From the NCBI RefSeq assembly GCF_030651915.1, contig NZ_JAUSBV010000005.1, positions 496,001-560,000 on the forward strand: a stretch of 64,000 bases of DNA. Direction: 5' to 3'. Below are positions 1 to 64,000 of the stretch, one piece after another. The position numbers and the translations under genes were made by a program. The notes under the pieces are model-generated. The model saw nothing but the letters and a program-made list of their open reading frames with translations, was not told the DNA's origin and searched no databases. Position 1 is the stretch's first letter. Every line of letters starts with the position of its first letter. Origin of the DNA: Parvibaculum sp. (lineage in GTDB: Bacteria > Pseudomonadota > Alphaproteobacteria > Parvibaculales > Parvibaculaceae).

Positions 1-834
<834 letters not shown>

Positions 835-946
835 TCAATTCTCTTTATGCGGCTGTTTTAGCAGAAGGAACGGGGCTTTTGCACATGTGGAATCCGCCAC
901 CGGCAATTGCCGCAGCGTCGCCCACACGTCGTGGGGCATGGACCCA

Positions 947-963
947 AGTTCTTGAAATGAACT
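947..963. promoter_or_regulatory. LysR-type operator candidate
   Basis: The inverted repeat AGTTC-N7-GAACT lies between the divergent nitronate monooxygenase and the LysR gene, 51 bases before the LysR start. Its spacing resembles the T-N11-A sites used by LysR regulators. The match is short and could be chance. Confidence 0.35.
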
Positions 964-1014
964 GAAAACCGGCGCAGTCTGCCGCTGCAGGATCGGACAA
1001 CGGATTGTTCAGCC

Positions 1015-1917
1015 ATGAACAACGACGCCAATTGGGACGCCTACCGCATTTTTCTGGCGGTCGTCGACACGCAGAGCCTTTCGGGCGCCGGACGGCGGCT
1101 GAAGCTCAGCCATGCGACGGTCGGGCGCCACATTGCGACGCTCGAGAAACGGCTTGGCACCAAGCTCTTCGTGCGCGAGCCGAGCGGCTATGCGCTGACC
1201 GGCGCCGGCGAGCGGTTGCGCGCCGAAGTCGAGCCGATGTCGCTGGCCGCCGAGCGGGCGCTCCACGCAGCGACCGGCGCCGACGGCCAGGCGCAGGGCC
1301 TGGTGCGCGTCGCCATTCCGCACAGCCTCGCCTCCTACTGGTTCATGCCCTATCTCGACGAATTCGCGACGCGCCATCCCGGCATCGAAATCGAAATTGC
1401 CAATGAAGTGACGCAGGTTTCAGTCAAGCGGCGCGACGCCGATGTCGTTATCCGGCCATATGGGCCGGGGCGCGAAAACGTCGTCGGACGCAAGATCGGC
1501 CGCATCGGCGTCGGCTTCTATGCGTCGCGCTCCTATGCCGAACGTTTCGGCCTGCCGTCGAAGCGCGAAGAATGGAAGGAACACCGGATTGTGGGGTTTG
1601 GCGGCAGGGCGGCCGAGGTCGAGCTTGCCGACTGGCTCGCCCATGTGACGCAGGGCGCGCGCGTGGCGCTGCGCTGCTTTTCCGACGCCGATCTCGTGCA
1701 GGCCGTGCGCGCCGGCATCGGCATTTCGACGCTGGTCTGCCTCACCGGCGACCACTACGCCGACCTTGTGCGCATCGCGCCGCAGAAACTCGCCAACGGC
1801 ACCGAGATGTGGCTGCTCGCCCATCCCGATCTGCGCGACACAGCGCCGGTGCGCGCCGTCATCGATTTCATCGGCGAGAAGGCCAAGGTCGACCGCGACC
1901 GGCTGGCCGGACGCTGA
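1015..1917 (+). CDS. LysR family transcriptional regulator
   Basis: 300-residue LysR-type regulator. The N-terminal winged helix-turn-helix spans about residues 5-65, with the typical core LSGAGRRLKLSHATVGRHI, followed by a substrate-binding domain to the end. It starts at ATG 1015 with no strong ribosome-binding site. It sits between two nitronate monooxygenase genes, one divergent and one 96 bases downstream on the same strand. By the usual LysR pattern it may control one or both, but the inducer cannot be inferred. It shares the LSGxxRxLxLSxxTVGRHI type of helix with the other LysR of the window (4319-5236), so the two are close paralogues. Confidence 0.88.
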   Translation: MNNDANWDAYRIFLAVVDTQSLSGAGRRLKLSHATVGRHIATLEKRLGTKLFVREPSGYALTGAGERLRAEVEPMSLAAERALHAATGADGQAQGLVRVAIPHSLASYWFMPYLDEFATRHPGIEIEIANEVTQVSVKRRDADVVIRPYGPGRENVVGRKIGRIGVGFYASRSYAERFGLPSKREEWKEHRIVGFGGRAAEVELADWLAHVTQGARVALRCFSDADLVQAVRAGIGISTLVCLTGDHYADLVRIAPQKLANGTEMWLLAHPDLRDTAPVRAVIDFIGEKAKVDRDRLAGR

Positions 1918-2013
1918 ACGAAGACGCACACCCCGCTCTTCATTCGTGAACATCCCAAAGGCCGTGATCCGGTCCATATTGATTGCCACACCATCACCCG
2001 AGGAGACCGCCCC

Positions 2014-3021
2014 ATGGCGCTGCCCGATATCCTGAAGAACAGTCTGGAAATACCGGTGATCGGCTCGCCGCTTTTCATTGTGTCCGGCCCCGAACTCGTC
2101 ATCGCGCAATGCAAGGCAGGTATTGTCGGATCCTTTCCGGCGCTGAATGCGCGGCCGGCGCATGTGCTGGAAGAATGGATCACGCGGATCAAGGGCGAGC
2201 TTGGCGAATACCAGGCCAAGCATCCGGAAAAGAAGGTCGCTCCGTTCGCCGTCAACCAGATCTGCCATGCGTCGAACGACCGGCTGCCGCACGACATCGA
2301 CATCTGCACGAAACTCGAAGTGCCGATCATCATCACATCGCTCCGCCCCCCGGCAGAAGTAATCACCGCAGCGCATAGCTATGGTGGCAAGGTTTTCCAT
2401 GACGTCATCAATGTGAAGCATGCGAAGAAGGCCGCCGAGCAGGGCGTCGACGGGCTGATCCTCGTTTGCGCCGGCGCCGGCGGCCATGCCGGTACGCTGT
2501 CGCCCTTCGCGCTGGTGCGCGAGGTCAAGCAGTGGTTCAAGGGTACGGTCATTCTGTCCGGCGCGCTTTCGGACGGCTGGGGCATCGCCGGTGCGCTGGC
2601 GATGGGTGCCGATCTCGCCTATCTCGGTACGCGCTTCGTTGCCACGGCAGAGGCCAACGCCGATCAGTCCTACAAGGACCATCTGGTCAAATATGCCGCC
2701 GACGACATCGTCTACACCAATCTCTTCACCGGCGTGCATGGCAACTATCTGGCGCCGTCGGTTGCCGCCGCCGGCCTCGATCCGCACAACCTGCCGGAAG
2801 CCGACAAGTCGAAGATGAATTTCGGCTCGGGCGGCAACATGAAGCAGAAAGCGTGGAAAGACATCTGGGGTTCGGGCCAGGGCATCGGCCAGATCGTCGA
2901 TGCGCCGCCCGTCGCCGAACTTGTCGACCGGCTGAAGCGCGAATATGTGCAAGCCTGCCGCGAATTCGCCGAGCGGATGCCGGCGGAGGCGCTTGCCGCC
3001 TCGAAGGCGGCGGCCGAATAG
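2014..3021 (+). CDS. Nitronate monooxygenase (second copy)
   Basis: 335-residue FMN-binding TIM-barrel enzyme of the nitronate monooxygenase / 2-nitropropane dioxygenase family. The ATG at 2014 follows a good GAGGAG site. Motifs include GSPLFIVSG at the N-terminus, the GAGGHAGT loop carrying the predicted catalytic His, and GALSDGWGIAGALAMGADLA followed by YLGTRF for flavin phosphate binding. The length is normal and complete. It is clearly diverged from the partial copy at the window start, since the active-site loops differ (GAGGHAG versus CAGHPGE), so different substrates are likely. A terminator follows the gene. Confidence 0.88.
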   Translation: MALPDILKNSLEIPVIGSPLFIVSGPELVIAQCKAGIVGSFPALNARPAHVLEEWITRIKGELGEYQAKHPEKKVAPFAVNQICHASNDRLPHDIDICTKLEVPIIITSLRPPAEVITAAHSYGGKVFHDVINVKHAKKAAEQGVDGLILVCAGAGGHAGTLSPFALVREVKQWFKGTVILSGALSDGWGIAGALAMGADLAYLGTRFVATAEANADQSYKDHLVKYAADDIVYTNLFTGVHGNYLAPSVAAAGLDPHNLPEADKSKMNFGSGGNMKQKAWKDIWGSGQGIGQIVDAPPVAELVDRLKREYVQACREFAERMPAEALAASKAAAE

Positions 3022-3047
3022 TCGTTGCGGCACAAGCACTCAACGCG

Positions 3048-3079
3048 ACGGCGGCGGGAGAAATCCCGCCGCCGTTTTC
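3048..3079 (+). terminator. Rho-independent terminator
   Basis: A perfect 12-bp stem (ACGGCGGCGGGA / TCCCGCCGCCGT) with a GAAA loop is followed by TTTTCGTTT on the + strand, 26 bases after the nitronate monooxygenase stop. It lies just before the end of the opposing microprotein gene. Confidence 0.85.
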
Positions 3080-3081
3080 GT

Positions 3082-3192
3082 TTAGAGGACATAGAGCGTG
3101 GCCGTTTCGTGCAGGAAGCCGAGGAGGTAGATGCCGAGCGCAGTGGCGGCGACGGCGGTGAACATGCGTTCGATGCGATCGGTGCGGGTCAT
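3082..3192 (-). CDS. 36-residue membrane microprotein coupled to epimerase gene
   Basis: Short reading frame of 36 residues, beginning MTRTDRIERMFTAV and ending ETATLYVL. Its ATG overlaps the TGA of the upstream epimerase-like gene as ATGA, an arrangement typical of translational coupling. The middle, about residues 10-28, is hydrophobic (AVAATALGIYLLGFL) and could form one membrane helix with a basic N-terminus. No family is recognised. Support comes from the exact coupling, alphaproteobacterial codon use and a stop immediately before the terminator region. It could still be a chance frame. Confidence 0.5.
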   Translation of the reverse strand: MTRTDRIERMFTAVAATALGIYLLGFLHETATLYVL

Positions 3193-4220
3193 TGGATCGT
3201 TCCTTTCGTGAGGCGGGTGAGGGTGAGGCGTTCGTCTTCGGGGTACAGGTCGCCGGCACCAAGGCAGCCGAGGGCGGCGAGGCTCTGGCGGACGGCGATG
3301 TCGAGAGGCGTATGGGGTACGGTGCCGAGGAAGGTGGCGAGTTTCGCATTGTCGAGACGGACAGGTTTTTTCCAGAGGTAGCGCATTTCGCGCATCTCGC
3401 GGAACGTCTCGACGAAGGGCGACAGCAGCGTCAGCGCGAACCAGGGCAGCTTCTTGACCGGCGCGCCGGGCCGCCGCGCGGCGGCGCGGATCGCGTCGGC
3501 CATTTCGATGCCCTGTTCGAGCCAGTGGCCGCCGAAATGAAAGGTCTCGAACGGCCTGAGATCGTCGGCACGGTCAAGAAGACGCGCCGCCGCCTCGGCC
3601 ATGTCCGGCAGATAGGCCCAGGCGTGACCGACCTTGTGCGGCCCCGGATAGGTGACGGCGCGGATCGGCTTGCCGGGCTTGACCAACCCTTGCGCGAACC
3701 AGTTGTTGCCGGCGTAACGGCTGCCGAAGAAGTCGCCGGCGCGCAGGATCAGCACCGGCACACCTTCGTCGGACGCAGCGCGCAGACGGCGTTCCATCTC
3801 GACGCGCAGCGCGCCTTTACGGGTTTGCGGATTTTGCGGCGATGCCTCGCCGAGCAGCGGAAAAGCATCCGGCCCGAAATTGTAGACCGTGCCCGGAAAG
3901 AGGATGCGGGCGCCATTGGCCTTTGCCGCCGCGATCGTGTTGTCGAGCATCGGCACCACGGTGCCCGCCCAGTTGCGGTAGCCGGGCGGATTGACCGCGT
4001 GAACGATCAGGTCGGCATTGACGGCCGCCGCCTTCACATCGGCGGCGTTCATGGCGTCGCCCTTCACCCAGTCGATGAACGGCATGTCGGCCAGTTGCCG
4101 CGCCGCCGCCTTCGGCTTGCGGTGCATGGCGCGTACCTGCCAGCCGTGATTGCGGAGGGCGGCGGCCATTTCGCTGCCGAAACCGCCGGTTGCGCCGATG
4201 ATAAGTGCCGTCGAAGCCAT
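3189..4220 (-). CDS. NAD(P)-dependent epimerase/dehydratase-like (extended SDR)
   Basis: 343-residue extended short-chain dehydrogenase/reductase. The N-terminal Rossmann motif is ALIIGATGGFGSEMA (residues 4-18), and VNPPGYRNW lies further on. The usual YxxxK active site is not obvious, since the sequence reads TVYNFGPDAFP at the position where it is expected, so a redox-silent or isomerase-like role is possible. The ATG at 4220 follows GGAGACGG. The gene is divergent from a LysR regulator across a short AT-rich region with perfect palindromes, which suggests regulation by that protein. It is coupled downstream to a 36-codon microprotein. The substrate is unknown. Confidence 0.78.
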   Translation of the reverse strand: MASTALIIGATGGFGSEMAAALRNHGWQVRAMHRKPKAAARQLADMPFIDWVKGDAMNAADVKAAAVNADLIVHAVNPPGYRNWAGTVVPMLDNTIAAAKANGARILFPGTVYNFGPDAFPLLGEASPQNPQTRKGALRVEMERRLRAASDEGVPVLILRAGDFFGSRYAGNNWFAQGLVKPGKPIRAVTYPGPHKVGHAWAYLPDMAEAAARLLDRADDLRPFETFHFGGHWLEQGIEMADAIRAAARRPGAPVKKLPWFALTLLSPFVETFREMREMRYLWKKPVRLDNAKLATFLGTVPHTPLDIAVRQSLAALGCLGAGDLYPEDERLTLTRLTKGTIQ

Positions 4221-4264
4221 GTTTCCGTCTCCAGTTCCGCGTTTCGTTGACTGGAGAATGGGAT

Positions 4265-4312
4265 ATTCATATTCGAATATGAATTGCCTAAATTCGGGGA
4301 TTCTGTATACAG
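4265..4312. promoter_or_regulatory. Divergent operator: 20-bp and 10-bp perfect palindromes
   Basis: ATTCATATTCGAATATGAAT (4265-4284) is a perfect 20-bp palindrome. CTGTATACAG (4303-4312) is a second, 10-bp palindrome ending 6 bases before the LysR ATG. Both sit in an unusually AT-rich 98-base gap between the divergent epimerase-like and LysR genes. Their position and symmetry fit an operator for the adjacent LysR protein, with the second site placed for autorepression. Confidence 0.6.
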
Positions 4313-4318
4313 TTTTGT

Positions 4319-5236
4319 ATGATAAATTCAGCGCCCGGCTGGGAACTCTATCGCTCCTTCCTTGCGGTCGTCCGGGAGGGCAGCCTCTCGGGCGGGGCGC
4401 GGCTGCTCAGCCTGACGCAACCGACCGTCGGCCGCCATATCGACGCGCTGGAGCAATCGCTCGGCACCGCCCTCTTCACCCGCTCGCAAGGTGGGCTCGC
4501 GCCGACGGAACTGGCGCTCGCGCTCGTCCCCCATGCCGAGGCCATGTCGATGGCGGCAGAGGCGCTGCAACGCGCCGCTTCCGGCGAGGCGGAGGAAGAC
4601 CGCGGGACGGTACGCATCACCGCCAGCGAAATGATCGGCACCGAAGTCCTGCCGCCGATCCTCGCCCGCTTCAGCGAGGCGCATCCGCGCATCGCGGTCG
4701 AGCTGGTGCTGTCGAACCGGTCGGACGATCTCATCCGCCGCGACGCCGACATCGCCATCCGCATGATCCGGCCGACGCAGACCTCCCTTGTCGCGAAAAA
4801 ATGCGGCACGATCGGGCTCGGCCTTCATGCCCACAAGAACCTGATCCAGCGTCACGGGATGCCGCAATCGGTCGAGGAACTCACGCAATTCCCGATCATC
4901 GGCTTTGATCGGGAATCCTCGATCCGGCGGTTGAAGGACCTCGGCGGCTTTCCGCTCAGCCGCGAATTGTTCGCGTTCCGCTGCGACAGCGATATCGGCC
5001 AGTTTGCCGCGCTCCGGGCCGGGGTCGGCTTCGGCATGTGCCAATATCCGCTGGCGCTGCGCTACCCCGATCTCATATCCGTGCTGCCGGGGGCGATCGA
5101 GTTCGAGCTCGATGTCTGGATCGCAATGCATGAGGATTTGAAGACCAGCCGGCGGATGCGCCTGATGTTCGACCATCTGGCCGAGGAAATGACGGCCTAT
5201 ACGCGCGAGGCGGGCGCGAGGCCGTCCGGGCACTAG
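4319..5236 (+). CDS. LysR family transcriptional regulator
   Basis: 305-residue LysR-type regulator with an N-terminal winged helix-turn-helix (residues 7-66, core LSGGARLLSLTQPTVGRHI) and a C-terminal effector domain. It starts at ATG 4319 with no visible ribosome-binding site; the region just upstream is a palindrome, so the message may have a very short leader. It is divergent from the epimerase-like gene and probably regulates it. The effector is not predictable from the sequence. Confidence 0.87.
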   Translation: MINSAPGWELYRSFLAVVREGSLSGGARLLSLTQPTVGRHIDALEQSLGTALFTRSQGGLAPTELALALVPHAEAMSMAAEALQRAASGEAEEDRGTVRITASEMIGTEVLPPILARFSEAHPRIAVELVLSNRSDDLIRRDADIAIRMIRPTQTSLVAKKCGTIGLGLHAHKNLIQRHGMPQSVEELTQFPIIGFDRESSIRRLKDLGGFPLSRELFAFRCDSDIGQFAALRAGVGFGMCQYPLALRYPDLISVLPGAIEFELDVWIAMHEDLKTSRRMRLMFDHLAEEMTAYTREAGARPSGH

Positions 5237-5320
5237 CCCAAACAAGCGGGTGCGGGGCGCCTGCTTGCCTGCTATATCCTTCGGCAACCCGCCCTTCCCC
5301 GACGTTTCGAGGACGATCCG

Positions 5321-6534
<1,214 letters not shown>

Positions 6535-6550
<16 letters not shown>

Positions 6551-7104
6551 GGCGGTGCCGCGGCCGAGCCGCCATTGCGCAGGAAGAGCATGAACAGTGC
6601 CATGGGCCGTTTGAACGCAAGAAGATAGGCCACGTGCAAGATGACGAAGAGAACCAGAAGGTTCGCCGTCGTCTCGTGAATTTCTTCGAGTGCTTCGTTC
6701 TCTTTGCCGTCCCGGTCGTGCTTGCGGTCCCGGTCATCGTCGGCCAGTGCCGGACTGATGACAGTCCCGGCGGCAAAGGCGGCGACGGGTGGCGGTTCCA
6801 TCACAAGACCGGTCGCCGTCACCAGCAGCAGATTGATGACGATACCTGCGAGAAGCGTCCGGCTCACCATCGGATGGTTCATGCGCCGAATTTTCGCAAG
6901 CTCCATCAGGTGCGGGAAGAGCCTCGAAATACCAAGCTGCCTCGAACCGACGGCCGCCCAGAGAATCCGACAGAGGATGACGATGGCAACGGCGTAGCCA
7001 AGCCAGACATGCAGGCCTTCAAGTTCGTCGCCTGTGAGATAGGCCGCGGTGACAAGCAGAGCCAGCACCGCATGATAAATCCGGATTTTATGAAACACCG
7101 ACAT
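6535..7104 (-). CDS. Cytochrome b561-like membrane protein
   Basis: About 189 residues from the ATG at 7104; an upstream in-frame ATG at 7182 would add 26 residues that do not look membrane-like. Four hydrophobic segments are visible: [47 protein letters not shown] and [20 protein letters not shown]. Histidines in [17 protein letters not shown] and the last helix (LHVAYL) are candidate haem b ligands. This matches the bacterial cytochrome b561 / hydrogenase-cytochrome-b family, which transfers electrons in the inner membrane. A highly charged loop ([16 protein letters not shown]) precedes the last helix. The partner is not encoded nearby. Confidence 0.78.
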
Positions 7105-7221
7105 TTGAAACCAACCATATTCGGGACCGCCCCGGATATGGTCATGTCGCATGAGCCACGGCCAGACTGCATCTTGTCGCATCGGCAGTGCTACTCATTC
7201 GCATAGTCATGCGCGATGCGT

Positions 7222-7833
7222 TCAGGCGCGTGTGCTGCCCCACTGGCGCACCGGGCCGACATCGACATGAAGAAAATCCGAGCGCGGATAATCGCCGACG
7301 CCGCCGAATCCGATATTGACCGCCACCTTCCGCAGACGCGGCAGATCGCGGCCCGGCAGGCGGATATCCACCGCCATGCCGCGCATGTGATAGCTCTTCC
7401 TGGCGACGCCCGCATTGTTCTCGCGCATCTGCGCGTTGGTTGCCGGCGAGCGGTAGCCCGAAATGATGTGAAAGTCCTCGCCTGAATCGAGCTTCAGCCG
7501 CATCGCATGAAGCGCGTCGAGAAGGGCCGGATCGATCTCGTGCCGCTCATCCGAACGGTGATCGCGCATCAGATGCGCGATTTCCTTCAGCGCCTCTGGC
7601 TCGTATCGGCCCTCGGCCCAGTAGACCCGTTTCAGCTTTTCGCCCGTATGTGTGTTGAGCAGGCGCAGCTCGCGGGCCGCAACCGAAGGCGTCGCGCCCG
7701 TTGCCACGGCCGCGTGGTCGCCCGGGCGCAGCAGCGGCAGGCGCGCCGATGCGAGTGCCGATTGCGCCAATGCACAGGAGGCGGCAGCAGCGCCGAGTCC
7801 GATCAGGCCGCGCCGCGTCATTCGAGATACCAT
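7222..7833 (-). CDS. YcbK-like (DUF882) murein peptidase, Tat-exported
   Basis: Peptidase M15-family protein of 203 residues, predicted to act on peptidoglycan in the periplasm. The start at 7833 is chosen because GAGGGGAG lies directly before it; an ATG 36 bases further upstream is also in frame. The N-terminus, MTRRGLIGLGAAAASCALA, carries a twin-arginine-like signal. The zinc-peptidase pattern is intact: ISGYRSP, SYHMRGMAVDIR and DFLHVDVG supply the metal-binding His/Asp/His residues. It follows the YcbB-like L,D-transpeptidase by 63 bases, the same pairing as ycbB-ycbK elsewhere, so cell-wall remodelling is the likely joint role. Confidence 0.88.
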   Translation of the reverse strand: MVSRMTRRGLIGLGAAAASCALAQSALASARLPLLRPGDHAAVATGATPSVAARELRLLNTHTGEKLKRVYWAEGRYEPEALKEIAHLMRDHRSDERHEIDPALLDALHAMRLKLDSGEDFHIISGYRSPATNAQMRENNAGVARKSYHMRGMAVDIRLPGRDLPRLRKVAVNIGFGGVGDYPRSDFLHVDVGPVRQWGSTRA

Positions 7834-7896
7834 AATTCTCCCCTCGATCACTGTAGATTTGGCGGTCATTCTGCCGCCCGGGCGGCCAAGGTCAAG

Positions 7897-9492
7897 CTAT
7901 TGATTCTCAAGGGTAATTATGGAAAACGTCGGTTGCGCGCCGCAACCTTGGGCGGCTTGCGGCGCCAGCGGCGGCAACGCGATGCCGTCGAGTGCGGCGC
8001 TGAAGGCGGCATCGCGCCCGTAAATGTCGTCGCGGAACCGGACCGATCCGTCGGCATCGACAAAGGCGGTCCAGTAGGCGAGGACGACCGGGAGCGGCGG
8101 ATCGACACGCACGGCGACTGTCGCCCCGGCCCGGATCAGGTCCTCGATCCGCGCGCGCGACCAACCCGACGGCGCCAGCAAGTGGACGGCGAGTTCCATC
8201 GGCTTTTCGACGCGAATGCAGCCATTGCTGCGGTACCGGTCGTCGCTGGCGAACAGCGCCGGCGCATTGGTGTCGTGCAGAAAGACCGCAAAGGGGCTCG
8301 GCAGATCGAATTTGATCCGGCCCAGCGCATTTTTCGGCCCCGGCTTTTGCACCAGCTGGCCGCCCTGCCAGCTCATGTCGTGCTTCTGCAGATAGTCGGG
8401 ATCGCGCGCGATCGCCGGCGCGATGTCGCGGCGGTAAATCGAAAAAGGCACGACCCAGGGCGGATTGACCACAATGCGCTGGATGGCGCTTGCCAGCATC
8501 GGTGTCGGCGTCGCTTTCTTGCCGACGACCGCCCTCATGCGAAAGACGATCTCGCCGTCCCGCATGACGACGGCTTCGGCGGCCGGCACGTTGACCTCGA
8601 TCCGCGTCGGCGGCGTCGCATGCGCCATGAAGCGCCAGCGCTCCATGTTGAGCGCAATCTGGGCGATCCGCTGCGCCACCGGCACGTTGAGCGCGGCCAG
8701 CGTATCGCGGCCGACAACGCCGTCGACCGCAAGACCGTGGCGCGCCTGAAAGCGGCGCACGGCCTCGACCATTGCCGCGTCATAGACGTCGCCCGCCGCC
8801 GCATGTTCAAGATCGCCGGTGCATTGCAGGCGCATGCCGAGTTGCGGCACGAAGGCGCCCGTCTCGTCCGGTTTCAGGGATCGCTTGTCCGGCGGCAGCC
8901 GAAGAACCGGCCAGCCGCCGCGCCTTTCGATGTCGCGATACTGGGCCAGCGCCTGCTTCAATCGCAGATATTCGGGCGCCGCTGGCGGCAGATTGTCCAG
9001 CCAGTGCGCAAGATGGCCGCCTTTCAGTGTAGCCGCGAGTTCGGCTGCAGCACCGACATTCCAGCGATGAATGGCCACATCGCCGTGCAGCGTCGCCAGA
9101 TCGATGCGCCCCCGCCGCATGACCTCGGCATAGCGCAAGGCCGCCGACGTCAGCAGCAGGTCGCGTTGTGCCGCGGCCGTCGGCCGCTGCAGGTTCCGCC
9201 CGATTTCATCGGCGTCAAAAAGCGAAGGCGGCAATCCATGCGCGTCGGCGCGCGCCAGCACCGCATGGAGCGTCATGGCCGCATCCTCCGGCCAGGCGCA
9301 GCTGCCACCCAGGAGATCATAGAATGCGGCAACGCTTGCCGGCCAAGCGCCCTGTACAATCTCGATCTGCAACTGTTCCGGCATGCATCGGGCCTCGGCT
9401 GCAGTACCGGGCAAGACCATAGACACAAACGCAAGCACAACAGCCGCCAGCCTACACCGCGCCTGCCTCGATCCGGTTTTACGCTCTGTCAC
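7897..9492 (-). CDS. L,D-transpeptidase (YcbB/LdtD-like)
   Basis: 531-residue murein L,D-transpeptidase that forms 3-3 cross-links in peptidoglycan. The GTG at 9492 is preceded by GAGGCAGA. An N-terminal signal (AAVVLAFVSMVLPGTAAEA) is followed by a helical region, a peptidoglycan-binding repeat (VRRFQARHGLAVDGVVGRD, about residues 255-275) and the YkuD catalytic domain with YRSNGCIRVE, which contains the active-site Cys. Length and domain order match YcbB rather than the short Ldts. It is co-directional with, and just upstream of, the YcbK-like peptidase. Confidence 0.9.
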   Translation of the reverse strand: MTERKTGSRQARCRLAAVVLAFVSMVLPGTAAEARCMPEQLQIEIVQGAWPASVAAFYDLLGGSCAWPEDAAMTLHAVLARADAHGLPPSLFDADEIGRNLQRPTAAAQRDLLLTSAALRYAEVMRRGRIDLATLHGDVAIHRWNVGAAAELAATLKGGHLAHWLDNLPPAAPEYLRLKQALAQYRDIERRGGWPVLRLPPDKRSLKPDETGAFVPQLGMRLQCTGDLEHAAAGDVYDAAMVEAVRRFQARHGLAVDGVVGRDTLAALNVPVAQRIAQIALNMERWRFMAHATPPTRIEVNVPAAEAVVMRDGEIVFRMRAVVGKKATPTPMLASAIQRIVVNPPWVVPFSIYRRDIAPAIARDPDYLQKHDMSWQGGQLVQKPGPKNALGRIKFDLPSPFAVFLHDTNAPALFASDDRYRSNGCIRVEKPMELAVHLLAPSGWSRARIEDLIRAGATVAVRVDPPLPVVLAYWTAFVDADGSVRFRDDIYGRDAAFSAALDGIALPPLAPQAAQGCGAQPTFSIITLENQ

Positions 9493-9605
9493 TCTGCCTC
9501 TTCCGCTCCGCTGCAGCCGCAGCGCCTCGACCGATCCTTCAAATCAATCTAGCGCCGGGTGTATCCGAATGCGAGGGAAACACCGGAACCGCAGACTTCT
9601 GCGTG

Positions 9606-9958
9606 TCAGGCCGCAGGGAGCCTGAGCACCGCATACCAGGCATAACCGCGATAGAGACGGCGGAATTCGAGATCGGCATTGAGCTTTTCGGCGAGCACGC
9701 GCAGAGCCATGTCGAGCTCCTTGCGCGGCGCGACGCGCGCTCGCCAGCATTTCGCGCGATATGTCGATACCGGAAAATTCGGCCTGGCCGTGAAGTCGCG
9801 CGCGGTAAATACCCGTGAGGCCTCGGCGCGGTAGTCCCAGCGGGCAAGGATGGTATCGTCGACGCGGCCCGGCAGCAGGCTCGGCGGCGGTGCACGCCGC
9901 GCCGGACGGCCGCGTGGTTGACGAATTCGGCATCGGCTGGGATCGCGGTCTCGGACAA
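9606..9958 (-). pseudogene. Small unknown gene with apparent frameshift
   Basis: A TTG at 9958, preceded by a strong AGGAGAGG, opens a frame reading SETAIPADAEFVNHAAV and then turns into an arginine-rich stretch. From about 9890 a different frame looks protein-like (SLLPGRVDDTILARWDYRAE, later ELDMALRVLAEKLNADLEFR and RLYRGYAWYAVLRL) and stops at 9606. The two parts join with a single-base shift around 9885-9905. This could be a real inactivating frameshift or a sequencing error. I do not recognise the product (about 115 residues when joined). An alternative frame containing GIDISREML resembles a methyltransferase motif but is not supported around it. Confidence 0.4.
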
Positions 9959-10151
9959 GGGGCCTCTCCTGAAATAAAATCGGTGGCGCAACGCCGGCAT
10001 GGACCGGACCGTATGCCCGCCGATAGCGCTTTCGGGTGACAGTGTCGTGACGGTTGGACGACAAGCCCGCTTCCGAATCGGTTTGCGAGGCGTATAGTCG
10101 AGGGCGAAGACGACAACTCCAGAAAGCATCGCCTCCCGTCCCTCCCGGATT

Positions 10152-12029
10152 GTGCCGGGAATTCAGGGTTCGGCGGCCCCCGTTTCAGCCGGCGCGGCCC
10201 GCTCGCGCCAAAGCCCCGGACGTTCGCCCGTGGAATCGCCGCGCAAGCCCCCGGAACGCAGCCCCTTGTGGCGGCTCGTGCCCCTGGTCCAGCAGCACAA
10301 GCTGCGCTTCTGGGGCGGCATGTCGCTGATCAATTTCGGGCGCCTGCTCGAAGCCTTCATGCCGCTTTATCTCAAAATGGGCATCGATCGCATCGCGGCG
10401 GGCGACATGCGCCTCGCGCTACCGGCCCTTGCGATTCTCGGCTTGATGGTGCTGCGCTATGCGGCCTTCAATTTCGGACGGCGCTATGTGCGCGAGGTCG
10501 GCGTCGAGATCGCCTTCGATCTGCGCCAGCGGCTCTACTGGCATCTCGAGCGGATGGGACCGCGCTTCTTCTCGCAATTCCCGACCGGCGATCTGATGGC
10601 GCGCGCGATCAACGACATCGCGCTGATCCGGCAGTTGATCGGCATGGGCACGCGCCTGCTTTTTGTACTCGGCTTTTCGGGCCTCATCGCCTTCATCTTC
10701 ATGTTCCATCAGTCGGCCTCGCTGACGCTGCTGCTGCTGCCGGCGCTGCCGGTCTTCGCCGTCATCGGCTGGATGCTGGCCCGTCAGATATTCAGTCAGT
10801 CGACGCTGGTGCAGGAAGGCTTCTCGACGCTGTCGGCGCAGGTGCAGGAAAACCTCAACGGCATCCGCACCATCCAGACGCATGCCCAGGAGACCCGCGA
10901 GATCGACCGTTTCGAGGCGACGTCGGACGCTTATGCGCGCGACTACTACAGACTGATGTTTCTCAACTCCGGCCTCACTTCGGCCATGCTGATTGCGACC
11001 GGCTTCACCACGCTGCTGGTGGTCGGCTATGGCGGTTTCCAGGTCATCGAGGGCACGATCACACTCGGCACCTTCACGGCATTCATCTTCTATCTCAACA
11101 TGATGCTGGCGCCGATCAAGGAAGGCGGCGTGATGGTGACGCTGTTCCAGCGCGGCGGCTCGGCGGCGGCGCGGATTTTCGAGATTCTCGACCGCGAACC
11201 CGAAATCCGCGATGCGCCGGAAGCGGCGCCGCTCGACGAGATCGGCGGCGCGATCACGTTGCATCATCTCTCCTATGTGCATCCGGCGCGTTCTGGCGAC
11301 GGCTGGCCGGCGCTCAAGGACGTCTCGCTCGACATCGGCAAAGGCGAGATGATCGCGGTGCTCGGCCGTGTCGGCTCGGGCAAGTCGACGCTGCTGCGCC
11401 TGATCGTGCGCCTGCTCGATCCGCCGCCGGGTTCGGTTTATCTCGACGGCCGCGACATCCGCATGCTGCCGCTGGCGCAGGTGCGCGGGCAGATCGCCAT
11501 GGTGCCGCAGGACCCGTTTCTCTTCGCCACGCATATCGCGCAGAACATTTCCTACGACAATCCGGCGCGCGAGGTCGACGAGGTCTGGCGCGCGGCCGAG
11601 AGCGCCGATCTCGAAACGACGATCCGGCGTTTCCCGGACCGGCTCGAAACCATGGTCGGCGAGCGCGGCGTCACCTTGTCGGGCGGCCAGAAGCAGCGCG
11701 CCAGCCTGGCCCGCGGGCTGATCCGCGAGACGCCGGTGCTGCTGCTCGACGATTGTTTTTCCTCGGTCGACACCGAGACCGAGGAGCTGATCCTTTCGCG
11801 CCTCAAGTCGCTCAGAAAGGGCCGCACGACCATCATGGTCTCGCATCGCGTTTCGACCGCGCGCCATGCCGACCGCATCGTGGTGCTCGACGAAGGCCGC
11901 GTGGCCGAAGTCGGCACTCATGCCGAACTTCTGGCGAAGGACGGGCTCTACGCGGCGCTCGAACGGCAACAGGGGCGGCGCGAGGAACTGGCGCAGAGCC
12001 TCGACAGCCTGACGGGGAGCGGGACATGA
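10152..12029 (+). CDS. ABC exporter half, degenerate Walker B (YheI/MdlA-like)
   Basis: ABC transporter subunit with fused membrane domain (about residues 40-330, six helices) and nucleotide-binding domain. It carries Walker A GRVGSGKST (near residue 405), signature LSGGQKQ and Walker B VLLLDDCFSSVD. The catalytic Glu after the Walker B Asp is replaced by Asp, as in the degenerate site of heterodimeric exporters. GTG 10152 is the longest start; a GTG at 10230 (MESPRKPPERS) is equally plausible since neither has a clear ribosome site. Its stop overlaps the start of the partner subunit as ATGA, so the two are made together. The substrate is unknown; drugs or lipids are typical for the family. 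Confidence 0.9.
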   Translation: MPGIQGSAAPVSAGAARSRQSPGRSPVESPRKPPERSPLWRLVPLVQQHKLRFWGGMSLINFGRLLEAFMPLYLKMGIDRIAAGDMRLALPALAILGLMVLRYAAFNFGRRYVREVGVEIAFDLRQRLYWHLERMGPRFFSQFPTGDLMARAINDIALIRQLIGMGTRLLFVLGFSGLIAFIFMFHQSASLTLLLLPALPVFAVIGWMLARQIFSQSTLVQEGFSTLSAQVQENLNGIRTIQTHAQETREIDRFEATSDAYARDYYRLMFLNSGLTSAMLIATGFTTLLVVGYGGFQVIEGTITLGTFTAFIFYLNMMLAPIKEGGVMVTLFQRGGSAAARIFEILDREPEIRDAPEAAPLDEIGGAITLHHLSYVHPARSGDGWPALKDVSLDIGKGEMIAVLGRVGSGKSTLLRLIVRLLDPPPGSVYLDGRDIRMLPLAQVRGQIAMVPQDPFLFATHIAQNISYDNPAREVDEVWRAAESADLETTIRRFPDRLETMVGERGVTLSGGQKQRASLARGLIRETPVLLLDDCFSSVDTETEELILSRLKSLRKGRTTIMVSHRVSTARHADRIVVLDEGRVAEVGTHAELLAKDGLYAALERQQGRREELAQSLDSLTGSGT

Positions 12030-13915
12030 GCGAAACGCCGCACCCCGAAAGCCGATCGCGCGACTACACCGTCTTCGATGACGAGATGGAGACGCGCGGC
12101 TTCGACTTCCGGCTTGTCGGCCGGCTGATGCACTGGCTCAGGCCCTATCGCCGGCAGGGCTATATCGCGCTTCTGTTCGTGCTGCTGGCGGCAAGCGCCG
12201 CGGTTCTGGCGCCTGTCGTCGTCAGCCGCGTCGTCGTCGACGGCATCCTGCTGCCGACGACCGACGAAGGCGCGCCCGATTTCGGTCAGAAGGCGCTCAA
12301 CGCCCTTCTGGCCGATCTTTTCACGCTGCACCCGATCGTCGCGGCCTGCATTCTCTACGGGCTCTGGACGCTGCTCTGGGCGGCATTCGGCCATGGTTTC
12401 CGGGTGATGCTGGCGCGCACCGTGCTCAACGGCTTGCGCGACTTGCGGCGCGACCTCTTTGCCCATCTCGAACGGCTGCCGTCGAGCTTCTACGACCGGG
12501 TCGCGGTCGGCCGCGTGATGACGCGGCTGACCAACGACATCGAGACGCTGTTCGAGCTGCTGGCCGGCTTTGGCGTCCTGCTCGGCGAATTCGTGCCCTT
12601 CTTCGTCGCCGTGTCGATCATGCTGGCGCTCAACCCGACGCTGACGATGGAGCTGATGCTGCTCTTGCCGGTGGCGGCGCTGGCGACGTGGATTTTCCGC
12701 ATGGCCTCGCGCCAGGTCTATCGCGGCATCCGTTCCTCGATGTCGCGGCTCAACGAAAACCTGCAGGAAAATCTCTCCGGCATCGAGGTCGTTCAGCTTT
12801 ATGGCCGCGAGCAGATCAATTTCGAGCGTTACAGCAGCATCAACCGCGAGAATTGCGACCAGGAAAACCGCGCCATCCGTATCGAGAGCTATTACGGACC
12901 GGCGATGGACAGCATGGCCTTCCTCGCCATGGCGGCGATCATCTGGTTCGGCGGCAATCACGTCTTCGAAATGACGGCAACGCTGGGCAGCGTCATTCTG
13001 TTCGCGCAATTCGCCGACATGATGTTCCGCCCGATCGTGGCGATGGGCGAGCAATGGAACGTCGTTTTCCGCGCCATGGCGAGCTGCGAGCGCATTTTCC
13101 AGGCGCTCGACTGGGACGAGGCGCTGAAGGAGCCGGCGGCGCCGAAGCCCCTGCCGCAAGATCTCAAGGGCCATGTCCGTTTCAACCACCTGACCTTCGG
13201 CTACCGGCCCGGCCTGACGATCCTCAACGATGTGACCTTCGACATCGCGCCGGGCGAGCGCATCGCCATTGTCGGGCCGACCGGCTCGGGCAAGACCAGC
13301 CTCATTCGCCTGCTCTGCCGTTTCTACGACGTGCCGGCAAATTCGATCCTGATCGATGGCATCGACATCATGGATGTGGCGCCGTCTGAAATCCGCCGGC
13401 GTGTCGGCGTGGTGCTGCAGGATTTCCATATTTTCTCAGGGTCGGTCTACGACAATATCGCGCTCGGCAATCCGGCGATCACGCGCGAGGCGGCGCGGGC
13501 GGCGGCGCGGCTTGTTCATGCCGATCCCTTCATCCGCATGTTGCCGCAGGGCTACGATACGATGCTGACCGAGCGCGGGCGCAATCTCAGCCACGGCCAG
13601 CGTCAGCTTCTCGCATTCGCGCGCGTGTTGGCGATGAACCCCGAAGTGCTGATCCTCGACGAGGCGACCGCCAGCATCGATACCGAAACCGAATTGCTGA
13701 TCCAGGACGCACTGTCGAAGGTCACAACCGGCCGGACGTCGATCATCATCGCCCACCGGCTGCAGACGATCCGCGAAGCCGATCGCATTGTCGTGTTGAC
13801 GGAGGGCCGGATACGCGAGATCGGCACGCATGAGGAACTGCTGGCCGAAGGCGGCGTCTACAAGACGCTCTACGAACTGCAGGTGCAGGACGCAACAGGC
13901 GCAAGCGGCCGCTGA
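12026..13915 (+). CDS. ABC exporter half, canonical Walker B (YheH/MdlB-like)
   Basis: 629-residue partner of the preceding ABC half-transporter, starting at the ATGA overlap. It has a membrane domain to about residue 345, then Walker A GPTGSGKTS (near residue 415), signature LSHGQRQ and Walker B EVLILDEATASID with the normal catalytic Glu. The signature deviates from LSGGQ. Its deviant signature would face the Asp-substituted Walker B of the partner, giving one degenerate and one active ATP site, the architecture of BmrC/BmrD (YheI/YheH) and MdlA/MdlB. It ends 8 bases from the convergent curlin gene. Confidence 0.92.
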   Translation: MSETPHPESRSRDYTVFDDEMETRGFDFRLVGRLMHWLRPYRRQGYIALLFVLLAASAAVLAPVVVSRVVVDGILLPTTDEGAPDFGQKALNALLADLFTLHPIVAACILYGLWTLLWAAFGHGFRVMLARTVLNGLRDLRRDLFAHLERLPSSFYDRVAVGRVMTRLTNDIETLFELLAGFGVLLGEFVPFFVAVSIMLALNPTLTMELMLLLPVAALATWIFRMASRQVYRGIRSSMSRLNENLQENLSGIEVVQLYGREQINFERYSSINRENCDQENRAIRIESYYGPAMDSMAFLAMAAIIWFGGNHVFEMTATLGSVILFAQFADMMFRPIVAMGEQWNVVFRAMASCERIFQALDWDEALKEPAAPKPLPQDLKGHVRFNHLTFGYRPGLTILNDVTFDIAPGERIAIVGPTGSGKTSLIRLLCRFYDVPANSILIDGIDIMDVAPSEIRRRVGVVLQDFHIFSGSVYDNIALGNPAITREAARAAARLVHADPFIRMLPQGYDTMLTERGRNLSHGQRQLLAFARVLAMNPEVLILDEATASIDTETELLIQDALSKVTTGRTSIIIAHRLQTIREADRIVVLTEGRIREIGTHEELLAEGGVYKTLYELQVQDATGASGR

Positions 13916-13923
13916 GCGTCGCC

Positions 13924-14388
13924 TCAGCAGCGCTGGTCGATCACGACGATGTTCTTGTGCCCGGTTTGCGTTGCAAACGCCGCATGGTTGTTGCCGGTCT
14001 GCTTGACGAGCGCGACGTTCTTCGATCCGGCCTGAGACAGCCCGGCAAGGTTGTTTGTGCCCTTCTGCTCAACGACGACGCCGTTGCCGGAGCCGGCCTG
14101 ATTGACCGCAACGTTGTTGCCCGCCGCTCCGCCGCCGCACGCGCGCGCCGCGAACGATGTTGCGCGGGGCCCCGGCGGGTTGTTGGCGAGCCGGGTCACC
14201 GTGCTCGCATAAAGCCTCGGTTTGATCTGCCGCGTCAGCACCTTTGTTTGACCGCCGGCTTGCTGAACGACCGTGACGTTGAAGTTTCCGTCCTGATTGA
14301 CGGCGGCAAGGCTTCCGGCCGACGCCGGCGGCGCCGACAGCGACAGGACCATGCCTGCAACGGACAAGATGAGCGGCAAGCGTTTCAT
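13924..14388 (-). CDS. Curlin-repeat protein (curli subunit)
   Basis: 154 residues: a signal peptide (MKRLPLILSVAGMVLSLSAPPASA) followed by Gln/Asn-rich curlin half-repeats of the AxxxQxGxxN type, for example VNQDGNFNVTVVQQAG, VNQAGSGNGVVVEQKG, LSQAGSKNVALVKQTG and ATQTGHKNIVVIDQ. A spacer of about 45 residues with a CGGG turn splits the repeats, which is unusual for a plain CsgA. This fits an extracellular functional amyloid subunit, possibly the nucleator (CsgB role). The start has a good GCAGGAGAG site. It is divergent from a second curlin gene across 285 bases. The exact role, major or minor subunit, is inferred. Confidence 0.82.
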   Translation of the reverse strand: MKRLPLILSVAGMVLSLSAPPASAGSLAAVNQDGNFNVTVVQQAGGQTKVLTRQIKPRLYASTVTRLANNPPGPRATSFAARACGGGAAGNNVAVNQAGSGNGVVVEQKGTNNLAGLSQAGSKNVALVKQTGNNHAAFATQTGHKNIVVIDQRC

Positions 14389-14673
14389 TTTTCTCTCCTG
14401 CTGTAGTCCGGCGCGACGAGGCGCCTGCGAATAACCATCCCGGCATTTCTAGACGCGCGACCATGATTGCTCGCTGACATTGCCGTTCATGCCGCGTTCA
14501 GCCTTGGCGGTGCATACGCGCGCGCGTTCGTTGATTCACAAGGCATGGCCGCGCTGCATCGCCGGTGAACGGAGAATGAATGCCGACTTCAGGCACCGCT
14601 CAGGAACACCCCGCTAAAAAGGCATCGTCAGCAAACGGCCTCATCGCAGGTCACCCAGAGCAGGAGATGCAAA

Positions 14674-15177
14674 ATGAAGAAGTTTCTACTGGCCAGTGCC
14701 GCCCTCACCGCCCTGATCGCCGCGAGCGCCACCGGCGCCAGCGCCGGCAACAGTGCCGCAGTCTATCAGAAGGGCTGGAACAACACCGGCGTCTACACGC
14801 AGAACGGTTACGGCAACAGGGGCACGCTCGATACGAAGGGCAATGCCAACTACTCCAAGGCCGTGCAGAGCGGGCAGTGGAACTACCTCTACCAGCAGCA
14901 GCTCGGCAACCGGAATTCGGCGCTCACCGATCAGTATGGCAAGGGCAACTACGCCGTGACTGGCCAGGAAGGCCGCAACAACGATGCCGTGACCATTCAG
15001 ACGGGCCGCAACAACACCTCGGGCATCGCCCAGATCGGCAACAACCACACGGCGACGACCGATCAGCTCGGCACCAACAACACGGCGGCCACGATCCAGG
15101 TCGGCAATGGCCAGACGGCCAAGACGGTCCAGACCGGTCACGGCAACACGACAGTCGTCATTCAGGGCGGCTACTGA
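14674..15177 (+). CDS. Curlin-repeat protein (CsgA-like major subunit)
   Basis: 167 residues with a signal peptide (MKKFLLASAALTALIAASATGASA) and an almost uninterrupted run of about nine curlin half-repeats of the pattern N-x-A-x-x-x-Q-x-G, such as DQYGKGNYAVTGQEGRNND, VTIQTGRNNTSG and AQIGNNHTATTDQLG. Such repeats stack into the cross-beta core of curli-like amyloid. An AGGAG site lies 8 bases before the ATG. It is followed after 67 bases by csgH, whose product restrains curlin aggregation, so both are probably co-transcribed. The secretion pore csgG and chaperones csgE/csgF are not in the window. Confidence 0.87.
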   Translation: MKKFLLASAALTALIAASATGASAGNSAAVYQKGWNNTGVYTQNGYGNRGTLDTKGNANYSKAVQSGQWNYLYQQQLGNRNSALTDQYGKGNYAVTGQEGRNNDAVTIQTGRNNTSGIAQIGNNHTATTDQLGTNNTAATIQVGNGQTAKTVQTGHGNTTVVIQGGY

Positions 15178-15244
15178 ACCGGGACCTGTGCCGGAGGCGG
15201 CCGCAAGCTGCCTCCGGCGCCGCCCCTCAACAGGGAGAACGACC

Positions 15245-15628
15245 ATGTCGAAATTCTGGATGTCTCTCGCTTTCGTGCCGCTCGCCTTTGGTGGCGCCGC
15301 GGCGGCTTCCGTCGCACCGGCGAATGCGGCCGCGGCCGTCGAGTGCGAAATCCACGCGACAGCGGTTTCCGGCGGCTTGCGCCTCGAAAGCGTCGTCTAC
15401 GGGATGCCCGGGTCTTCGGGTGCCTATCAACTGACGCTGGCGCGTTCGGGCGCCGGCGGCAGCTCGAATGTGTCGCAGGGCGGCGATTTCGAAATCGACG
15501 GCAGCGGCCAGGCCGTCGTGTCGGTCACCGAGTTCAATCGCAGCCATCGCGACAACTACAATGTCGAGATGACGGTCGAGGACTTCTCCGGCGTTTCGTA
15601 CTGCCACCAGGGCACATTGGCGCGCTGA
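15245..15628 (+). CDS. csgH: CsgH-like curli chaperone/inhibitor
   Basis: 127-residue secreted protein: a signal peptide to about residue 30 (FVPLAFGGAAAASVAPANAA), then a small beta-rich domain with two cysteines (VECEIHA near the start and SYCHQGT near the end) that could pair. CsgH of alphaproteobacteria is a periplasmic beta-sandwich protein that stops premature curlin fibre formation. Size, signal, cysteine layout and its place directly behind a CsgA-like gene fit that family. The ATG at 15245 has a clear GGGAGAA site. The assignment rests on these features and context. Confidence 0.72.
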   Translation: MSKFWMSLAFVPLAFGGAAAASVAPANAAAAVECEIHATAVSGGLRLESVVYGMPGSSGAYQLTLARSGAGGSSNVSQGGDFEIDGSGQAVVSVTEFNRSHRDNYNVEMTVEDFSGVSYCHQGTLAR

Positions 15629-15641
15629 CGACCGCGTCCGT

Positions 15642-15668
15642 CCGGCCGGCGAAAAAATGGCCGGCCGG
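15642..15668. terminator. Hairpin between convergent genes
   Basis: A perfect 9-bp GC stem (CCGGCCGGC / GCCGGCCGG) encloses the loop GAAAAAATG between csgH and the convergent crotonase gene. There is no U-run on either strand, so it is a terminator-like hairpin only. Confidence 0.45.
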
Positions 15669-15679
15669 CGGGACGGCCG

Positions 15680-16516
15680 TCAGATCGCGTCCCGCACCGG
15701 CAACAGATCGTCAAACGCCGGCTCGCGCTTCTCGGCCTTCGCGGTGAAGCTTTCCGTCATGTCGGCCGGCTGGAACATGCCGGTCTGCCAGACGGCGATA
15801 TGCTTCAACCCGTCGGCGATCGAGTGGTCGCGGGCATAGTTGATCATCTCCTTGGAGCCATGGACGGCGAGCGGCGAGCGGGCCGCGATATCGCGCGCAA
15901 TGCCCATGACCGCCTCCATCATCTCCGCCTGGGTGTCGAAGACCGCATTCACAAGACCGCAGGATTTCGCTTCATCGGCGAACAGGCGGCGGCCGGTATA
16001 GGCAAGTTCGCGCACCAGCCCCTGCGGCATCAGATGCGGCAGACGCGGGAAGGTGCCGACATCGGAGGTCATGCCGATATTGATCTCATGAATGCAGAAG
16101 AAGGCATCCGTCGAGCAATATCGCAAGTCGCAGGCGGAGGCGAAATCGACGCCGCCGACGATACAGCCGCCCTGCACGGCCATCAACACCGGCATGCGCG
16201 CCTCGTCGAGGCAACCGAAAGTCTGTTGCAGTTTCAGCACCGTCTGCATCAGATTGGCGCGCAGGCGGCCGGTCTCCTGACCTGCGGTGTCCGGTCCGGA
16301 GGTGAAGACCGAGAGGTCCATGCCGGCCGTGAAATGCTTGCCGGTCGACGAGATGACGATGACGCGGGCCAGCGCGCCCTGATCGATCTCGCGGACGATT
16401 TCCGGCAGCTCGCGCCAGAATTCGCGATTCATCGCATTCATCTTCTCGGGGCGGCTCAGAACGATGTGGGCAATCTTGTTTTCGATGCTGACATCGAAAC
16501 AGGTGTAGGTCTTCAT
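15680..16516 (-). CDS. Delta3,5-delta2,4-dienoyl-CoA isomerase-like crotonase
   Basis: 278-residue crotonase-fold enzyme. The start at 16516 is chosen for its GCGGAGGAC site; longer upstream frames run into a non-coding repeat. The segment IGMTSDVGTFPRLPHLMP with AYTGRRLFADEAKSCGLVN is very close in pattern to the dienoyl-CoA isomerase ECH1, where the Asp of DVGT is catalytic. The oxyanion loop is AVQGGCIVGGVDFASACD. It would shift conjugated double bonds during oxidation of unsaturated fatty acids with odd-numbered double bonds. A plain enoyl-CoA hydratase is the main alternative. It stands alone, convergent with csgH. Confidence 0.8.
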   Translation of the reverse strand: MKTYTCFDVSIENKIAHIVLSRPEKMNAMNREFWRELPEIVREIDQGALARVIVISSTGKHFTAGMDLSVFTSGPDTAGQETGRLRANLMQTVLKLQQTFGCLDEARMPVLMAVQGGCIVGGVDFASACDLRYCSTDAFFCIHEINIGMTSDVGTFPRLPHLMPQGLVRELAYTGRRLFADEAKSCGLVNAVFDTQAEMMEAVMGIARDIAARSPLAVHGSKEMINYARDHSIADGLKHIAVWQTGMFQPADMTESFTAKAEKREPAFDDLLPVRDAI

Positions 16517-16621
16517 CGGGTGTCCTCCGCTACGGCTTCGTCTTTCCGCGGACCATAACACGGCGCCGGCGCCGGCCATCGCGGCCGGCCCAGGACTGCC
16601 CGTCCCCGAGGCCGCGAAAAA

Positions 16622-16703
16622 GCGGGGATAAGTTTTTTGTCGGCCCGCCCGGACTTGAAGTTTGACAGTTTTATGACAGTTTTGTGACAGAGGGGGGGGT
16701 AAG
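16622..16703 (+). repeat. Dispersed repeat A, copy 1
   Basis: Non-coding block made of GCGGGGATAAGTTTTTTGTC (from 16622), a short spacer, then TGACAG three times at 11-base steps (16663, 16674, 16685) and a G-run (AGAGGGGGGGG). The same order of parts recurs at 42412-42512 and, on the other strand, at 60403-60577. It lies in the 299-base gap between a crotonase and a PAS protein that diverge. Nothing else is seen in that gap. Confidence 0.7.
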
Positions 16704-16815
16704 TGCTCTCCCGTCGCTGTCGGCGCGGCGCGTCTGGCCAAAGAAGTTGTCGCAAAAAACCTGGCAGCGTAGGGTGTTCAGCCGCCGCTCCCGCCACCAA
16801 AACCCCCAAGGAATC

Positions 16816-17244
16816 ATGGCCCTAGTCCCCTTTGCGCTTCCTGCAACGCTCGAACCCGACCTCGCCGCCGTACACGCCTATTGGCGGGGACTGATCCGGG
16901 GCGAGGCGAGCGACATGCCCTACTGGGACGACGTCAAGCTTTCGGACCTGCCGGCGCTCGCCGATCGCCTTACGCTCGCAACAGCTTTTGCCAAGCCGGA
17001 GCGATTTCGCTTCGAGATTGTCGGCAAGGAAATTTCCGCTCGCTACGGCAAGGATTTCGCCGGTCGTTTTGCCGATGAGATCGACATCAATGCGCCGCTC
17101 GATTTTTTCCGCAGTCAGGCAAGTGTGACCGTCGAGAGCGGCGCGCCGACCTATTTCCGGGCGAGCGACTATGCGCGCCTTCTTCTTCCCCTCTGGGGCG
17201 ACGGCCATATCAGCATGGTGCTGGCTGCCGTCGTTCGGCTCTAG
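16816..17244 (+). CDS. PAS-domain protein (PAS_5-like), single domain
   Basis: 142-residue cytoplasmic protein consisting of one PAS-like sensor domain. The pattern WRGLIRGEASDMPYWDD, then DLPALADRLTLATAF, FRFEIVGKEISARYG and a closing LLLPLWGDGHISMVLAAV matches the short alphaproteobacterial PAS_5 family. No output domain is attached, so it may act as a stand-alone ligand or redox sensor that works through a partner. ATG 16816 is preceded by AAGGA. The ligand is unknown. Confidence 0.7.
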   Translation: MALVPFALPATLEPDLAAVHAYWRGLIRGEASDMPYWDDVKLSDLPALADRLTLATAFAKPERFRFEIVGKEISARYGKDFAGRFADEIDINAPLDFFRSQASVTVESGAPTYFRASDYARLLLPLWGDGHISMVLAAVVRL

Positions 17245-17301
17245 CGCCAACGCGACGCCCGGCAGGAGGCGTTCGACCGGTGCCGAGACTGCGTCCGATC
17301 G

Positions 17302-17625
17302 TCATTCCGGCAGCACCTGACCTGCATGAGGGGCGCCTTCGAGCGGTTTTGCTGCATGGAACTCCACAAAGAGCCGCACGGGCCCCAACGGTTGCACGTC
17401 ATGCGGCTGTTCGGGCCAGACCACGCCGGGCATCGCCGGCGTCAGCACCTGCTCTTCGGATGTATCGAGACAGCGGTACAGCAAGCGGCCTTCCAGCACA
17501 TGAATGAGCGCCCATACGCCGGCCTTCGTGCGGTGCTCGCGGCGAAGCCCGGCCGGCAGACTGTCCTGATCGAAGACCGGCGTCCGCTTGTAGGCCACGA
17601 GCCCATCCGGCAATTTTCCCGGCAC
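17302..17625 (-). CDS. YeaR-like DUF1971 protein
   Basis: 107-residue small cupin-like protein of the DUF1971 family. It has the family signature LPDGLVAYKRTPVFDQDSLP, then LRREHRTKAGVWALIHVLEG, LLYRCLD and a final VEFHA. The family includes E. coli YeaR, a member of the nitrate and nitric-oxide (NsrR) responsive regulon, and the N-terminal part of some TehB proteins; the biochemical function is unknown. The GTG start shares one base with the TAG stop of the alternative oxidase gene (TAGTG), so translation is coupled. The operon sits behind a predicted NsrR operator, which agrees with a role under NO stress. Confidence 0.85.
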   Translation of the reverse strand: MPGKLPDGLVAYKRTPVFDQDSLPAGLRREHRTKAGVWALIHVLEGRLLYRCLDTSEEQVLTPAMPGVVWPEQPHDVQPLGPVRLFVEFHAAKPLEGAPHAGQVLPE

Positions 17626-18296
17626 TAGACGGGCTTCCGAATGCCGGTGCGGTCTGCCTGCTTCGATTTGCGATGGCCGGCCAACTCGTCGGCAAAGCCG
17701 TGATTGACGTCGCGATGGTTTGCCTCGTCGGCGCGCACGGCGATCACCACATCCCGGAGCCGGGCGTCGTCCGGCAGATGCCAGTAGCGAATTGCGATTG
17801 CAGGCGCCGGCACGTCTGCATGCCGTCCGGCTTCGATCTCGGCGAGATACTGGGTGTAGCTGATGATCGCCTCTTCCTCGAAATATCCGACGACCCGGTG
17901 AGCGGTTTTCGGCGAAATCAGATAGAGCAGAAAGAAGGCATTGTAGAAAATTCCCTGCACGATCATGACGAGCAGGCGTTCGAAAGCATTGGGTTTTGCG
18001 ATCTCGATAAAGGTCATCAGATGCATGCGCTCGTTCTCGGCTTCATCGAGCAATGTGCGGATCCAGCCCTCGTCGTCGCACATCCGTCGCAGGCTTCTGA
18101 GGTGGATGAGCGTTGCGCCCACCATGCCCGGCACGGCCGCCACCGTCTCGAGAACGATGGCCCGGTGGCCGTAGCGCTTGGCGAAGAATGTATCGGCGAA
18201 AAAGCGCAGCAGTTTGACGAAGCCGAGAGCGATGCGGTCCGACGGACCGCGCGCTTCGTGGTGCATATTCAGGTCAACAGTGCCGTGGTCTGACAT
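17625..18296 (-). CDS. aox: Alternative oxidase (quinol oxidase)
   Basis: 223-residue di-iron, membrane-attached ubiquinol oxidase that reduces oxygen to water without pumping protons and resists cyanide and nitric oxide. All iron-ligand motifs are present: [31 protein letters not shown] and [12 protein letters not shown], supplying four Glu and two His. The hydrophobic stretches around ATLIHLRSL and [19 protein letters not shown] fit the membrane-binding face. The ATG at 18296 has an AAGGA site. It is first in an operon with a YeaR-like gene and lies 142 bases downstream of a 23-bp NsrR-type palindrome, so it is probably derepressed by nitric oxide. Bacterial AOX is uncommon but known in alphaproteobacteria and Vibrio. 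Confidence 0.93.
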
Positions 18297-18438
18297 GGAG
18301 CCATCCTTTCTGTCGACGAAGCGAACACAACCACCGCTCCGCCGCAGTTACAGATACGCGGACCTTTCTGCCTGCACATGCCAACTCACCTGCATCAGGC
18401 GAGCGACAGGCAACGTCGAAATAGATGTAGGCCGCAAT

Positions 18439-18461
18439 AATATGTATTTCAAATACATATT
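18439..18461. promoter_or_regulatory. NsrR-type operator upstream of alternative oxidase
   Basis: A perfect 23-bp palindrome with 11-base arms AATATGTATTT and AAATACATATT around a central C. Every position fits the 11-1-11 consensus of the NO-sensing Rrf2 repressor NsrR (AAnATGyATTt-n-AAATrCATnTT). On the gene strand a TTGAAA inside it could serve as a -35 box, with TACATC 17 bases on as a weak -10. The rest of the 322-base gap 18297-18618 shows nothing else recognisable. Confidence 0.75.
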
Positions 18462-18618
18462 TTGTGGGGCGACAATGCGCCTCACATCGCTCACGGGACG
18501 TGGCTTGCCGGTTCTGAAGCGGTACCGATTGCCGGCCCTGTGCGCGAGATCGTGAAGCGGCCGTGCCGGAGCCGCGCATATGCAGGCGGGGAACAATAGA
18601 TGGAGAATTCGGGTTGTC

Positions 18619-18693
18619 TGGCTGGGGCGGGAGGACTCGAACCTCCGAATGGCGGAATCAAAATCCGCTGCCTTACCACTTGGCTACGCCCCA
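18619..18693 (-). tRNA. tRNA-Gln (TTG)
   Basis: A 75-base cloverleaf on the minus strand: acceptor TGGGGCG pairs with CGCCCCA, the anticodon loop TTTTGAT gives anticodon TTG, the T-loop reads GGTTCGAGTCC, and CCA is encoded at the 3' end. Confidence 0.96.
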
Positions 18694-18852
18694 GCAGGCT
18701 CGGGAAGCCTACAGGGTTGGCCTCGCGCAATGTGGCGGAACATACCGGCATCGGCGGGGCCCCGCAACCGGCGCGCCGGGGCCCGGTTGCGGCCGGGAAT
18801 CGCCCTTGCGGGGCCCGGTTTTGGCGGCTATAACGCCGCCTCGAATTGGAAA

Positions 18853-18929
18853 CGGAGTGTGGCGCAGCCTGGTAGCGCACCTCGTTCGGGACGAGGGGGT
18901 CGGAGGTTCGAATCCTCTCACTCCGACCA
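18853..18929 (+). tRNA. tRNA-Pro (CGG)
   Basis: A 77-base cloverleaf: acceptor CGGAGTG pairs with CACTCCG, the anticodon stem CCTCG/CGAGG holds loop TTCGGGA with anticodon CGG, the T-loop reads GGTTCGAATCC, and CCA is encoded. No integrase or attachment-site duplication is seen next to it. The following 275 bases up to the transferase gene hold nothing recognisable. Confidence 0.96.
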
Positions 18930-19204
18930 ATGCGAAAAGATGACAGCTCCCTGTGGCCTGCGCCGGGCCGGGAGTCGTGTCTTTTTCAGACCTGCCGCGC
19001 GCGAAAATGCAGCTGAGACTGTCGGCCGTCACCTTCAGACGAGAGAGCCGACATCGTTTCATGGCGAGACATTCCCTGTTTCAGATGCTTACTATGCGGC
19101 TCCGGTTTTCGCTGTCGCGAGCGCGGGGAAGGTTGCCGGCAATAGACAATCCGCACCCGGAGACGCGAAAACCACCGCAACAAGGCTTCTATTGAGGAAA
19201 CGAC

Positions 19205-19840
19205 ATGTCCGTGGTCCTTTACGACTTCACCCTCGCACCGAGCCCGCGCCGCGCGCGCATTCTTCTCGCCGAGAAGGACATCGCGCATGAGACCGTGCAG
19301 ATCGACCTGATGAAGGCCGAGCAGCTTGGCGACGCCTACAGGGCGATCAATCCATCCTGCACGGTGCCGGCGCTGAAGCTCGAAAGCGGAACCGTGCTGA
19401 CCGAGAATATCGGCATCGCGGCCTGGGCCGATGCGGTGAAGCCCGAGCCGGCACTGCTCGGCTCGACGCCCGAGGAAAAGGGCCTCGTGCTGTCGTGGAA
19501 CGCGCGCATCGAATTCGAAGGCTTCATGCCGATCGCCGAGGTGCTGCGCAACACATCGAAGGGCATGGTCGGCCGCGCCCTGCCCGGCCCGCTCGACCTG
19601 CCGCAAATCCCCGAACTTGCAGAACGCGGCGCGCTGCGCCTGACGCGCTTCTTCGACATGCTGAACGCGCGTCTCAAGGGCCGCGACTTCATCGCCATCG
19701 ACCGCTATTCCTTCGCCGACATCACGGCGCTGGTCTGCGTCGATTTCGCCAAATGGGTCAAACACGAACCGAAGCCGGAACATGCCGATCTGTTGCGCTG
19801 GCATGCCGCAGCGTCGGCGCGGCCCAGCGCCAAGGCTTGA
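19205..19840 (+). CDS. Glutathione S-transferase family protein
   Basis: 211-residue two-domain cytosolic GST. The thioredoxin-like N-terminal part (residues 1-80) begins VVLYDFTLAPSPRRARILLAEK and has the cis-Pro motif CTVPALKLESGTVLTENIGI, where the ENI Glu would bind the glutathione gamma-glutamyl group. The C-terminal all-helical domain carries the N-capping motif YSFADITALVCVDF. It is a stand-alone gene with a good GAGGAAAC site. The substrate cannot be told; detoxification or isomerisation of electrophiles is typical. Confidence 0.88.
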   Translation: MSVVLYDFTLAPSPRRARILLAEKDIAHETVQIDLMKAEQLGDAYRAINPSCTVPALKLESGTVLTENIGIAAWADAVKPEPALLGSTPEEKGLVLSWNARIEFEGFMPIAEVLRNTSKGMVGRALPGPLDLPQIPELAERGALRLTRFFDMLNARLKGRDFIAIDRYSFADITALVCVDFAKWVKHEPKPEHADLLRWHAAASARPSAKA

Positions 19841-19899
19841 GCCCATGCTGAAACGGCCGGTTTGACTTCACTCTTTCCCGTCTTATGATGCGCCCGCTC

Positions 19900-20115
19900 G
19901 ATGGTTCCGAGCGTTCGTCCTTTGTGGCGGATGCGAGGAGGCAAGAGGGAACAGGGTGAGGCTTCGCCTGAAGCCGATGCCTTGGCTGCCCCCGCAACTG
20001 TAAGCGGCGAGGCCGCGTTCCACCTATGTCACTGGCGCAGCGCTCTTTCGGGAGTGACGGCCGGGAAGACGGAACGAGGCCGACGACCCGCGAGCCAGGA
20101 GACCTGCCACCGGGT
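19900..20115 (+). promoter_or_regulatory. Cobalamin (B12) riboswitch
   Basis: The leader of the TonB receptor gene carries the conserved adenosylcobalamin aptamer parts in order: GGGAACAGGGTGA, then GCTGCCCCCGCAACTGTAAG, CCGGGAAGACGG and the B12 box GCCAGGAGACCTGCC (20094-20108). Outer limits are approximate. The aptamer should repress the receptor gene when B12 is plentiful. The other 150 bases up to the start codon could hold the expression platform. No other feature is seen in the 427-base gap 19841-20267. Confidence 0.95.
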
Positions 20116-20267
20116 TCGTCATCTGCCGAGGGCCGGGGTGCGCCAGCGGGACGGTTGTGTCCTGCCGCATCCTCGCTTGCGTCCGGACTTTTCCGTTTCC
20201 TGTTTCTCCCCTTCTCCCGGCGCCATGCGGCCGGGGTTGGCCGCGCCAGAGACAGGGCACTCATCCA

Positions 20268-22259
20268 ATGAAACTCGCAAGCCGGGCGGCGATAGCCGCT
20301 CTCGTTCTACCGGTTTTCGCTGCAAGCGCGGCGCATGCCGACGACACGCCCGTTGCACCCGAAGTGCTGGTGACAGCCGGCGTCGAACCGCTGCCGACCA
20401 AGCAGGTTGCAAGTTCCTTCACGATCATCACGGCGGCGGACATCGAGACCTTTCAGTATCGCGACGTCGTCGATGCGTTGAAATCCGTTCCGGGCCTGCA
20501 TGTCGTGCAGTCCGGTTCGCGCGGTTCACAGACGTCGATCTTCACGCGCGGCGCCAGCTCCAACCAGACGCTGGTGATGGTCAACGGGCTGCCGGTCAAC
20601 GATCCGGCTTCGCCGGGCGGAGCCGCCAATCTCGCCAATATCCCGCTCGACAATGTCGAGCGCATCGAAGTGGTGCGCGGGCCGCAATCGGCGCTTTACG
20701 GCAGCCAGGCGATGGGCGGCGTCGTCAACATCATCACCAGGACGGGCGGCGAAAAGCCGGTCACGACGTTGCGCGTCGAAGGCGGAACGCTCGGGACGCT
20801 CAACACACATGCGAGCACCGGCGGCGCTACCGGCAATGTCGACTATTTCCTCTCGCTCTCGCGCGAAGCAACCAACGGTTCGGACGTGACGCCCGCCCGC
20901 CTTCGCGACGCGCGCGGCAAGGAGAAGGACGGCAACGAAGTCGTTTCGGCTTCCGGCCGCATCGGCGCAAAGCTCAACGAACATCTCAGCGTCTCTGCCT
21001 TCGTCCAGTACACGGATTCCGACACCGATATCGACGATGACGGCGCGACGGCAGGCTTCGTGCCTGTGTTCCAGAATTTCGACAGCACCTACCGATCGAA
21101 GCGGCTGCTCGTTTCGGGCGACGTCGCCGGCAGCTTCCTCGACAACAAATGGCGCCCCAAATTCTCGGTCGGTGTGACACAGTACAAGTCGCAACTCGAC
21201 GACAACCCCGATCCCGGCGGATCGATCTATCTCGCCGATGTCGAATACAAAGGGCAGACGGTCGTCGCGCGCTTCGAGAACGCGCTCGACATTCACCCGC
21301 AGCACCTTCTGACATTCGGCGGCAGCTATATGCGGGACGACTATTCGTCGAATGGATTGCGCGACTTCGGCGGTTTCGTCGTCACATCGACGTCGGATGC
21401 CGATGCCGACGCCTTTGCAGTCTATGCGGCCGATCACATGAATTTCGGCGAGCGCTTCTTCGCCACGGTCAGCCTGCATCACGACATGCCGGACGATTTG
21501 AAGAACCACACCTCGTACACTGTCGCGCCGGGCTACTATCATCCGGAAACGGATACGCGCCTGACTGCGAGCTACGGCACCGGCTTCAAGACGCCGTCTC
21601 TCTATCAGCGCTACGGCAACGAGTTCAGCGCCTTTCTCGGCTTCCCTGCCGGGCAGTATACCGGCAACCCGAACCTCAAGCCCGAGACGAGCCGGGGCTG
21701 GGAAGTCGGGATCGAACAGGGACTTGCCGGCGGCAAGGCGCGCGCCGGCGCGACCTGGTTTGAAAGCCGGGTCAAGGACGCCATCGAAATCATCTTCGAT
21801 CCGTTCACGGGCGATTCCACCGCCGCCAATCTCCGGCGTTTCGACGTCAAGGGGTTCGAAAGCTTCATCGAGATAACGCCGATCGAGCGGCTCACCGCGC
21901 GCATCGACTACACATGGATGTCGCTCGACACCAACACGGCGGCGGTCGTCGGCGCGCTCACCCGCCGGCCCCGCCACGAGATCGGCTTCACCGCGAGCTG
22001 GCAGCCCCGGGATGGCACGGTTTTCGCGACCAATGTGCAATGGGTCGACCCCGACCGCGACATTCCGCGCGACGGCTTCGGCTTCTATGTCTACCCCGCG
22101 TCCTACACAATCGTGAACGTCGCGGCCTCGCATCGGTTGACGGAGAGCATCCAGTTGACGGCGCGGATCAACAACCTGCTCGACAAGACCTATGAACCGG
22201 CGCACGGCCTCGAAGCACCGGGTATCGAGGCGCTTGCCGGCATCGCGTTCTCGTTCTGA
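20268..22259 (+). CDS. btuB: TonB-dependent vitamin B12 receptor (BtuB-like)
   Basis: 663-residue outer-membrane receptor expected to import cobalamin with energy from TonB-ExbBD. It has a signal peptide MKLASRAAIAALVLPVFAASAAHA, a TonB-box-like PEVLVTA, and a plug domain (about residues 35-150) with NGLPVNDP, IPLDNVERIEVVRGPQSALYG and GGVVNIIT. The 22-strand barrel ends in RINNLLDKTYEP and a terminal Phe (GIAFSF). ATG 20268 is preferred over a GTG at 20157 because the signal peptide begins there. The B12 riboswitch in its leader gives the substrate. No btuFCD or cobalamin synthesis genes lie next to it. A terminator follows. Confidence 0.92.
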   Translation: MKLASRAAIAALVLPVFAASAAHADDTPVAPEVLVTAGVEPLPTKQVASSFTIITAADIETFQYRDVVDALKSVPGLHVVQSGSRGSQTSIFTRGASSNQTLVMVNGLPVNDPASPGGAANLANIPLDNVERIEVVRGPQSALYGSQAMGGVVNIITRTGGEKPVTTLRVEGGTLGTLNTHASTGGATGNVDYFLSLSREATNGSDVTPARLRDARGKEKDGNEVVSASGRIGAKLNEHLSVSAFVQYTDSDTDIDDDGATAGFVPVFQNFDSTYRSKRLLVSGDVAGSFLDNKWRPKFSVGVTQYKSQLDDNPDPGGSIYLADVEYKGQTVVARFENALDIHPQHLLTFGGSYMRDDYSSNGLRDFGGFVVTSTSDADADAFAVYAADHMNFGERFFATVSLHHDMPDDLKNHTSYTVAPGYYHPETDTRLTASYGTGFKTPSLYQRYGNEFSAFLGFPAGQYTGNPNLKPETSRGWEVGIEQGLAGGKARAGATWFESRVKDAIEIIFDPFTGDSTAANLRRFDVKGFESFIEITPIERLTARIDYTWMSLDTNTAAVVGALTRRPRHEIGFTASWQPRDGTVFATNVQWVDPDRDIPRDGFGFYVYPASYTIVNVAASHRLTESIQLTARINNLLDKTYEPAHGLEAPGIEALAGIAFSF

Positions 22260-22275
22260 ACGGCGCACAAACGGG

Positions 22276-22306
22276 AAAGGCGCGGGAGATATCCCGCGCC
22301 TTTTTC
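22276..22306. terminator. Rho-independent terminator (possibly bidirectional)
   Basis: A perfect stem AAAGGCGCGGGA / TCCCGCGCCTTT with a GATA loop is followed by TTTTTC on the + strand, between btuB and the convergent crotonase gene. The A-rich flank may let it serve the minus strand too. Confidence 0.88.
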
Positions 22307-22321
22307 ATTCGATAATACGCT

Positions 22322-23170
22322 TCAGCGCCCGGTGAAATTCGCCGTGCGTTTTTCGACGAAATGCGCGACGCCTTCCTTGAAGTCCTCGCTCGAAAAGCTC
22401 TTCTGCATTTCGCTGTCGCCGATGGCGAGCGCATCGTTGAAATTCTGGAACAGCGCCTTCCAGATCTGCGCCTTCATCACCGCCATCGAGCGTGGCGAGA
22501 CCGTCGCCGCCAGCATCTTCGCGTAGTCCATGACGTTGGCCATGAAGTTTTCCTGCGGGAAAACCTTGTTGACGAGGCCCATCTCGGCGGCATCCGCAGC
22601 CGAGACCTTGCGTGCCGACAGCAGCAGGTCAAGCGCATTCGCAGGGCCGACCAGATGCGGCAAGAGCCACGATACGCCGTGCTCGGCGATCAGGCCGCGG
22701 CTGGCAAAGGCGGTGGTGAATTTCGCTTCCGAGCCCGCAAAACGCATATCGGCATAGAGCGCGACGACGAGGCCGAGACCAGCGGCCGGACCGTTGATCG
22801 CGGCGATGATGGGCTTCTTCACCTGCATCAGATAGCCGAAACGGCCGCCGTAATGGGGGCTGACGTCCGGGCCAAGGCCACTATTGAAGTCGAATGTCTC
22901 CTCGCGCGCGGCGGTCGCCAGTTCGCGGTCTTCCCAATTTCCGGGTTTGATCGACTGCAGCAAGTTCATGTCGGCGCCGGCGCAGAAGCCGCGGCCAGCA
23001 CCCGTGATCACGATAACGCGCACCTCTTCGTCGGCGACCGCAGCGGCCATGGCGCGTTTCAGGCTTTTCTCCATTGCCGCCGTCCAGGCGTTGAGACGGT
23101 CCGGACGGTTCAGCGTCATCAACGCGACGCGATCCTTCACTTCATATGTCAGGTCTTCGTAGCCGCTCAT
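22322..23170 (-). CDS. Enoyl-CoA hydratase/isomerase family protein
   Basis: 282-residue crotonase. Visible motifs are MTLNRPDRLNAW, GAGRGFCAGADM, AAINGPAAGLGLVVALYADMRFA (oxyanion hole), and RGLIAEHGVSWLLP, whose Glu would be catalytic. It is likely to hydrate or isomerise an enoyl-CoA in beta-oxidation. The ATG at 23170 has a GGGAGGAAAG site. It is divergent from another crotonase (23277), and the two share a promoter region of only 106 bases, which suggests joint regulation. The exact substrate is not known. Confidence 0.87.
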   Translation of the reverse strand: MSGYEDLTYEVKDRVALMTLNRPDRLNAWTAAMEKSLKRAMAAAVADEEVRVIVITGAGRGFCAGADMNLLQSIKPGNWEDRELATAAREETFDFNSGLGPDVSPHYGGRFGYLMQVKKPIIAAINGPAAGLGLVVALYADMRFAGSEAKFTTAFASRGLIAEHGVSWLLPHLVGPANALDLLLSARKVSAADAAEMGLVNKVFPQENFMANVMDYAKMLAATVSPRSMAVMKAQIWKALFQNFNDALAIGDSEMQKSFSSEDFKEGVAHFVEKRTANFTGR

Positions 23171-23276
23171 TCTTTCCTCCCTCGATTTCGGCGTTTGTCT
23201 TTCATGGCGATGCCGTTTGGGCCAGTATAGGCTGAAGCGCGCCGGGTTTTCGAGATGCGCAGCGGGAGGAAACCGG

Positions 23277-24083
23277 ATGGCCGAATTCAGCGAGATTCTC
23301 TTCGAAACGCCCGAGCCGCATATCGCGCGGGTGACGCTTAACCGTCCGGCCCAGATGAACGCCTATACGACGCGGCTCTGCGAGGAGCTTGTCGAGGCGA
23401 TTGAAATCTATCTGCGCGACGACGAATTGCGCTGCCTGATCCTGACCGGTGCGGGCCGCGGCTTCTGTTCGGGCGGCGACATCAGCGGTGCCGACGACCA
23501 TCATGCCGAGTTGATGGCCTTGCAACTTTCACATGGCCGCGAAATGCGCGACGGTATGCATCGCGTGATCCTGGCGCTTTCCCGCCTCGACAAGCCAACC
23601 ATCGCGATGGTCAACGGACCGGCCGTCGCTGGCGGCCTGACGCTGGCGCTCGCCTGCGATCTCAGGATCGCCGCCGACACGGCCAAGCTCGGCGATACCT
23701 CCGGACGCTTCGGCCTGTTGCCGGACGAAGGCGGCGCCTGGCTCTTCCCGCGCTTCATGGGGCTCGACCTGGCGCTCAAGATGACCATGTTGGCCGAGGT
23801 CTACAGCGCGCTCGAGGCGGAAGATCTGGGCCTCGTCACCGAAGTCGTGCCCGCCGCCGGGCTCGAGGCCCGTGTGATGGAGCTTGCCCGCGAGTTTGCG
23901 CTCAGGGCGCCGCTCGCCGTCCGGCTCGCCAAGTCGATGATGATGCGCGGCCAGGGCATGACCCTCGAACAATCGCTGGGCGATGCAGCCCTGTCGGTGA
24001 TGATTGCCAATCCGAGCGCCGATGTACGAGAAGGCGTGAAGGCCTTTTTCGACAAGCGAATGCCCAAATTCAAGGGCAAGTAG
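23277..24083 (+). CDS. Enoyl-CoA hydratase/isomerase family protein
   Basis: 268-residue crotonase starting at ATG 23277 with a strong GGGAGGA site. Motifs are VTLNRPAQMNAYT, GAGRGFCSGGDISG, AMVNGPAVAGGLTLALACDLRIA and SGRFGLLPDEGGAWLFPRFMG. The usual first catalytic Glu position is not clear; PDEGG gives the second. It ends KAFFDKRMPKFKGK, a typical C-terminal helix. Probably part of fatty-acid or amino-acid-derived acyl-CoA oxidation. It is divergent from its relative at 22322-23170. Confidence 0.87.
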   Translation: MAEFSEILFETPEPHIARVTLNRPAQMNAYTTRLCEELVEAIEIYLRDDELRCLILTGAGRGFCSGGDISGADDHHAELMALQLSHGREMRDGMHRVILALSRLDKPTIAMVNGPAVAGGLTLALACDLRIAADTAKLGDTSGRFGLLPDEGGAWLFPRFMGLDLALKMTMLAEVYSALEAEDLGLVTEVVPAAGLEARVMELAREFALRAPLAVRLAKSMMMRGQGMTLEQSLGDAALSVMIANPSADVREGVKAFFDKRMPKFKGK

Positions 24084-24155
24084 GACCAATCCTGCGACAA
24101 GATGTACGAAAACCGTCCTTGGCGCGGCCGTGGCGGCGGCGGTAGACTGCGGCTT

Positions 24156-24551
24156 ATGGGGATTTCGGGAACATATATAGAGCGGGGCGCGGGCCGGATT
24201 GGCGTTGCGCATATGCTCGCTTTCCTCGCCCTCATCGCCCATATCGCCCTGCCGACGGCGCTGCAGATCGCAGGCCCGACGACGCAGGGCTTGTTCGAGA
24301 CGGTCATCTGCGCCGGCGGTGAAAACAAGACCGTCTATATGGACGCCGAGGGCAACCCGGTCGAGCCGGCGCCTGCCGGCACATCGCATGATTGCAATTC
24401 CTGCCTGCATCATTGCGGCGCGATGATTGCGTCGACATTTGCCTATGCCGCGCCGGGTTGGACACTGCCGACGATCGCCGCACCGATCGCCTATCTTGCC
24501 GCAAGCGTCGCTGCGAGATCCGTTCAGCCTCGCGCACCACCTGCCGCCTGA
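24156..24551 (+). CDS. DUF2946-like membrane or exported protein
   Basis: 131 residues from ATG 24156; a start at 24213 (MLAFLALIAHIALP) is also possible. An N-terminal hydrophobic signal or anchor is followed by VICAGGENKTVYMD and the Cys/His-rich CNSCLHHCGAM, then a second hydrophobic segment APIAYLAASVAA. This layout (signal, IC-GG, CxxC with His) resembles DUF2946 proteins that accompany copper-type TonB receptors and YcnI. Here a receptor remnant and a YcnI-like gene follow, which supports a metal, probably copper, link. The family call is moderately sure; the function is unknown. Confidence 0.6.
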   Translation: MGISGTYIERGAGRIGVAHMLAFLALIAHIALPTALQIAGPTTQGLFETVICAGGENKTVYMDAEGNPVEPAPAGTSHDCNSCLHHCGAMIASTFAYAAPGWTLPTIAAPIAYLAASVAARSVQPRAPPAA

Positions 24552-24618
24552 TCCCGCGGAATTCTCACTCGATTTTAGATCATGCGCACCCCCTGCCTTC
24601 TCGCAGCGGCGCGCATCA

Positions 24619-25104
24619 GTGCTGGCTGGGTTCACGTCCTTCTCATCCACGCTTTCCCGCGGCGGCGCGGCGCTTGCCGTTCTTGCCGCCGTCCCTCCCG
24701 CTCTTGCCGACGGATTTGATCCCGCCACCGGCATTTTCTTCGACGGCGATCCGGTCTATGGCTCCAACAAACTTGCCGGCATGCCGCCCCACGTCTATGC
24801 GGCGGCCTTGCGCTACCGCTCGGTTGCCGGCTGGGACATCGCACCGAAGCTCGAATGGGTGCCCGACGGCGGTTACGTCGATTACGCCAACCGATTGAAG
24901 GCGCCGGGCTACGCGACGCTCGGTTTGGATGGCGGCGTCGATATCGCGCCGGGTGTCCGTGCGTTCTTCGACGCGCGCAACCTGACCGACAAGCGCTACG
25001 TCTCGACCTACAGCACCATCACCGATGCTGCGCTCGTTCCCACCAATGTCTTCTATCCGGGTGAGGGGCGCAGCTTCTTCGCCGGACTGAAGATCTCTTT
25101 CTAG
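24619..25104 (+). pseudogene. Truncated TonB-dependent receptor (C-terminal barrel remnant)
   Basis: The frame encodes only the last strands of a TonB-dependent receptor: SNKLAGMPPHVYAAALRYRS, then YVDYANRLKAPGYATLGLDG, FFDARNLTDKRYVSTYST and the terminal FFAGLKISF. From a GTG at 24619 it begins with a stretch that still looks like an export signal (GGAALAVLAAVPPALADG), so a signal peptide seems joined in frame to the barrel end while the plug and about 500 residues are missing. An internal deletion of a copper- or siderophore-type receptor explains this best. The stop overlaps the ribosome site of the next gene, so an operon structure is kept. Whether the short protein is made is unknown. 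Confidence 0.68.
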
Positions 25105-25115
25105 GAGAAACGAAC

Positions 25116-25646
25116 ATGAGAAGAGCCGCATTGGCATTCGGGCTGGCGGTATCGTTTGCCGCCCCCGCCTCCGCTCACGTCACGCTCGACAAGAGCGAGG
25201 CGGCTGCCGGGAGCTACTACAAGGCCAACTTCCGCGTGCCACATGGCTGCGACGGGGCGGCGACGACGCGCATTTCTATCCGCATTCCCGAAGGCGTCAT
25301 CGCCATCAAGCCGCAGCCGAAGCCCGGCTGGGTCGAGACGACGCGCAAGGCCAAATATGCGCGGGCTTACGAGAACCACGGCAAGGCGGTTACCGAAGGT
25401 GTCGTCGAGGTGACATGGGAGGGGGGACCGTTGGCCGACGACCGCTTCGACGAGTTCGCGTTTCTTGCCAAACTGCCCGGCGACCCCGAAATCATGGCGC
25501 TGTTTTTCCCGGTCGCGCAGGGTTGCACCGAAGGGACCATTGTCTGGGACCAGTTCCCGGTGCCCGGCGCCGATCCCCACAGCCTTCCTTACCCGGCGCC
25601 GTCGCTGAAGCTCAACCACGGCGCAAGTGGCCACGCACATCATTGA
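25116..25646 (+). CDS. YcnI-like (DUF1775) copper-associated protein
   Basis: 176-residue exported protein: signal MRRAALAFGLAVSFAAPASA, then HVTLDKSEAAAGSYYKANFRV, the mature N-terminal His being the metal ligand in the YcnI family, IRIPEGVIAIKPQPKPGW, and a His-rich tail HGASGHAHH. YcnI-domain proteins bind copper with the amino-terminal His and neighbouring acidic or Trp residues. It lacks the usual C-terminal membrane anchor. An AGGAGAAA site overlaps the stop of the receptor remnant, so they are one operon. A role in copper handling in the periplasm is inferred. Confidence 0.85.
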   Translation: MRRAALAFGLAVSFAAPASAHVTLDKSEAAAGSYYKANFRVPHGCDGAATTRISIRIPEGVIAIKPQPKPGWVETTRKAKYARAYENHGKAVTEGVVEVTWEGGPLADDRFDEFAFLAKLPGDPEIMALFFPVAQGCTEGTIVWDQFPVPGADPHSLPYPAPSLKLNHGASGHAHH

Positions 25647-25701
25647 TGCCGCCGCCGTACGATCTGCTAATCTTCCTCGCTCAACCGAGGGGAGAAGACG
25701 G

Positions 25702-26937
25702 ATGGGCACGACGATGCCGGAAAAAGGCACGGACTGGGCGGCGCTGAAAGCCGAGATGACGGACCGCGCGCAGGGCGACGTCAAATGGCGCGACGGCAAG
25801 ACCGCCGTCTATGTCTTCAATGCCGGGCCCGACGTCGCCGAGGTGCAGAAGGAAGCCTATACGATGTTCATGTCCGAGAACGGGCTTGGACCGCTGGCCT
25901 TTCCGAGCCTGAAACGGATGGAAGACGAGGTCGTGGCAATGGGCCTCTCGCTTCTCCATGCGCCCGAAGGCGGCGCCGGCAACATTACCTCGGGCGGCAC
26001 GGATTCGATCACCATGGCGGTCAAGACCGCGCGCGACTATGCGCGCAAGGAAAAGGGCGTCGCCGGGCCCTGCAACATCGTCGCGCCGTGGTCGGCGCAT
26101 CCGGCTTTCGACAAGGCGGCGAAGATGATGGAGATCGAAATCCGGCGCGTCCCTTGCGCCGATCTCGTGGCCGATGTCGCGGCGATGGAGCAGGCGGCCG
26201 ACGCCAACACCATCATGCTGGTCGGCTCGGCGCCCTGCTTTCCCTACGGGTTGATCGATCCGATCGAAGCGCTCGGCACAATGGCGGCGCGCAAGAAGCT
26301 CTGGCTTCATGTCGATGCCTGTGTCGGCGGTTATATCGCGCCCTTCGTGCGCATGAACGGCGCCGACATTCCGCCTTTCGACTTCGAGGTGCCGGCCGTG
26401 CATTCGATGTCGGCCGATCTGCACAAATACGGCTATTGCGCCAAGGGCGCTTCGACGGTTCTGTTCCGCTCGGAATCGTTGCGTGCCCACATGATCTTCG
26501 ACTGCGCCGACTGGCCGGGCGGACGGATGGTGACGCCGACGCTGGCCGGCACGCGGCCCGGCGGGGCGATTGCGGCGGCCTGGGCGGTGATGAATTTCCT
26601 CGGCGTCGAAGGCTACCGCGCCAAGCACAAGCTGGTCACCGATGCGCGGGCGGCGATCGAGGCCGGCGTCACGAAGCTCGGCTTCCGCATTCTCGGGCGA
26701 CCGCAGCTTGGCCTGATCGCCTTTACCCATGACGAGGTCGACCCCTTCGCCGTCTGGGGCAAGCTGTTCGAGCGCGGCTGGTTTACGAGCCTGACGACGG
26801 AGCCGAAGGGTCTGCATCTGATGTTGTCGCCCTTTCATGCGCAGGTGACGGATACCTATCTCGCCGATCTCGAATGGGCGCTCGGCGAGGTGAAGGCCGG
26901 CAATGCCGGCAAGAAGCGCGAGGCGCGGTATAGCTGA
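25702..26937 (+). CDS. PLP-dependent decarboxylase / sphingosine-1-phosphate-lyase-like
   Basis: 411-residue group II PLP enzyme. The start at 25702 is set by a GGGGAGAAG site. Motifs are ITSGGTDSITMAVKTARDYA for phosphate binding, LHVDACVGGYIAPF (Asp for the pyridine nitrogen) and HSMSADLHKYGYCAKGASTV, with the Schiff-base Lys near residue 245. These match the sphingosine-1-phosphate lyase branch more than glutamate decarboxylase. The substrate in bacteria could be a phosphorylated long-chain base or an amino acid. An acyl-CoA ligase follows after 88 bases on the same strand. Confidence 0.82.
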   Translation: MGTTMPEKGTDWAALKAEMTDRAQGDVKWRDGKTAVYVFNAGPDVAEVQKEAYTMFMSENGLGPLAFPSLKRMEDEVVAMGLSLLHAPEGGAGNITSGGTDSITMAVKTARDYARKEKGVAGPCNIVAPWSAHPAFDKAAKMMEIEIRRVPCADLVADVAAMEQAADANTIMLVGSAPCFPYGLIDPIEALGTMAARKKLWLHVDACVGGYIAPFVRMNGADIPPFDFEVPAVHSMSADLHKYGYCAKGASTVLFRSESLRAHMIFDCADWPGGRMVTPTLAGTRPGGAIAAAWAVMNFLGVEGYRAKHKLVTDARAAIEAGVTKLGFRILGRPQLGLIAFTHDEVDPFAVWGKLFERGWFTSLTTEPKGLHLMLSPFHAQVTDTYLADLEWALGEVKAGNAGKKREARYS

Positions 26938-27025
26938 CGCAACGTCAACCCCGGCGAACCCCATGACAGGGCCGCCAGCGCTGCTACACTCCGGCCAACG
27001 AAAAATGTCATCCGGGGAGGCGACG

Positions 27026-28576
27026 ATGAGTGGAGCGGTGGTGCGGTCGGGCGCGCGTGTGGTCGATCATGCGACGCTCGCCTTGCGGGCGGCGCGGGCA
27101 GCGGGCGGCTTCAGGAGCCTTGGCATCGGGGCGGGCGATGTTGTCGCCGTCTGTCTCCGCAATGATTTTCCGTTCTTCGAGGCCTCGGTCGCGGCCGGTC
27201 TGGTCGGCGCCTATTCGACGCCGGTCAACTGGCACAATTCGCCAGACGAGGCGCGCTACATTTTCGAGAATTCAGGCGCCAAGGCCATTGTCATCCATGC
27301 CGATCTCTATCGCGGCATCGCCAATGCGATCCCGAAAGGCGTGCCCGTTTTTGCCGTCGAGACGCCGCCGGAAATCATGTCCGCCTACGGCATATCGGCG
27401 GAGGCGGCGGCCTTGCCATCCGGCATCGAGGACTGGAGCCACTGGCTCGAAAAATTCGATCCCATCGACGCCGGCCCCGCCGAAGCGCCCGGCACGATGA
27501 TCTATACGTCGGGCACGACCGGCCACCCGAAGGGCGTGCGCCGCGCGCCGCCGACCGCCGACCAGGCCGCCGCCACGCTGCAGATCATCAGCAAGGTCAT
27601 GGGGTTCACGCCCGAACACGGAAACCCGAGCGAGATGGTGACCGTTGTCACCGGGCCGATGTATCACTCGGCGCCCAATGCCTATGGGCTTTTCGGTTTC
27701 CGCGTCGGCGCCAACCTCATCCTCGAGCCGCGCTTCGACCCGGAAGAACTGCTCCGGATGATCGAGGAACACAAGGTCACGCATCTCCACATGGTGCCGA
27801 CGATGTTCGTGCGGCTGCTGAAGCTGCCCGACGACGTGAAGAAGAAGTACGATCTCTCCTCGCTGCGCTTCGTCGTGCATGCGGCGGCGCCCTGCCCGGT
27901 CCATATCAAGCAGGCGATGATCGAATGGTGGGGGCCGGTGATCTTCGAATATTACGGCGGCACCGAAACCGGCGCTGTCGTCTTCTGCAACTCGGCTGAA
28001 TATCTCGCGCATCCGGGCACTGTCGGCAAAGCCGTCGGCGGCGCGAAAATTCTGGTGCTCGGCGAGAATGGCGAGGAATTGTCGAAGGGCGCCACCGGCG
28101 AGATCGTCTGCCGCGTGCCGTCGATCGCCGACTTCACCTATCACGGCGACGACGAGAAGCGCCGCCGCGCCGAAAAGGCCGGCCTGATCTCGCTCGGCGA
28201 TATCGGCTATCTCGACGAAGACGGCTTTCTCTATCTCTGCGACCGCGCCAAGGACATGGTGATCTCGGGCGGCGTCAACATCTACCCGGCCGAGATCGAA
28301 GCCGAGCTGCACAAGATGCCGGGCGTCGGCGACTGCGCGGTGTTCGGCATCCCGGACGACGAGTTCGGCGAGGCGCTCTGCGCCGTCGTCCAGCCGCAGC
28401 CCGGCGTCGCGCTGAAGGAGGCCGATGTGAAGGCCTTCCTGCGCGAGCGCATCGCCGGCTACAAGGTGCCGCGTCTGGTCGAGTTCCAGAGCGAGTTGCC
28501 GCGCGAGGATTCCGGCAAGATCTTCAAGCGCAAGCTGCGCGAACCCTATTGGGAGAAGGCCGGGCGACAGATCTGA
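27026..28576 (+). CDS. Acyl-CoA synthetase (AMP-binding)
   Basis: 516-residue ANL-superfamily ligase that activates a carboxylic acid to its CoA ester. A GGGGAGG site precedes ATG 27026. Motifs are MIYTSGTTGHPKGV (P-loop), YYGGTETG (adenine pocket), LGDIGYLDEDGFLYLCDRAKDM and the C-terminal catalytic Lys in DSGKIFKRKLRE. The N-terminus is a little shorter than in long-chain ligases. Fatty or aromatic acids are possible substrates. It may be co-transcribed with the PLP enzyme upstream. The 227 bases that follow hold repeated promoter motifs only. Confidence 0.88.
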   Translation: MSGAVVRSGARVVDHATLALRAARAAGGFRSLGIGAGDVVAVCLRNDFPFFEASVAAGLVGAYSTPVNWHNSPDEARYIFENSGAKAIVIHADLYRGIANAIPKGVPVFAVETPPEIMSAYGISAEAAALPSGIEDWSHWLEKFDPIDAGPAEAPGTMIYTSGTTGHPKGVRRAPPTADQAAATLQIISKVMGFTPEHGNPSEMVTVVTGPMYHSAPNAYGLFGFRVGANLILEPRFDPEELLRMIEEHKVTHLHMVPTMFVRLLKLPDDVKKKYDLSSLRFVVHAAAPCPVHIKQAMIEWWGPVIFEYYGGTETGAVVFCNSAEYLAHPGTVGKAVGGAKILVLGENGEELSKGATGEIVCRVPSIADFTYHGDDEKRRRAEKAGLISLGDIGYLDEDGFLYLCDRAKDMVISGGVNIYPAEIEAELHKMPGVGDCAVFGIPDDEFGEALCAVVQPQPGVALKEADVKAFLRERIAGYKVPRLVEFQSELPREDSGKIFKRKLREPYWEKAGRQI

Positions 28577-28629
28577 GCGCCGCCGGCCGCCGGAAACCGC
28601 CAAAGCCCCGCTTTCAGGCGCAATTTGTG

Positions 28630-28707
28630 TTGCGTCGCAGCAACATATGCCTTGCATCGCAAAAAATTCATATCTGACATCTTGTCAGTTTGTGCAATGC
28701 AACATAT
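28630..28707. promoter_or_regulatory. AT-rich upstream region with repeated TGC/GCA motifs
   Basis: Upstream of a 73-codon gene lie TTGCGTCGCA (28630) and TTGCATCGCA (28652), a direct repeat GCAACATAT (28640 and 28699), and CTGACA-TCT-TGTCAG (28674-28688), a 6-bp inverted repeat. Such TGC/GCA-rich clusters resemble PhaR-type operators of alphaproteobacteria, but no PHB gene is nearby. A regulated promoter is likely; the regulator is unknown. Confidence 0.45.
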
Positions 28708-28803
28708 TGTCTTGGCAACAATAAGGGACGCTGATCAAGACGTCCTCCCCCAAGGAAACGGCCGGGCCGAGCTCTCGTATCATCTTTGTGAGAGGCAAGT
28801 CCC

Positions 28804-29025
28804 ATGACCACCGCGCAGCACCCGATCTCCCCCATCGCCACCGAGGCCCGCCCCCTGGGCGCCGGCCTCAGCGCCCGCGCAAGCCGCTTCTGGACGGCCG
28901 CCAAGGTCCAGGCGGCGCGCACCTGTGCCGAATTCAATCTCTCGGATGCCACGGCCGCCGCCGGCTACACCCTGCTCTGGGTCTATTCGGCCGGTCTGAT
29001 CGTCTATATCGCCGGCCTCTACTGA
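28804..29025 (+). CDS. Unknown 73-residue protein with C-terminal hydrophobic tail
   Basis: Small protein of no recognised family. The N-terminal half is polar (TTAQHPISPIATEARPLG), the middle is basic and helical (ARASRFWTAAKVQAARTC), and the end is strongly hydrophobic (AAAGYTLLWVYSAGLIVYIAGLY), which would make a tail-anchored or single-pass membrane protein. A GAGAGGCAAG site precedes the ATG. It is isolated between a repeat-rich promoter region and a strong hairpin, so it looks like a separately controlled single-gene unit. Function unknown. Confidence 0.62.
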   Translation: MTTAQHPISPIATEARPLGAGLSARASRFWTAAKVQAARTCAEFNLSDATAAAGYTLLWVYSAGLIVYIAGLY

Positions 29026-29030
29026 TCCGC

Positions 29031-29067
29031 CCGCCGGGCGTCCGGGGCCATCCCGGATGCCCGGCGG
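29031..29067 (+). terminator. Strong hairpin after 73-codon gene
   Basis: A 16-bp stem (CCGCCGGGCGTCCGGG / CCCGGATGCCCGGCGG, one G-T pair) with a GCCAT loop lies 5 bases after the stop. No U-run follows, so it is either a stabilising 3' structure or a terminator of the U-less type. Confidence 0.5.
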
Positions 29068-29106
29068 CCCAAAGCGGCCCTTGCGCTGCGTCAGGCCGGC
29101 CCGATA

Positions 29107-29125
29107 TGATAAGCCATGCTTATTA
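29107..29125. promoter_or_regulatory. MarR-type operator candidate
   Basis: TGATAAGC-CAT-GCTTATTA is a near-perfect inverted repeat 37 bases before the MarR gene start. Size and symmetry fit a MarR-family autoregulatory site. Confidence 0.5.
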
Positions 29126-29162
29126 GCGGTCAGGCCCTTAGACAGCCGTGCATGGTATCGCA

Positions 29163-29711
29163 ATGCCAGAACTGAAAATCGACCGCGGCGCCGGCCTCCC
29201 CACCGATGCCGCCGGACACCAGGCGACAGGCGCCGGTTCCGACCAGAACCCCGAACGCGCCACCGGCTTCCTGATGCGCGACAATTCGCGGCTGATGCGG
29301 GTTGCCTTCACCGAGCGCGTCAGCGGCCTGACGCAGGCGCAATGGGGGGCACTCGCCCATCTCTCGCGCCATCAGGGTTTGAACCAGGTCGGGCTTGCCG
29401 ATCTGCTCGAAGTACAGCCGATCACGGTGGCGCGGTTGGTCGACAAGCTCGCCGCCCTCGGCCTGGTCGAGCGCCGTCCCGATCCGCGCGACCGGCGCGC
29501 CCAGCAACTTTTCCTCACCGGCAAGGCGCAGCCGCTGCTCGACCAGATGTGGGACGCGGGCGATGAAATTCTCGATGCAGCCTTTTCGGGCTTCAGCGAA
29601 GACGAGCGGCAGGATTTCATCGAGATGATGGTCCGCATGCGGGCCAACCTGTCGCGCTTGGCGCAAGGCGGCGGTGTCGACCGCCGCGCGCTCCGCCATC
29701 GCATGGGTTGA
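29163..29711 (+). CDS. MarR family transcriptional regulator
   Basis: 182 residues from ATG 29163; a GTG at 29148 would add five. The winged helix-turn-helix spans about residues 60-130 with LTQAQWGALAHLSRHQGLNQ, ADLLEVQPITVARLVDKLAALGLVER and the wing RRPDPRDRRAQQLFLT. Flanking helices form the dimer region. The N-terminal 35 residues are longer than usual and disordered in appearance. Its gene precedes a metallo-hydrolase by 52 bases and has a palindrome in its leader, so it may regulate itself and that gene. Confidence 0.87.
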   Translation: MPELKIDRGAGLPTDAAGHQATGAGSDQNPERATGFLMRDNSRLMRVAFTERVSGLTQAQWGALAHLSRHQGLNQVGLADLLEVQPITVARLVDKLAALGLVERRPDPRDRRAQQLFLTGKAQPLLDQMWDAGDEILDAAFSGFSEDERQDFIEMMVRMRANLSRLAQGGGVDRRALRHRMG

Positions 29712-29763
29712 AGCGCGCCGCCGGACAGTCCATTCTCCGGCCCGCAACCGGGAGGAGTGTCCC

Positions 29764-30684
29764 ATGTCCGTCCAGATCCCTTACGTCCGCGACATCAGCT
29801 TCGATTACGGCGCTTGCGACGAGGTTTCGCCGCTGATCCGCCGCGTCGTCGCCAACAATCCTTCCGCCTTCACCTACAAGGGCACCGGCACCTACATCAT
29901 CGGCCATGGCGACGTCGCGGTCGTCGATCCGGGTCCGCTGCTGATGCCGCATGTCGAGGCGCTGCTGGCCGCGCTTGAGGGCGAGACGGTCTCCCACATC
30001 CTGATCACCCACACCCATTCCGATCACTCGCCGGCCGCAAAGCCGCTGAAATCGCTGACCGGCGCACCGACCTATGCCTTCGGGCCGCATGGCGCGGGCA
30101 TGGAAGGCGCCGGCGGCGGCGGCGACGATGTGAAAGTCGAGGAAGACGGCGACATGGCGTTCAAGCCGGATGTCGAGGTTCGGCATGGCGATGTCCTCGA
30201 GGGCGACGGCTGGAGCGTTGAATGTGTCTACACGCCCGGCCACACCTCGAACCATATGTGTTTTGCGCTGCGCGAGGAGAAGGCGCTCTTCACCGGCGAT
30301 CATGTGATGGGCTGGTCGACCAGCGTCGTCAGCCCGCCTGATGGCAACATGAAGCGCTACATGGAATCGCTGAAGCTGCTGCTGACCCGCGACGATGAAG
30401 TCTACTGGCCGACGCACGGGCCGGCGATCACGGATCCGAAGCCCTTCGTGCGCGCCTTCATTGCCCATCGCGAGGAACGCGAGCAGCAGATCCTCAAGCA
30501 GCTCGCCGCCGGCCGGACGCGGATCGCCGACATGGTGCCGGTCGTCTATGCCGCGGTCGACAAGCGGCTCCATCCGGCCGCCGCGCGGTCGATGCTGGCC
30601 CATATCGAATATCTGGTCGAGCGCGGCATTGTGGCGGCCGACGGCAAGCCGAATCTCGGCGCGACCTACCGTCTGGTCGCCTAA
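29764..30684 (+). CDS. MBL-fold metallo-hydrolase (LACTB2-like)
   Basis: 306-residue metallo-beta-lactamase-fold hydrolase. ATG 29764 has a GGGAGGAG site. The metal motif is ITHTHSDHS, with later ligands in YTPGHTSNHMCF and FTGDHVMG, and THGPAI near the C-terminal part. A C-terminal winged-helix-like domain (residues 240-306, MLAHIEYLVERGIV) is typical of LACTB2-like enzymes, which include endoribonucleases and thioesterase-type hydrolases. The substrate is open. It overlaps the convergent DUF1499 gene at the stop codons. Confidence 0.83.
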   Translation: MSVQIPYVRDISFDYGACDEVSPLIRRVVANNPSAFTYKGTGTYIIGHGDVAVVDPGPLLMPHVEALLAALEGETVSHILITHTHSDHSPAAKPLKSLTGAPTYAFGPHGAGMEGAGGGGDDVKVEEDGDMAFKPDVEVRHGDVLEGDGWSVECVYTPGHTSNHMCFALREEKALFTGDHVMGWSTSVVSPPDGNMKRYMESLKLLLTRDDEVYWPTHGPAITDPKPFVRAFIAHREEREQQILKQLAAGRTRIADMVPVVYAAVDKRLHPAAARSMLAHIEYLVERGIVAADGKPNLGATYRLVA

Positions 30685-31427
30685 CCCGCCGCCAGTTTCT
30701 TTTTCAGCGCGTCGCGGAAGGTTCGGATGCGGTTGGCATTGGCGCCGAGATCGCTGATGCCGACGCGCGACACCGAACGGATGTCGACCGCCGCGCCGCC
30801 GTCGCGTTCGGTGACGCGGATTGCGACATCGTCCCGGAAATTCATCACCCGTGTCGTCGCCGTCGCTTCGATCAGGCCCGTTTCGGGGTTCGTCGAGACG
30901 ATCGCCCAGCCCAGATCGCGGGCGGTTTCAAGCGCCGCCTCGAAAACCCGGCCCGGCTGCGCGTCGATCTCGATCGTCGTCAGGTCGGGATAGGCCTTTG
31001 TCTGCAACTCGGCGAGGTCGGCCGGTTCGGCGCGGTCGAGCGGATTGGTGCCCGCGCCGCGCAAGGCGACGACGGCGTCGAAGGCCGGCGGATTGTCGAG
31101 ATCGGTCGTGATGTCGTGAATGCCGGGCACCTGCGAACCGGCGATGATCGCCTGTACCACCGGCGCGGCGACCAGAAGACCGACGACAATCCCGGCAATG
31201 GCGAGGCGGGCGCCGCTGCGGTTCGAGGTCAGCGTGCGGATGATGCCCGCCGCCGAGACGAAGACGGCCACAAGGCCGATCGCGGCCGCCAGCGCCAGGC
31301 CGCGCACGGCGATACCGAAATGGATCAGCTCGAAGCGATTGCCGATGACGCAAGCCACCAGCACGAGCAGCGCCAGAATGGCGAGCCTCAGTCCCCACGT
31401 CGCCAGGCGCGATTGCTGCCGTTCCAT
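30681..31427 (-). CDS. DUF1499 membrane protein
   Basis: 248 residues. Three N-terminal membrane segments (LRLAILALLVLVACVIG, IAVRGLALAAAIGLVAVFV, ARLAIAGIVVGLLVAAPVV) are followed by a periplasmic or cytosolic DUF1499 domain with TIEIDAQPGRVFEAALETAR, GLIEATATTRVMNFRDDVAIRV and VDIRSVSRVGISDLGANANRI. The function of DUF1499 is unknown. The start at 31427 is preferred over the longer frame because of the AGGGGAA site. It is co-directional with the acyl-CoA ligase upstream, with a gap of 61 bases, so co-transcription is possible. Confidence 0.82.
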   Translation of the reverse strand: MERQQSRLATWGLRLAILALLVLVACVIGNRFELIHFGIAVRGLALAAAIGLVAVFVSAAGIIRTLTSNRSGARLAIAGIVVGLLVAAPVVQAIIAGSQVPGIHDITTDLDNPPAFDAVVALRGAGTNPLDRAEPADLAELQTKAYPDLTTIEIDAQPGRVFEAALETARDLGWAIVSTNPETGLIEATATTRVMNFRDDVAIRVTERDGGAAVDIRSVSRVGISDLGANANRIRTFRDALKKKLAAG

Positions 31428-31488
31428 GATGCCGTTCCCCTGATATCGTTCGGGCGGGCCCATCGCGGACCCGCCCGTCTTGTCCGTC

Positions 31489-33129
<1,641 letters not shown>

Positions 33130-33328
33130 GGATCCCGTCCCTCTATCCTGTTTGGCGTCCCCGCCGGGGCAAGCCCGGCATCGGCCCCGTTCGGGGCCTG
33201 TTTGGCGGGCAGTCTAGTGGCGTTTCCCTCGGCTCACAACGGTCCGCCGCAGCGTTTGCCTTGCTTTCGGGCCGCCCCGCCCGTTCTAATGGGGCAACAA
33301 AACAACAGGATTTCAGGGGGCTTTACCG

Positions 33329-34786
33329 ATGACCGATCTTCATTTCCGCTCGGCAAGCGCGCTTGGCCGCATGATCCGCCGCCGCGAGGTCAGTTCGGCG
33401 GAGCTGACCGAACATTTCATCGCCCGGATCGAAAAGCACGATCCGAAGATCAACGCCGTGGTGGCGCGGGATTTCGACGGCGCGCGCAAGGTGGCGAAGG
33501 CCGCCGACGACGCCCTGGCGCGCGGCGAATTGCAGGGCCCGCTGCATGGCCTGCCCTTCACGATCAAGGATGCGTACGAGGTCGCGGGCCTTGTTTCGAC
33601 CGGCGGCAATCCGGTCTGGAAGGATCATGTACCGGCGCAAAGCGCCACCGCCGTCGAGCGCCTGCAAGGCGCCGGCGCCATCGTCTTCGGCAAGACCAAT
33701 GTGCCCTATCTGTCGGGCGACCTGCAGAGCTTCAACGAGATCTACGGCACCACCAACAACCCCTACGCGCTCGATTGCGGACCCGGCGGCTCGTCGGGTG
33801 GGTCGGCCGCCTCGCTCGCGGCCGGTTTCACGGCGGCGGAGTTCGGCTCCGACATCGGCGGCTCCATCCGCACCCCTGCCCATCTCTGCGGCGTCTTCGG
33901 CCACAAGCCGACCTTCGACATCGTACCGAAGCGCGGCCATCTCGGCCCCGCCCCCGGCAATCTCCATGAGAGCGACCTGTCGGTTGCCGGGCCGCTCGCC
34001 CGCAGCGCCGAAGACCTCAGCCTGCTGCTCGACATCGCCGCCGGGCCCGGCTGGGCCGATGCGGCCGGCTGGAAGCTCGACCTGCCGCAGCCCCGCGCGA
34101 AAAGCCCGAAGGAACTCCGCGTTGCGGTCTGGATCGAGGATGAATTCTGCGACATCGACCGCGAAAGCGCCGCGCTGCTGACCAATGCCGCGAAGGCGCT
34201 CGAGAATGCGGGCGCCAATCTCGACTGGCAGGCGCGTCCCGATTTCACGCTGGCCGAAATCACCGAGACCTATCTGGTGCTGCTGCATTCGCAGACAGGC
34301 GCCGGCATGCCTGACAGCGTGCGCGCGCGCTGGGCCGAGATCCGCAAGAACGCTGCGCCGGGCGACAAGAGCCATCAGGTGCTGCAGGCCATCGGCGGCA
34401 CGATGACGGTCGCCGAACAATTCGTCTGGAAGGAACGTCAGGCGCAGTTGCGCCGCAAATGGCAGGACTTCTTCAAATCATATGACGTCGTGCTGGCGCC
34501 GGTGATGATGCGCCCGGCCTTCGAGCACGACCACCAGTCGAACTGGCACAAGCGCGTGCTCGATGTGAACGGCATCCAGCGGCATTACATGGATGTGCTG
34601 ATCTGGGCCGGCCCCGCCGTCGTCTCCTATCTCCCGGCCTCGGTCGCGCCGGTCGGCCTCACCAGCGCCGGCAAACCCGTCGGCATCCAGATCATCGGCC
34701 CGCATCTTGAGGACAAGACCACCATCGCGGTCGCCGGTATGTTCGAGGAGATACTGGGCGGGTTCAAGCCGCCGAAGGGTTTCTGA
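33329..34786 (+). CDS. Amidase signature family protein
   Basis: 485-residue amidase of the Ser-cis-Ser-Lys class. The catalytic Lys sits in FTIKDAYEVAG (near residue 82), the Ser cluster in GPGGSSGGSAASLAAGFTAA, and the nucleophile in GSDIGGSIRTPA. Length is normal and complete. It would hydrolyse an amide to the acid and ammonia; the substrate is unknown. ATG 33329 has an AGGGGG site. A dispersed palindromic repeat lies directly after the stop. Confidence 0.88.
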   Translation: MTDLHFRSASALGRMIRRREVSSAELTEHFIARIEKHDPKINAVVARDFDGARKVAKAADDALARGELQGPLHGLPFTIKDAYEVAGLVSTGGNPVWKDHVPAQSATAVERLQGAGAIVFGKTNVPYLSGDLQSFNEIYGTTNNPYALDCGPGGSSGGSAASLAAGFTAAEFGSDIGGSIRTPAHLCGVFGHKPTFDIVPKRGHLGPAPGNLHESDLSVAGPLARSAEDLSLLLDIAAGPGWADAAGWKLDLPQPRAKSPKELRVAVWIEDEFCDIDRESAALLTNAAKALENAGANLDWQARPDFTLAEITETYLVLLHSQTGAGMPDSVRARWAEIRKNAAPGDKSHQVLQAIGGTMTVAEQFVWKERQAQLRRKWQDFFKSYDVVLAPVMMRPAFEHDHQSNWHKRVLDVNGIQRHYMDVLIWAGPAVVSYLPASVAPVGLTSAGKPVGIQIIGPHLEDKTTIAVAGMFEEILGGFKPPKGF

Positions 34787-34797
34787 TCGCCCCGATA

Positions 34798-34892
34798 CGT
34801 CATTGCGAGGAGCGTAGCGACGAAGCAACCCAGAAGGCGGCGGAGACTGAGTTTGACGCTTTCTGGGTTGCTTCGCTTCGCTCGCAATGACG
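34798..34892. repeat. Palindromic intergenic repeat (GTCATTGCGAG type)
   Basis: Long imperfect inverted repeat. The left arm begins CGTCATTGCGAGGAGCG and continues through GACGAAGCAACCCAGAA; the right arm TTCTGGGTTGCTTCGCTTCG ends CTCGCAATGACG. Arms of about 35 bases enclose a 25-base centre. This CATTGCGAG...CTCGCAATG type is a common intergenic element in alphaproteobacteria. It lies between the amidase and cbpM stop codons. Confidence 0.85.
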
Positions 34893-34936
34893 AAGAAAAG
34901 CAAAGGGCGCCCGTACCCCTTTGACACGTCGCGCCT

Positions 34937-35269
34937 CTAGATGTCGGCTTCCAGCTTCATCGCCGCAAGGATCGCCGCCTGAACCGACACGTCCTGCGCC
35001 CTGACGGCGGCGGTCAGCGACAGCAGTTTCTGCCTTGTATCGTAGAGCTGATCGACCAGCGACATCACGACCGGCAGCATCGCCGCCTCGATATCGAGTT
35101 CGTAGCGGAGCGTACAGATCAGGCGGACGCGCGCGCATTCCGTCTCGGAAAAGACCAGCGTCCCGGCTTCTTCCCGCGCCGGCACCACAAGCTCTTCGTC
35201 GATCCAAGCATCGAGATCGCTGCGTTGCAGGGCATCGATCATCGCGATCAACTCGTCTGCGCCGGTCAT
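34937..35269 (-). CDS. cbpM: Chaperone modulator CbpM
   Basis: 110-residue helical protein of the CbpM / MerR-like modulator family, which binds the J-domain of CbpA and inhibits it. Typical features are the early LDAWIDEELVVPAREEAG, then FSETECARVRLICTLRYELDIE and a Leu-rich second half. Its ATG overlaps the TGA of cbpA by 4 bases, the usual cbpA-cbpM order, so the pair is co-translated. The call rests on both sequence pattern and context. Confidence 0.85.
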   Translation of the reverse strand: MTGADELIAMIDALQRSDLDAWIDEELVVPAREEAGTLVFSETECARVRLICTLRYELDIEAAMLPVVMSLVDQLYDTRQKLLSLTAAVRAQDVSVQAAILAAMKLEADI

Positions 35270-36183
35270 GCCAACATCTCCCTGCGTGGATTCTGTTCGG
35301 CCTTCGGCTGCCAGCTTTCCAGAAAGGCAACCAGTTCGGGTTCTTCGGCCGCGGGCAGAACGACGCTCAAGGTGACCAGCTGATGGCCGCGCTGTCCGGT
35401 CTTGCGGTCGCGCACGCCCTTTTCGCGCAGCCGTAGTGTGGTGCCGCTGTTGGCCCCCTTCGGCACCGTCATCGCCACCGGTCCGCCGATCGTCGGCACC
35501 TCGATCCGCGCGCCCAGCACCGCCTCCTTCAACGTGACGGGCAGGTCCACATGGATGTTGTTGTCCTTGCGGCGAAAGAAGCGATGCGGCTCGACATGCA
35601 GTTCGACATAGGCATCCCCGGCCGGGCCGCCGCCGAAACCCGGCATGCCCTGCCCCTTCAGCCGCAGCATCTGCCGGTCCTCGGCCCCTTCGGGGATCGT
35701 CACCTGCAGCACCTTGCCGTCAGGCAGCGTGATGGTGCGCGTGGCGCCATTGACCGCCTCGAGGAAACCCACCGGCAGCGCATAACTCACATCCTGGCCG
35801 CGCGCCCGGAACGTGCCGCGGGCGCGCTGTCCGCCGCCGCCAAAGGCCTGCGCCAGAAATTCCTCCAGATCCTCGTTGCCGGCAAATCCGTCCTGCGCCG
35901 CATGCGAGGCATAGGCGGGCCCGTCGGCGAAATCGCGATAGAACCGCTGCGACGGTCGCTCCGCGCCGCTGGCGTCAATCTCGCCCGCATCGAAGCGCCG
36001 CCGCTTTTCCTTGTCCTTGAGCAGGTCGTTGGCGGCCGAGATGTCCTTGAACCTTGCTTCCGCTTCCTTGTCGCCCGGATGGAGATCGGGATGGTGCTTG
36101 CGCGCAAGTTTCTTGAACGCCTCCTTGATCTCCTTGTCGGTCGCCGATCGAGCCACGCCGAGGGTTTCGTAAGGGTCCTTCAT
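35266..36183 (-). CDS. cbpA: CbpA-type DnaJ co-chaperone
   Basis: 305-residue type II J-protein. The J-domain (residues 3-68) has KLARKHHPDLHPGD with the invariant HPD; a Gly/Phe-rich linker (FADGPAYASH to AFGGGGQRARG) follows, then two substrate-binding C-terminal domains from about residue 125 (VSYALPVGFLEAVNG, IPEGAEDRQMLRLKGQGMPG, VTLKEAVLGARIEVPT). There is no zinc-finger, as in CbpA. It stimulates DnaK and, in E. coli, also binds curved DNA. It is coupled to cbpM. A second similar gene lies at 44607. Confidence 0.9.
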   Translation of the reverse strand: MKDPYETLGVARSATDKEIKEAFKKLARKHHPDLHPGDKEAEARFKDISAANDLLKDKEKRRRFDAGEIDASGAERPSQRFYRDFADGPAYASHAAQDGFAGNEDLEEFLAQAFGGGGQRARGTFRARGQDVSYALPVGFLEAVNGATRTITLPDGKVLQVTIPEGAEDRQMLRLKGQGMPGFGGGPAGDAYVELHVEPHRFFRRKDNNIHVDLPVTLKEAVLGARIEVPTIGGPVAMTVPKGANSGTTLRLREKGVRDRKTGQRGHQLVTLSVVLPAAEEPELVAFLESWQPKAEQNPRREMLA

Positions 36184-36259
36184 GCACCTGATCCTGTCTA
36201 TGCGCCGCCACAGTCAACCGCGCATCGTCACCCGGGGTCAACCGCCAGGGCCGCCCCCT

Positions 36260-36288
36260 TTGACACCCCGCCTCGCCCCTCCCATTAT
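36260..36288 (+). promoter_or_regulatory. Sigma70-type promoter candidate
   Basis: TTGACA (36260-36265) and CATTAT (36283-36288) are separated by exactly 17 bases, 40 bases upstream of the class III aminotransferase start. The -10 box is only a partial match. Confidence 0.45.
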
Positions 36289-36328
36289 GCCCGCCAAGCC
36301 GCAATAAAATGACCCGAGGAGCTCGCCC

Positions 36329-37714
36329 ATGAGCCTGTCCAACGCCGCCGTTCGCGACATCGAGACGGTGATCCATCCCTACACCAATCTCGACACGTTC
36401 CGCACCACGGGGCCGATGATCATCGAGCGCGGCGAAGGCGTCTATGTCTATGACAATGGCGGCAACAAATATATCGAGGGCCTTGCCGGTCTCTGGTGCA
36501 CGTCGCTCGGCTATAACGAGCAGGAGCTGATCGACGCCGCCACCGAACAGATGCGCCAGATCCCCTTCACGCATGTCTTCGGCGGCAAGAGCCATGAGCG
36601 CGCGGCGGAGCTGGCCGAACGCCTGAAGGCGATCGCGCCGCATGCGGCCTCGAAAGTGCTCTTCTGCGGCTCGGGCTCGGAAGCCAACGACCAGCAGATG
36701 AAGCTCGTCTGGTATTACAACAATGCGCTGGGGCGGCCGAAAAAGAAGAAATTCATTTCGCGCACACGCGGCTATCACGGCGTCACGGTGGCGTCCGCCT
36801 CGCTGACCGGCCTGCCCGGCAATCACCGCGATTTCGACCTGCCGATTTCGGGCGTCCTCCACACCGACTGCCCGCATTACTACCGCTATGCCGAGCCCGG
36901 CGAAACGGAAGACGAATTTACGACGCGGCTGGCAAAGAACCTCGAAGAGATGATCATCCGCGAGGACCCGGACACGGTCGCCGCCTTCATTGCCGAACCG
37001 ATCATGGGGGCGGGCGGCGTCGTCATTCCGCCCGCCGGCTATTTCGAGAAGATCCAGGCGGTGCTGCAGAAATACGACATCTATTTCATCGCCGATGAAG
37101 TCATTTGCGGCTTCGGCCGCACCGGCAACATGTTCGGCTCGCAGACCTTCAACATGAAGGTCGATTCCATTTCGGTCGCCAAGGCCCTGTCGTCGGCCTA
37201 TTTCCCGATCGCCGCCGTCACGGTGGGCGAGGACATGTACCAGGCGATGATCGACGAGAGCAAAAAGATCGGCATGTTCGGCCACGGCTTCACCTATACC
37301 GCGCATCCCGTGGGCGCGGCGGTTGCGGCCAAGACGCTGGAGATTTACGAAAAGCGCAACATTGTCGGCCATGTGCGCGACGTCGCACCGCGTTTCGCGG
37401 CGCATTTCGCGCGTCTCGCCGATCATCCGCTGGTCGGCCATGCGCGCTCATGCGGTCTCATCGGGGCGCTCGAACTTGTCGCCGACAAGAAGACGAAAAA
37501 GAGTTTCGATCCGAGCCTCGGCATCGCCGCCGCCGTCGTCGGTGCGGCGCAGAAGCACGGATTGATCGTCCGGCCGCTTGCCGGCGACATCGTCGCCTTC
37601 TGCCCGCCGCTGATCATCAATGCCGAACAGATCGACGCGATTTTCGCCGCCATCGAAAAGGCCCTCGACGATGTGGAGGCGCGGGTGACGAAGGAAGGCC
37701 TGCGCGCGGCCTGA
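36329..37714 (+). CDS. Class III aminotransferase (omega-amino acid/amine type)
   Basis: 461-residue fold-type I PLP aminotransferase. It has the N-terminal HPYTNLDTFRTTGPMII, GLAGLWCTSLGY, the phosphate loop FCGSGSEANDQQMKL, DEVICGFGRTGNMFGS (Asp for the cofactor ring), and the Schiff-base Lys in SISVAKALSSAYFPIAAV. This matches the amine/pyruvate and putrescine-type transaminases. A GAGGAGCTC site precedes ATG 36329. It probably moves an omega-amino group to pyruvate or 2-oxoglutarate; the donor is not known. A small beta-rich protein gene follows after 5 bases. Confidence 0.88.
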   Translation: MSLSNAAVRDIETVIHPYTNLDTFRTTGPMIIERGEGVYVYDNGGNKYIEGLAGLWCTSLGYNEQELIDAATEQMRQIPFTHVFGGKSHERAAELAERLKAIAPHAASKVLFCGSGSEANDQQMKLVWYYNNALGRPKKKKFISRTRGYHGVTVASASLTGLPGNHRDFDLPISGVLHTDCPHYYRYAEPGETEDEFTTRLAKNLEEMIIREDPDTVAAFIAEPIMGAGGVVIPPAGYFEKIQAVLQKYDIYFIADEVICGFGRTGNMFGSQTFNMKVDSISVAKALSSAYFPIAAVTVGEDMYQAMIDESKKIGMFGHGFTYTAHPVGAAVAAKTLEIYEKRNIVGHVRDVAPRFAAHFARLADHPLVGHARSCGLIGALELVADKKTKKSFDPSLGIAAAVVGAAQKHGLIVRPLAGDIVAFCPPLIINAEQIDAIFAAIEKALDDVEARVTKEGLRAA

Positions 37715-37719
37715 ACCTC

Positions 37720-38136
37720 ATGCCGGAGCTTCGCTATCAACTGACTTTTGCGGGCAAGGTCGCGCCGGGCGACGACATGGGCACGCAAATGACGATCGAG
37801 GCGACGGCGCCGATCCCGGCCGGCGTCGACGATGTGCTGCGCCAGAACGGCTCGTCGGCCTCCATGAGCGCCACGGTCGAAACGGATGAATATGGCGGCT
37901 TCACCGAAAGCGGCGAAATCGCCTTCGGCGCCGGCACCATCCTCTATTCGACGCGCGGCGAAGGCTTCATCGAGGAAACGGTCGAGCCCGACATCCAGCA
38001 GGGCTGCATCATCCGCCAGATCGACGGCGGCAGCGGCATCTTCGAAGACGCCACCGGTTACATCGTCTCGACATTCACCGTCGACGAAGACGCCAATTTC
38101 CGCGACAGCCAGAGCGCGGTGATTTTCACGCTGTGA
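37720..38136 (+). CDS. Unknown small beta-barrel-like protein
   Basis: 138 residues with no signal peptide. Beta-rich throughout: ELRYQLTFAGKVAPGDDMG, FTESGEIAFGAGTILYST, then GGSGIFEDATGYIVSTFTVD. The G-x-G-I-F-x-D-A-x-G pattern resembles small allene-oxide-cyclase-like or DUF3237-like barrels, where it closes the barrel. I do not assign a family. The ATG lies 5 bases after the aminotransferase stop, so it is almost surely in the same operon, perhaps as a binding or accessory protein for that pathway. Confidence 0.65.
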   Translation: MPELRYQLTFAGKVAPGDDMGTQMTIEATAPIPAGVDDVLRQNGSSASMSATVETDEYGGFTESGEIAFGAGTILYSTRGEGFIEETVEPDIQQGCIIRQIDGGSGIFEDATGYIVSTFTVDEDANFRDSQSAVIFTL

Positions 38137-38159
38137 TTGCTCTGCTCGTCCTTCGCTCA

Positions 38160-38187
38160 TTTCCCACCCTCCCCCTGAGGGTGGAAA
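38160..38187. terminator. Hairpin between convergent genes
   Basis: TTTCCCACCCTC and GAGGGTGGAAA form a stem with one bulged C and a CCCCT loop in the 98-base gap between the beta-barrel protein gene and the convergent SDR gene. There is no clear U-run. Confidence 0.4.
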
Positions 38188-38234
38188 GGAAACAGACCGT
38201 TGGCAAAGGCTAAAAAAGCAGAAGCACCACGTCT

Positions 38235-38990
38235 CTAAACGTGCTGGCCGCCATTGATCTGGATTTCGGCGCCGTTGACATAGCTCGACTGATCCGTGCA
38301 CAGAAAATAGATCGTCTTGGCCACTTCCTCGGGCGTCCCCAGACGCCGCATCGGGATTTCGGCGACGATCTTGTCGGTGCCGGGCGAGAGGATCGCGGTG
38401 TCGATCTCGCCCGGCGAGATCGCATTGACGCGGATGCCGAGGCGGCCGAACTCGGCTGCCATTTCGCGCGTCAGCGCCGCCAGCGCCGCCTTCGAGGTGC
38501 CATAGGCGGTGCCGGCAAAGGGATGCACGCGCTCGCCGGCGATCGAGGTGACGTTGACCACCGAGCCCTGCGCGGCTTTCAATTCCTCCACGAGGCCCCG
38601 CGCCAGCATGGCGGAGGCGAAGAAATTGACCTGGAAAACCTGGGTCCAGACATCGAGCCCGGTTTCGAAGACGCCGAGCCGCGAGCCGCCCGGGCCCTTG
38701 GGCGAGATCGCCGCATTGTTGACCAGCGCATGGAGCCGGCTGCCCTGATCCTTCAGCCGCTCGCGCATTTCGGCGATGGCGGCTTCGGTGTTTTTCGGGT
38801 CGGCGAGATCGACCTGGATATGATCCTCCGGCCCCGCTTCCCACGGGCAGTCTTCCGGGAAGGGATGGCGCGAACAGGTAATGACGCGCCAGCCGGCGCT
38901 CGAAAAGCGCTTCACGGTCGCGTGGCCTATCCCCCGGCTTGCACCGGTCAGGATCAGCGTTCGGCGTTCGACGTTCTCAATCTGGGTCAT
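38235..38990 (-). CDS. SDR family oxidoreductase
   Basis: 251-residue classical short-chain dehydrogenase. It has TLILTGASRGIGHATVK (NAD(P)-binding), ALVNNAAIS, a catalytic Ser in VNVTSIAGER, YGTSKAALAALTREMA (YxxxK) and ISPGEIDTAIL. It acts in the cytosol on an unknown alcohol or ketone. It is convergent with the aminotransferase operon and separate from the toxin-antitoxin-like pair upstream. Confidence 0.87.
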   Translation of the reverse strand: MTQIENVERRTLILTGASRGIGHATVKRFSSAGWRVITCSRHPFPEDCPWEAGPEDHIQVDLADPKNTEAAIAEMRERLKDQGSRLHALVNNAAISPKGPGGSRLGVFETGLDVWTQVFQVNFFASAMLARGLVEELKAAQGSVVNVTSIAGERVHPFAGTAYGTSKAALAALTREMAAEFGRLGIRVNAISPGEIDTAILSPGTDKIVAEIPMRRLGTPEEVAKTIYFLCTDQSSYVNGAEIQINGGQHV

Positions 38991-39040
38991 GGGCGCAATC
39001 TAGAGGAAGGCGCGCGCCGCCGCCAGCGGCGGAAGCGCCT

Positions 39041-39577
39041 TCAAACAGCCAACCTGCGGCTGACGCTCGCGGCCTCGAAATGCCGGCGCCGCGCCTCGGC
39101 ATTGAGACGCGCGGCGGCAAGCGCCGTTTCGATCAAGCCCTCGTCCACCGCCACATTCTTCTGTCCGCGCAGCCATGAAAGAACATCGTGGAGATGCCAT
39201 ATGTCCGGCGCGCCGCTATGGACGGGCGAGGGAAAAGCGGTCTTTCCCGGATTGGCCGCATATTTCTGCATATTCTGCCGCGTATAGCCCAGAATCTCGG
39301 CGATCTCGCTGAGGTTGACGAGATCGGGCTTCGCTTCGATCAATTCCGCACCCGGCACCGCCTTGCACACCTGTTCGCGGCCCGAGATCATGGCCCATTC
39401 GGCATTCGCCGCCTCACGCGAGAAGCCGAGCGCAATACGGCCGCGCTTGCCAATACCGGCGACGGCGTCATCGCAGCCCGCTTCGAAAAGCGCATTGACG
39501 ATATCGTCGTCACTCCCGACGGCTTCGGGCAGCGAGAAGATCAGCTCGAATTCGTAGAGCTTCACAGGTTTCTCCAT
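39041..39577 (-). CDS. HTH antitoxin-like protein of a putative TA pair
   Basis: 178 residues. The N-terminal half (YEFELIFSLPEAVGSDDDIV, then LFEAGCDDAVAGI and RIALGFSREAANAEWAM) looks like a small alpha/beta domain of the HicB-like kind. The middle carries a helix-turn-helix (LVNLSEIAEILGYTRQNMQKYA, about residues 86-108) followed by SGAPDIWHLHDVLSWLRG. A basic helical tail ends the protein. The ATG follows the toxin-like gene's TGA directly (TGAATG). Its likely role is to bind the palindrome upstream of the pair and repress it. The family is seen beside HicA-like partners elsewhere, from memory; biochemical proof is not known to me. Confidence 0.65.
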   Translation of the reverse strand: MEKPVKLYEFELIFSLPEAVGSDDDIVNALFEAGCDDAVAGIGKRGRIALGFSREAANAEWAMISGREQVCKAVPGAELIEAKPDLVNLSEIAEILGYTRQNMQKYAANPGKTAFPSPVHSGAPDIWHLHDVLSWLRGQKNVAVDEGLIETALAAARLNAEARRRHFEAASVSRRLAV

Positions 39578-39838
39578 TCACGTGCCAGTGTCGGCCTGCC
39601 TGTACTTGCAATGATCGACAAGCCGCCTGATTTGTCTTGCGTGGTTCTCGGGCGAGCGCGGCGTACTCCAGATCGAGAACTGGCAGAATTCACCACAGCG
39701 GCATGTCTCATCGTTCCAGGGACAGCGGAGATAACCGAAACAATGTCCCCGGCCCTCGCTGAAACCCCACCCGGCTTCTTCCGCATACCGAACAGCCTGC
39801 TCGATCTCCTTGCTGGGATGACGCGGGCGGCCCGCCAT
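39578..39838 (-). CDS. HicA-like toxin candidate
   Basis: 86-residue basic protein. It begins MAGRPRHPSKEIEQAVRYAE, then EAGWGFSEGRGHCFGYLRC and five further cysteines, with the closing motif IWSTPRSPENHARQIRRLVD. The arrangement of one helix, a GxGHxxG strand with a conserved His, and a last helix is like the double-stranded-RNA-binding fold of HicA mRNA interferases, with His as candidate catalytic residue. The added CRCGEFC cysteines could bind a metal. It is first in a two-gene unit with an overlapping operator and promoter, and the partner follows without a gap. Toxicity is an inference. Confidence 0.6.
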   Translation of the reverse strand: MAGRPRHPSKEIEQAVRYAEEAGWGFSEGRGHCFGYLRCPWNDETCRCGEFCQFSIWSTPRSPENHARQIRRLVDHCKYRQADTGT

Positions 39839-39849
39839 GTTGCCTCATC

Positions 39850-39888
39850 AATCTAGGAGAATGAGATGTGGTTGTCAAGTGACAACCA
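39850..39888 (-). promoter_or_regulatory. Promoter with overlapping palindromic operator for the TA-like pair
   Basis: TGGTTGTCA-AG-TGACAACCA (39869-39888) is a perfect 9-bp inverted repeat. On the minus strand it contains the -35 box TTGACA. Seventeen bases further lies TAGATT as -10 (39850-39855). The gene's ATG begins 11 bases after the -10 box, so the transcript leader would be only a few bases. A protein on the palindrome would block the promoter. Confidence 0.72.
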
Positions 39889-39922
39889 TCTACAAACGGC
39901 GACGCAACATCTGCCCAGTCTT

Positions 39923-41512
39923 CTACGGCCGTTGTTTGCTGTCGATAGAGCTCCATGCCGCGGCCAGCGCCTCCTCCGGCGTCCCCGAGGCATCGAGCTT
40001 CGTCCAGCTCATCTCGCCGAGATCGTAGCCAAGCTGCCGCCGCAACACCGCCACGCCCGCATCCGAAGGGTCGCGTCCCTCTTTCTCCCGAGCGGCGACA
40101 CGCGCCTCAAGCACCGCCGCCGGCGCCTCGAGCCAGAGCCCGTCGAAAGAAACGCCGAGATCGGCGGCAAGCCGGGCGGCCGCCTGACGCTCTTCGGCCC
40201 GCGCAAAGACCGCATCGACCACAACGCCCTGCCCCGCCATCAGCGCGATCCGCGCCAGCCGCAGGACCTCGTCATAGACGCGCGTTCCCACACCCGGCGC
40301 ATAGGCTTCGTCCGGCAATCGCTCCAGGGCGCCGACGCCGAAGAGGCGCTTGCGGATGATGTCGGTGCGCAGATGGACCGCGCCCGTCGCGCCGCCGAGC
40401 GACGGCGCCAATGCCTTCGCCAGGGTCGATTTGCCGGTGCCCGACAAGCCGCCCACCGCGACAAGGCGCGGCGGCTTGTCGTCGAGCAGGCGCTGGGCGA
40501 AATCCAGATAGGCGCGCGCCAGCTTCCGCTTGCCCTCCGTCGCCTCTCCCTTCGCCTGCACCGCCGTCACTTTGGCGCGCACGACGGCGCGCGTCGCCAT
40601 GAAGAGCGGCAGCAGCGCGAGGCCCCTGCATGCGGCCTCGATATCCGGCTGCGCCAGGTGATCGAGATAGACATTGAGCGCCCGGTTGGCATGCGCGCGC
40701 AGCCCTTCGTCCGTCGCCGCGCGAAAACCGAGGTCCATCAGCAGAAAGGCCAGATCGTAGAGCACGTCGATCCGCGCAATGCGGTCGCTGAATTCGATGC
40801 AGTCGAAAATGACCGGATGGCCGTCGATCTCGGTCACATTGCCGAGATGGAGGTCGCCATGGCAATGGCGCACGAAGCCCGCGGCGCGGCGCGCATCGAG
40901 CAGGGCCCGGTTGCGCTCGACAAGGGTGCGGCAGGCGCGGTCGACCTCACGCACGGTCTCCCGGTCGAATATGGGTCCGACCTCCGGTTCCATGTCGGCC
41001 AGATTGTCTTCGACGATCTTCCGAAAGCTTTCGGCGCCGCCGGCGTCGCGGCAGATTTCGGCCGTGGCGTGAAAGCGCGCGATGGCGGCCGCCAGCTCCT
41101 CGATCAACGTCAGCTTCAACCGGCCCTCATCGGCCATGGTCGCCAGCAGTCCCTCGGCCGCGAAGCGTTTCATCTCGACCAGCCAGTCGGCAACCTCTCC
41201 TTCGTCGCCGCCGAGCCGCAAGCCGGCGCGCGTCCGGCGCACCGGCACGGTGCCGAGATAGATCTCGGGTGCGGTGCGGCGGTTGAGCGTCACTTCCGTC
41301 TCGCAGGCCGCGCGGCGCTTCCCGACATCGGAGAAATCGAGAAAGGTGAAGCGCACCGGCTTTTTCAGTTTGAAGGCGCGATCTCCGGCCAGAAACACAT
41401 GCGAGATATGGGTTTCGACATGCGCGACCGGCGTCTCCGGCGTGAGGCCGTAGGTCTCGGGCCGCGACAGGAAGGTGATCAGCGCCTTGTCGGTGGTGTC
41501 GGCCAAGGTCAC
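39923..41512 (-). CDS. APH-like kinase fused to P-loop ATPase
   Basis: 529-residue fusion. The N-terminal two thirds resembles an aminoglycoside/choline-kinase-like phosphotransferase: AFKLKKPVRFTFLDFS, the catalytic loop RHCHGDLHLGNV (near residue 212) and the metal-binding FDCIEFSD. The C-terminal part (from about residue 345) is a zeta-toxin/gluconate-kinase-like P-loop domain with VGGLSGTGKSTLAKALAP. This exact fusion is widespread in proteobacteria but without known substrate; antibiotic resistance should not be assumed. The ATG overlaps the TGA of the cation efflux gene by 4 bases. Confidence 0.83.
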   Translation of the reverse strand: MTLADTTDKALITFLSRPETYGLTPETPVAHVETHISHVFLAGDRAFKLKKPVRFTFLDFSDVGKRRAACETEVTLNRRTAPEIYLGTVPVRRTRAGLRLGGDEGEVADWLVEMKRFAAEGLLATMADEGRLKLTLIEELAAAIARFHATAEICRDAGGAESFRKIVEDNLADMEPEVGPIFDRETVREVDRACRTLVERNRALLDARRAAGFVRHCHGDLHLGNVTEIDGHPVIFDCIEFSDRIARIDVLYDLAFLLMDLGFRAATDEGLRAHANRALNVYLDHLAQPDIEAACRGLALLPLFMATRAVVRAKVTAVQAKGEATEGKRKLARAYLDFAQRLLDDKPPRLVAVGGLSGTGKSTLAKALAPSLGGATGAVHLRTDIIRKRLFGVGALERLPDEAYAPGVGTRVYDEVLRLARIALMAGQGVVVDAVFARAEERQAAARLAADLGVSFDGLWLEAPAAVLEARVAAREKEGRDPSDAGVAVLRRQLGYDLGEMSWTKLDASGTPEEALAAAWSSIDSKQRP

Positions 41513-42447
41513 ATCCGTTCGAGGCGTGTCGGCGTTTCAAGCCCGGCCGGGTCCTGATGCACGATCACCTCCGAGCCCGGAAATTCCGCCATCACCTCGC
41601 GCTCGACTTCGTCGGCGATACGATGCGCCTCGACCAGCCGCATCGCGCCGTCCATTTCGAGATGGAACTGGATGAAGGTGTGAACGCCCGAGGCGCGCGT
41701 GCGCAAATCGTGCAGGCTGACGACCTCCGGATGCGCGATGGCAATTTCCTTGATCCGTTCGCGCTCTTCTTCGGACAATTCGCGGTCCATCAGCTGGTTG
41801 AGCGCCGCCAGGACGATCTTCGCCGCACTCCAGGCGATCAACGCCGCAATGACGATGCCAAAGAGCGGGTCGGCACGGTGGAAGCCGAACATGCCGGAGA
41901 GCACCAGCGCGGCGATCACCGACAGGTTCATCAGGAGATCGCCACGGTAGTGGATCGAATCCGCCTCAATGGCGAGAGACTGCGTGCGGGCGACGACGTG
42001 GCGCTGATAGGCGACGAGCGCCAGCGTGACGACAATGGCCACAACCGTGACGGCAATACCCACCAGCGAATTTTCGATGGGCGTCGGGTTCAGCAGCCGC
42101 ATGACCGCCGCGACCGCAATGTAGCCGGCCGATGCAAAAATGAAAAACGACTGCCCGAGCCCGGCCAGCGCCTCCGCCTTGCCGTGTCCGAAGCGATGCT
42201 CCTTGTCGGCCGGTGTCAGCGCATGACGCACCGCAAAGAGGTTCAGAAGCGAGGCGGCGCCGTCGAGCAGCGAGTCGAACAGCGTGCCGAGCATCGCGAT
42301 CGAGCCGGTCATCCAGAAGGCGACTGCCTTGACCGCGACCAGCGTGATGGCGACTGCGACTGCCGCGTAGGTCGCGCGGCGCATCAGCCGTCCATTATGG
42401 TCGGCGGAACCGGGGATAAGTTTTTTTGTCGGGCCGTCCGCGTTCAT
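41509..42447 (-). CDS. Cation diffusion facilitator (FieF/YiiP-like)
   Basis: Proton-driven Zn/Fe/Cd efflux protein of the inner membrane. About 312 residues from ATG 42447; a start at 42384 (MRRATYAAV) gives 291. The longer start keeps the NGRLMRRA segment seen in the family, but its first residues are encoded by dispersed repeat A. Six membrane helices are followed by a cytosolic domain. The metal sites are intact: DSLLDGAASLLNLF in helix 2, HRFGHGKAEALAGL, and EADSIHYRGDLLMN in helix 5. The stop overlaps the start of the kinase/ATPase gene, so the two are coupled. Confidence 0.88.
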   Translation of the reverse strand: MNADGPTKKLIPGSADHNGRLMRRATYAAVAVAITLVAVKAVAFWMTGSIAMLGTLFDSLLDGAASLLNLFAVRHALTPADKEHRFGHGKAEALAGLGQSFFIFASAGYIAVAAVMRLLNPTPIENSLVGIAVTVVAIVVTLALVAYQRHVVARTQSLAIEADSIHYRGDLLMNLSVIAALVLSGMFGFHRADPLFGIVIAALIAWSAAKIVLAALNQLMDRELSEEERERIKEIAIAHPEVVSLHDLRTRASGVHTFIQFHLEMDGAMRLVEAHRIADEVEREVMAEFPGSEVIVHQDPAGLETPTRLERM

Positions 42448-42512
42448 CGAAGAATACCGCTCAATCCGATTTGTGACAGTTTTGTGACAGTTCCGTGACA
42501 GAGGGGGGGTAA
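42412..42512 (+). repeat. Dispersed repeat A, copy 2
   Basis: Same blocks as at 16622: CGGGGATAAGTTTTTTTGTC, a spacer, then three TGACAG units at 11-base steps and AGAGGGGGGG. It ends directly against the pdxH stop codon. Its other end reaches into the 5' end of the cation efflux gene, where it would encode TKKLIPG if the upstream ATG is used. Confidence 0.7.
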
Positions 42513-43139
42513 TCAGGGAAAAAGCCGTGCCGTGCGCCATGCTGCGCCGTCGATTTCGCGTTCGAAAACCAGCCGGTCATGCAGGCGAAACGGCCGGTCG
42601 CGCCAGAATTCGATCCGTGTCGGGACGATCCTGAATCCCGACCAGTGCGGCGGCCGCGGCACCTTTCCGAGGCCGAATTTCATTGCAAATTTTGCAACTT
42701 CGCGTTCGAGCGCGAAACGGGTTTCGAGCGGGCGCGATTGCCGCGACGCCCAGGCGCCGATCTGGCTGTCGCGCGCACGCGTCGCGAAATAGGCATCAGC
42801 CTCTTCCTCGCTCACCGCGCTGACCTGCCCGCGTACGCGCACCTGCCGTCGCAAACTCTTCCAGTGAAAACAAAGTGCGGCCTGCGGATTCTCGGCAAGC
42901 TCGCGCCCCTTGTCGCTTTCGAGATTGGTGTAGAAAACAAAGCCGCGCGCATCGACATCTTTCAGCAGCACCATGCGCACGTCGGGCAGACCCGATCTGT
43001 CGGCGGTTGCGAGCGCAACGGCATTGGCGTCTTCCGGCTCCTTTGCCCACGCAAGCTCCATCCATTCGTCAAACAGCGCGATGGGATCCTCAGACGTAAA
43101 GACTTCGGTCTCGTCGGCCGGTGTTGTCGTGTCGCTCAT
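42513..43139 (-). CDS. pdxH: Pyridoxine/pyridoxamine 5'-phosphate oxidase
   Basis: 208-residue FMN enzyme that makes pyridoxal 5'-phosphate from the pyridoxine or pyridoxamine phosphates, the last step of PLP synthesis. The start at 43139 ([10 protein letters not shown]) is chosen for the AGGACG site. Family motifs: [62 protein letters not shown] and the C-terminal [11 protein letters not shown] with RLHDRLVF. Complete and normal in length. It is divergent from a surface lipoprotein gene. Confidence 0.94.
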
Positions 43140-43326
43140 CAAAACGTCCTGTTTCGTCACCAACGATCCGGAATGGCCGATTTCAGCCCAATCCGGCGGT
43201 GGCGTTGCTCTAATCTCGCCACAATCGCTGTCCTATATAGCGCAGTTCTTATATGGTTCCGGAAAGGGATTTTTCTGCCCCGCCTGGAAATATTGAGGTG
43301 CGTTCGCAAACAACAGGATGGAGCCC

Positions 43327-43812
43327 ATGAAACTCGTCAAAGGAATTGCCATCGGCGCTGTCGCGCTGGCGCTTGCCGCCTGCACCCAAAGCCCCTATGG
43401 CGGCAGCGGGATCAACAAGCAAACCATCGGCACTGTCGGTGGCGCCGTCGCCGGTGGCCTTCTCGGTTCGCAGGTTGGCGGCGGCACGGGCCGGCTCTGG
43501 GCCACTGGTGCCGGCGTGTTGCTCGGCGGGTTACTCGGCAGCGAGATCGGCAAATCGCTCGACCGCGCCGACCAGGCCTATTTGGGGCAGACCACCTACA
43601 ATGCCCTCGAGACCGGCCGCACGGGTCAACCTGTTCAGTGGCGCAATCCGGACTCGGGCAACTACGGTACGGTGACACCCCAGGCAGCGCAGCAATATAG
43701 CGGCCTGACCTGCCGGGAATATTCGCAAACGATCTATGTCGAAGGCCGGAGCCAGACGGCCTATGGCACGGCGTGCCGCCAGCCCGACGGATCGTGGCAA
43801 ATCCGGAACTGA
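43327..43812 (+). CDS. Glycine-zipper surface lipoprotein (17 kDa antigen-like)
   Basis: 161-residue lipoprotein: signal MKLVKGIAIGAVALALAAC with the lipobox LAAC (Cys about residue 19). A glycine-zipper segment (IGTVGGAVAGGLLGSQVGGG to GAGVLLGGLLGSEIG) could insert into membrane. The C-terminal part, VQWRNPDSGNYGTVTP and LTCREYSQTIYVEGRSQTAYG, is the outer-membrane domain seen in Rickettsia 17 kDa antigens. The start at 43327 has a GGAG spaced 5 bases; an ATG 9 bases upstream lacks one. It probably sits in the outer membrane and supports envelope stability. Confidence 0.85.
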   Translation: MKLVKGIAIGAVALALAACTQSPYGGSGINKQTIGTVGGAVAGGLLGSQVGGGTGRLWATGAGVLLGGLLGSEIGKSLDRADQAYLGQTTYNALETGRTGQPVQWRNPDSGNYGTVTPQAAQQYSGLTCREYSQTIYVEGRSQTAYGTACRQPDGSWQIRN

Positions 43813-43837
43813 TTTTTCGGCGGGTGGGTCTGAATAG

Positions 43838-44545
43838 ATGAAACGATTTCGGCTCACCCGCTTCTGTTCTTGCGTCGTCTTGATGGCGGCCCTTGCATGG
43901 CCGCAATTCGCGCTGGCGCAAGGTCCGGGCACAACAGTGCGTGACCGGATCGAGCAGAGCGCCGCGATGGCCCACCCCGATGGCGCCCATTTCGATGAGG
44001 CTGTCGCCGCCTATGACGCAGGCGACTACAAAAAAGCTTTCGATATCTGGCTGCCTCTGGCGCAGCGCGACGATCTCGCCGCGATGCGCAATGTCGCGTT
44101 GATGCTACGGCAAGGCAAAGGCGTCGGACGCGATCCGGACCGTGCCCTTTATTTCTACGAACGTTCCGGCCGTGCCGGTCTGGTCGCCGCGCAAGTCAAT
44201 TCCGCCTTCATGCATCTCGACGGCGACGGCATCCCGCAGGACTACAAGAAGGCCTCTTTCTGGTTTCACGCGGCCGCCATGGCGGGCGTTCCGGTCGCGC
44301 GATACAATCTCGGCGTGATGTATGAGCGCGGGCTTGGTGTCGAGGCGGATCCTGCCCGGGCGCTTGCCTGGTATGCGCTGGCGGCGCGCGCCGGCCATGC
44401 GCAGGCGCTTGATCGTCTTACGGTCCTGGTGCCGTACCTGCCGGGCCCGATGCCACCCACCGATGCCGATGCAGCCCTCGTCGTGACAGCGCCAGCGCCG
44501 CCCGAGGCGCAGCTCGACCGTCTCGACGTCGGCACCGCGCCTTAA
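43838..44545 (+). CDS. Exported Sel1-repeat (TPR-like) protein
   Basis: 235 residues with a signal peptide (CVVLMAALAWPQFALA) and about four Sel1-like repeats: FDEAVAAYDAGDYKKAFDIW, AAMRNVALMLRQGKGVGRDP, AAQVNSAFMHLDGDGIPQDY and VARYNLGVMYERGLGVEADP. Such alpha-alpha repeats mediate protein contacts in the periplasm. A Pro/Ala-rich tail ends it. It follows the lipoprotein gene by 25 bases, so the two likely form an operon. The partner is unknown. Confidence 0.82.
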   Translation: MKRFRLTRFCSCVVLMAALAWPQFALAQGPGTTVRDRIEQSAAMAHPDGAHFDEAVAAYDAGDYKKAFDIWLPLAQRDDLAAMRNVALMLRQGKGVGRDPDRALYFYERSGRAGLVAAQVNSAFMHLDGDGIPQDYKKASFWFHAAAMAGVPVARYNLGVMYERGLGVEADPARALAWYALAARAGHAQALDRLTVLVPYLPGPMPPTDADAALVVTAPAPPEAQLDRLDVGTAP

Positions 44546-44606
44546 CCAATTCGTATCGCGGCGGCGGCTAATCTTCGGGTTTCACTTGGGCGGAGAATCG
44601 GGCGCC

Positions 44607-45494
44607 GTGCGCGATCCTTACGAAATTCTGGGACTTAAGCCGGACGCGGGTAACGCCGAGGTCAAGGCGGCCTATCGCCGGCTTGCCAAGCGTTTGCATC
44701 CCGACGCCATGAGCGAAGGCAATGCGGCGCGCCAGCAGGCCCGATTCCAGGAAGTGACGGCCGCCTATAATCAGCTCAAGGACGACGCCGCCCGTCGGCG
44801 CTATGAGGCCGAGCGGCGTGCCGCGGCCGGTGTCGCGCGGGCCTCCGCCTTCGAGGAAACCATGCGGGGCGGGGCGACTGAACATCCGGTGTCGGAAGAT
44901 ATTTTCTCGGAACTCTTCGAGGGTATTCGCAGCGCCGGCAAACGTGTCTTTCGCGCCCGCGGCGACGACCAGACCTACCATCTGACCGTGAGCTTTCTCG
45001 ACGCCGCCAACGGCGCCCGTAAAAGAGTGCGCCTCGCCGCCGGCAAGATGCTTGATGTCAATGTCCCCGCCGGCATCGACGACGGCAATCAGATCAGATT
45101 GCGCGGACAGGGCGGCGCCGGGCATGGCGGTGCCGAGGCCGGAGATGCGCTCGTCACCGTCGCCATCGACCCGCATCCCCATTTCCGCCGCGAGGGCCGC
45201 GACATTCACCTCACCGTGCCGGTGAGCCTTCCGGAGGCGGTGCTTGGCGCGCGGGTCGACGTACCCACCATTTCGGGGCCGGTATCGCTTTCGGTGCCGG
45301 CGGGGTCGAATTCCGGCACCCGGCTGCGCCTGAAGGGCCGCGGAATCGCCGCCGAAGGTGGCACGCCGGGCGACCAGTATGTGACGCTGACGCTGGTTCT
45401 TCCCGAGCCCCCCGATGAGGCCTTGCAGGACTTTGCGGCGACCTGGACGGCAGGCGCTAAGCACAATCCGCGCAAGGATTTTTCGGATTCCTGA
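44607..45494 (+). CDS. DnaJ C-terminal-domain co-chaperone (second CbpA-like)
   Basis: 295 residues from GTG 44607 (a TTG at 44586 is possible). The J-domain has RRLAKRLHPDAMSEG with HPD near residue 35; a short linker (SEDIFSELFEGIRSAGKRV) follows, then the C-terminal peptide-binding domains from about residue 115 (YHLTVSFLDAANGARKRV, NVPAGIDDGNQIRLRGQG, VSLPEAVLGARVDVPT). There is no zinc finger and little Gly/Phe linker. It is a paralogue of the CbpA at 35266 without a CbpM partner. Its place just before fabI is common in alphaproteobacteria. Confidence 0.88.
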   Translation: MRDPYEILGLKPDAGNAEVKAAYRRLAKRLHPDAMSEGNAARQQARFQEVTAAYNQLKDDAARRRYEAERRAAAGVARASAFEETMRGGATEHPVSEDIFSELFEGIRSAGKRVFRARGDDQTYHLTVSFLDAANGARKRVRLAAGKMLDVNVPAGIDDGNQIRLRGQGGAGHGGAEAGDALVTVAIDPHPHFRREGRDIHLTVPVSLPEAVLGARVDVPTISGPVSLSVPAGSNSGTRLRLKGRGIAAEGGTPGDQYVTLTLVLPEPPDEALQDFAATWTAGAKHNPRKDFSDS

Positions 45495-45522
45495 ACCGAC
45501 ATGAACGGACATGATTCGTGAA

Positions 45523-45554
45523 CCGGCCGAACGGCCGGAATCCGGGCCTTTTTT
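45523..45554 (+). terminator. Probable terminator
   Basis: CCGGCC-GAAC-GGCCGG hairpin, 29 bases after the DnaJ-like stop, followed after 10 bases by TTTTTT. The gap between stem and U-run makes it less than classical. Confidence 0.45.
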
Positions 45555-45623
45555 GTTCGACCGCTATAGGCTTTTGTGTAGGATGCGCGACGATTTTCGG
45601 CCAGCGAACAAGACAGGGACGCA

Positions 45624-46463
45624 ATGAACAAAGCCACCAGCATCGAGGGCGCGGCCCTTAAGGGCAGCCTGATGGCCGGCAAGCGCGGGCTCATCATGGG
45701 CGTCGCGAACAATCGGTCGATCGCCTGGGGAATCGCCAAGGCCTGCGCCGATCAGGGTGCGGAGCTGGCCTTCACCTTCCAGGGTGAAGCGCTGCAGAAG
45801 CGCGTCATGCCGCTGGCTGAATCGGTGGGTTCGAACCTTGTCATGCCCTGCGACGTTACCGATGCGGCCAGCATGGACGCCGTGTTCGAACGTCTGTCGA
45901 AGGAATGGGGAAAGCTCGATTTCCTCGTTCACGCGATTGCCTATGCCAACAAGGATGAGCTCGACGGCCGCTATGTCGACACCTCGCTCGAAAACTTCAC
46001 GGCGAGCCTGGCCATTTCCTGCTATTCGTTCACCGCGCTTTGCCGCCGCGCCGAGCCGCTGATGACCGATGGCGGCTCGCTTGTCACGCTCACCTATTAC
46101 GGCGCCGAAAAGGTCATCCCGCATTACAACGTGATGGGTGTCGCCAAGGCGGCGCTGGAGGCGAGCGTGCGCTATCTGGCGGTCGATCTCGGGCGCAACA
46201 ATATCCGCGTCAATGCGATTTCGGCCGGGCCGATCAAGACGCTGGCGGCCTCGGGCATCGGCGACTTCCGGTACATCCTGAAGTGGAACGAGCTCAACGC
46301 GCCGATGAAGCGGACGGTGACGATCGAGGAAGTGGGCAAGACCGGTCTCTATCTCCTCTCCGATCTGGGTTCGGGCGTAACCGGCGGGGTCCATCACGTC
46401 GATGCCGGCTACAATGTCATCGGCATGAAGGCCGAGGACGCGCCGGATATGAGCATCGTCTGA
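45624..46463 (+). CDS. fabI: Enoyl-[acyl-carrier-protein] reductase I
   Basis: 279-residue NADH-dependent enoyl-ACP reductase, the last step of each fatty-acid elongation cycle and the usual triclosan target. It has [19 protein letters not shown] at the cofactor site, [19 protein letters not shown], the active-site pair in [19 protein letters not shown] (Tyr and Lys spaced by six), [14 protein letters not shown] and the closing [19 protein letters not shown] lies before ATG 45624. Complete. aroC follows after 103 bases. Confidence 0.95.
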
Positions 46464-46566
46464 ACTTCTCCTGTATGGTTTGCTTCCGAGACCTGCCCGG
46501 ATTCGCCGGGCGCGCGTCGTAACATTTTTGCAAGGACGGCCTCGCTGGCGGCCGTGTTTCAGGGCC

Positions 46567-47649
46567 ATGTCGCACAACACGTTCGGCCATCTCTTCCGCG
46601 TGACGACCTGGGGTGAAAGCCACGGGCCGGCGCTCGGCTGCGTGGTCGACGGCACGCCGCCGCGCCTCGCGCTGAAAGCGGAAGACATCCAGCACTGGCT
46701 CGATCGCCGCAGGCCCGGCCAATCGCGCTTCACGACGCAGCGACGCGAGCCGGACGCGGTCAAAATCCTTTCTGGAACTTTCGTCGAGGATGGGCTTGAA
46801 CTCACGACCGGCACGCCAATTTCGCTGATGATCGAGAATGTCGATCAGCGCTCGAAGGACTATGGCGACATCGCCAGTAAATTCCGGCCGGGCCATGCCG
46901 ATTTTACCTATCTGTCAAAATACGGCATCCGTGACTATCGCGGCGGCGGCCGCTCCTCGGCGCGCGAAACGGCGGCGCGGGTGGCGGCGGGTGCCGTCGC
47001 GCGCGCGGTCTTGCCGGGCGTTTCGATCCGCGGCGCACTGGTTCAGATGGGCCCGCACAAGATCGACCGCGCCAACTGGGATTGGGACGAGACGGAGCGC
47101 AATCCGTTCTGGTGTCCGGATGCACGGTCTGCGGCGCAGTGGGAAGACTATCTTGACGGTGTGCGCAAGCAGGGCTCGTCCTGCGGCGCCGTGATCGAAA
47201 TCGTTGCCACAGGCGTGCCTGTCGGCCTCGGCGCGCCGGTTTACGGCAAGCTCGACGCCGATCTTGCAGCCGCGATGATGAGCATCAATGCGGTCAAAGG
47301 CGTCGAGATCGGCGATGGCTTCTCCGCCGCTGCTCTTTCTGGCGAGGAGAACGCCGACGAGATGCGCGCGGGCAATAGCGGCCCATTGTTCACATCCAAT
47401 CATGCGGGCGGCATTCTTGGCGGCATTTCAACCGGACAGGATGTCGTCGTTCGCTTTGCGGTGAAGCCGACCTCGTCGATCCTCAGCCCGCGCAAAACGG
47501 TTACGCCCGGCGGCGAGGAGACAGAGATCGTCACCAAGGGCCGCCACGACCCCTGCGTCGGCATCCGCGCCGTGCCGGTCGGCGAGGCAATGATGGCTTG
47601 CATATTGGCGGATCATTGGCTGAGGAACAGGGGGCAGAACGGTGAGTGA
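46567..47649 (+). CDS. aroC: Chorismate synthase
   Basis: 360-residue FMN-dependent enzyme that converts EPSP to chorismate, the last common step of aromatic amino acid synthesis. Start [20 protein letters not shown], then [39 protein letters not shown], and [20 protein letters not shown], with [17 protein letters not shown] at the end, all strict family signatures. Complete. Its stop overlaps the next gene by 8 bases. Confidence 0.96.
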
Positions 47650-48172
47650 CGCAGAACGGACGATGGCCGCACCGTCGGCGCCGCTGACGGTCCATTATGC
47701 CAAGGAGAAGGGTGAGGGCATCGTCTATGGCGGCATCCTGATTGCCGGGGTGCTGCTGCTTCACGCCATCACGCGGGCACCGACGATTGCGACGTTGGGC
47801 GCATTGATTGTGCTTTATGGGGCGCTCTATCACTGGCCCTATGTCAGGCGCGACCGCCGCGCGATCGAGATTTCGCCGTCGGGCCTCACCCTCGATCGGC
47901 TCGGACTGCTGCCGTGGAACGCCATCGCAGGCACGGAGATTGTCGACCGCTATCTGCGCACGATCCGCAATTCCGAACTGCGTGTCGAATTGCGCCGCTC
48001 CATCGAAACGGCTGTGGAGAACCCGGTGCAGGTGCATCCGCTGCGACGCCTGATGTATCGCTGCTGGCGCATGACCGGTCCGCAGCAGATTACCGTCAAG
48101 CTCAACACCCTCGATGCAAAGCCCGAGGTGATCCAGGCGGCAATCGGACAATATACGGGCCGCGTCCACTGA
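47642..48172 (+). CDS. Membrane protein with PH-like domain, unknown
   Basis: 176 residues from a GTG that overlaps aroC by 8 bases, so translation is probably coupled. Two adjacent membrane segments ([20 protein letters not shown] and [20 protein letters not shown]) are followed by a cytosolic part with [24 protein letters not shown], the pattern of bacterial PH-like (STM3941-type) domains, ending [20 protein letters not shown]. Function unknown. Confidence 0.72.
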
Positions 48173-48178
48173 TCCGGC

Positions 48179-49225
48179 TCAGGCCGGTTTCCCGAACCAC
48201 ATGACCTTTGAGAGAAAGGCCGGCGTTTGGCCCAAACGCTCAAGCCCCGCGCGCGCGAAGATCGCGGTCAGATCTTCCTTGAGATAGGAAGAAAAATAGG
48301 GCTCGTGAAAACCAATCGGGAAAAACTCCAGAAGGCCGTCGAAGTCAGGTCTGTCGCCGGTCTGCAACGCGTCGACCAGTATCAGGACGCCGCCCGGCTT
48401 TAACACCCGCGCCATTTCGGCAGCGATGACCTTGCGTATCTTTGGCGGCAGTTCGTGGAAGAGAAAGATGCAGGTCACAACGTCCTGCGTCGATTCTCCG
48501 ACCGGCAGAGTCTCGGCATTGGCTTCCACCAGCGTTACGTTGCGCCGGCGCGCGAGCCGTGTCCGGGCTTCGGCGATATAAGGCGGCGACAGGTCGATGC
48601 CGGTCATGTTCAGCCGTGGATAATTTCCGGATACCGTTTCCAGAAAGCGGCCGGTCCCGCAGGCAACATCGAGCAAATGCAGCTTGCGCTGGTCGCGCCC
48701 TTGCAACGCCTCGGCCAACGGGACCAGCGCCTGACGGCGCATGGCATCGGCTGTGCCGGTGAACAACACTTCGACCTGCGTGTCGTAGAGTCGCGCCGAT
48801 TTTTCCGAGAGCCAGCCATCGGTCTGGTAGTGGAAATTCTGCAAATAGTATCTGGGAAACCTGCCGCGCAACGCCGGCGTCAGCACTTCGGAGTGGCGCC
48901 GCGCCAACCGGCGCTCGTCGACGGCGCGGGCGTCGCGGAAGAACGCCATGCTGCGCTCGACCGCAGCGGCCGGATCGGCTGGCAAATCGGCGGGTAGGCG
49001 ATAAATCCCGGACTCGATGTTCTTCCAGTCGCGCTCGAAGAGCTCGCGCATGGCGGCAACAAGGCCCTGCCAGCCGGGACGGGCGCCTTTGATTGCCACC
49101 GGGGCCTCACCCGGCGGCGTCAATGGACCATGCATCCGGCGCAGCGCCAGATAGTGACCCATGAACCAGGCGACCCGCGCGCCCTGTGCCGCACCATATC
49201 CAAGACGTGCCAGCGGTCCTGCCAT
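48179..49225 (-). CDS. SAM-dependent methyltransferase
   Basis: 348 residues. The class I methyltransferase core begins about residue 180 with HLLDVACGTGRFLETV (SAM loop), MTGIDLSPPYIAEAR, EANAETLPVGESTQDVVTCI and ARVLKPGGVLILVDALQ. The N-terminal 170 residues are helical and include SEKSARLYDTQVEVLFTGTADAMRR, typical of a family of unknown substrate. Last gene of the minus-strand run that includes dxs, tlyA and the RNA methyltransferase, with only 8 bases between it and the next gene upstream. Confidence 0.83.
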   Translation of the reverse strand: MAGPLARLGYGAAQGARVAWFMGHYLALRRMHGPLTPPGEAPVAIKGARPGWQGLVAAMRELFERDWKNIESGIYRLPADLPADPAAAVERSMAFFRDARAVDERRLARRHSEVLTPALRGRFPRYYLQNFHYQTDGWLSEKSARLYDTQVEVLFTGTADAMRRQALVPLAEALQGRDQRKLHLLDVACGTGRFLETVSGNYPRLNMTGIDLSPPYIAEARTRLARRRNVTLVEANAETLPVGESTQDVVTCIFLFHELPPKIRKVIAAEMARVLKPGGVLILVDALQTGDRPDFDGLLEFFPIGFHEPYFSSYLKEDLTAIFARAGLERLGQTPAFLSKVMWFGKPA

Positions 49226-49233
49226 TGGCGTTC

Positions 49234-50481
49234 TCAGTCCCTTGTGAAAATACCGACCACTTCAATATGGGGCGACCAGAGAAATTGGTCCACCGGTGTC
49301 AGACGCTTCAGGCCGTAGCCACCATCGATCAATGTCCGGGCGTCGCGGGCGAATGTGGCCGGATTGCAGGACACGCCGACGACAACGGGCACGATCGACT
49401 TTGCGAGTTCCGCCGCTTGCGCCGCAGCCCCGGCGCGCGGCGGGTCGAACACCACCGCGTCGAAGGGCTTCAATTCACTCGCGAGCATCGGCCGGCGCAC
49501 CAGATCGCGGGTTTCGGGGGTCACCGGTTTGAAGCGGAGCATCGGCCCCTGCTCGCGCACCGCACGAGAAAGGGCTGCAAGCGATGCTGCTTCGCTCTCG
49601 ACCACATGAACGGCGGCCTGGGGCGCCAGTGCGGCGGCAAAGGTGCCGCAGCCCGCGAAAAGATCGGCGATCCGACCGGCGCCCCCGACACCGTCGCGCA
49701 CCAGACGCACCAGAGCCGCTTCGCCATCGATCGTCGGCTGCAGAAAGGCACCGGGTGGCGGGGTCAGGCCGAGTCCGGACAGATCAACAAACGGTGCGCG
49801 CCGCTCGGCAACGATCTCGCCGTCCCATGACAGCCGTGCGAGATCGGCAATCTCTGTCTGCTTTGCCAACTCGGCACGCAGCGGCCCATCCAGGGTCTTT
49901 CCGCCGCTTACCGCCACGTCGAGACCGCTCGCCGTCGCAGTCACCAGCAACGACGCATGCGCGTTGCGCGCGAGCCCGTGGCCAACCAACACGCCGAGCG
50001 CCGGCAGCGCGCGCTCGATCTCCGGCACGACCAGCGGACATTCCACTATGGGAATAATCGTATGGCTTGCCTTCGCGTGATAGCCGAGCGTCAGCGTTTT
50101 CCGGCTGCGCGTCGCAGAGAAGGTGGCGCGGCGCCGGCTTCGCGGCTGCGCCGGCTGGAGCGCATCGATGCTGGCGACGATACCGCGCGGGCGCAATGCT
50201 GCCTCCACCTGCGCATGCTTCCATGCGGCATAGGCTTGCGGCGCCATATGCTGGAGCGCGCAGCCGCCGCAAACCGTGAAATGCGGGCATGGCGGCTCCA
50301 CGCGGTCGGGCGATGCCTCGAGAATCGCGACCAGGGCCGCCCGTCCCTCGCCTTCCGGGCGTATGCGCACACGCTCACCCGGCAGGACATAAGGCACGAA
50401 AAGCAGGCCCGCCGTCGTTTCGGCAATACCGTCGCCCTGCGCGCCGAGCGAGCCGATCTCGACCTCGATTTCAGCGGTCAT
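49234..50481 (-). CDS. TrmA/RumA-family RNA m5U methyltransferase
   Basis: 415-residue SAM-dependent RNA uracil-5-methyltransferase. An N-terminal TRAM domain (EVEIGSLGAQGDGIAETTAG) is followed by the iron-sulfur motif CPHFTVCGGCALQHM, the SAM site IADLFAGCGTFAAALA, VFDPPRAGA and the catalytic Cys in GVSCNPATFARDART. Start MTAEIEVEIG at 50481 overlaps the tlyA end by 11 bases. The target, 23S rRNA U747/U1939-like or tRNA U54, cannot be told apart from sequence alone. The final His/Phe-rich end LTPVDQFLWSPHIEVVGIF is family-typical. Confidence 0.9.
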   Translation of the reverse strand: MTAEIEVEIGSLGAQGDGIAETTAGLLFVPYVLPGERVRIRPEGEGRAALVAILEASPDRVEPPCPHFTVCGGCALQHMAPQAYAAWKHAQVEAALRPRGIVASIDALQPAQPRSRRRATFSATRSRKTLTLGYHAKASHTIIPIVECPLVVPEIERALPALGVLVGHGLARNAHASLLVTATASGLDVAVSGGKTLDGPLRAELAKQTEIADLARLSWDGEIVAERRAPFVDLSGLGLTPPPGAFLQPTIDGEAALVRLVRDGVGGAGRIADLFAGCGTFAAALAPQAAVHVVESEAASLAALSRAVREQGPMLRFKPVTPETRDLVRRPMLASELKPFDAVVFDPPRAGAAAQAAELAKSIVPVVVGVSCNPATFARDARTLIDGGYGLKRLTPVDQFLWSPHIEVVGIFTRD

Positions 50482-51217
50482 GACAAGCGGCCAGCAGGAA
50501 TTCCCGATTGCCGTCACCGCCTTCGATCGGGCTCGGGACAATACCGATGACGCGCCAGTTCATTTCCTCATCCATCCAGTGCGAAACCTCGTCACAGACC
50601 TTCGCATGCAAATCGACGTCGCGGACGATGCCGCCCTTGCCGACATTTTCCGGTCCAACCTCGAATTGCGGCTTGATCAGCGCAACGAAGTGGGCGCCAG
50701 GTGCGGCCAATGCCAGCGCGGGCGGCAGCGCTTTTGCAAGACCGATGAAACTCAGATCAGCGACGATGAATTCGATGCGTTCGGGCACGCGCTCGCGCGT
50801 CAGGTCTTTCACATTCAATCCTTCAATGGCGCGAACGCGGGCGTCGCCCGCAATTTCCGGCGCAAGTTGGCCGTGGCCGACATCGACCGCAACCACGCCG
50901 GCCGCGCCGCGTTCCAGCAGCACCTGGGTAAAGCCGCCGGTTGAGGCGCCAACGTCGAGGCAGATCATACCCGATGGGTCGAGTGCGAAATGATCGAGCG
51001 CATGTCGCAGTTTCAATGCACCTCGCGACACATAAGGATGCTCGGGCGCCGTCACTTCGATCTCATCGCCATCGTCAACCAGGTCGGCAGGCTTCGCCGC
51101 CGGCCGGCCGCCGACACGTACATGGCCGGATCGGATCGCCCCTTGTGCGCGCGCCCGCGTCCGAACCAGCCCACGCTCGACCAGTGCAAGATCGAGGCGG
51201 CGCTTTTTGCCCGACAT
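50471..51217 (-). CDS. tlyA: TlyA family rRNA 2'-O-methyltransferase
   Basis: 248 residues. An N-terminal S4 RNA-binding domain (LDLALVERGLVRTRARAQGAI, VRVGGRPAAKPADLV) is followed by an FtsJ-like methyltransferase domain from about residue 63 with YVSRGALKLRHALDHF, CLDVGASTGGFTQVLLERGA, IVADLSFIGLAKALPPAL and ALIKPQFEVG. The family methylates ribose in 16S/23S rRNA; the older name hemolysin A is misleading. It lies 8 bases behind dxs, the usual alphaproteobacterial order, and overlaps the TrmA-like gene. Confidence 0.92.
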   Translation of the reverse strand: MSGKKRRLDLALVERGLVRTRARAQGAIRSGHVRVGGRPAAKPADLVDDGDEIEVTAPEHPYVSRGALKLRHALDHFALDPSGMICLDVGASTGGFTQVLLERGAAGVVAVDVGHGQLAPEIAGDARVRAIEGLNVKDLTRERVPERIEFIVADLSFIGLAKALPPALALAAPGAHFVALIKPQFEVGPENVGKGGIVRDVDLHAKVCDEVSHWMDEEMNWRVIGIVPSPIEGGDGNREFLLAACHDR

Positions 51218-51225
51218 CGGCGCTC

Positions 51226-53175
51226 TCAGACGAGTTTGGGTAGAGACTGCGGCGCGATTGCGGCGATGTCGGTGATTTGCCGCTCAAGTCCGAGCGCCAT
51301 CAACGCAGTTTCGACGATCTGCGCCGCATTGAGATGCGCGAGATCGTACATCTTTTCGGGCTTGTCATGGTCGATGAAGAAATCCGGCAGCGTCATCGGC
51401 CGGACCTTGAGGCCGTGATCGAGCGCGCCGGAACGGGCCAGAAAATCAAGTACATGGCTGCCAAAACCGCCGACAGATCCTTCTTCGACGGTAATCAACA
51501 CTTCATGTTCGCGCGCAAGACGCGCCACCAGTTCCTCATCGAGCGGCTTGGCGAAGCGCGCGTCGGCGACCGTTGACGAGAGCCCCAGCGCTGCAAGCTG
51601 GTCGGCGGCCTTCAGCGCCTCCTGAAGCCGCGTCCCGAAAGACAGGATCGCCACTTTTGTGCCTTCGCGCAGAATACGGCCCCGACCGATCTCGAGCGGC
51701 GTGCCGATTTCCGGCAGATCAAGACCAATGCCCTCGCCGCGCGGGTAGCGGAAGGCCGAGGGCCGGTCGTCTATGGCGGCCGCCGTTGCCACCATATGCA
51801 TCAGTTCCAGTTCGTCGGCCGCCGCCATGACGACAAAGCCCGGCAGGCAGGCCAGATAGGCGACGTCGAAGGCGCCGGCATGGGTCGGGCCGTCGGCACC
51901 GACCAATCCGGCGCGGTCGATGGCGAAACGTACCGGCAGGCGCTGGATCGCCACGTCGTGCACGACCTGGTCATAGCCGCGCTGCAGAAATGTCGAATAA
52001 ATGGCCGCAAACGGCTTGAGGCCTTCGGTCGCGAGGCCTGCGGCAAAGGTAACCGCGTGCTGCTCTGCGATGCCGACATCGAAAGTCCGTGTCGGAAAGC
52101 GGTCGCCGAAGAGATCGAGACCTGTGCCGGATGGCATGGCCGCCGTGATCGCAACGATCTTGTCGTCGCGTTCGGCATGCGCGATCAGGCTTTGGGCGAA
52201 AATCTTGGTGTAGCTCGGCGCATTGGCCGGCGCTTTTGCCTGTGCACCGGTGATGACGTCGAATTTCGAAACGCCGTGATATTTGTCGTCGGCGGCCTCG
52301 GCCGGTGCGTAGCCTTTGCCCTTCTGCGTCACGACATGGACGAGGATCGGGCCTTCGCCGGCGTCGCGTACATTCTTCAGTACTGGCAGCAGGTGGTCGA
52401 AATTGTGTCCGTCGATCGGGCCGACATAATAGCAGCCGAGTTCCTCGAAAAGCGTCCCGCCCATGGCCATGCCGCGCGCATATTCCTCGGCGCGGCGGGC
52501 GCTTTCCTCCAGCCGTTTCGGCAGAAGTTGCGCCAGTTGCTTGGCCAGATGCCGCATCGAACGATAGGCCCCGCCCGACAGAAGGCGTGCCAGATAAGCG
52601 CTCATGGCGCCGACCGGCGGGGCGATCGACATGTCGTTGTCGTTGAGAATGATGATCAGGCGGCTGTCCATCGAGCCGGCATTGTTCATCGCTTCATAGG
52701 CCATGCCGGCCGACATCGCGCCGTCGCCGATGACGGCAACAACATTGTTGGTGCCGCCCTTGAGATCGCGCGCGACCGCCATGCCGAGACCGGCCGAAAT
52801 CGATGTCGACGAATGCGCCGCGCCGAAGGGATCGAATTCGCTTTCGGCGCGCTTCGTGAAACCCGACAGGCCGCCGCCCTGGCGCAGCGTGCGGATGCGG
52901 TCGCGGCGGCCGGTCAGAATCTTGTGCGGATAGGCCTGATGGCCGACATCCCAGACAATGCGGTCTTCCGGCGTGTTGAACACGTGATGAAGCGCGACGG
53001 TGAGTTCGACCACGCCGAGACCCGCACCCAGATGGCCGCCGGTTACCGAGACGGCGTCGATCATTTCGGCGCGCAATTCATCGGCAATCTGGCGCAGATC
53101 GCTTTCGGGAAAGGCGCGCAAATCCGCCGGGCTATTCACCCGGTCAAGCAATGGGGTCGCAGGTTTGCTGCTCAA
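51226..53175 (-). CDS. dxs: 1-deoxy-D-xylulose-5-phosphate synthase
   Basis: 649-residue thiamine-diphosphate enzyme that starts the MEP isoprenoid pathway from pyruvate and glyceraldehyde 3-phosphate. The TTG at 53175 follows GAGGTGAG. Motifs: [38 protein letters not shown], the TPP site [31 protein letters not shown], and in the second half [17 protein letters not shown] with the catalytic Glu and FRYPRGEG. Complete. It lies between ispA (upstream) and tlyA (downstream) in one run. Confidence 0.96.
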
Positions 53176-53250
53176 ACACTCACCTCGGCCGGCGCGGTGA
53201 CCGGATAGGGGCCCGACAAGGGCCCGGGGCCAACCGAAAACCGGCGGACC

Positions 53251-54144
53251 TCAGTTGCGGCGCGTTATAACGAAATGCGCGGCCTGACGCAAAAGGTCGG
53301 CTCTTTCGTCAAACAAATCAAGATGTTGGACAGCCTGTTCGGCCAGCATCCGGGCCTGGGCGCGGGCACGGTCCGTCCCCAGAATCGAGACGAAAGTGGC
53401 TTTTCCGGCGGCGGCGTCCTTGCCGGCTCTCTTGCCCATGAGGTCCGTATCCCCCTCGGCATCAAGCAGGTCGTCGGCAATCTGGTAGGCAAGCCCCATG
53501 TCATGGGCATAGGCATGGAGCGCATGCTCGGCCTCAACCGAGGCGCGGCCGAGCACCGCGCCGGCCTCGCAGGAAAACGCAATCAGCGCGCCCGTTTTCA
53601 GGAGCTGGAGGCGCGTAATGCCGCCAATATCGAGCGGCGCGCCTTCGCTCTTCAGGTCGATCATCTGGCCGCCGACCATGCCGCGCGCGCCGGCTGCGGC
53701 GGCCAGGCGGCGCACCAGTTCGATCCGGACGCGGGCGCGCTCATGGGTCGCAGGATCGGCGATGATCTCGAAGGCCAGCGTCAACAAGGCATCGCCGGCC
53801 AGCATCGCCGTTGCCTCGTCGAAAGCCTTGTGGACGGCCGGTTTTCCATGGCGCAGATCGTCGTCGTCCATGCAGGGCATGTCGTCATGCACCAGCGAAT
53901 AGATATGAACGCATTCGGCCGCAGCGGCGGCGCGCAGTGCCGATTCGGAATTCACCGCGAAGAGCCGGGCGCTTTGTGCCACCAGAAAGGGGCGGAAACG
54001 CTTGCCGCCACCCAGCGCCGCATAGCGCATGGCTTCCGCAAGACGGCTTTCCGGCCCCTCAACGCGCGGCAGCAGCCGGTCGAGCGCTTTTTCGATGTCG
54101 CTCGCATGTTCGGACAATGCAGCTTCGAAGAGGGAACCGGCCAT
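53251..54144 (-). CDS. ispA: Farnesyl/geranyl diphosphate synthase
   Basis: 297-residue trans-prenyltransferase. The first aspartate-rich motif is HDDMPCMDDDDLRHGKP, the second YQIADDLLDAEGD; GGGKRFRPFL near the N-terminus binds the diphosphate. It joins IPP to DMAPP/GPP to make farnesyl diphosphate, the precursor of quinones and undecaprenyl lipids. The start at 54144 is chosen because it gives the family N-terminus (SLFEAALSEHASDIEKALDR) and lies 11 bases after xseB; longer frames run into xseB. It precedes dxs by 75 bases. Confidence 0.93.
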   Translation of the reverse strand: MAGSLFEAALSEHASDIEKALDRLLPRVEGPESRLAEAMRYAALGGGKRFRPFLVAQSARLFAVNSESALRAAAAAECVHIYSLVHDDMPCMDDDDLRHGKPAVHKAFDEATAMLAGDALLTLAFEIIADPATHERARVRIELVRRLAAAAGARGMVGGQMIDLKSEGAPLDIGGITRLQLLKTGALIAFSCEAGAVLGRASVEAEHALHAYAHDMGLAYQIADDLLDAEGDTDLMGKRAGKDAAAGKATFVSILGTDRARAQARMLAEQAVQHLDLFDERADLLRQAAHFVITRRN

Positions 54145-54155
54145 CGGCGCGACGT

Positions 54156-54416
54156 TCAGTCGATGTCGAGCGGCGAGGTGCCGGCCGGCTCGCCACTCGC
54201 CGAAAGCGTGATTTTTTCGACTTTTGCCTCTGCGGCCTTCAGTCGCGCCTCGCAATGGGCCTTCAGCGCGGTACCGCGCTCATAAAGTTCGATCGATGTT
54301 TCAAGCGGCGCCTCACCCGATTCGAGCTGGCCGACGATCTTTTCGAGCTGGGCAAGCGCCTCCTCGAAGCTCAGCTTCTCGATGTCCTTGTTTGCGTCGA
54401 CCTTGGCAGCGGACAT
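54156..54416 (-). CDS. xseB: Exodeoxyribonuclease VII small subunit
   Basis: 86 residues with the family core [20 protein letters not shown] followed by [20 protein letters not shown], a coiled helical hairpin that binds the XseA tail. The enzyme degrades single-stranded DNA from both ends. GGAAGGAACAAG precedes the ATG. It lies between the HDAC-like gene and ispA, as in many proteobacteria. xseA is not in the window. Confidence 0.93.
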
Positions 54417-54437
54417 GGGCTTGTTCCTTCCGGATTT

Positions 54438-55367
54438 TCAGGCGGCCAGCATCAGGGCCCGGACATGCGCGCGGGTGCTCGCGGCCAGCGCCTCCAAGTC
54501 ATAACCGCCCTCAAGCGCCGAGACAACGCGACCGCCGCAGAGCTTGCCGGCAAGCTTGACCAGTTCGCCGGTCACCCAGCCGAAGTCTTCGTCGGTCAGG
54601 CGCAGATTTGCGAGCGGGTCTGCCATATGCGCATCGAAACCGGCCGAAATGAAGATGAAATCGGGGCGAAAATTCGCCAGCGAGGGCAGGATGGCGCCGC
54701 CGACCGCGTCGCGGAATTCGGCCGAACCGGCACCCGGCTGAAGCGTGCGATTGTAGATGTTGCCAAGACCATGCTCACCGGCCCGCCCCGTTCCCGGATA
54801 GAGCGGCCATTGATGCGTCGAGGCATAGAAAAGCGACGGGTCCGTCTCGAAGGCCGCCTGCGTGCCGTTTCCGTGATGGACATCGAAATCGACCACCGCC
54901 ACGCGGGCGCAGCCATGCACGGCGCGGGCATGCTGGGCGCCGATGGCAATGTTGTTGAAGAGGCAGAAGCCCATCGCGGTTTCGGGCTCGGCATGGTGGC
55001 CGGGCGGGCGAACGGCGCAGAAGGCGTTGCGGACACGGCCCGCCATCACCTCGTCAACCGCATGGACGACGGCGCCGGCGGCGCGGAAGGCCGCTTCGGC
55101 CGATCCCGGCGACATGGCCGTGTCGGCATCGATGCGGCGAAAACCCTCGGCCGGGGCACCATTTTCGATGCGTTCGATATGGGCAGCCGGGTGGACGCGG
55201 GCGATCTGTTCATGCGCGGCACGCGGCGCCTCGTCGCGCGCCAGCAGCGCGAATTCCTCGGCTTCCAGCGCGCCCAGCACCGCACGTAGGCGGTCGGCGC
55301 ATTCGGGATGGCCCGGCGGCGTTTCATGTTCGAGACAGGCGGAATGGGTGACGAGAAGCGTGGTCAT
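54438..55367 (-). CDS. Histone-deacetylase-family amidohydrolase
   Basis: 309-residue arginase/deacetylase-fold zinc enzyme of the class II HDAC / AcuC / acetylpolyamine type. Catalytic motifs: RPPGHHAEPETAMGFCLFNN with the paired His, VDFDVHHGNGTQ (zinc Asp and His), and ISAGFDAHMADPLANL with the second zinc Asp. It removes acetyl groups from small molecules or proteins; the natural substrate is unknown. It starts at ATG 55367; xseB follows after 21 bases, so it belongs to the same operon. Confidence 0.9.
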   Translation of the reverse strand: MTTLLVTHSACLEHETPPGHPECADRLRAVLGALEAEEFALLARDEAPRAAHEQIARVHPAAHIERIENGAPAEGFRRIDADTAMSPGSAEAAFRAAGAVVHAVDEVMAGRVRNAFCAVRPPGHHAEPETAMGFCLFNNIAIGAQHARAVHGCARVAVVDFDVHHGNGTQAAFETDPSLFYASTHQWPLYPGTGRAGEHGLGNIYNRTLQPGAGSAEFRDAVGGAILPSLANFRPDFIFISAGFDAHMADPLANLRLTDEDFGWVTGELVKLAGKLCGGRVVSALEGGYDLEALAASTRAHVRALMLAA

Positions 55368-55394
55368 TGGCGGCAACTATAGCATGCAGGCGCG

Positions 55395-56453
55395 TCAGGC
55401 CCGACGGTACCAATTGACGCCCCTGTCGTCGCGGGCGACGGTCGCAAGGCCGCGGCCGAGCAGGCAGTTCAGATGGGCGAGGCTTTCGCCGGTCGCCATG
55501 AAGAAGACTTCCGCGCCGATCTTGCGCTTGAAGAGCGCCGAAAATACATCGATGGCGCGCTTCGGTTCGGCAAGCATGTCGAGAAGCTTCGCCAAACCTT
55601 CCTCATGACCGTCGATCAGCTGCGTCAGGCGCGTGTGCAGCCCGTAAAACGGTTCGTTATGAGCCGGCAGCACCAGCAGGTCGTCGGGGAGGTTTCGGCG
55701 CAGGCGCTTGCAGCTTTCGATCCAGTCTTCCAGCGGGTTTTCATAGGCCTCGGTCGGATGGACGCTGACATTCGATGAGATGCGCGGCAGCACCTGATCT
55801 CCGGAAATCAGGATCTTCGCTTCCTCGCAATAGAGACAGACATGCTCCGGCGCATGGCCCGAACCGATGACGACGCGCCATGTGCGGCCGCCGATCGTCA
55901 ATTCATCGTCCTCGCGCAGGCGGCGGAAAATATCGGGCATGCGCGAGACGTGCCTGCCGAAACCGCCGAAACGCGACGCATAGCTGTCGATGCCGCGCTG
56001 GCTGAAGCCGGCCGCGCGGTAGAAATCCAGCGCCTCCTTCGGCGCTTCACGGCCGGTGTCGAGGACCAGCGTCTTGCACATCAGGAAATCGGTGCGCGAC
56101 ATCTGCAGTTCGACGCTCCATTTGCGCGTGAACCAGCCGGCGAGGCCGACATGATCGGGATGGAGATGGGTGACGATGAGACCGGTCACGGGCTTGCCCT
56201 TGAGACCGGTCTGAAAGACCTGACGCCACAAGGCTTTGACCTCATCGGTCGCAACGCCGGTGTCGACCACGGTCCAGCCGTCGTCGCCCTCGATCAGCCA
56301 GAGATTGATGTGATCGAGCTGGAAGGGCAGCGGCATGCGCACCCATGAGATTCCCGGCGCGACCTCGATCACTTCGGCGGGCTGCGGCACCCGTCGCTCG
56401 AAGGGATAGCGAAGATCGGTGCTTTCAATGGTCGCCTGGGAGATATCGGACAT
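55395..56453 (-). CDS. MBL-fold metallo-hydrolase
   Basis: 352-residue metallo-beta-lactamase-fold protein. The metal motif is VTHLHPDHVGLAG (near residue 95); further ligands lie in GSGHAPEHVCLY and ISGDQVLPR, and LPAHNEPFYGLHTRLTQLIDGH follows. An extended C-terminal helical part is typical of a glyoxalase-II-like group of unknown substrate. It may be the first gene of the run HDAC-xseB-ispA-dxs, with 27 bases to the next gene. Confidence 0.85.
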   Translation of the reverse strand: MSDISQATIESTDLRYPFERRVPQPAEVIEVAPGISWVRMPLPFQLDHINLWLIEGDDGWTVVDTGVATDEVKALWRQVFQTGLKGKPVTGLIVTHLHPDHVGLAGWFTRKWSVELQMSRTDFLMCKTLVLDTGREAPKEALDFYRAAGFSQRGIDSYASRFGGFGRHVSRMPDIFRRLREDDELTIGGRTWRVVIGSGHAPEHVCLYCEEAKILISGDQVLPRISSNVSVHPTEAYENPLEDWIESCKRLRRNLPDDLLVLPAHNEPFYGLHTRLTQLIDGHEEGLAKLLDMLAEPKRAIDVFSALFKRKIGAEVFFMATGESLAHLNCLLGRGLATVARDDRGVNWYRRA

Positions 56454-56571
56454 TCAGGACTCTCGTACTGCGCCGCCGCCGAGGGGCCGGCGCGACCCTT
56501 CCCGTGATAGGCGCAGGGGCGCATGAGGTCAAACCATGGGCCCGCCCGGCACGGCCGACGCTGCGGCAGGG

Positions 56572-58338
56572 TCAGCCGAGTTCGTCGGCGGTCAGCGCAT
56601 AGAGGGTTTCGGCGCCGGCCGTGGCCGGCCCGAGCAGACCGTGAACACCGGGCAGGATGTTGAGGGCGTAGAAACCGGCCAGCGCCAGACGCGCGCTTTC
56701 CGCGGTTTTCAGCGCCGCTTGCGCGAGAAAGTGGCCGCCGGCGACGGTGCCGAAGAGGCGCAGATAAGGCGAGGCACCGGCGAGGCTGTCATTGGGTGCG
56801 GATTTGAGGCTTGCCAGCATGTAGGCCGTGGCCTTGTCGAGCGTGTCGAGGGCGTCATCGAGGGCGGCGCCGACGGCGCTGAGCGTCTTCGCGTTCGAGC
56901 GGCGCGCGGCTTCGGCGGTTTCGCGCATTTCAGCGATAAAGCCTTGCGCCACCGAACCGTTTCCGAGGGATAACTTGCGGGATACGAGGTCGATTGCCTG
57001 GATGCCGTTGGTGCCTTCGTAGATCGGCAGGATGCGCGCGTCGCGCAGAAATTGCGCGGCGCCGGTTTCCTCGATGAAGCCCATGCCGCCATGGATCTGC
57101 ACACCGAGCGAGGCGACCTCGCAGCCGATGTCGGTGGAGAAGCTCTTGGCAATCGGCGTCAGCAGATCGGCGCGGGCCTGCGCGGCGGCGCGGATTTCCG
57201 CCGTTTCACCGGCATGGGCGGTGTCGATGGCAACGCCGGTTGCGTAGCAGATGGCGCGGGCGGCGGCGGTCGAGGATTTCATCGTCAGCAACATGCGGCG
57301 GATGTCGGGATGTTCGATGATCGGCGCCATGTCGCCGGGCGCCAGCGTCGAGCCTAAAGGCCTGCCCTGCCTACGTTCTTTCGCATAGGCCAGTGCATGC
57401 TGGTAGGCCGCTTCGGCAATTGCCACGCCTTGCGTGCCGACCAGCAGGCGGGCGTTGTTCATCATCGTGAACATGCAGGCGAGGCCGCGATTTTCCTCGC
57501 CGATCAGCGTGCCGATGGCGCCGGTATTTTCGCCGAAGGACATGACGCAGGTGGGGCTGCCATGAATGCCGAGCTTTTCTTCGAGGCCGATGCAGTGCGC
57601 GTCATTGCGCGCGCCCAGCGAACCATCGGGTTTCACAAGGAATTTCGGCACGAGGAAGAGAGAGATGCCCTTCGTTCCCGCCGGTGCATCGGGCAGGCGC
57701 GCGAGCACGAGATGGACGATGTTGTCCGTCATGTCGTGATCGCCATAGGTGATGTAGATCTTGGTGCCGGTGATCCTGTAGGTGCCGTCGCCTTGCGGAA
57801 CGGCTTTTGTTTTCAAGGCGTTGAGATCGGAACCTGCCTGCGGCTCGGTGAGGTTCATGGTGCCGGTCCACTCACCCGAAACGAGCTTGGCGAGATAGAG
57901 CTTCTTCTGTTCTTCAGTACCATGCGCGGTCAGCGCTTCGATGGCGCCTTGGCTGAGGATCGGACAGAGGCCGAAAGACATGCAGGCAGCGTTCCACATC
58001 TCCTGCATGGCGACGGCGAGCGACACCGGCAGGCCCTGACCGCCGTAGTCCGGCGTCGCGGCGAGGCTGCCCCAGCCGCCTTCGACCCATTGGCGATAGG
58101 CGGCGGCGAAGCCGGAAGGCACTGTGGCGCCTGACTTTTCGAGCTTCGCGCCCTCGGCGTCACCCGAACGATTGAGCGGCGCCAGCACCTCGGCGGCGAG
58201 CTTCGCGCCCTCTTCCATCACCGCGTCGACCAGTTCCGGCGAGAGATCGGCAAAGGGGCCCTTGCCCGCCAGCGCCGACAGACCGGCAATCTCGTTGAGG
58301 GCGAATGCCATGTCGCGGACGGGCGGGCGGTATGTCAT
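56572..58338 (-). CDS. Acyl-CoA dehydrogenase, large (DmdC-like)
   Basis: 588-residue acyl-CoA dehydrogenase with the extra C-terminal domain found in AidB / 3-methylmercaptopropionyl-CoA dehydrogenase-type enzymes. Motifs: MNLTEPQAGSDLNALKTKA and KIYITYGDHDMTDNIVHLVLA (FAD and substrate), QIHGGMGFIEETGAAQFLRD, and the catalytic Glu in LPIYEGTNGIQAIDLVSRKL near residue 440. It could act on medium or long acyl-CoAs or on methylmercaptopropionyl-CoA; the rest of that pathway is not present here, so I keep the general name. Transcribed alone, divergent from tsaC. Confidence 0.9.
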   Translation of the reverse strand: MTYRPPVRDMAFALNEIAGLSALAGKGPFADLSPELVDAVMEEGAKLAAEVLAPLNRSGDAEGAKLEKSGATVPSGFAAAYRQWVEGGWGSLAATPDYGGQGLPVSLAVAMQEMWNAACMSFGLCPILSQGAIEALTAHGTEEQKKLYLAKLVSGEWTGTMNLTEPQAGSDLNALKTKAVPQGDGTYRITGTKIYITYGDHDMTDNIVHLVLARLPDAPAGTKGISLFLVPKFLVKPDGSLGARNDAHCIGLEEKLGIHGSPTCVMSFGENTGAIGTLIGEENRGLACMFTMMNNARLLVGTQGVAIAEAAYQHALAYAKERRQGRPLGSTLAPGDMAPIIEHPDIRRMLLTMKSSTAAARAICYATGVAIDTAHAGETAEIRAAAQARADLLTPIAKSFSTDIGCEVASLGVQIHGGMGFIEETGAAQFLRDARILPIYEGTNGIQAIDLVSRKLSLGNGSVAQGFIAEMRETAEAARRSNAKTLSAVGAALDDALDTLDKATAYMLASLKSAPNDSLAGASPYLRLFGTVAGGHFLAQAALKTAESARLALAGFYALNILPGVHGLLGPATAGAETLYALTADELG

Positions 58339-58435
58339 GGGGATCCTTCAGACGCGGAAAGGGACGGAATGGCGTGGCTTTGCGGGTTTTTACTGTATTC
58401 TCTGCCGCCACGGTAGCATTCAGACAGGTAGTTCC

Positions 58436-59407
58436 ATGGCCGACTGCGTCGAGGCGAACGCAGCGAATATTGCGCTTGCGGGCGAAGCGATCCGGGACGG
58501 GCGGCTGGTCGCCTTTCCGACCGAGACGGTCTACGGGCTCGGAGCGGATGCAACCGACGACAAGGCGGTGGCGCGCATCTTCGAAGCCAAGGGTCGGCCG
58601 CGCTTCAACCCCCTGATTGTGCATGTGGCGAGCCTGCAAGTTGCTGAAAAACATGCGGTTTTCACCGACGAGGCGCGGAAGCTCGCAGCCGGTTTCTGGC
58701 CGGGCGGGCTGACGCTGGTGCTGCCTCGGCGGCCGGAGACGCCGCTGTCGCTGCTGGTGAGCGCGGGGCTCGACACGGTGGCGCTGAGGGTGCCGGCGCA
58801 TGAGATCGCACAGGCGCTGCTGAGAGCGGCGGAGAGGCCCGTTGCGGCGCCTTCGGCCAACCGTTCGGGGCGGGTCAGCCCGACGCGGGCCGAGCATGTG
58901 ATGAGCGAGCTGGGCGCGGCCGAAACGCTCGCCATGGTGCTTGATGGCGGGCCCTGCCGGCTGGGGCTCGAGTCGACAGTGATCGGATTTCCTCAAGGAA
59001 TTCCGACACTTCTGCGGCCGGGCGCGGTGGCGCGGGAGGCGATCGAGAAGGTGTTGGGACACAGGCTGGCGGAGGCCGATGCAGGCTCGGGCGAGGAAGG
59101 ACGCGCCTCGCCGGGGCAGCTTGAGAGCCATTACGCGCCGGGGTCGCCGCTGCGGCTCAACGCCCGCGATGTGGGCGCCGACGAGGTGCTGCTGGCTTTC
59201 GGGCCGGACGCGCCGAAGGCGAAAACATCAATGAATCTATCGACTTCGGGCGACCTCACCGAGGCGGCGGCCAACCTTTTTGCGATGCTCCGGGCGCTCG
59301 ACGCGGAGGCGCGCGGGCGGGTCATCGCGGTGATGCCGATCCCCGATGAGGGGCTTGGCGAGGCGATCAACGACCGGCTGAAAAGAGCTGCCGCGCCAAG
59401 GGGTTAG
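58436..59407 (+). CDS. Threonylcarbamoyl-AMP synthase (Sua5/TsaC)
   Basis: 323-residue enzyme that makes threonylcarbamoyl-AMP for the t6A37 tRNA modification. The YrdC domain (residues 10-205) has AFPTETVYGLGADATDDKAV, KGRPRFNPLIVHV, FWPGGLTLVLPRRPE and APSANRSGRVSPTRAEHV. A C-terminal Sua5-type extension with the linker SPGQLESHYAPGSPLRL makes it the long form rather than short TsaC. The start MADCVEAN at 58436 fits the family. It overlaps the convergent VOC gene by 4 bases. Confidence 0.92.
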   Translation: MADCVEANAANIALAGEAIRDGRLVAFPTETVYGLGADATDDKAVARIFEAKGRPRFNPLIVHVASLQVAEKHAVFTDEARKLAAGFWPGGLTLVLPRRPETPLSLLVSAGLDTVALRVPAHEIAQALLRAAERPVAAPSANRSGRVSPTRAEHVMSELGAAETLAMVLDGGPCRLGLESTVIGFPQGIPTLLRPGAVAREAIEKVLGHRLAEADAGSGEEGRASPGQLESHYAPGSPLRLNARDVGADEVLLAFGPDAPKAKTSMNLSTSGDLTEAAANLFAMLRALDAEARGRVIAVMPIPDEGLGEAINDRLKRAAAPRG

Positions 59408-60285
59408 CGTTCGGATATCAGCAGCGTCGGGACGCCGTTGGTCGGCTTGCGGATGGTCGCGACCTCGGTGCCGGGCTTGCGGCCCTTGCGGACTTCGGAG
59501 ACGTCGAGACCGGCGGCGGCGAGCCGCGCGACGGCCGCGGCGATGTCCGGCACCTTCCAGGCAACACCCCAGAATCGTTCGGTTTTCGGCGCCTTTTCCT
59601 TGTCGAGCGGCTCGACCACTTCGACGGTCATGCTCCCTGTACGGAAGAATAGCTGGCGCACGCCCCATTCGGGTTTCGACTGATCAAGGGCGAGACGGAT
59701 GCCGAGTTGCGTGCCGAAAAGCGCTTTGCAGGCCTCCGCATCGGGCGTCATCACCACGACATGATCGCAGGCGGCGACCGCGCCGGCTTCCGCCACGCCG
59801 GTACCGAGCGGCGCGGGCGGCAGCGCGTCGGGCTCGCTAAGATGTTGAATTCCCAACAGGAAAAGGCCGCGCGTTTCGCTGGCCGGCATGGCGATGGTGC
59901 GCCATTTGCGGGTCGCGCCGGTGATGCCGTCACGGCCCGAACCGTCGACCGGGGCGCCCGATTTCAGCCCGCGCGCGTTGAAGGCTTCGGTGGCGGCGGC
60001 GGCGTCGGCGACGCCGAAGACGACGCCGTAAAGGCCCTCGCCAACCTCGTCGAGGCGCTTTTTCAAGGCGTCGGCATTGGCGCCTTCGGCCACCGGCGCG
60101 TAGAGCTCCACATAGGTATTTGCGAGGCGGTACAAGACGTTACCGGTACCGACGCCGGGATGGGTGCCGCGCCAGGAGGGCCCGCGGCCGAAGATGGCGG
60201 TGTAGGTTTTCTCGGCTTCCACAAGATCGCGGACCGCGATGATCAGGTGGTCGACGCCGGTTACTTCGCTCGTATGCGCGCTCAT
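59404..60285 (-). CDS. VOC superfamily (glyoxalase-like) protein
   Basis: 293 residues with two vicinal-oxygen-chelate modules: VDHLIIAVRDLVEAEKTYTA, the first beta-alpha unit, and CDHVVVMTPDAEACKALFGT opening the second at about residue 165. The first metal His is in VDHL, and a Glu lies in TYVELYAPV. The ATG at 60285 has an AGAGGAC site. It may be an isomerase, dioxygenase or a binding protein; no partner is coded nearby. Upstream lie hairpins and a repeat. Confidence 0.82.
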   Translation of the reverse strand: MSAHTSEVTGVDHLIIAVRDLVEAEKTYTAIFGRGPSWRGTHPGVGTGNVLYRLANTYVELYAPVAEGANADALKKRLDEVGEGLYGVVFGVADAAAATEAFNARGLKSGAPVDGSGRDGITGATRKWRTIAMPASETRGLFLLGIQHLSEPDALPPAPLGTGVAEAGAVAACDHVVVMTPDAEACKALFGTQLGIRLALDQSKPEWGVRQLFFRTGSMTVEVVEPLDKEKAPKTERFWGVAWKVPDIAAAVARLAAAGLDVSEVRKGRKPGTEVATIRKPTNGVPTLLISER

Positions 60286-60339
60286 TTGTGACAGTCCTCT
60301 GGCCGCTAAATCGCCGCGCACTCTAGTGGTTCCCGAAAA

Positions 60340-60374
60340 GCGCCGCCAGCGGCGCAAAACGCATCGCGTTTTGC
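60340..60374. repeat. Two overlapping hairpins upstream of the VOC gene
   Basis: GCGCCGC-CA-GCGGCGC (60340-60355) shares two bases with GCAAAACGC-ATC-GCGTTTTGC (60354-60374), a perfect 9-bp stem. They cannot form together fully. They may be a small REP-like element or a leader structure. Confidence 0.55.
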
Positions 60375-60402
60375 AGCAATCGACAGCAGCGGAAGGCAGC
60401 GC

Positions 60403-60577
60403 TACCCCCCCTCTGTCACAAATCTGTCAAAAAACTGTCACAAACCGAGTTATCCCCGGGGGAAATTTTTGTTCGTGTACGGAATATCAAGAAAGTTATC
60501 CCCGGTTTCGGATGGCGGCGGATTTGCGGTGGCGATTCGGGGTCTGGTTGCAACGGCGTGAAAAAACTTATCCCCGG
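60403..60577 (-). repeat. Dispersed repeat A, copy 3 (expanded)
   Basis: On the minus strand the order is three CCGGGGATAA blocks (at 60577, 60505 and 60459 downwards), then TGACAG three times and AGAGGGGGGG. On the + strand the three blocks read TTATCCCCGG at 60450, 60496 and 60568. The parts are the same as in the copies at 16622 and 42412 with the GGGGATAA block tripled. Part of the 527-base non-coding gap 60286-60812. Confidence 0.68.
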
Positions 60578-60637
60578 TTTTGGGGAACGCCGGAAGGGGA
60601 CTCACGCGGAGACGCGGAGAAAGGAAGGAAGAAGGGA

Positions 60638-60800
60638 TTCACGCAGAGGCGCAGAGACGCAGAGAAGTGGAAGCAATCAGCATTCATTTATGTGCGGCGA
60701 TGCCGGGTGTTGTTGGCGGCTTCGCCGCCGGAAGTGCCTTTCGCGCGAAGGCGCAATCAAACCTTCTCTGCGTCTCTGCGTCTCTGCGCCTCTGCGTGAA
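60638..60800. repeat. MITE-like element B, copy 1
   Basis: 163 bp bounded by perfect 28-bp terminal inverted repeats built of CGCAGAGGCGCAGAGA units, the left starting TTCACGCAGAGG and the right ending CCTCTGCGTGAA. The inside carries a GGCGGC-TTC-GCCGCC type hairpin. The body is nearly identical to the copy at 62353-62508. A variant single arm (TCACGCGGAGACGCGGAG, 60602-60619) precedes it. No coding capacity. Confidence 0.82.
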
Positions 60801-60812
60801 CAAGCCCTTCCC

Positions 60813-62225
60813 TCACACCACCTTGCCAGGATTGAGGATGCCTTTGGGGTCGAGGGATTTTTTCAGGGTGCGCATCAGTTCGATTTCGACCGGCGATTTG
60901 GTTGCGGCGATTTCGTCGCGCTTCAACCGGCCGACGCCGTGTTCGGCGCTGATCGAACCGCCCATTTCGCGCACGAGCCCATGGACCAGCGCGTTCATTT
61001 CGTTCCAGCGGGCGAGGAAGGCCGGTTTGTCCGCGCCAAGGGGCTGGCTCAGATTGAAATGCACATTGCCGTCGCCGATGTGACCGAAGGCGACGGTGCG
61101 GACGCCCGGCATCGCCGCTTCGACGGCCGCCGTCGCCGTGGCGATGAAATCGCCCATGCGCGAGACCGGCACCGAGACATCGTGCTTGATGCTGCCGCCT
61201 TCGAGGCGCTGCACGTCGGAGAGCGTTTCGCGCAGGCGCCAGAAATCGGCGCGCTGTTTTTCGGAGCGCGCCAGCGCCGCGTCGGTGACGAGGCGCTGCT
61301 CGAGGCCTTCGGCCAGCACCGCCTCGAGCGTCGCATCAAGGCCGGCCGTGGCGCTGCCGGCGCTCAGTTCGATCAGCACGTACCAGGGTGAGGCGTCGGG
61401 CAGCGGATCGGCCGCGCCTTCGATATGCCGCGTCACGAATTCGAGGCCGATGCGCGGTACCAGCTCGAAGGCAGTGACCATGCCGCCCGACACATTGTCG
61501 GCGACGCGCAGCAGTTTCACCGCCGATGCGACATCGGGCACGGCGGCGAAAGCGGTGGCGATCGATTGCGGACGCGGGAAGAGTTTCAGTACCGCGCCGG
61601 TGACGATGCCGAGCGTGCCTTCGGAGCCGAGGAAGAGCTGCTTCAGGTCGTAGCCGGTGTTGTCCTTCCTGAGTCCGCGCATGCCGTCCCATATGTCGCC
61701 ATTGGCCAGCACCACTTCGAGGCCGAGCACGAGATCGCGCGCATTGCCGTAGCGCAGCACCGCTGTGCCGCCGGCATTGGTCGAAAGATTGCCGCCGATC
61801 TGGCAGCTTCCTTCGGAGGCAAGGCTCAGCGGGAAGAGGCGGCCGGCTTCTTCGGCCGCGGCTTGCGCGGCGGCCAGCGTGACGCCGGCATCGAGGGCGA
61901 GCGTGTTGTTTTCGGCGTCGAGGGCGCGGATGCGGTTCATGCGCGACAGCGACAGCACCACTTCGTCGCCCGTCTCATGCGGGATCTGGCCGCCGACAAG
62001 GCCGGTATTTCCGCCCTGGGGGACGATGGCCGTTCCCGTCTCATGGGCGATTTTCAGGATTGCCGAAACTTCCTGCGTGGTGGCCGGCCGGAGCACCGCC
62101 GCCGCGCGGCCGACATACAACTCGCGGCGCTCGGCGAGATAGGGCGCCGCGTCGCCGTCCGCGACAACGCCCTTCGCGCCGACGACAGCTTGCATGCGGG
62201 CGAGTGTTTGGGGCGTGGGTTTCAT
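60813..62225 (-). CDS. FAD-linked D-2-hydroxyacid dehydrogenase (GlcD/D2HGDH-like)
   Basis: 470-residue flavoprotein of the VAO family. The FAD domain (residues 35-215) has PQGGNTGLVGGQIPHETGDE and NLSTNAGGTAVLRYGNARD. The C-terminal part has FGHIGDGNVHFNLS (metal His residues) and GSISAEHGVGRLKRDEI, and ends KGILNPGKVV. This pattern fits D-2-hydroxyglutarate or D-lactate dehydrogenase and the glycolate oxidase subunit GlcD. The electron acceptor is likely ETF or quinone. No glcE/glcF is next to it, which favours a stand-alone D-2-hydroxyacid enzyme. It is bracketed by two copies of repeat B. Confidence 0.88.
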   Translation of the reverse strand: MKPTPQTLARMQAVVGAKGVVADGDAAPYLAERRELYVGRAAAVLRPATTQEVSAILKIAHETGTAIVPQGGNTGLVGGQIPHETGDEVVLSLSRMNRIRALDAENNTLALDAGVTLAAAQAAAEEAGRLFPLSLASEGSCQIGGNLSTNAGGTAVLRYGNARDLVLGLEVVLANGDIWDGMRGLRKDNTGYDLKQLFLGSEGTLGIVTGAVLKLFPRPQSIATAFAAVPDVASAVKLLRVADNVSGGMVTAFELVPRIGLEFVTRHIEGAADPLPDASPWYVLIELSAGSATAGLDATLEAVLAEGLEQRLVTDAALARSEKQRADFWRLRETLSDVQRLEGGSIKHDVSVPVSRMGDFIATATAAVEAAMPGVRTVAFGHIGDGNVHFNLSQPLGADKPAFLARWNEMNALVHGLVREMGGSISAEHGVGRLKRDEIAATKSPVEIELMRTLKKSLDPKGILNPGKVV

Positions 62226-62352
62226 TACGACGCTGCTTCAGATTGCCTGCATGCCCACCCCCTTACTTCAACGGAGGGCGGGCCGGTCCCGTCTTTTATC
62301 ACCGTCAATGCCTGTGAGGCGAAGCAATCCGTTCTCTCAAGGTAGGAAAATA

Positions 62353-62508
62353 TGCACGCAGAGGCGCAGAGACGCAGAGAAGTGGAAGCAATCAGCATTC
62401 ATTTATGTGCGGCGATGCCGGGTATTGTTGGCGGCTTCGCCGCCGGAAGTGTCTTTCGCGCCGAAGGCGCCATCAAATCTTCTCTGCGTCTCTGCGCCTC
62501 TGCGTGAA
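62353..62508. repeat. MITE-like element B, copy 2
   Basis: 156 bp, same orientation and nearly the same sequence as the copy at 60638. It has perfect 28-bp inverted ends (left CACGCAGAGGCGCAG, right CTGCGCCTCTGCGTG) and the same inner hairpin. It differs by a few substitutions and one missing 9-base unit in the right arm. It lies in the 294-base gap between the dehydrogenase and serine hydrolase genes; nothing else is seen there. Confidence 0.82.
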
Positions 62509-62519
62509 CAACTCCTACT

Positions 62520-63893
62520 TCACTCCGCCCGCCGATGCGCCCGGGCGCCTTGATGCAGCCAGCGGGCGCGGCCTTGGGCGTCGCTGCCGAGGAAGTGCCA
62601 GGTCTGCGGCAGCGTCATGCCGGGGGCGGTGCCGAGGAAGAGTTCGGCGTCGACCGCTTCGAGCGGCACGCGCTTCGGCCCGCCGGCGATTACCGCATAG
62701 TCGGGCGCGGGATGGCTCGTCGCGACCAGCCTGCCCTCCTCCACCGTCACTTCGATCGTTTCCATCGTGTTCGCATAGCGGCCTTCATAGCGTGCGGGAT
62801 CGGCGCGGAAGGCCGGATCGACGGCGGGCAATTCGGGCGGCGCGATGCCGGCGGCTTCGGAAAACACCGCGCGGATCAGACTGTCGGCCATCGCCTTGCC
62901 GTTGCCGCCATTGGTCAGCAGGCAAAAGGCCGTGCCGCTGGCCGGGTGATAGCGCAGCCACGCCGCCTGGCCGATGGTCGATCCGTCATGGCCGAAGACT
63001 TCGTATGCGCCGTCGCCGTCCCAGTCCCACATGAAGGTCGCGAGGCCGATGGCGTCGATGTTCAGGTGGCGCGGGCAGACGGTGTTGACGGTTTGCATCG
63101 CGGCGACGCTTTCGGGCGCAAGCAGGCGCGTGCCGTCCGGTGCGGTGCCGCCGGCCATCAGCATGCGGGCGAAAGCGACGACGTCGCGCGCCTTGGCCAT
63201 CGGCGTCGAGCCGACCGGCGCGTTCGACTGCGCCAGATAGGCGATCGGCGTCACGAAGAGTTTGCCGGGCTGGCCGAGATGACCGATCGCCGTTTGATAG
63301 CGCATCGCCTGTTCAGGCAGGGTCGAGAAAGCGGGCGTGCCCAGCGGCTTGGCGATGCGGGCGCGCACCGCCTTGTCCCAGATGCGGCCATCGGCCACCT
63401 CGATCATGCGACCGGCGGCGACAAAGCCGGTGTTGCAGTAGGAAAACATTTCGCCGGGCGCATGGACCTGGCCCAGCGCCGACATCATCGCCACGAATTT
63501 CTCGATGCGGTCCTCGCCGCGCCCGGCGTCGCGGAAATAATCGCCTTCGATGCCGCTGCGGTGCGAGAGCAGATCGCGAAGGGTCACTTCGGCCGTGACT
63601 GTCTCATCGGCGACGCGGAAACCCGGCAGCGTGGCGCGCACGGGCGCGTCGAGCGCGAGCTTGCCTTGCTCGACAAGCTGCAGGCAGAGCGTGGATGTGT
63701 AGAGCTTGGTGATCGAGCCGATCTGGAAGAGCGTTTCGGACGTGACCGGCACCTGCGTTTCGAGATTGCAGACACCGGTGGCGGCTTCGGCGAGCGCGCC
63801 GCCCGCCCACACCGCCAGCGACGCGCCGGGCACGCCGCATTGGCGCGTCAGCGTGTCGAGCGTTTCCTTCAGATGCGCGGGAGAGAGGGTCAT
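62520..63893 (-). CDS. Serine hydrolase, beta-lactamase/esterase family
   Basis: 457 residues with a class C beta-lactamase-like fold (residues 5-340): SxxK motif in IGSITKLYTSTL, YxN motif in MFSYCNTGFVAAGR, and HDGSTIGQAAW as the third motif. A C-terminal lipocalin-like domain (ARYEGRYANTMETIEVTV) follows. No signal peptide, so a cytosolic esterase or peptidase is more likely than antibiotic resistance. The start at 63893 (MTLSPAHLKE) is preferred over a longer arginine-rich frame. Repeat B copies stand on both sides. Confidence 0.85.
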   Translation of the reverse strand: MTLSPAHLKETLDTLTRQCGVPGASLAVWAGGALAEAATGVCNLETQVPVTSETLFQIGSITKLYTSTLCLQLVEQGKLALDAPVRATLPGFRVADETVTAEVTLRDLLSHRSGIEGDYFRDAGRGEDRIEKFVAMMSALGQVHAPGEMFSYCNTGFVAAGRMIEVADGRIWDKAVRARIAKPLGTPAFSTLPEQAMRYQTAIGHLGQPGKLFVTPIAYLAQSNAPVGSTPMAKARDVVAFARMLMAGGTAPDGTRLLAPESVAAMQTVNTVCPRHLNIDAIGLATFMWDWDGDGAYEVFGHDGSTIGQAAWLRYHPASGTAFCLLTNGGNGKAMADSLIRAVFSEAAGIAPPELPAVDPAFRADPARYEGRYANTMETIEVTVEEGRLVATSHPAPDYAVIAGGPKRVPLEAVDAELFLGTAPGMTLPQTWHFLGSDAQGRARWLHQGARAHRRAE

Positions 63894-63977
63894 GGGTGGT
63901 CTGGCTTTGCGTCTGCGGGGCGAATGGCGGGCCATCATATACATCTGTGCGGCGGCGGCGAAAGAGAGGGAAGGATT

Positions 63978-64000
63978 TTCACGCGGAGGCGCGGAGAAGA
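63978..64000. repeat. Third element B-like copy, cut by window end
   Basis: TTCACGCGGAGGCGCGGAGA at the window edge has the same unit pattern as the left arm of element B, with G for A at two places. Only the first arm is inside the window. Confidence 0.5.

Follow-up and report, generated by a model that had tools for sequence, protein, structure and literature searches.

Control of the alternative oxidase gene aox by NsrR has reportedly been described for Vibrio fischeri by Dunn in 2010 and again in 2018. The V. fischeri NsrR regulon has been predicted to include aox (PMC1274295), and the accessible part of that article mentions neither a DUF1971 gene nor a truncated haemoglobin gene together with aox. 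The locus described here is like that of V. fischeri in that an alternative oxidase gene is placed under NsrR, although in V. fischeri the gene is raised by nitric oxide (NO), according to the text available, and here the control is predicted from sequence. It differs in that aox is followed by a DUF1971 gene and in that the relatives of these genes cluster with nsrR and a gene for a group III truncated haemoglobin (TrHb3). Another parallel is the alphaproteobacterial aox of Sphingopyxis granuli TFA, for which induction by NO has been reported or inferred (PMC6472365, PMC7713065); in the accessible portions of these articles, both NO and anoxia in the presence of nitrate raise this gene strongly. 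The Sphingopyxis, Novosphingobium and Tsuneonella loci that were scanned, among which that of strain TFA does not figure, differ from the present one in having no NsrR-like site and another conserved element upstream.

In E. coli, yeaR belongs to the NsrR regulon and is 160-fold up in nitrate-treated cells, and the NO scavenging activity examined in the same work did not need yeaR-yoaG (PMC5320621, available in part). The second gene of the present operon resembles yeaR-yoaG in specifying a DUF1971 protein, a likeness seen in a fold match to 3bb6, but E. coli yeaR-yoaG is not paired with aox. Legionella glbN-lpg2536, from a species lacking hmp, has a truncated globin among the targets of NsrR (PMC1274295, in the part available); glbN is paired there with a ferredoxin reductase and not with AOX and DUF1971. 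Campylobacter Ctb is likewise a group III truncated haemoglobin and is NO-inducible, but its regulator is the Crp-Fnr protein NssR (PMC3820574, accessible sections). Homologues of tehB also occur in NsrR regulons, and NsrR is named in one alphaproteobacterium in the accessible part of PMC1274295.

NsrR-controlled aox is thus already known from V. fischeri and NO-induced aox from Sphingopyxis. No description of an nsrR, TrHb3-aox-DUF1971 module was found in a literature search which left most subscription journals out of its reach. The available part of PMC3770913, a match for alternative oxidase with truncated haemoglobin, contains no such gene cluster, and a word search of the main text of PMC6431628, on alphaproteobacterial oxygen reductases, returned neither NsrR nor globin.

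An aox-DUF1971 operon

The window, by which we mean the whole 64-kb stretch of Parvibaculum DNA that was analysed, contains a two-gene operon that probably allows respiration to continue when NO poisons the normal oxidases. Its features are as follows.

17625..18296, minus strand: aox, encoding an alternative oxidase, a di-iron quinol oxidase of 223 aa (Pfam PF01786, 284 bits)
17302..17625, minus strand: gene for a DUF1971 / YeaR-like small cupin of 107 aa (Pfam PF09313, 82.4 bits; predicted fold)
17625..17625, minus strand: base common to the aox stop and the DUF1971 start (from the reading frames)
18439..18461, no strand: NsrR-like operator, a perfect 11-1-11 inverted repeat, AATATGTATTTCAAATACATATT (pattern, matrix and palindrome scans)

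The match of the aox product to the Pfam AOX family far exceeds the cut-off of 22.7 bits. Residues E50, E89, H92, E141, E191 and H194 (window numbering), which we take to be the four glutamate and two histidine ligands of the AOX di-iron centre, all fall in invariant columns of an alignment of 13 AOX proteins and lie inside the region aligned with the trypanosome-type mitochondrial AOX of known structure. Solved homologues of the product are 9kun, 9m2a and 3vv9. The DUF1971 match lies well above its cut-off of 23.1 bits, and the predicted fold of the protein has a mean pLDDT of 90.2. In a Foldseek search with this fold, ranks 1-11 were taken by TehB 3m70, 3dl3 and E. coli YeaR 3bb6. Residues H31 and H75 of the DUF1971 protein are invariant in an alignment of 35 rows (34 places, one gene appearing twice) and also in a second alignment of 29.

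The aox stop codon TAG (17627-17625) and the DUF1971 start codon GTG (17625-17623) share base 17625, and this overlap makes translational coupling of the two genes likely. An alternative start for DUF1971, TTG, lies 12 bases downstream of the GTG. A preliminary description of the locus had reported an AOX with all of its di-iron ligands, followed by a DUF1971 gene sharing one base with the aox stop; both statements agree with the present results, and the coordinates were right.

A putative NsrR operator and its candidate regulator

The palindrome upstream of the operon, AATATGTATTT-C-AAATACATATT, pairs at 11 of 11 arm positions, and 142 bp separate it from the aox start codon. No odd-centred palindrome in the window is longer, and about 0.04 would be expected from base composition at such an arm length. 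It has no mismatches to AANATGYATTTNAAATRCATNTT, the pattern taken here as the NsrR consensus, so the preliminary description of a perfect 23-bp palindrome that fits the 11-1-11 consensus throughout was accurate. It is the sole match with up to three mismatches in the 64 kb, and none of 100 shuffles gave one. A matrix score provides support independent of that pattern, since the matrix was derived from published E. coli sites, 17 of those tabulated in PMC5320621. By this matrix the palindrome scores 31.8 bits and the next-best separate place in the window 10.6, as compared with 20.8 to 37.8 bits for the 17 E. coli sites and maxima of 5.7 to 21.7 in 20 mononucleotide shuffles. A search for a sigma-70-like promoter near or overlapping the operator found none, which tells against the proposed control, as does the distance to the start codon.

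Six Rrf2 genes score above the Pfam cut-off in the genome. A scan of the whole genome for the consensus, allowing up to three mismatches, returned two places, namely the window site and AAGATGCATAGTAAATACATCTT on another contig (C10:30900-30922), while the reversed pattern returned none. This second site sits between divergent genes for an Rrf2 (NsrR-like) protein and a truncated haemoglobin. The Rrf2 protein has three cysteines in the NsrR arrangement, and its best solved relative is NsrR 5n07. Its best NCBIfam model is also NsrR, at 142.9 bits, but because this is under the equivalog cut-off of 182 and RirA reaches 127.9, the protein is named only NsrR-like here. The solved structure nearest to the globin is 2ig3 (6.7e-20; next 3.4e-5), which is a group III truncated haemoglobin and presumably Campylobacter Ctb; the globin matches Pfam Bac_globin at 25.8 bits (cut-off 21). 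The NsrR homologue that the preliminary description would have the genome contain therefore has a candidate, and the second site lies in the promoter region of its gene. Together with the comparisons that follow, these sequence features support the predicted control of the operon by an NsrR-type regulator well.

Operator-like sites at other loci

Within the order to which the genome belongs, AOX was found in three of 40 genomes, these being the genome itself, a near-identical relative (G033) and a third genome (G035) that is considered below. The near-identical relative has the same locus, with two changes in the palindrome. Two genomes lacking aox also bear on the operator. One, of the same family (G003), carries AATAAGTATTTCAAATACATATT, identical to the window site at 22 of 23 bases, between nsrR and an hmp-like gene that is read, from its sequence, as flavohaemoglobin hmp. 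The other, of the same genus (G034), has an operator-like site between nsrR and TrHb3. The palindrome thus recurs in relatives, as the reading in the preliminary description requires. A pattern search of 385 genomes with up to two mismatches gave matches in 44, as against 19 for the reversed control, 13 of these of a rounded size below 2 Mb. An NsrR-like match was present at seven of the 29 new loci obtained for part of the pattern matches, including, as a weak match, the aox locus of one genome (L184 in G370).

A wider comparison drew on 80 named aox loci, 37 loci (window included) of a sample of the class Alphaproteobacteria, one genome of which holds the same aox as a named Brevundimonas, and two further loci of the order. 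Removal of two duplicates, and of one locus whose upstream sequence was too short, left 116 distinct loci. The named loci lean to close kin because they are the best 80 of 566 confirmed candidates, whereas the class sample is free of that lean. Genes for NsrR-like, TrHb3 and DUF1971 proteins were sought near aox with profiles built in this analysis; for most class loci the flanks extend only 1.5 kb, so absences there are lower bounds. Sites were scanned for in the 350 bp before aox or, at loci with TrHb3 ahead of aox, before TrHb3. A site was called operator-like at up to six mismatches if this was reached by no more than one in 100 dinucleotide shuffles, a threshold chosen after a first look at the site table.

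By this measure an operator-like site is present at 19 of the 20 aox loci with a linked NsrR-like gene versus 5 of the 96 without (Fisher p ~3e-16, the loci being related and so not independent). If one weak NsrR match (L045) is counted as absent, the figures become 18/19 and 6/97. The 19 sites range from one mismatch (one site) and two (one) through three (four), four (five) and five (seven) to six (one), so that eight of them have five or six mismatches, among those with five a site of another type in G035. Only four pairs were usable in a tree-aware test of NsrR linkage against the site, which was not significant; with so few supported pairs it proves nothing. If the NsrR assignments are true, NsrR-type control spans several alphaproteobacterial orders, compared with the one alphaproteobacterium named in the accessible part of the 2005 survey (PMC1274295).

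A predicted respiratory bypass under nitric oxide

We infer operator binding, NO sensing, induction and NO-resistant respiration, and consider it quite probable that aox-DUF1971 belongs to a small NsrR regulon and provides an NO-resistant respiratory bypass. Without NO, the iron-sulphur repressor NsrR, encoded by the gene on contig C10, would occupy the palindrome and keep aox off. Damage by NO to the NsrR cluster would then derepress aox-DUF1971 and also, by way of the second site, the genes for NsrR and TrHb3. The haemoglobin would bind or oxidise NO, and AOX, which is described as NO-resistant in the accessible part of PMC3820574, would sustain quinol oxidation while NO or nitrite holds up the haem oxidases (aa3-like and cbb3-like). 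The small DUF1971 cupin would be produced simultaneously with AOX.

The respiratory complement of the genome gives this proposal its context. Two COX1-type proteins are present, assigned from sequence as aa3-like and cbb3-like, and the genome has no third such protein to serve as an NO reductase from this superfamily. It also has no match to bd oxidase, and AOX appears to be the only non-haem terminal oxidase recognised in it. For NirK there are two matches, both far under the cut-off, and none above it. Two globin matches come in addition to TrHb3; one consists of a single globin domain and the other is fused to dCache and HAMP, neither of them being a flavohaemoglobin as far as the reading frames show. 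The globin-dCache-HAMP fusion lies in one long frame (G000:C5 near 325570, L203), as in a globin-bearing chemoreceptor. If the proposal is true, it suggests a route to NO tolerance in a genome where the search, which covered flavohaemoglobin, COX1-type NO reductase and bd oxidase, detected none of the three.

Alternatively, aox could be controlled by NsrR and have its main use in some other bypass, as with nitrite-inhibited oxidases, sulphide, cyanide or over-reduced quinones. AOX evidently has uses outside NsrR control, since in the class sample 32 of 37 aox loci are without an operator-like site at the above threshold, and at 31 of 37 neither NsrR nor TrHb3 nor DUF1971 lies nearby (in flanks of mostly 1.5 kb). 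In addition, nitrite rather than NO is held to be the main in vivo inhibitor of haem-copper oxidases in the available part of a review (PMC8780969). The operator, the partner locus with NsrR and TrHb3, and the comparison with hmp nevertheless point to NO as the signal, and a main use other than NO resistance is considered unlikely.

DUF1971 and its genomic neighbours

The preliminary description proposed that the DUF1971 protein may act with AOX itself, in a pairing not known to it from alphaproteobacteria. The pairing is not confined to this genome, as DUF1971 directly follows aox at 22 of the 116 distinct loci, including the window and its near-copy in G033. The neighbours found near aox at the 116 loci are all three genes at 13, TrHb3 and DUF1971 at 12, TrHb3 alone at 8, DUF1971 alone at 7, NsrR and TrHb3 at 4, NsrR and DUF1971 at 2, NsrR alone at 1, and none at 69. 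Compact clusters in which nsrR adjoins TrHb3-aox-DUF1971 occur in Reyranella, Roseomonas, Croceibacterium, Sphingobium, Aurantiacibacter and others, and the genome studied here has the same parts at two places, each with its own site. In the class sample TrHb3 is linked at 4 of 37 aox loci, DUF1971 at 4/37 and an NsrR-like gene at only 3/37 (one of them weak), a low share that tells against the regulon reading. The AOX tree is poorly resolved, with 58 of 112 inner branches open, and places the window AOX outside the groups of the compact clusters. In a comparison with the C10, C4 and G035 regulators, many NsrR-like regulators of compact clusters (among L052, L062, L073, L075 and others) have the cysteine spacing C-x2-C-x5-C, and the regulators of the window genome and of some relatives have C-x7-C-x5-C.

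A role for DUF1971 dedicated to AOX, such as assembling the oxidase, loading its metal or regulating it, would fit the 22 loci just mentioned as well as the gene junctions, where an in-frame DUF1971 start overlaps the aox stop or follows it by no more than four bases at 16 of 20. It would also fit the order, in which the three genomes of 40 that have AOX are precisely those with DUF1971, although two of the three are nearly identical there. Across the class sample of 385 genomes, however, DUF1971 is found in 31 and AOX in 41, and both in four against about 3.3 expected. DUF1971 neighbourhoods were examined at 30 loci out of 37 class-sample matches, one of them (L152) cut by a contig end, and within ~1.5 kb they hold TrHb3 at 15/30, an NsrR-like gene at 8/30 and AOX at 4/30. 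A second DUF1971 gene in the genome adjoins a second Rrf2 gene in a locus that has no aox. Within one genus, moreover, nsrR adjoins TrHb3-DUF1971 with no aox match in one genome (G316), and aox lies between TrHb3 and DUF1971 in another (G393). Co-occurrence across the class and gene neighbourhood therefore do not favour an AOX-specific partner, which is judged quite unlikely.

TrHb3 and DUF1971 are the steadier pair, as seen from the neighbour counts, from the presence of TrHb3 in front at 14 of the 22 loci with DUF1971 directly after aox, and from the two genomes of that one genus. AOX looks like an optional piece between them, and the gene arrangements suggest a role for DUF1971 in the TrHb3/NO arm and not with AOX itself. 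The earlier reading thus finds support in the NsrR candidate, the second site and the recurrence in relatives, and is not supported as regards a specific action of DUF1971 with AOX. A tentative extension, possible but speculative, is that nsrR with TrHb3-aox-DUF1971 forms a self-contained alphaproteobacterial NO-tolerance module that has been passed around, split and rejoined, with the cupin as partner of TrHb3 and AOX as optional cargo between the two. Such a module would bring a sensor together with a scavenger, an oxidase for the bypass and a cupin that might, for example, supply or protect the haem iron of TrHb3 or handle the product of its reaction with NO. Pfam names DUF1971 as a domain of unknown function, and the recurrent operon in which it stands beside TrHb3, sometimes joined by AOX, offers a definite setting in which its role could be tested.

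Some loci depart from this arrangement. At L089, L092, L107, L117, L123 and L126-L128 a conserved element around CTCCGGTAA, CCCTTAGGG and ATCATCCAAATTT lies upstream of aox in place of the NsrR-like site, and another regulator probably acts at the sphingomonad aox loci that share this element. In two sphingomonad loci (L107, L127) aox is followed by a receiver-like protein and then by TrHb3 and DUF1971 in varying order, and L127 has an extra single-domain globin, as judged by eye.

A second Rrf2 locus and the flanks of the operon

The second Rrf2 gene, directly followed by the second DUF1971 gene, lies on contig C4 (G000:C4:46936-50319, L004) and is preceded by a GAGGTATATTAAATACTTC site; the best NCBIfam model for its product is RirA. 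A 153-aa membrane-like protein with no Pfam match at 0.001 is encoded divergently from it. In G035 the genes run regulator, aox, DUF1971, and the site there, AAGGTATATAAAATACCT, is of the type AGGTAT-N5-ATACCT, as is the C4 site. To judge from these two examples of the second type, a change of site seems to go with a change of regulator.

That the window site is bound by another Rrf2 protein such as this RirA/NsrR-like regulator, with iron or redox state rather than NO as the signal, is very unlikely: although the regulator next to aox in G035 is its relative (80% identity) and the C4 protein itself scores best against RirA (149.4 bits, cut-off 193), its own site is of another type than the window site whereas the nsrR-like gene on C10 carries the matching type. 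This argument has two examples of the C4 type behind it, and it is weakened by a scan for that type which was unspecific, with four sites at up to two mismatches versus five for the reversed control and a single mismatch only at C4 itself.

The preferred regulator of aox-DUF1971 remains the NsrR-like protein encoded on C10. In the window, tRNA-Gln (18619-18693) and tRNA-Pro (18853-18929) genes lie just upstream of the operon and mark a possible insertion point. Further out are genes for two curlin-repeat proteins (13924-14388, minus strand; 14674-15177, plus strand) and a TonB-dependent receptor (20157-22259, plus strand).
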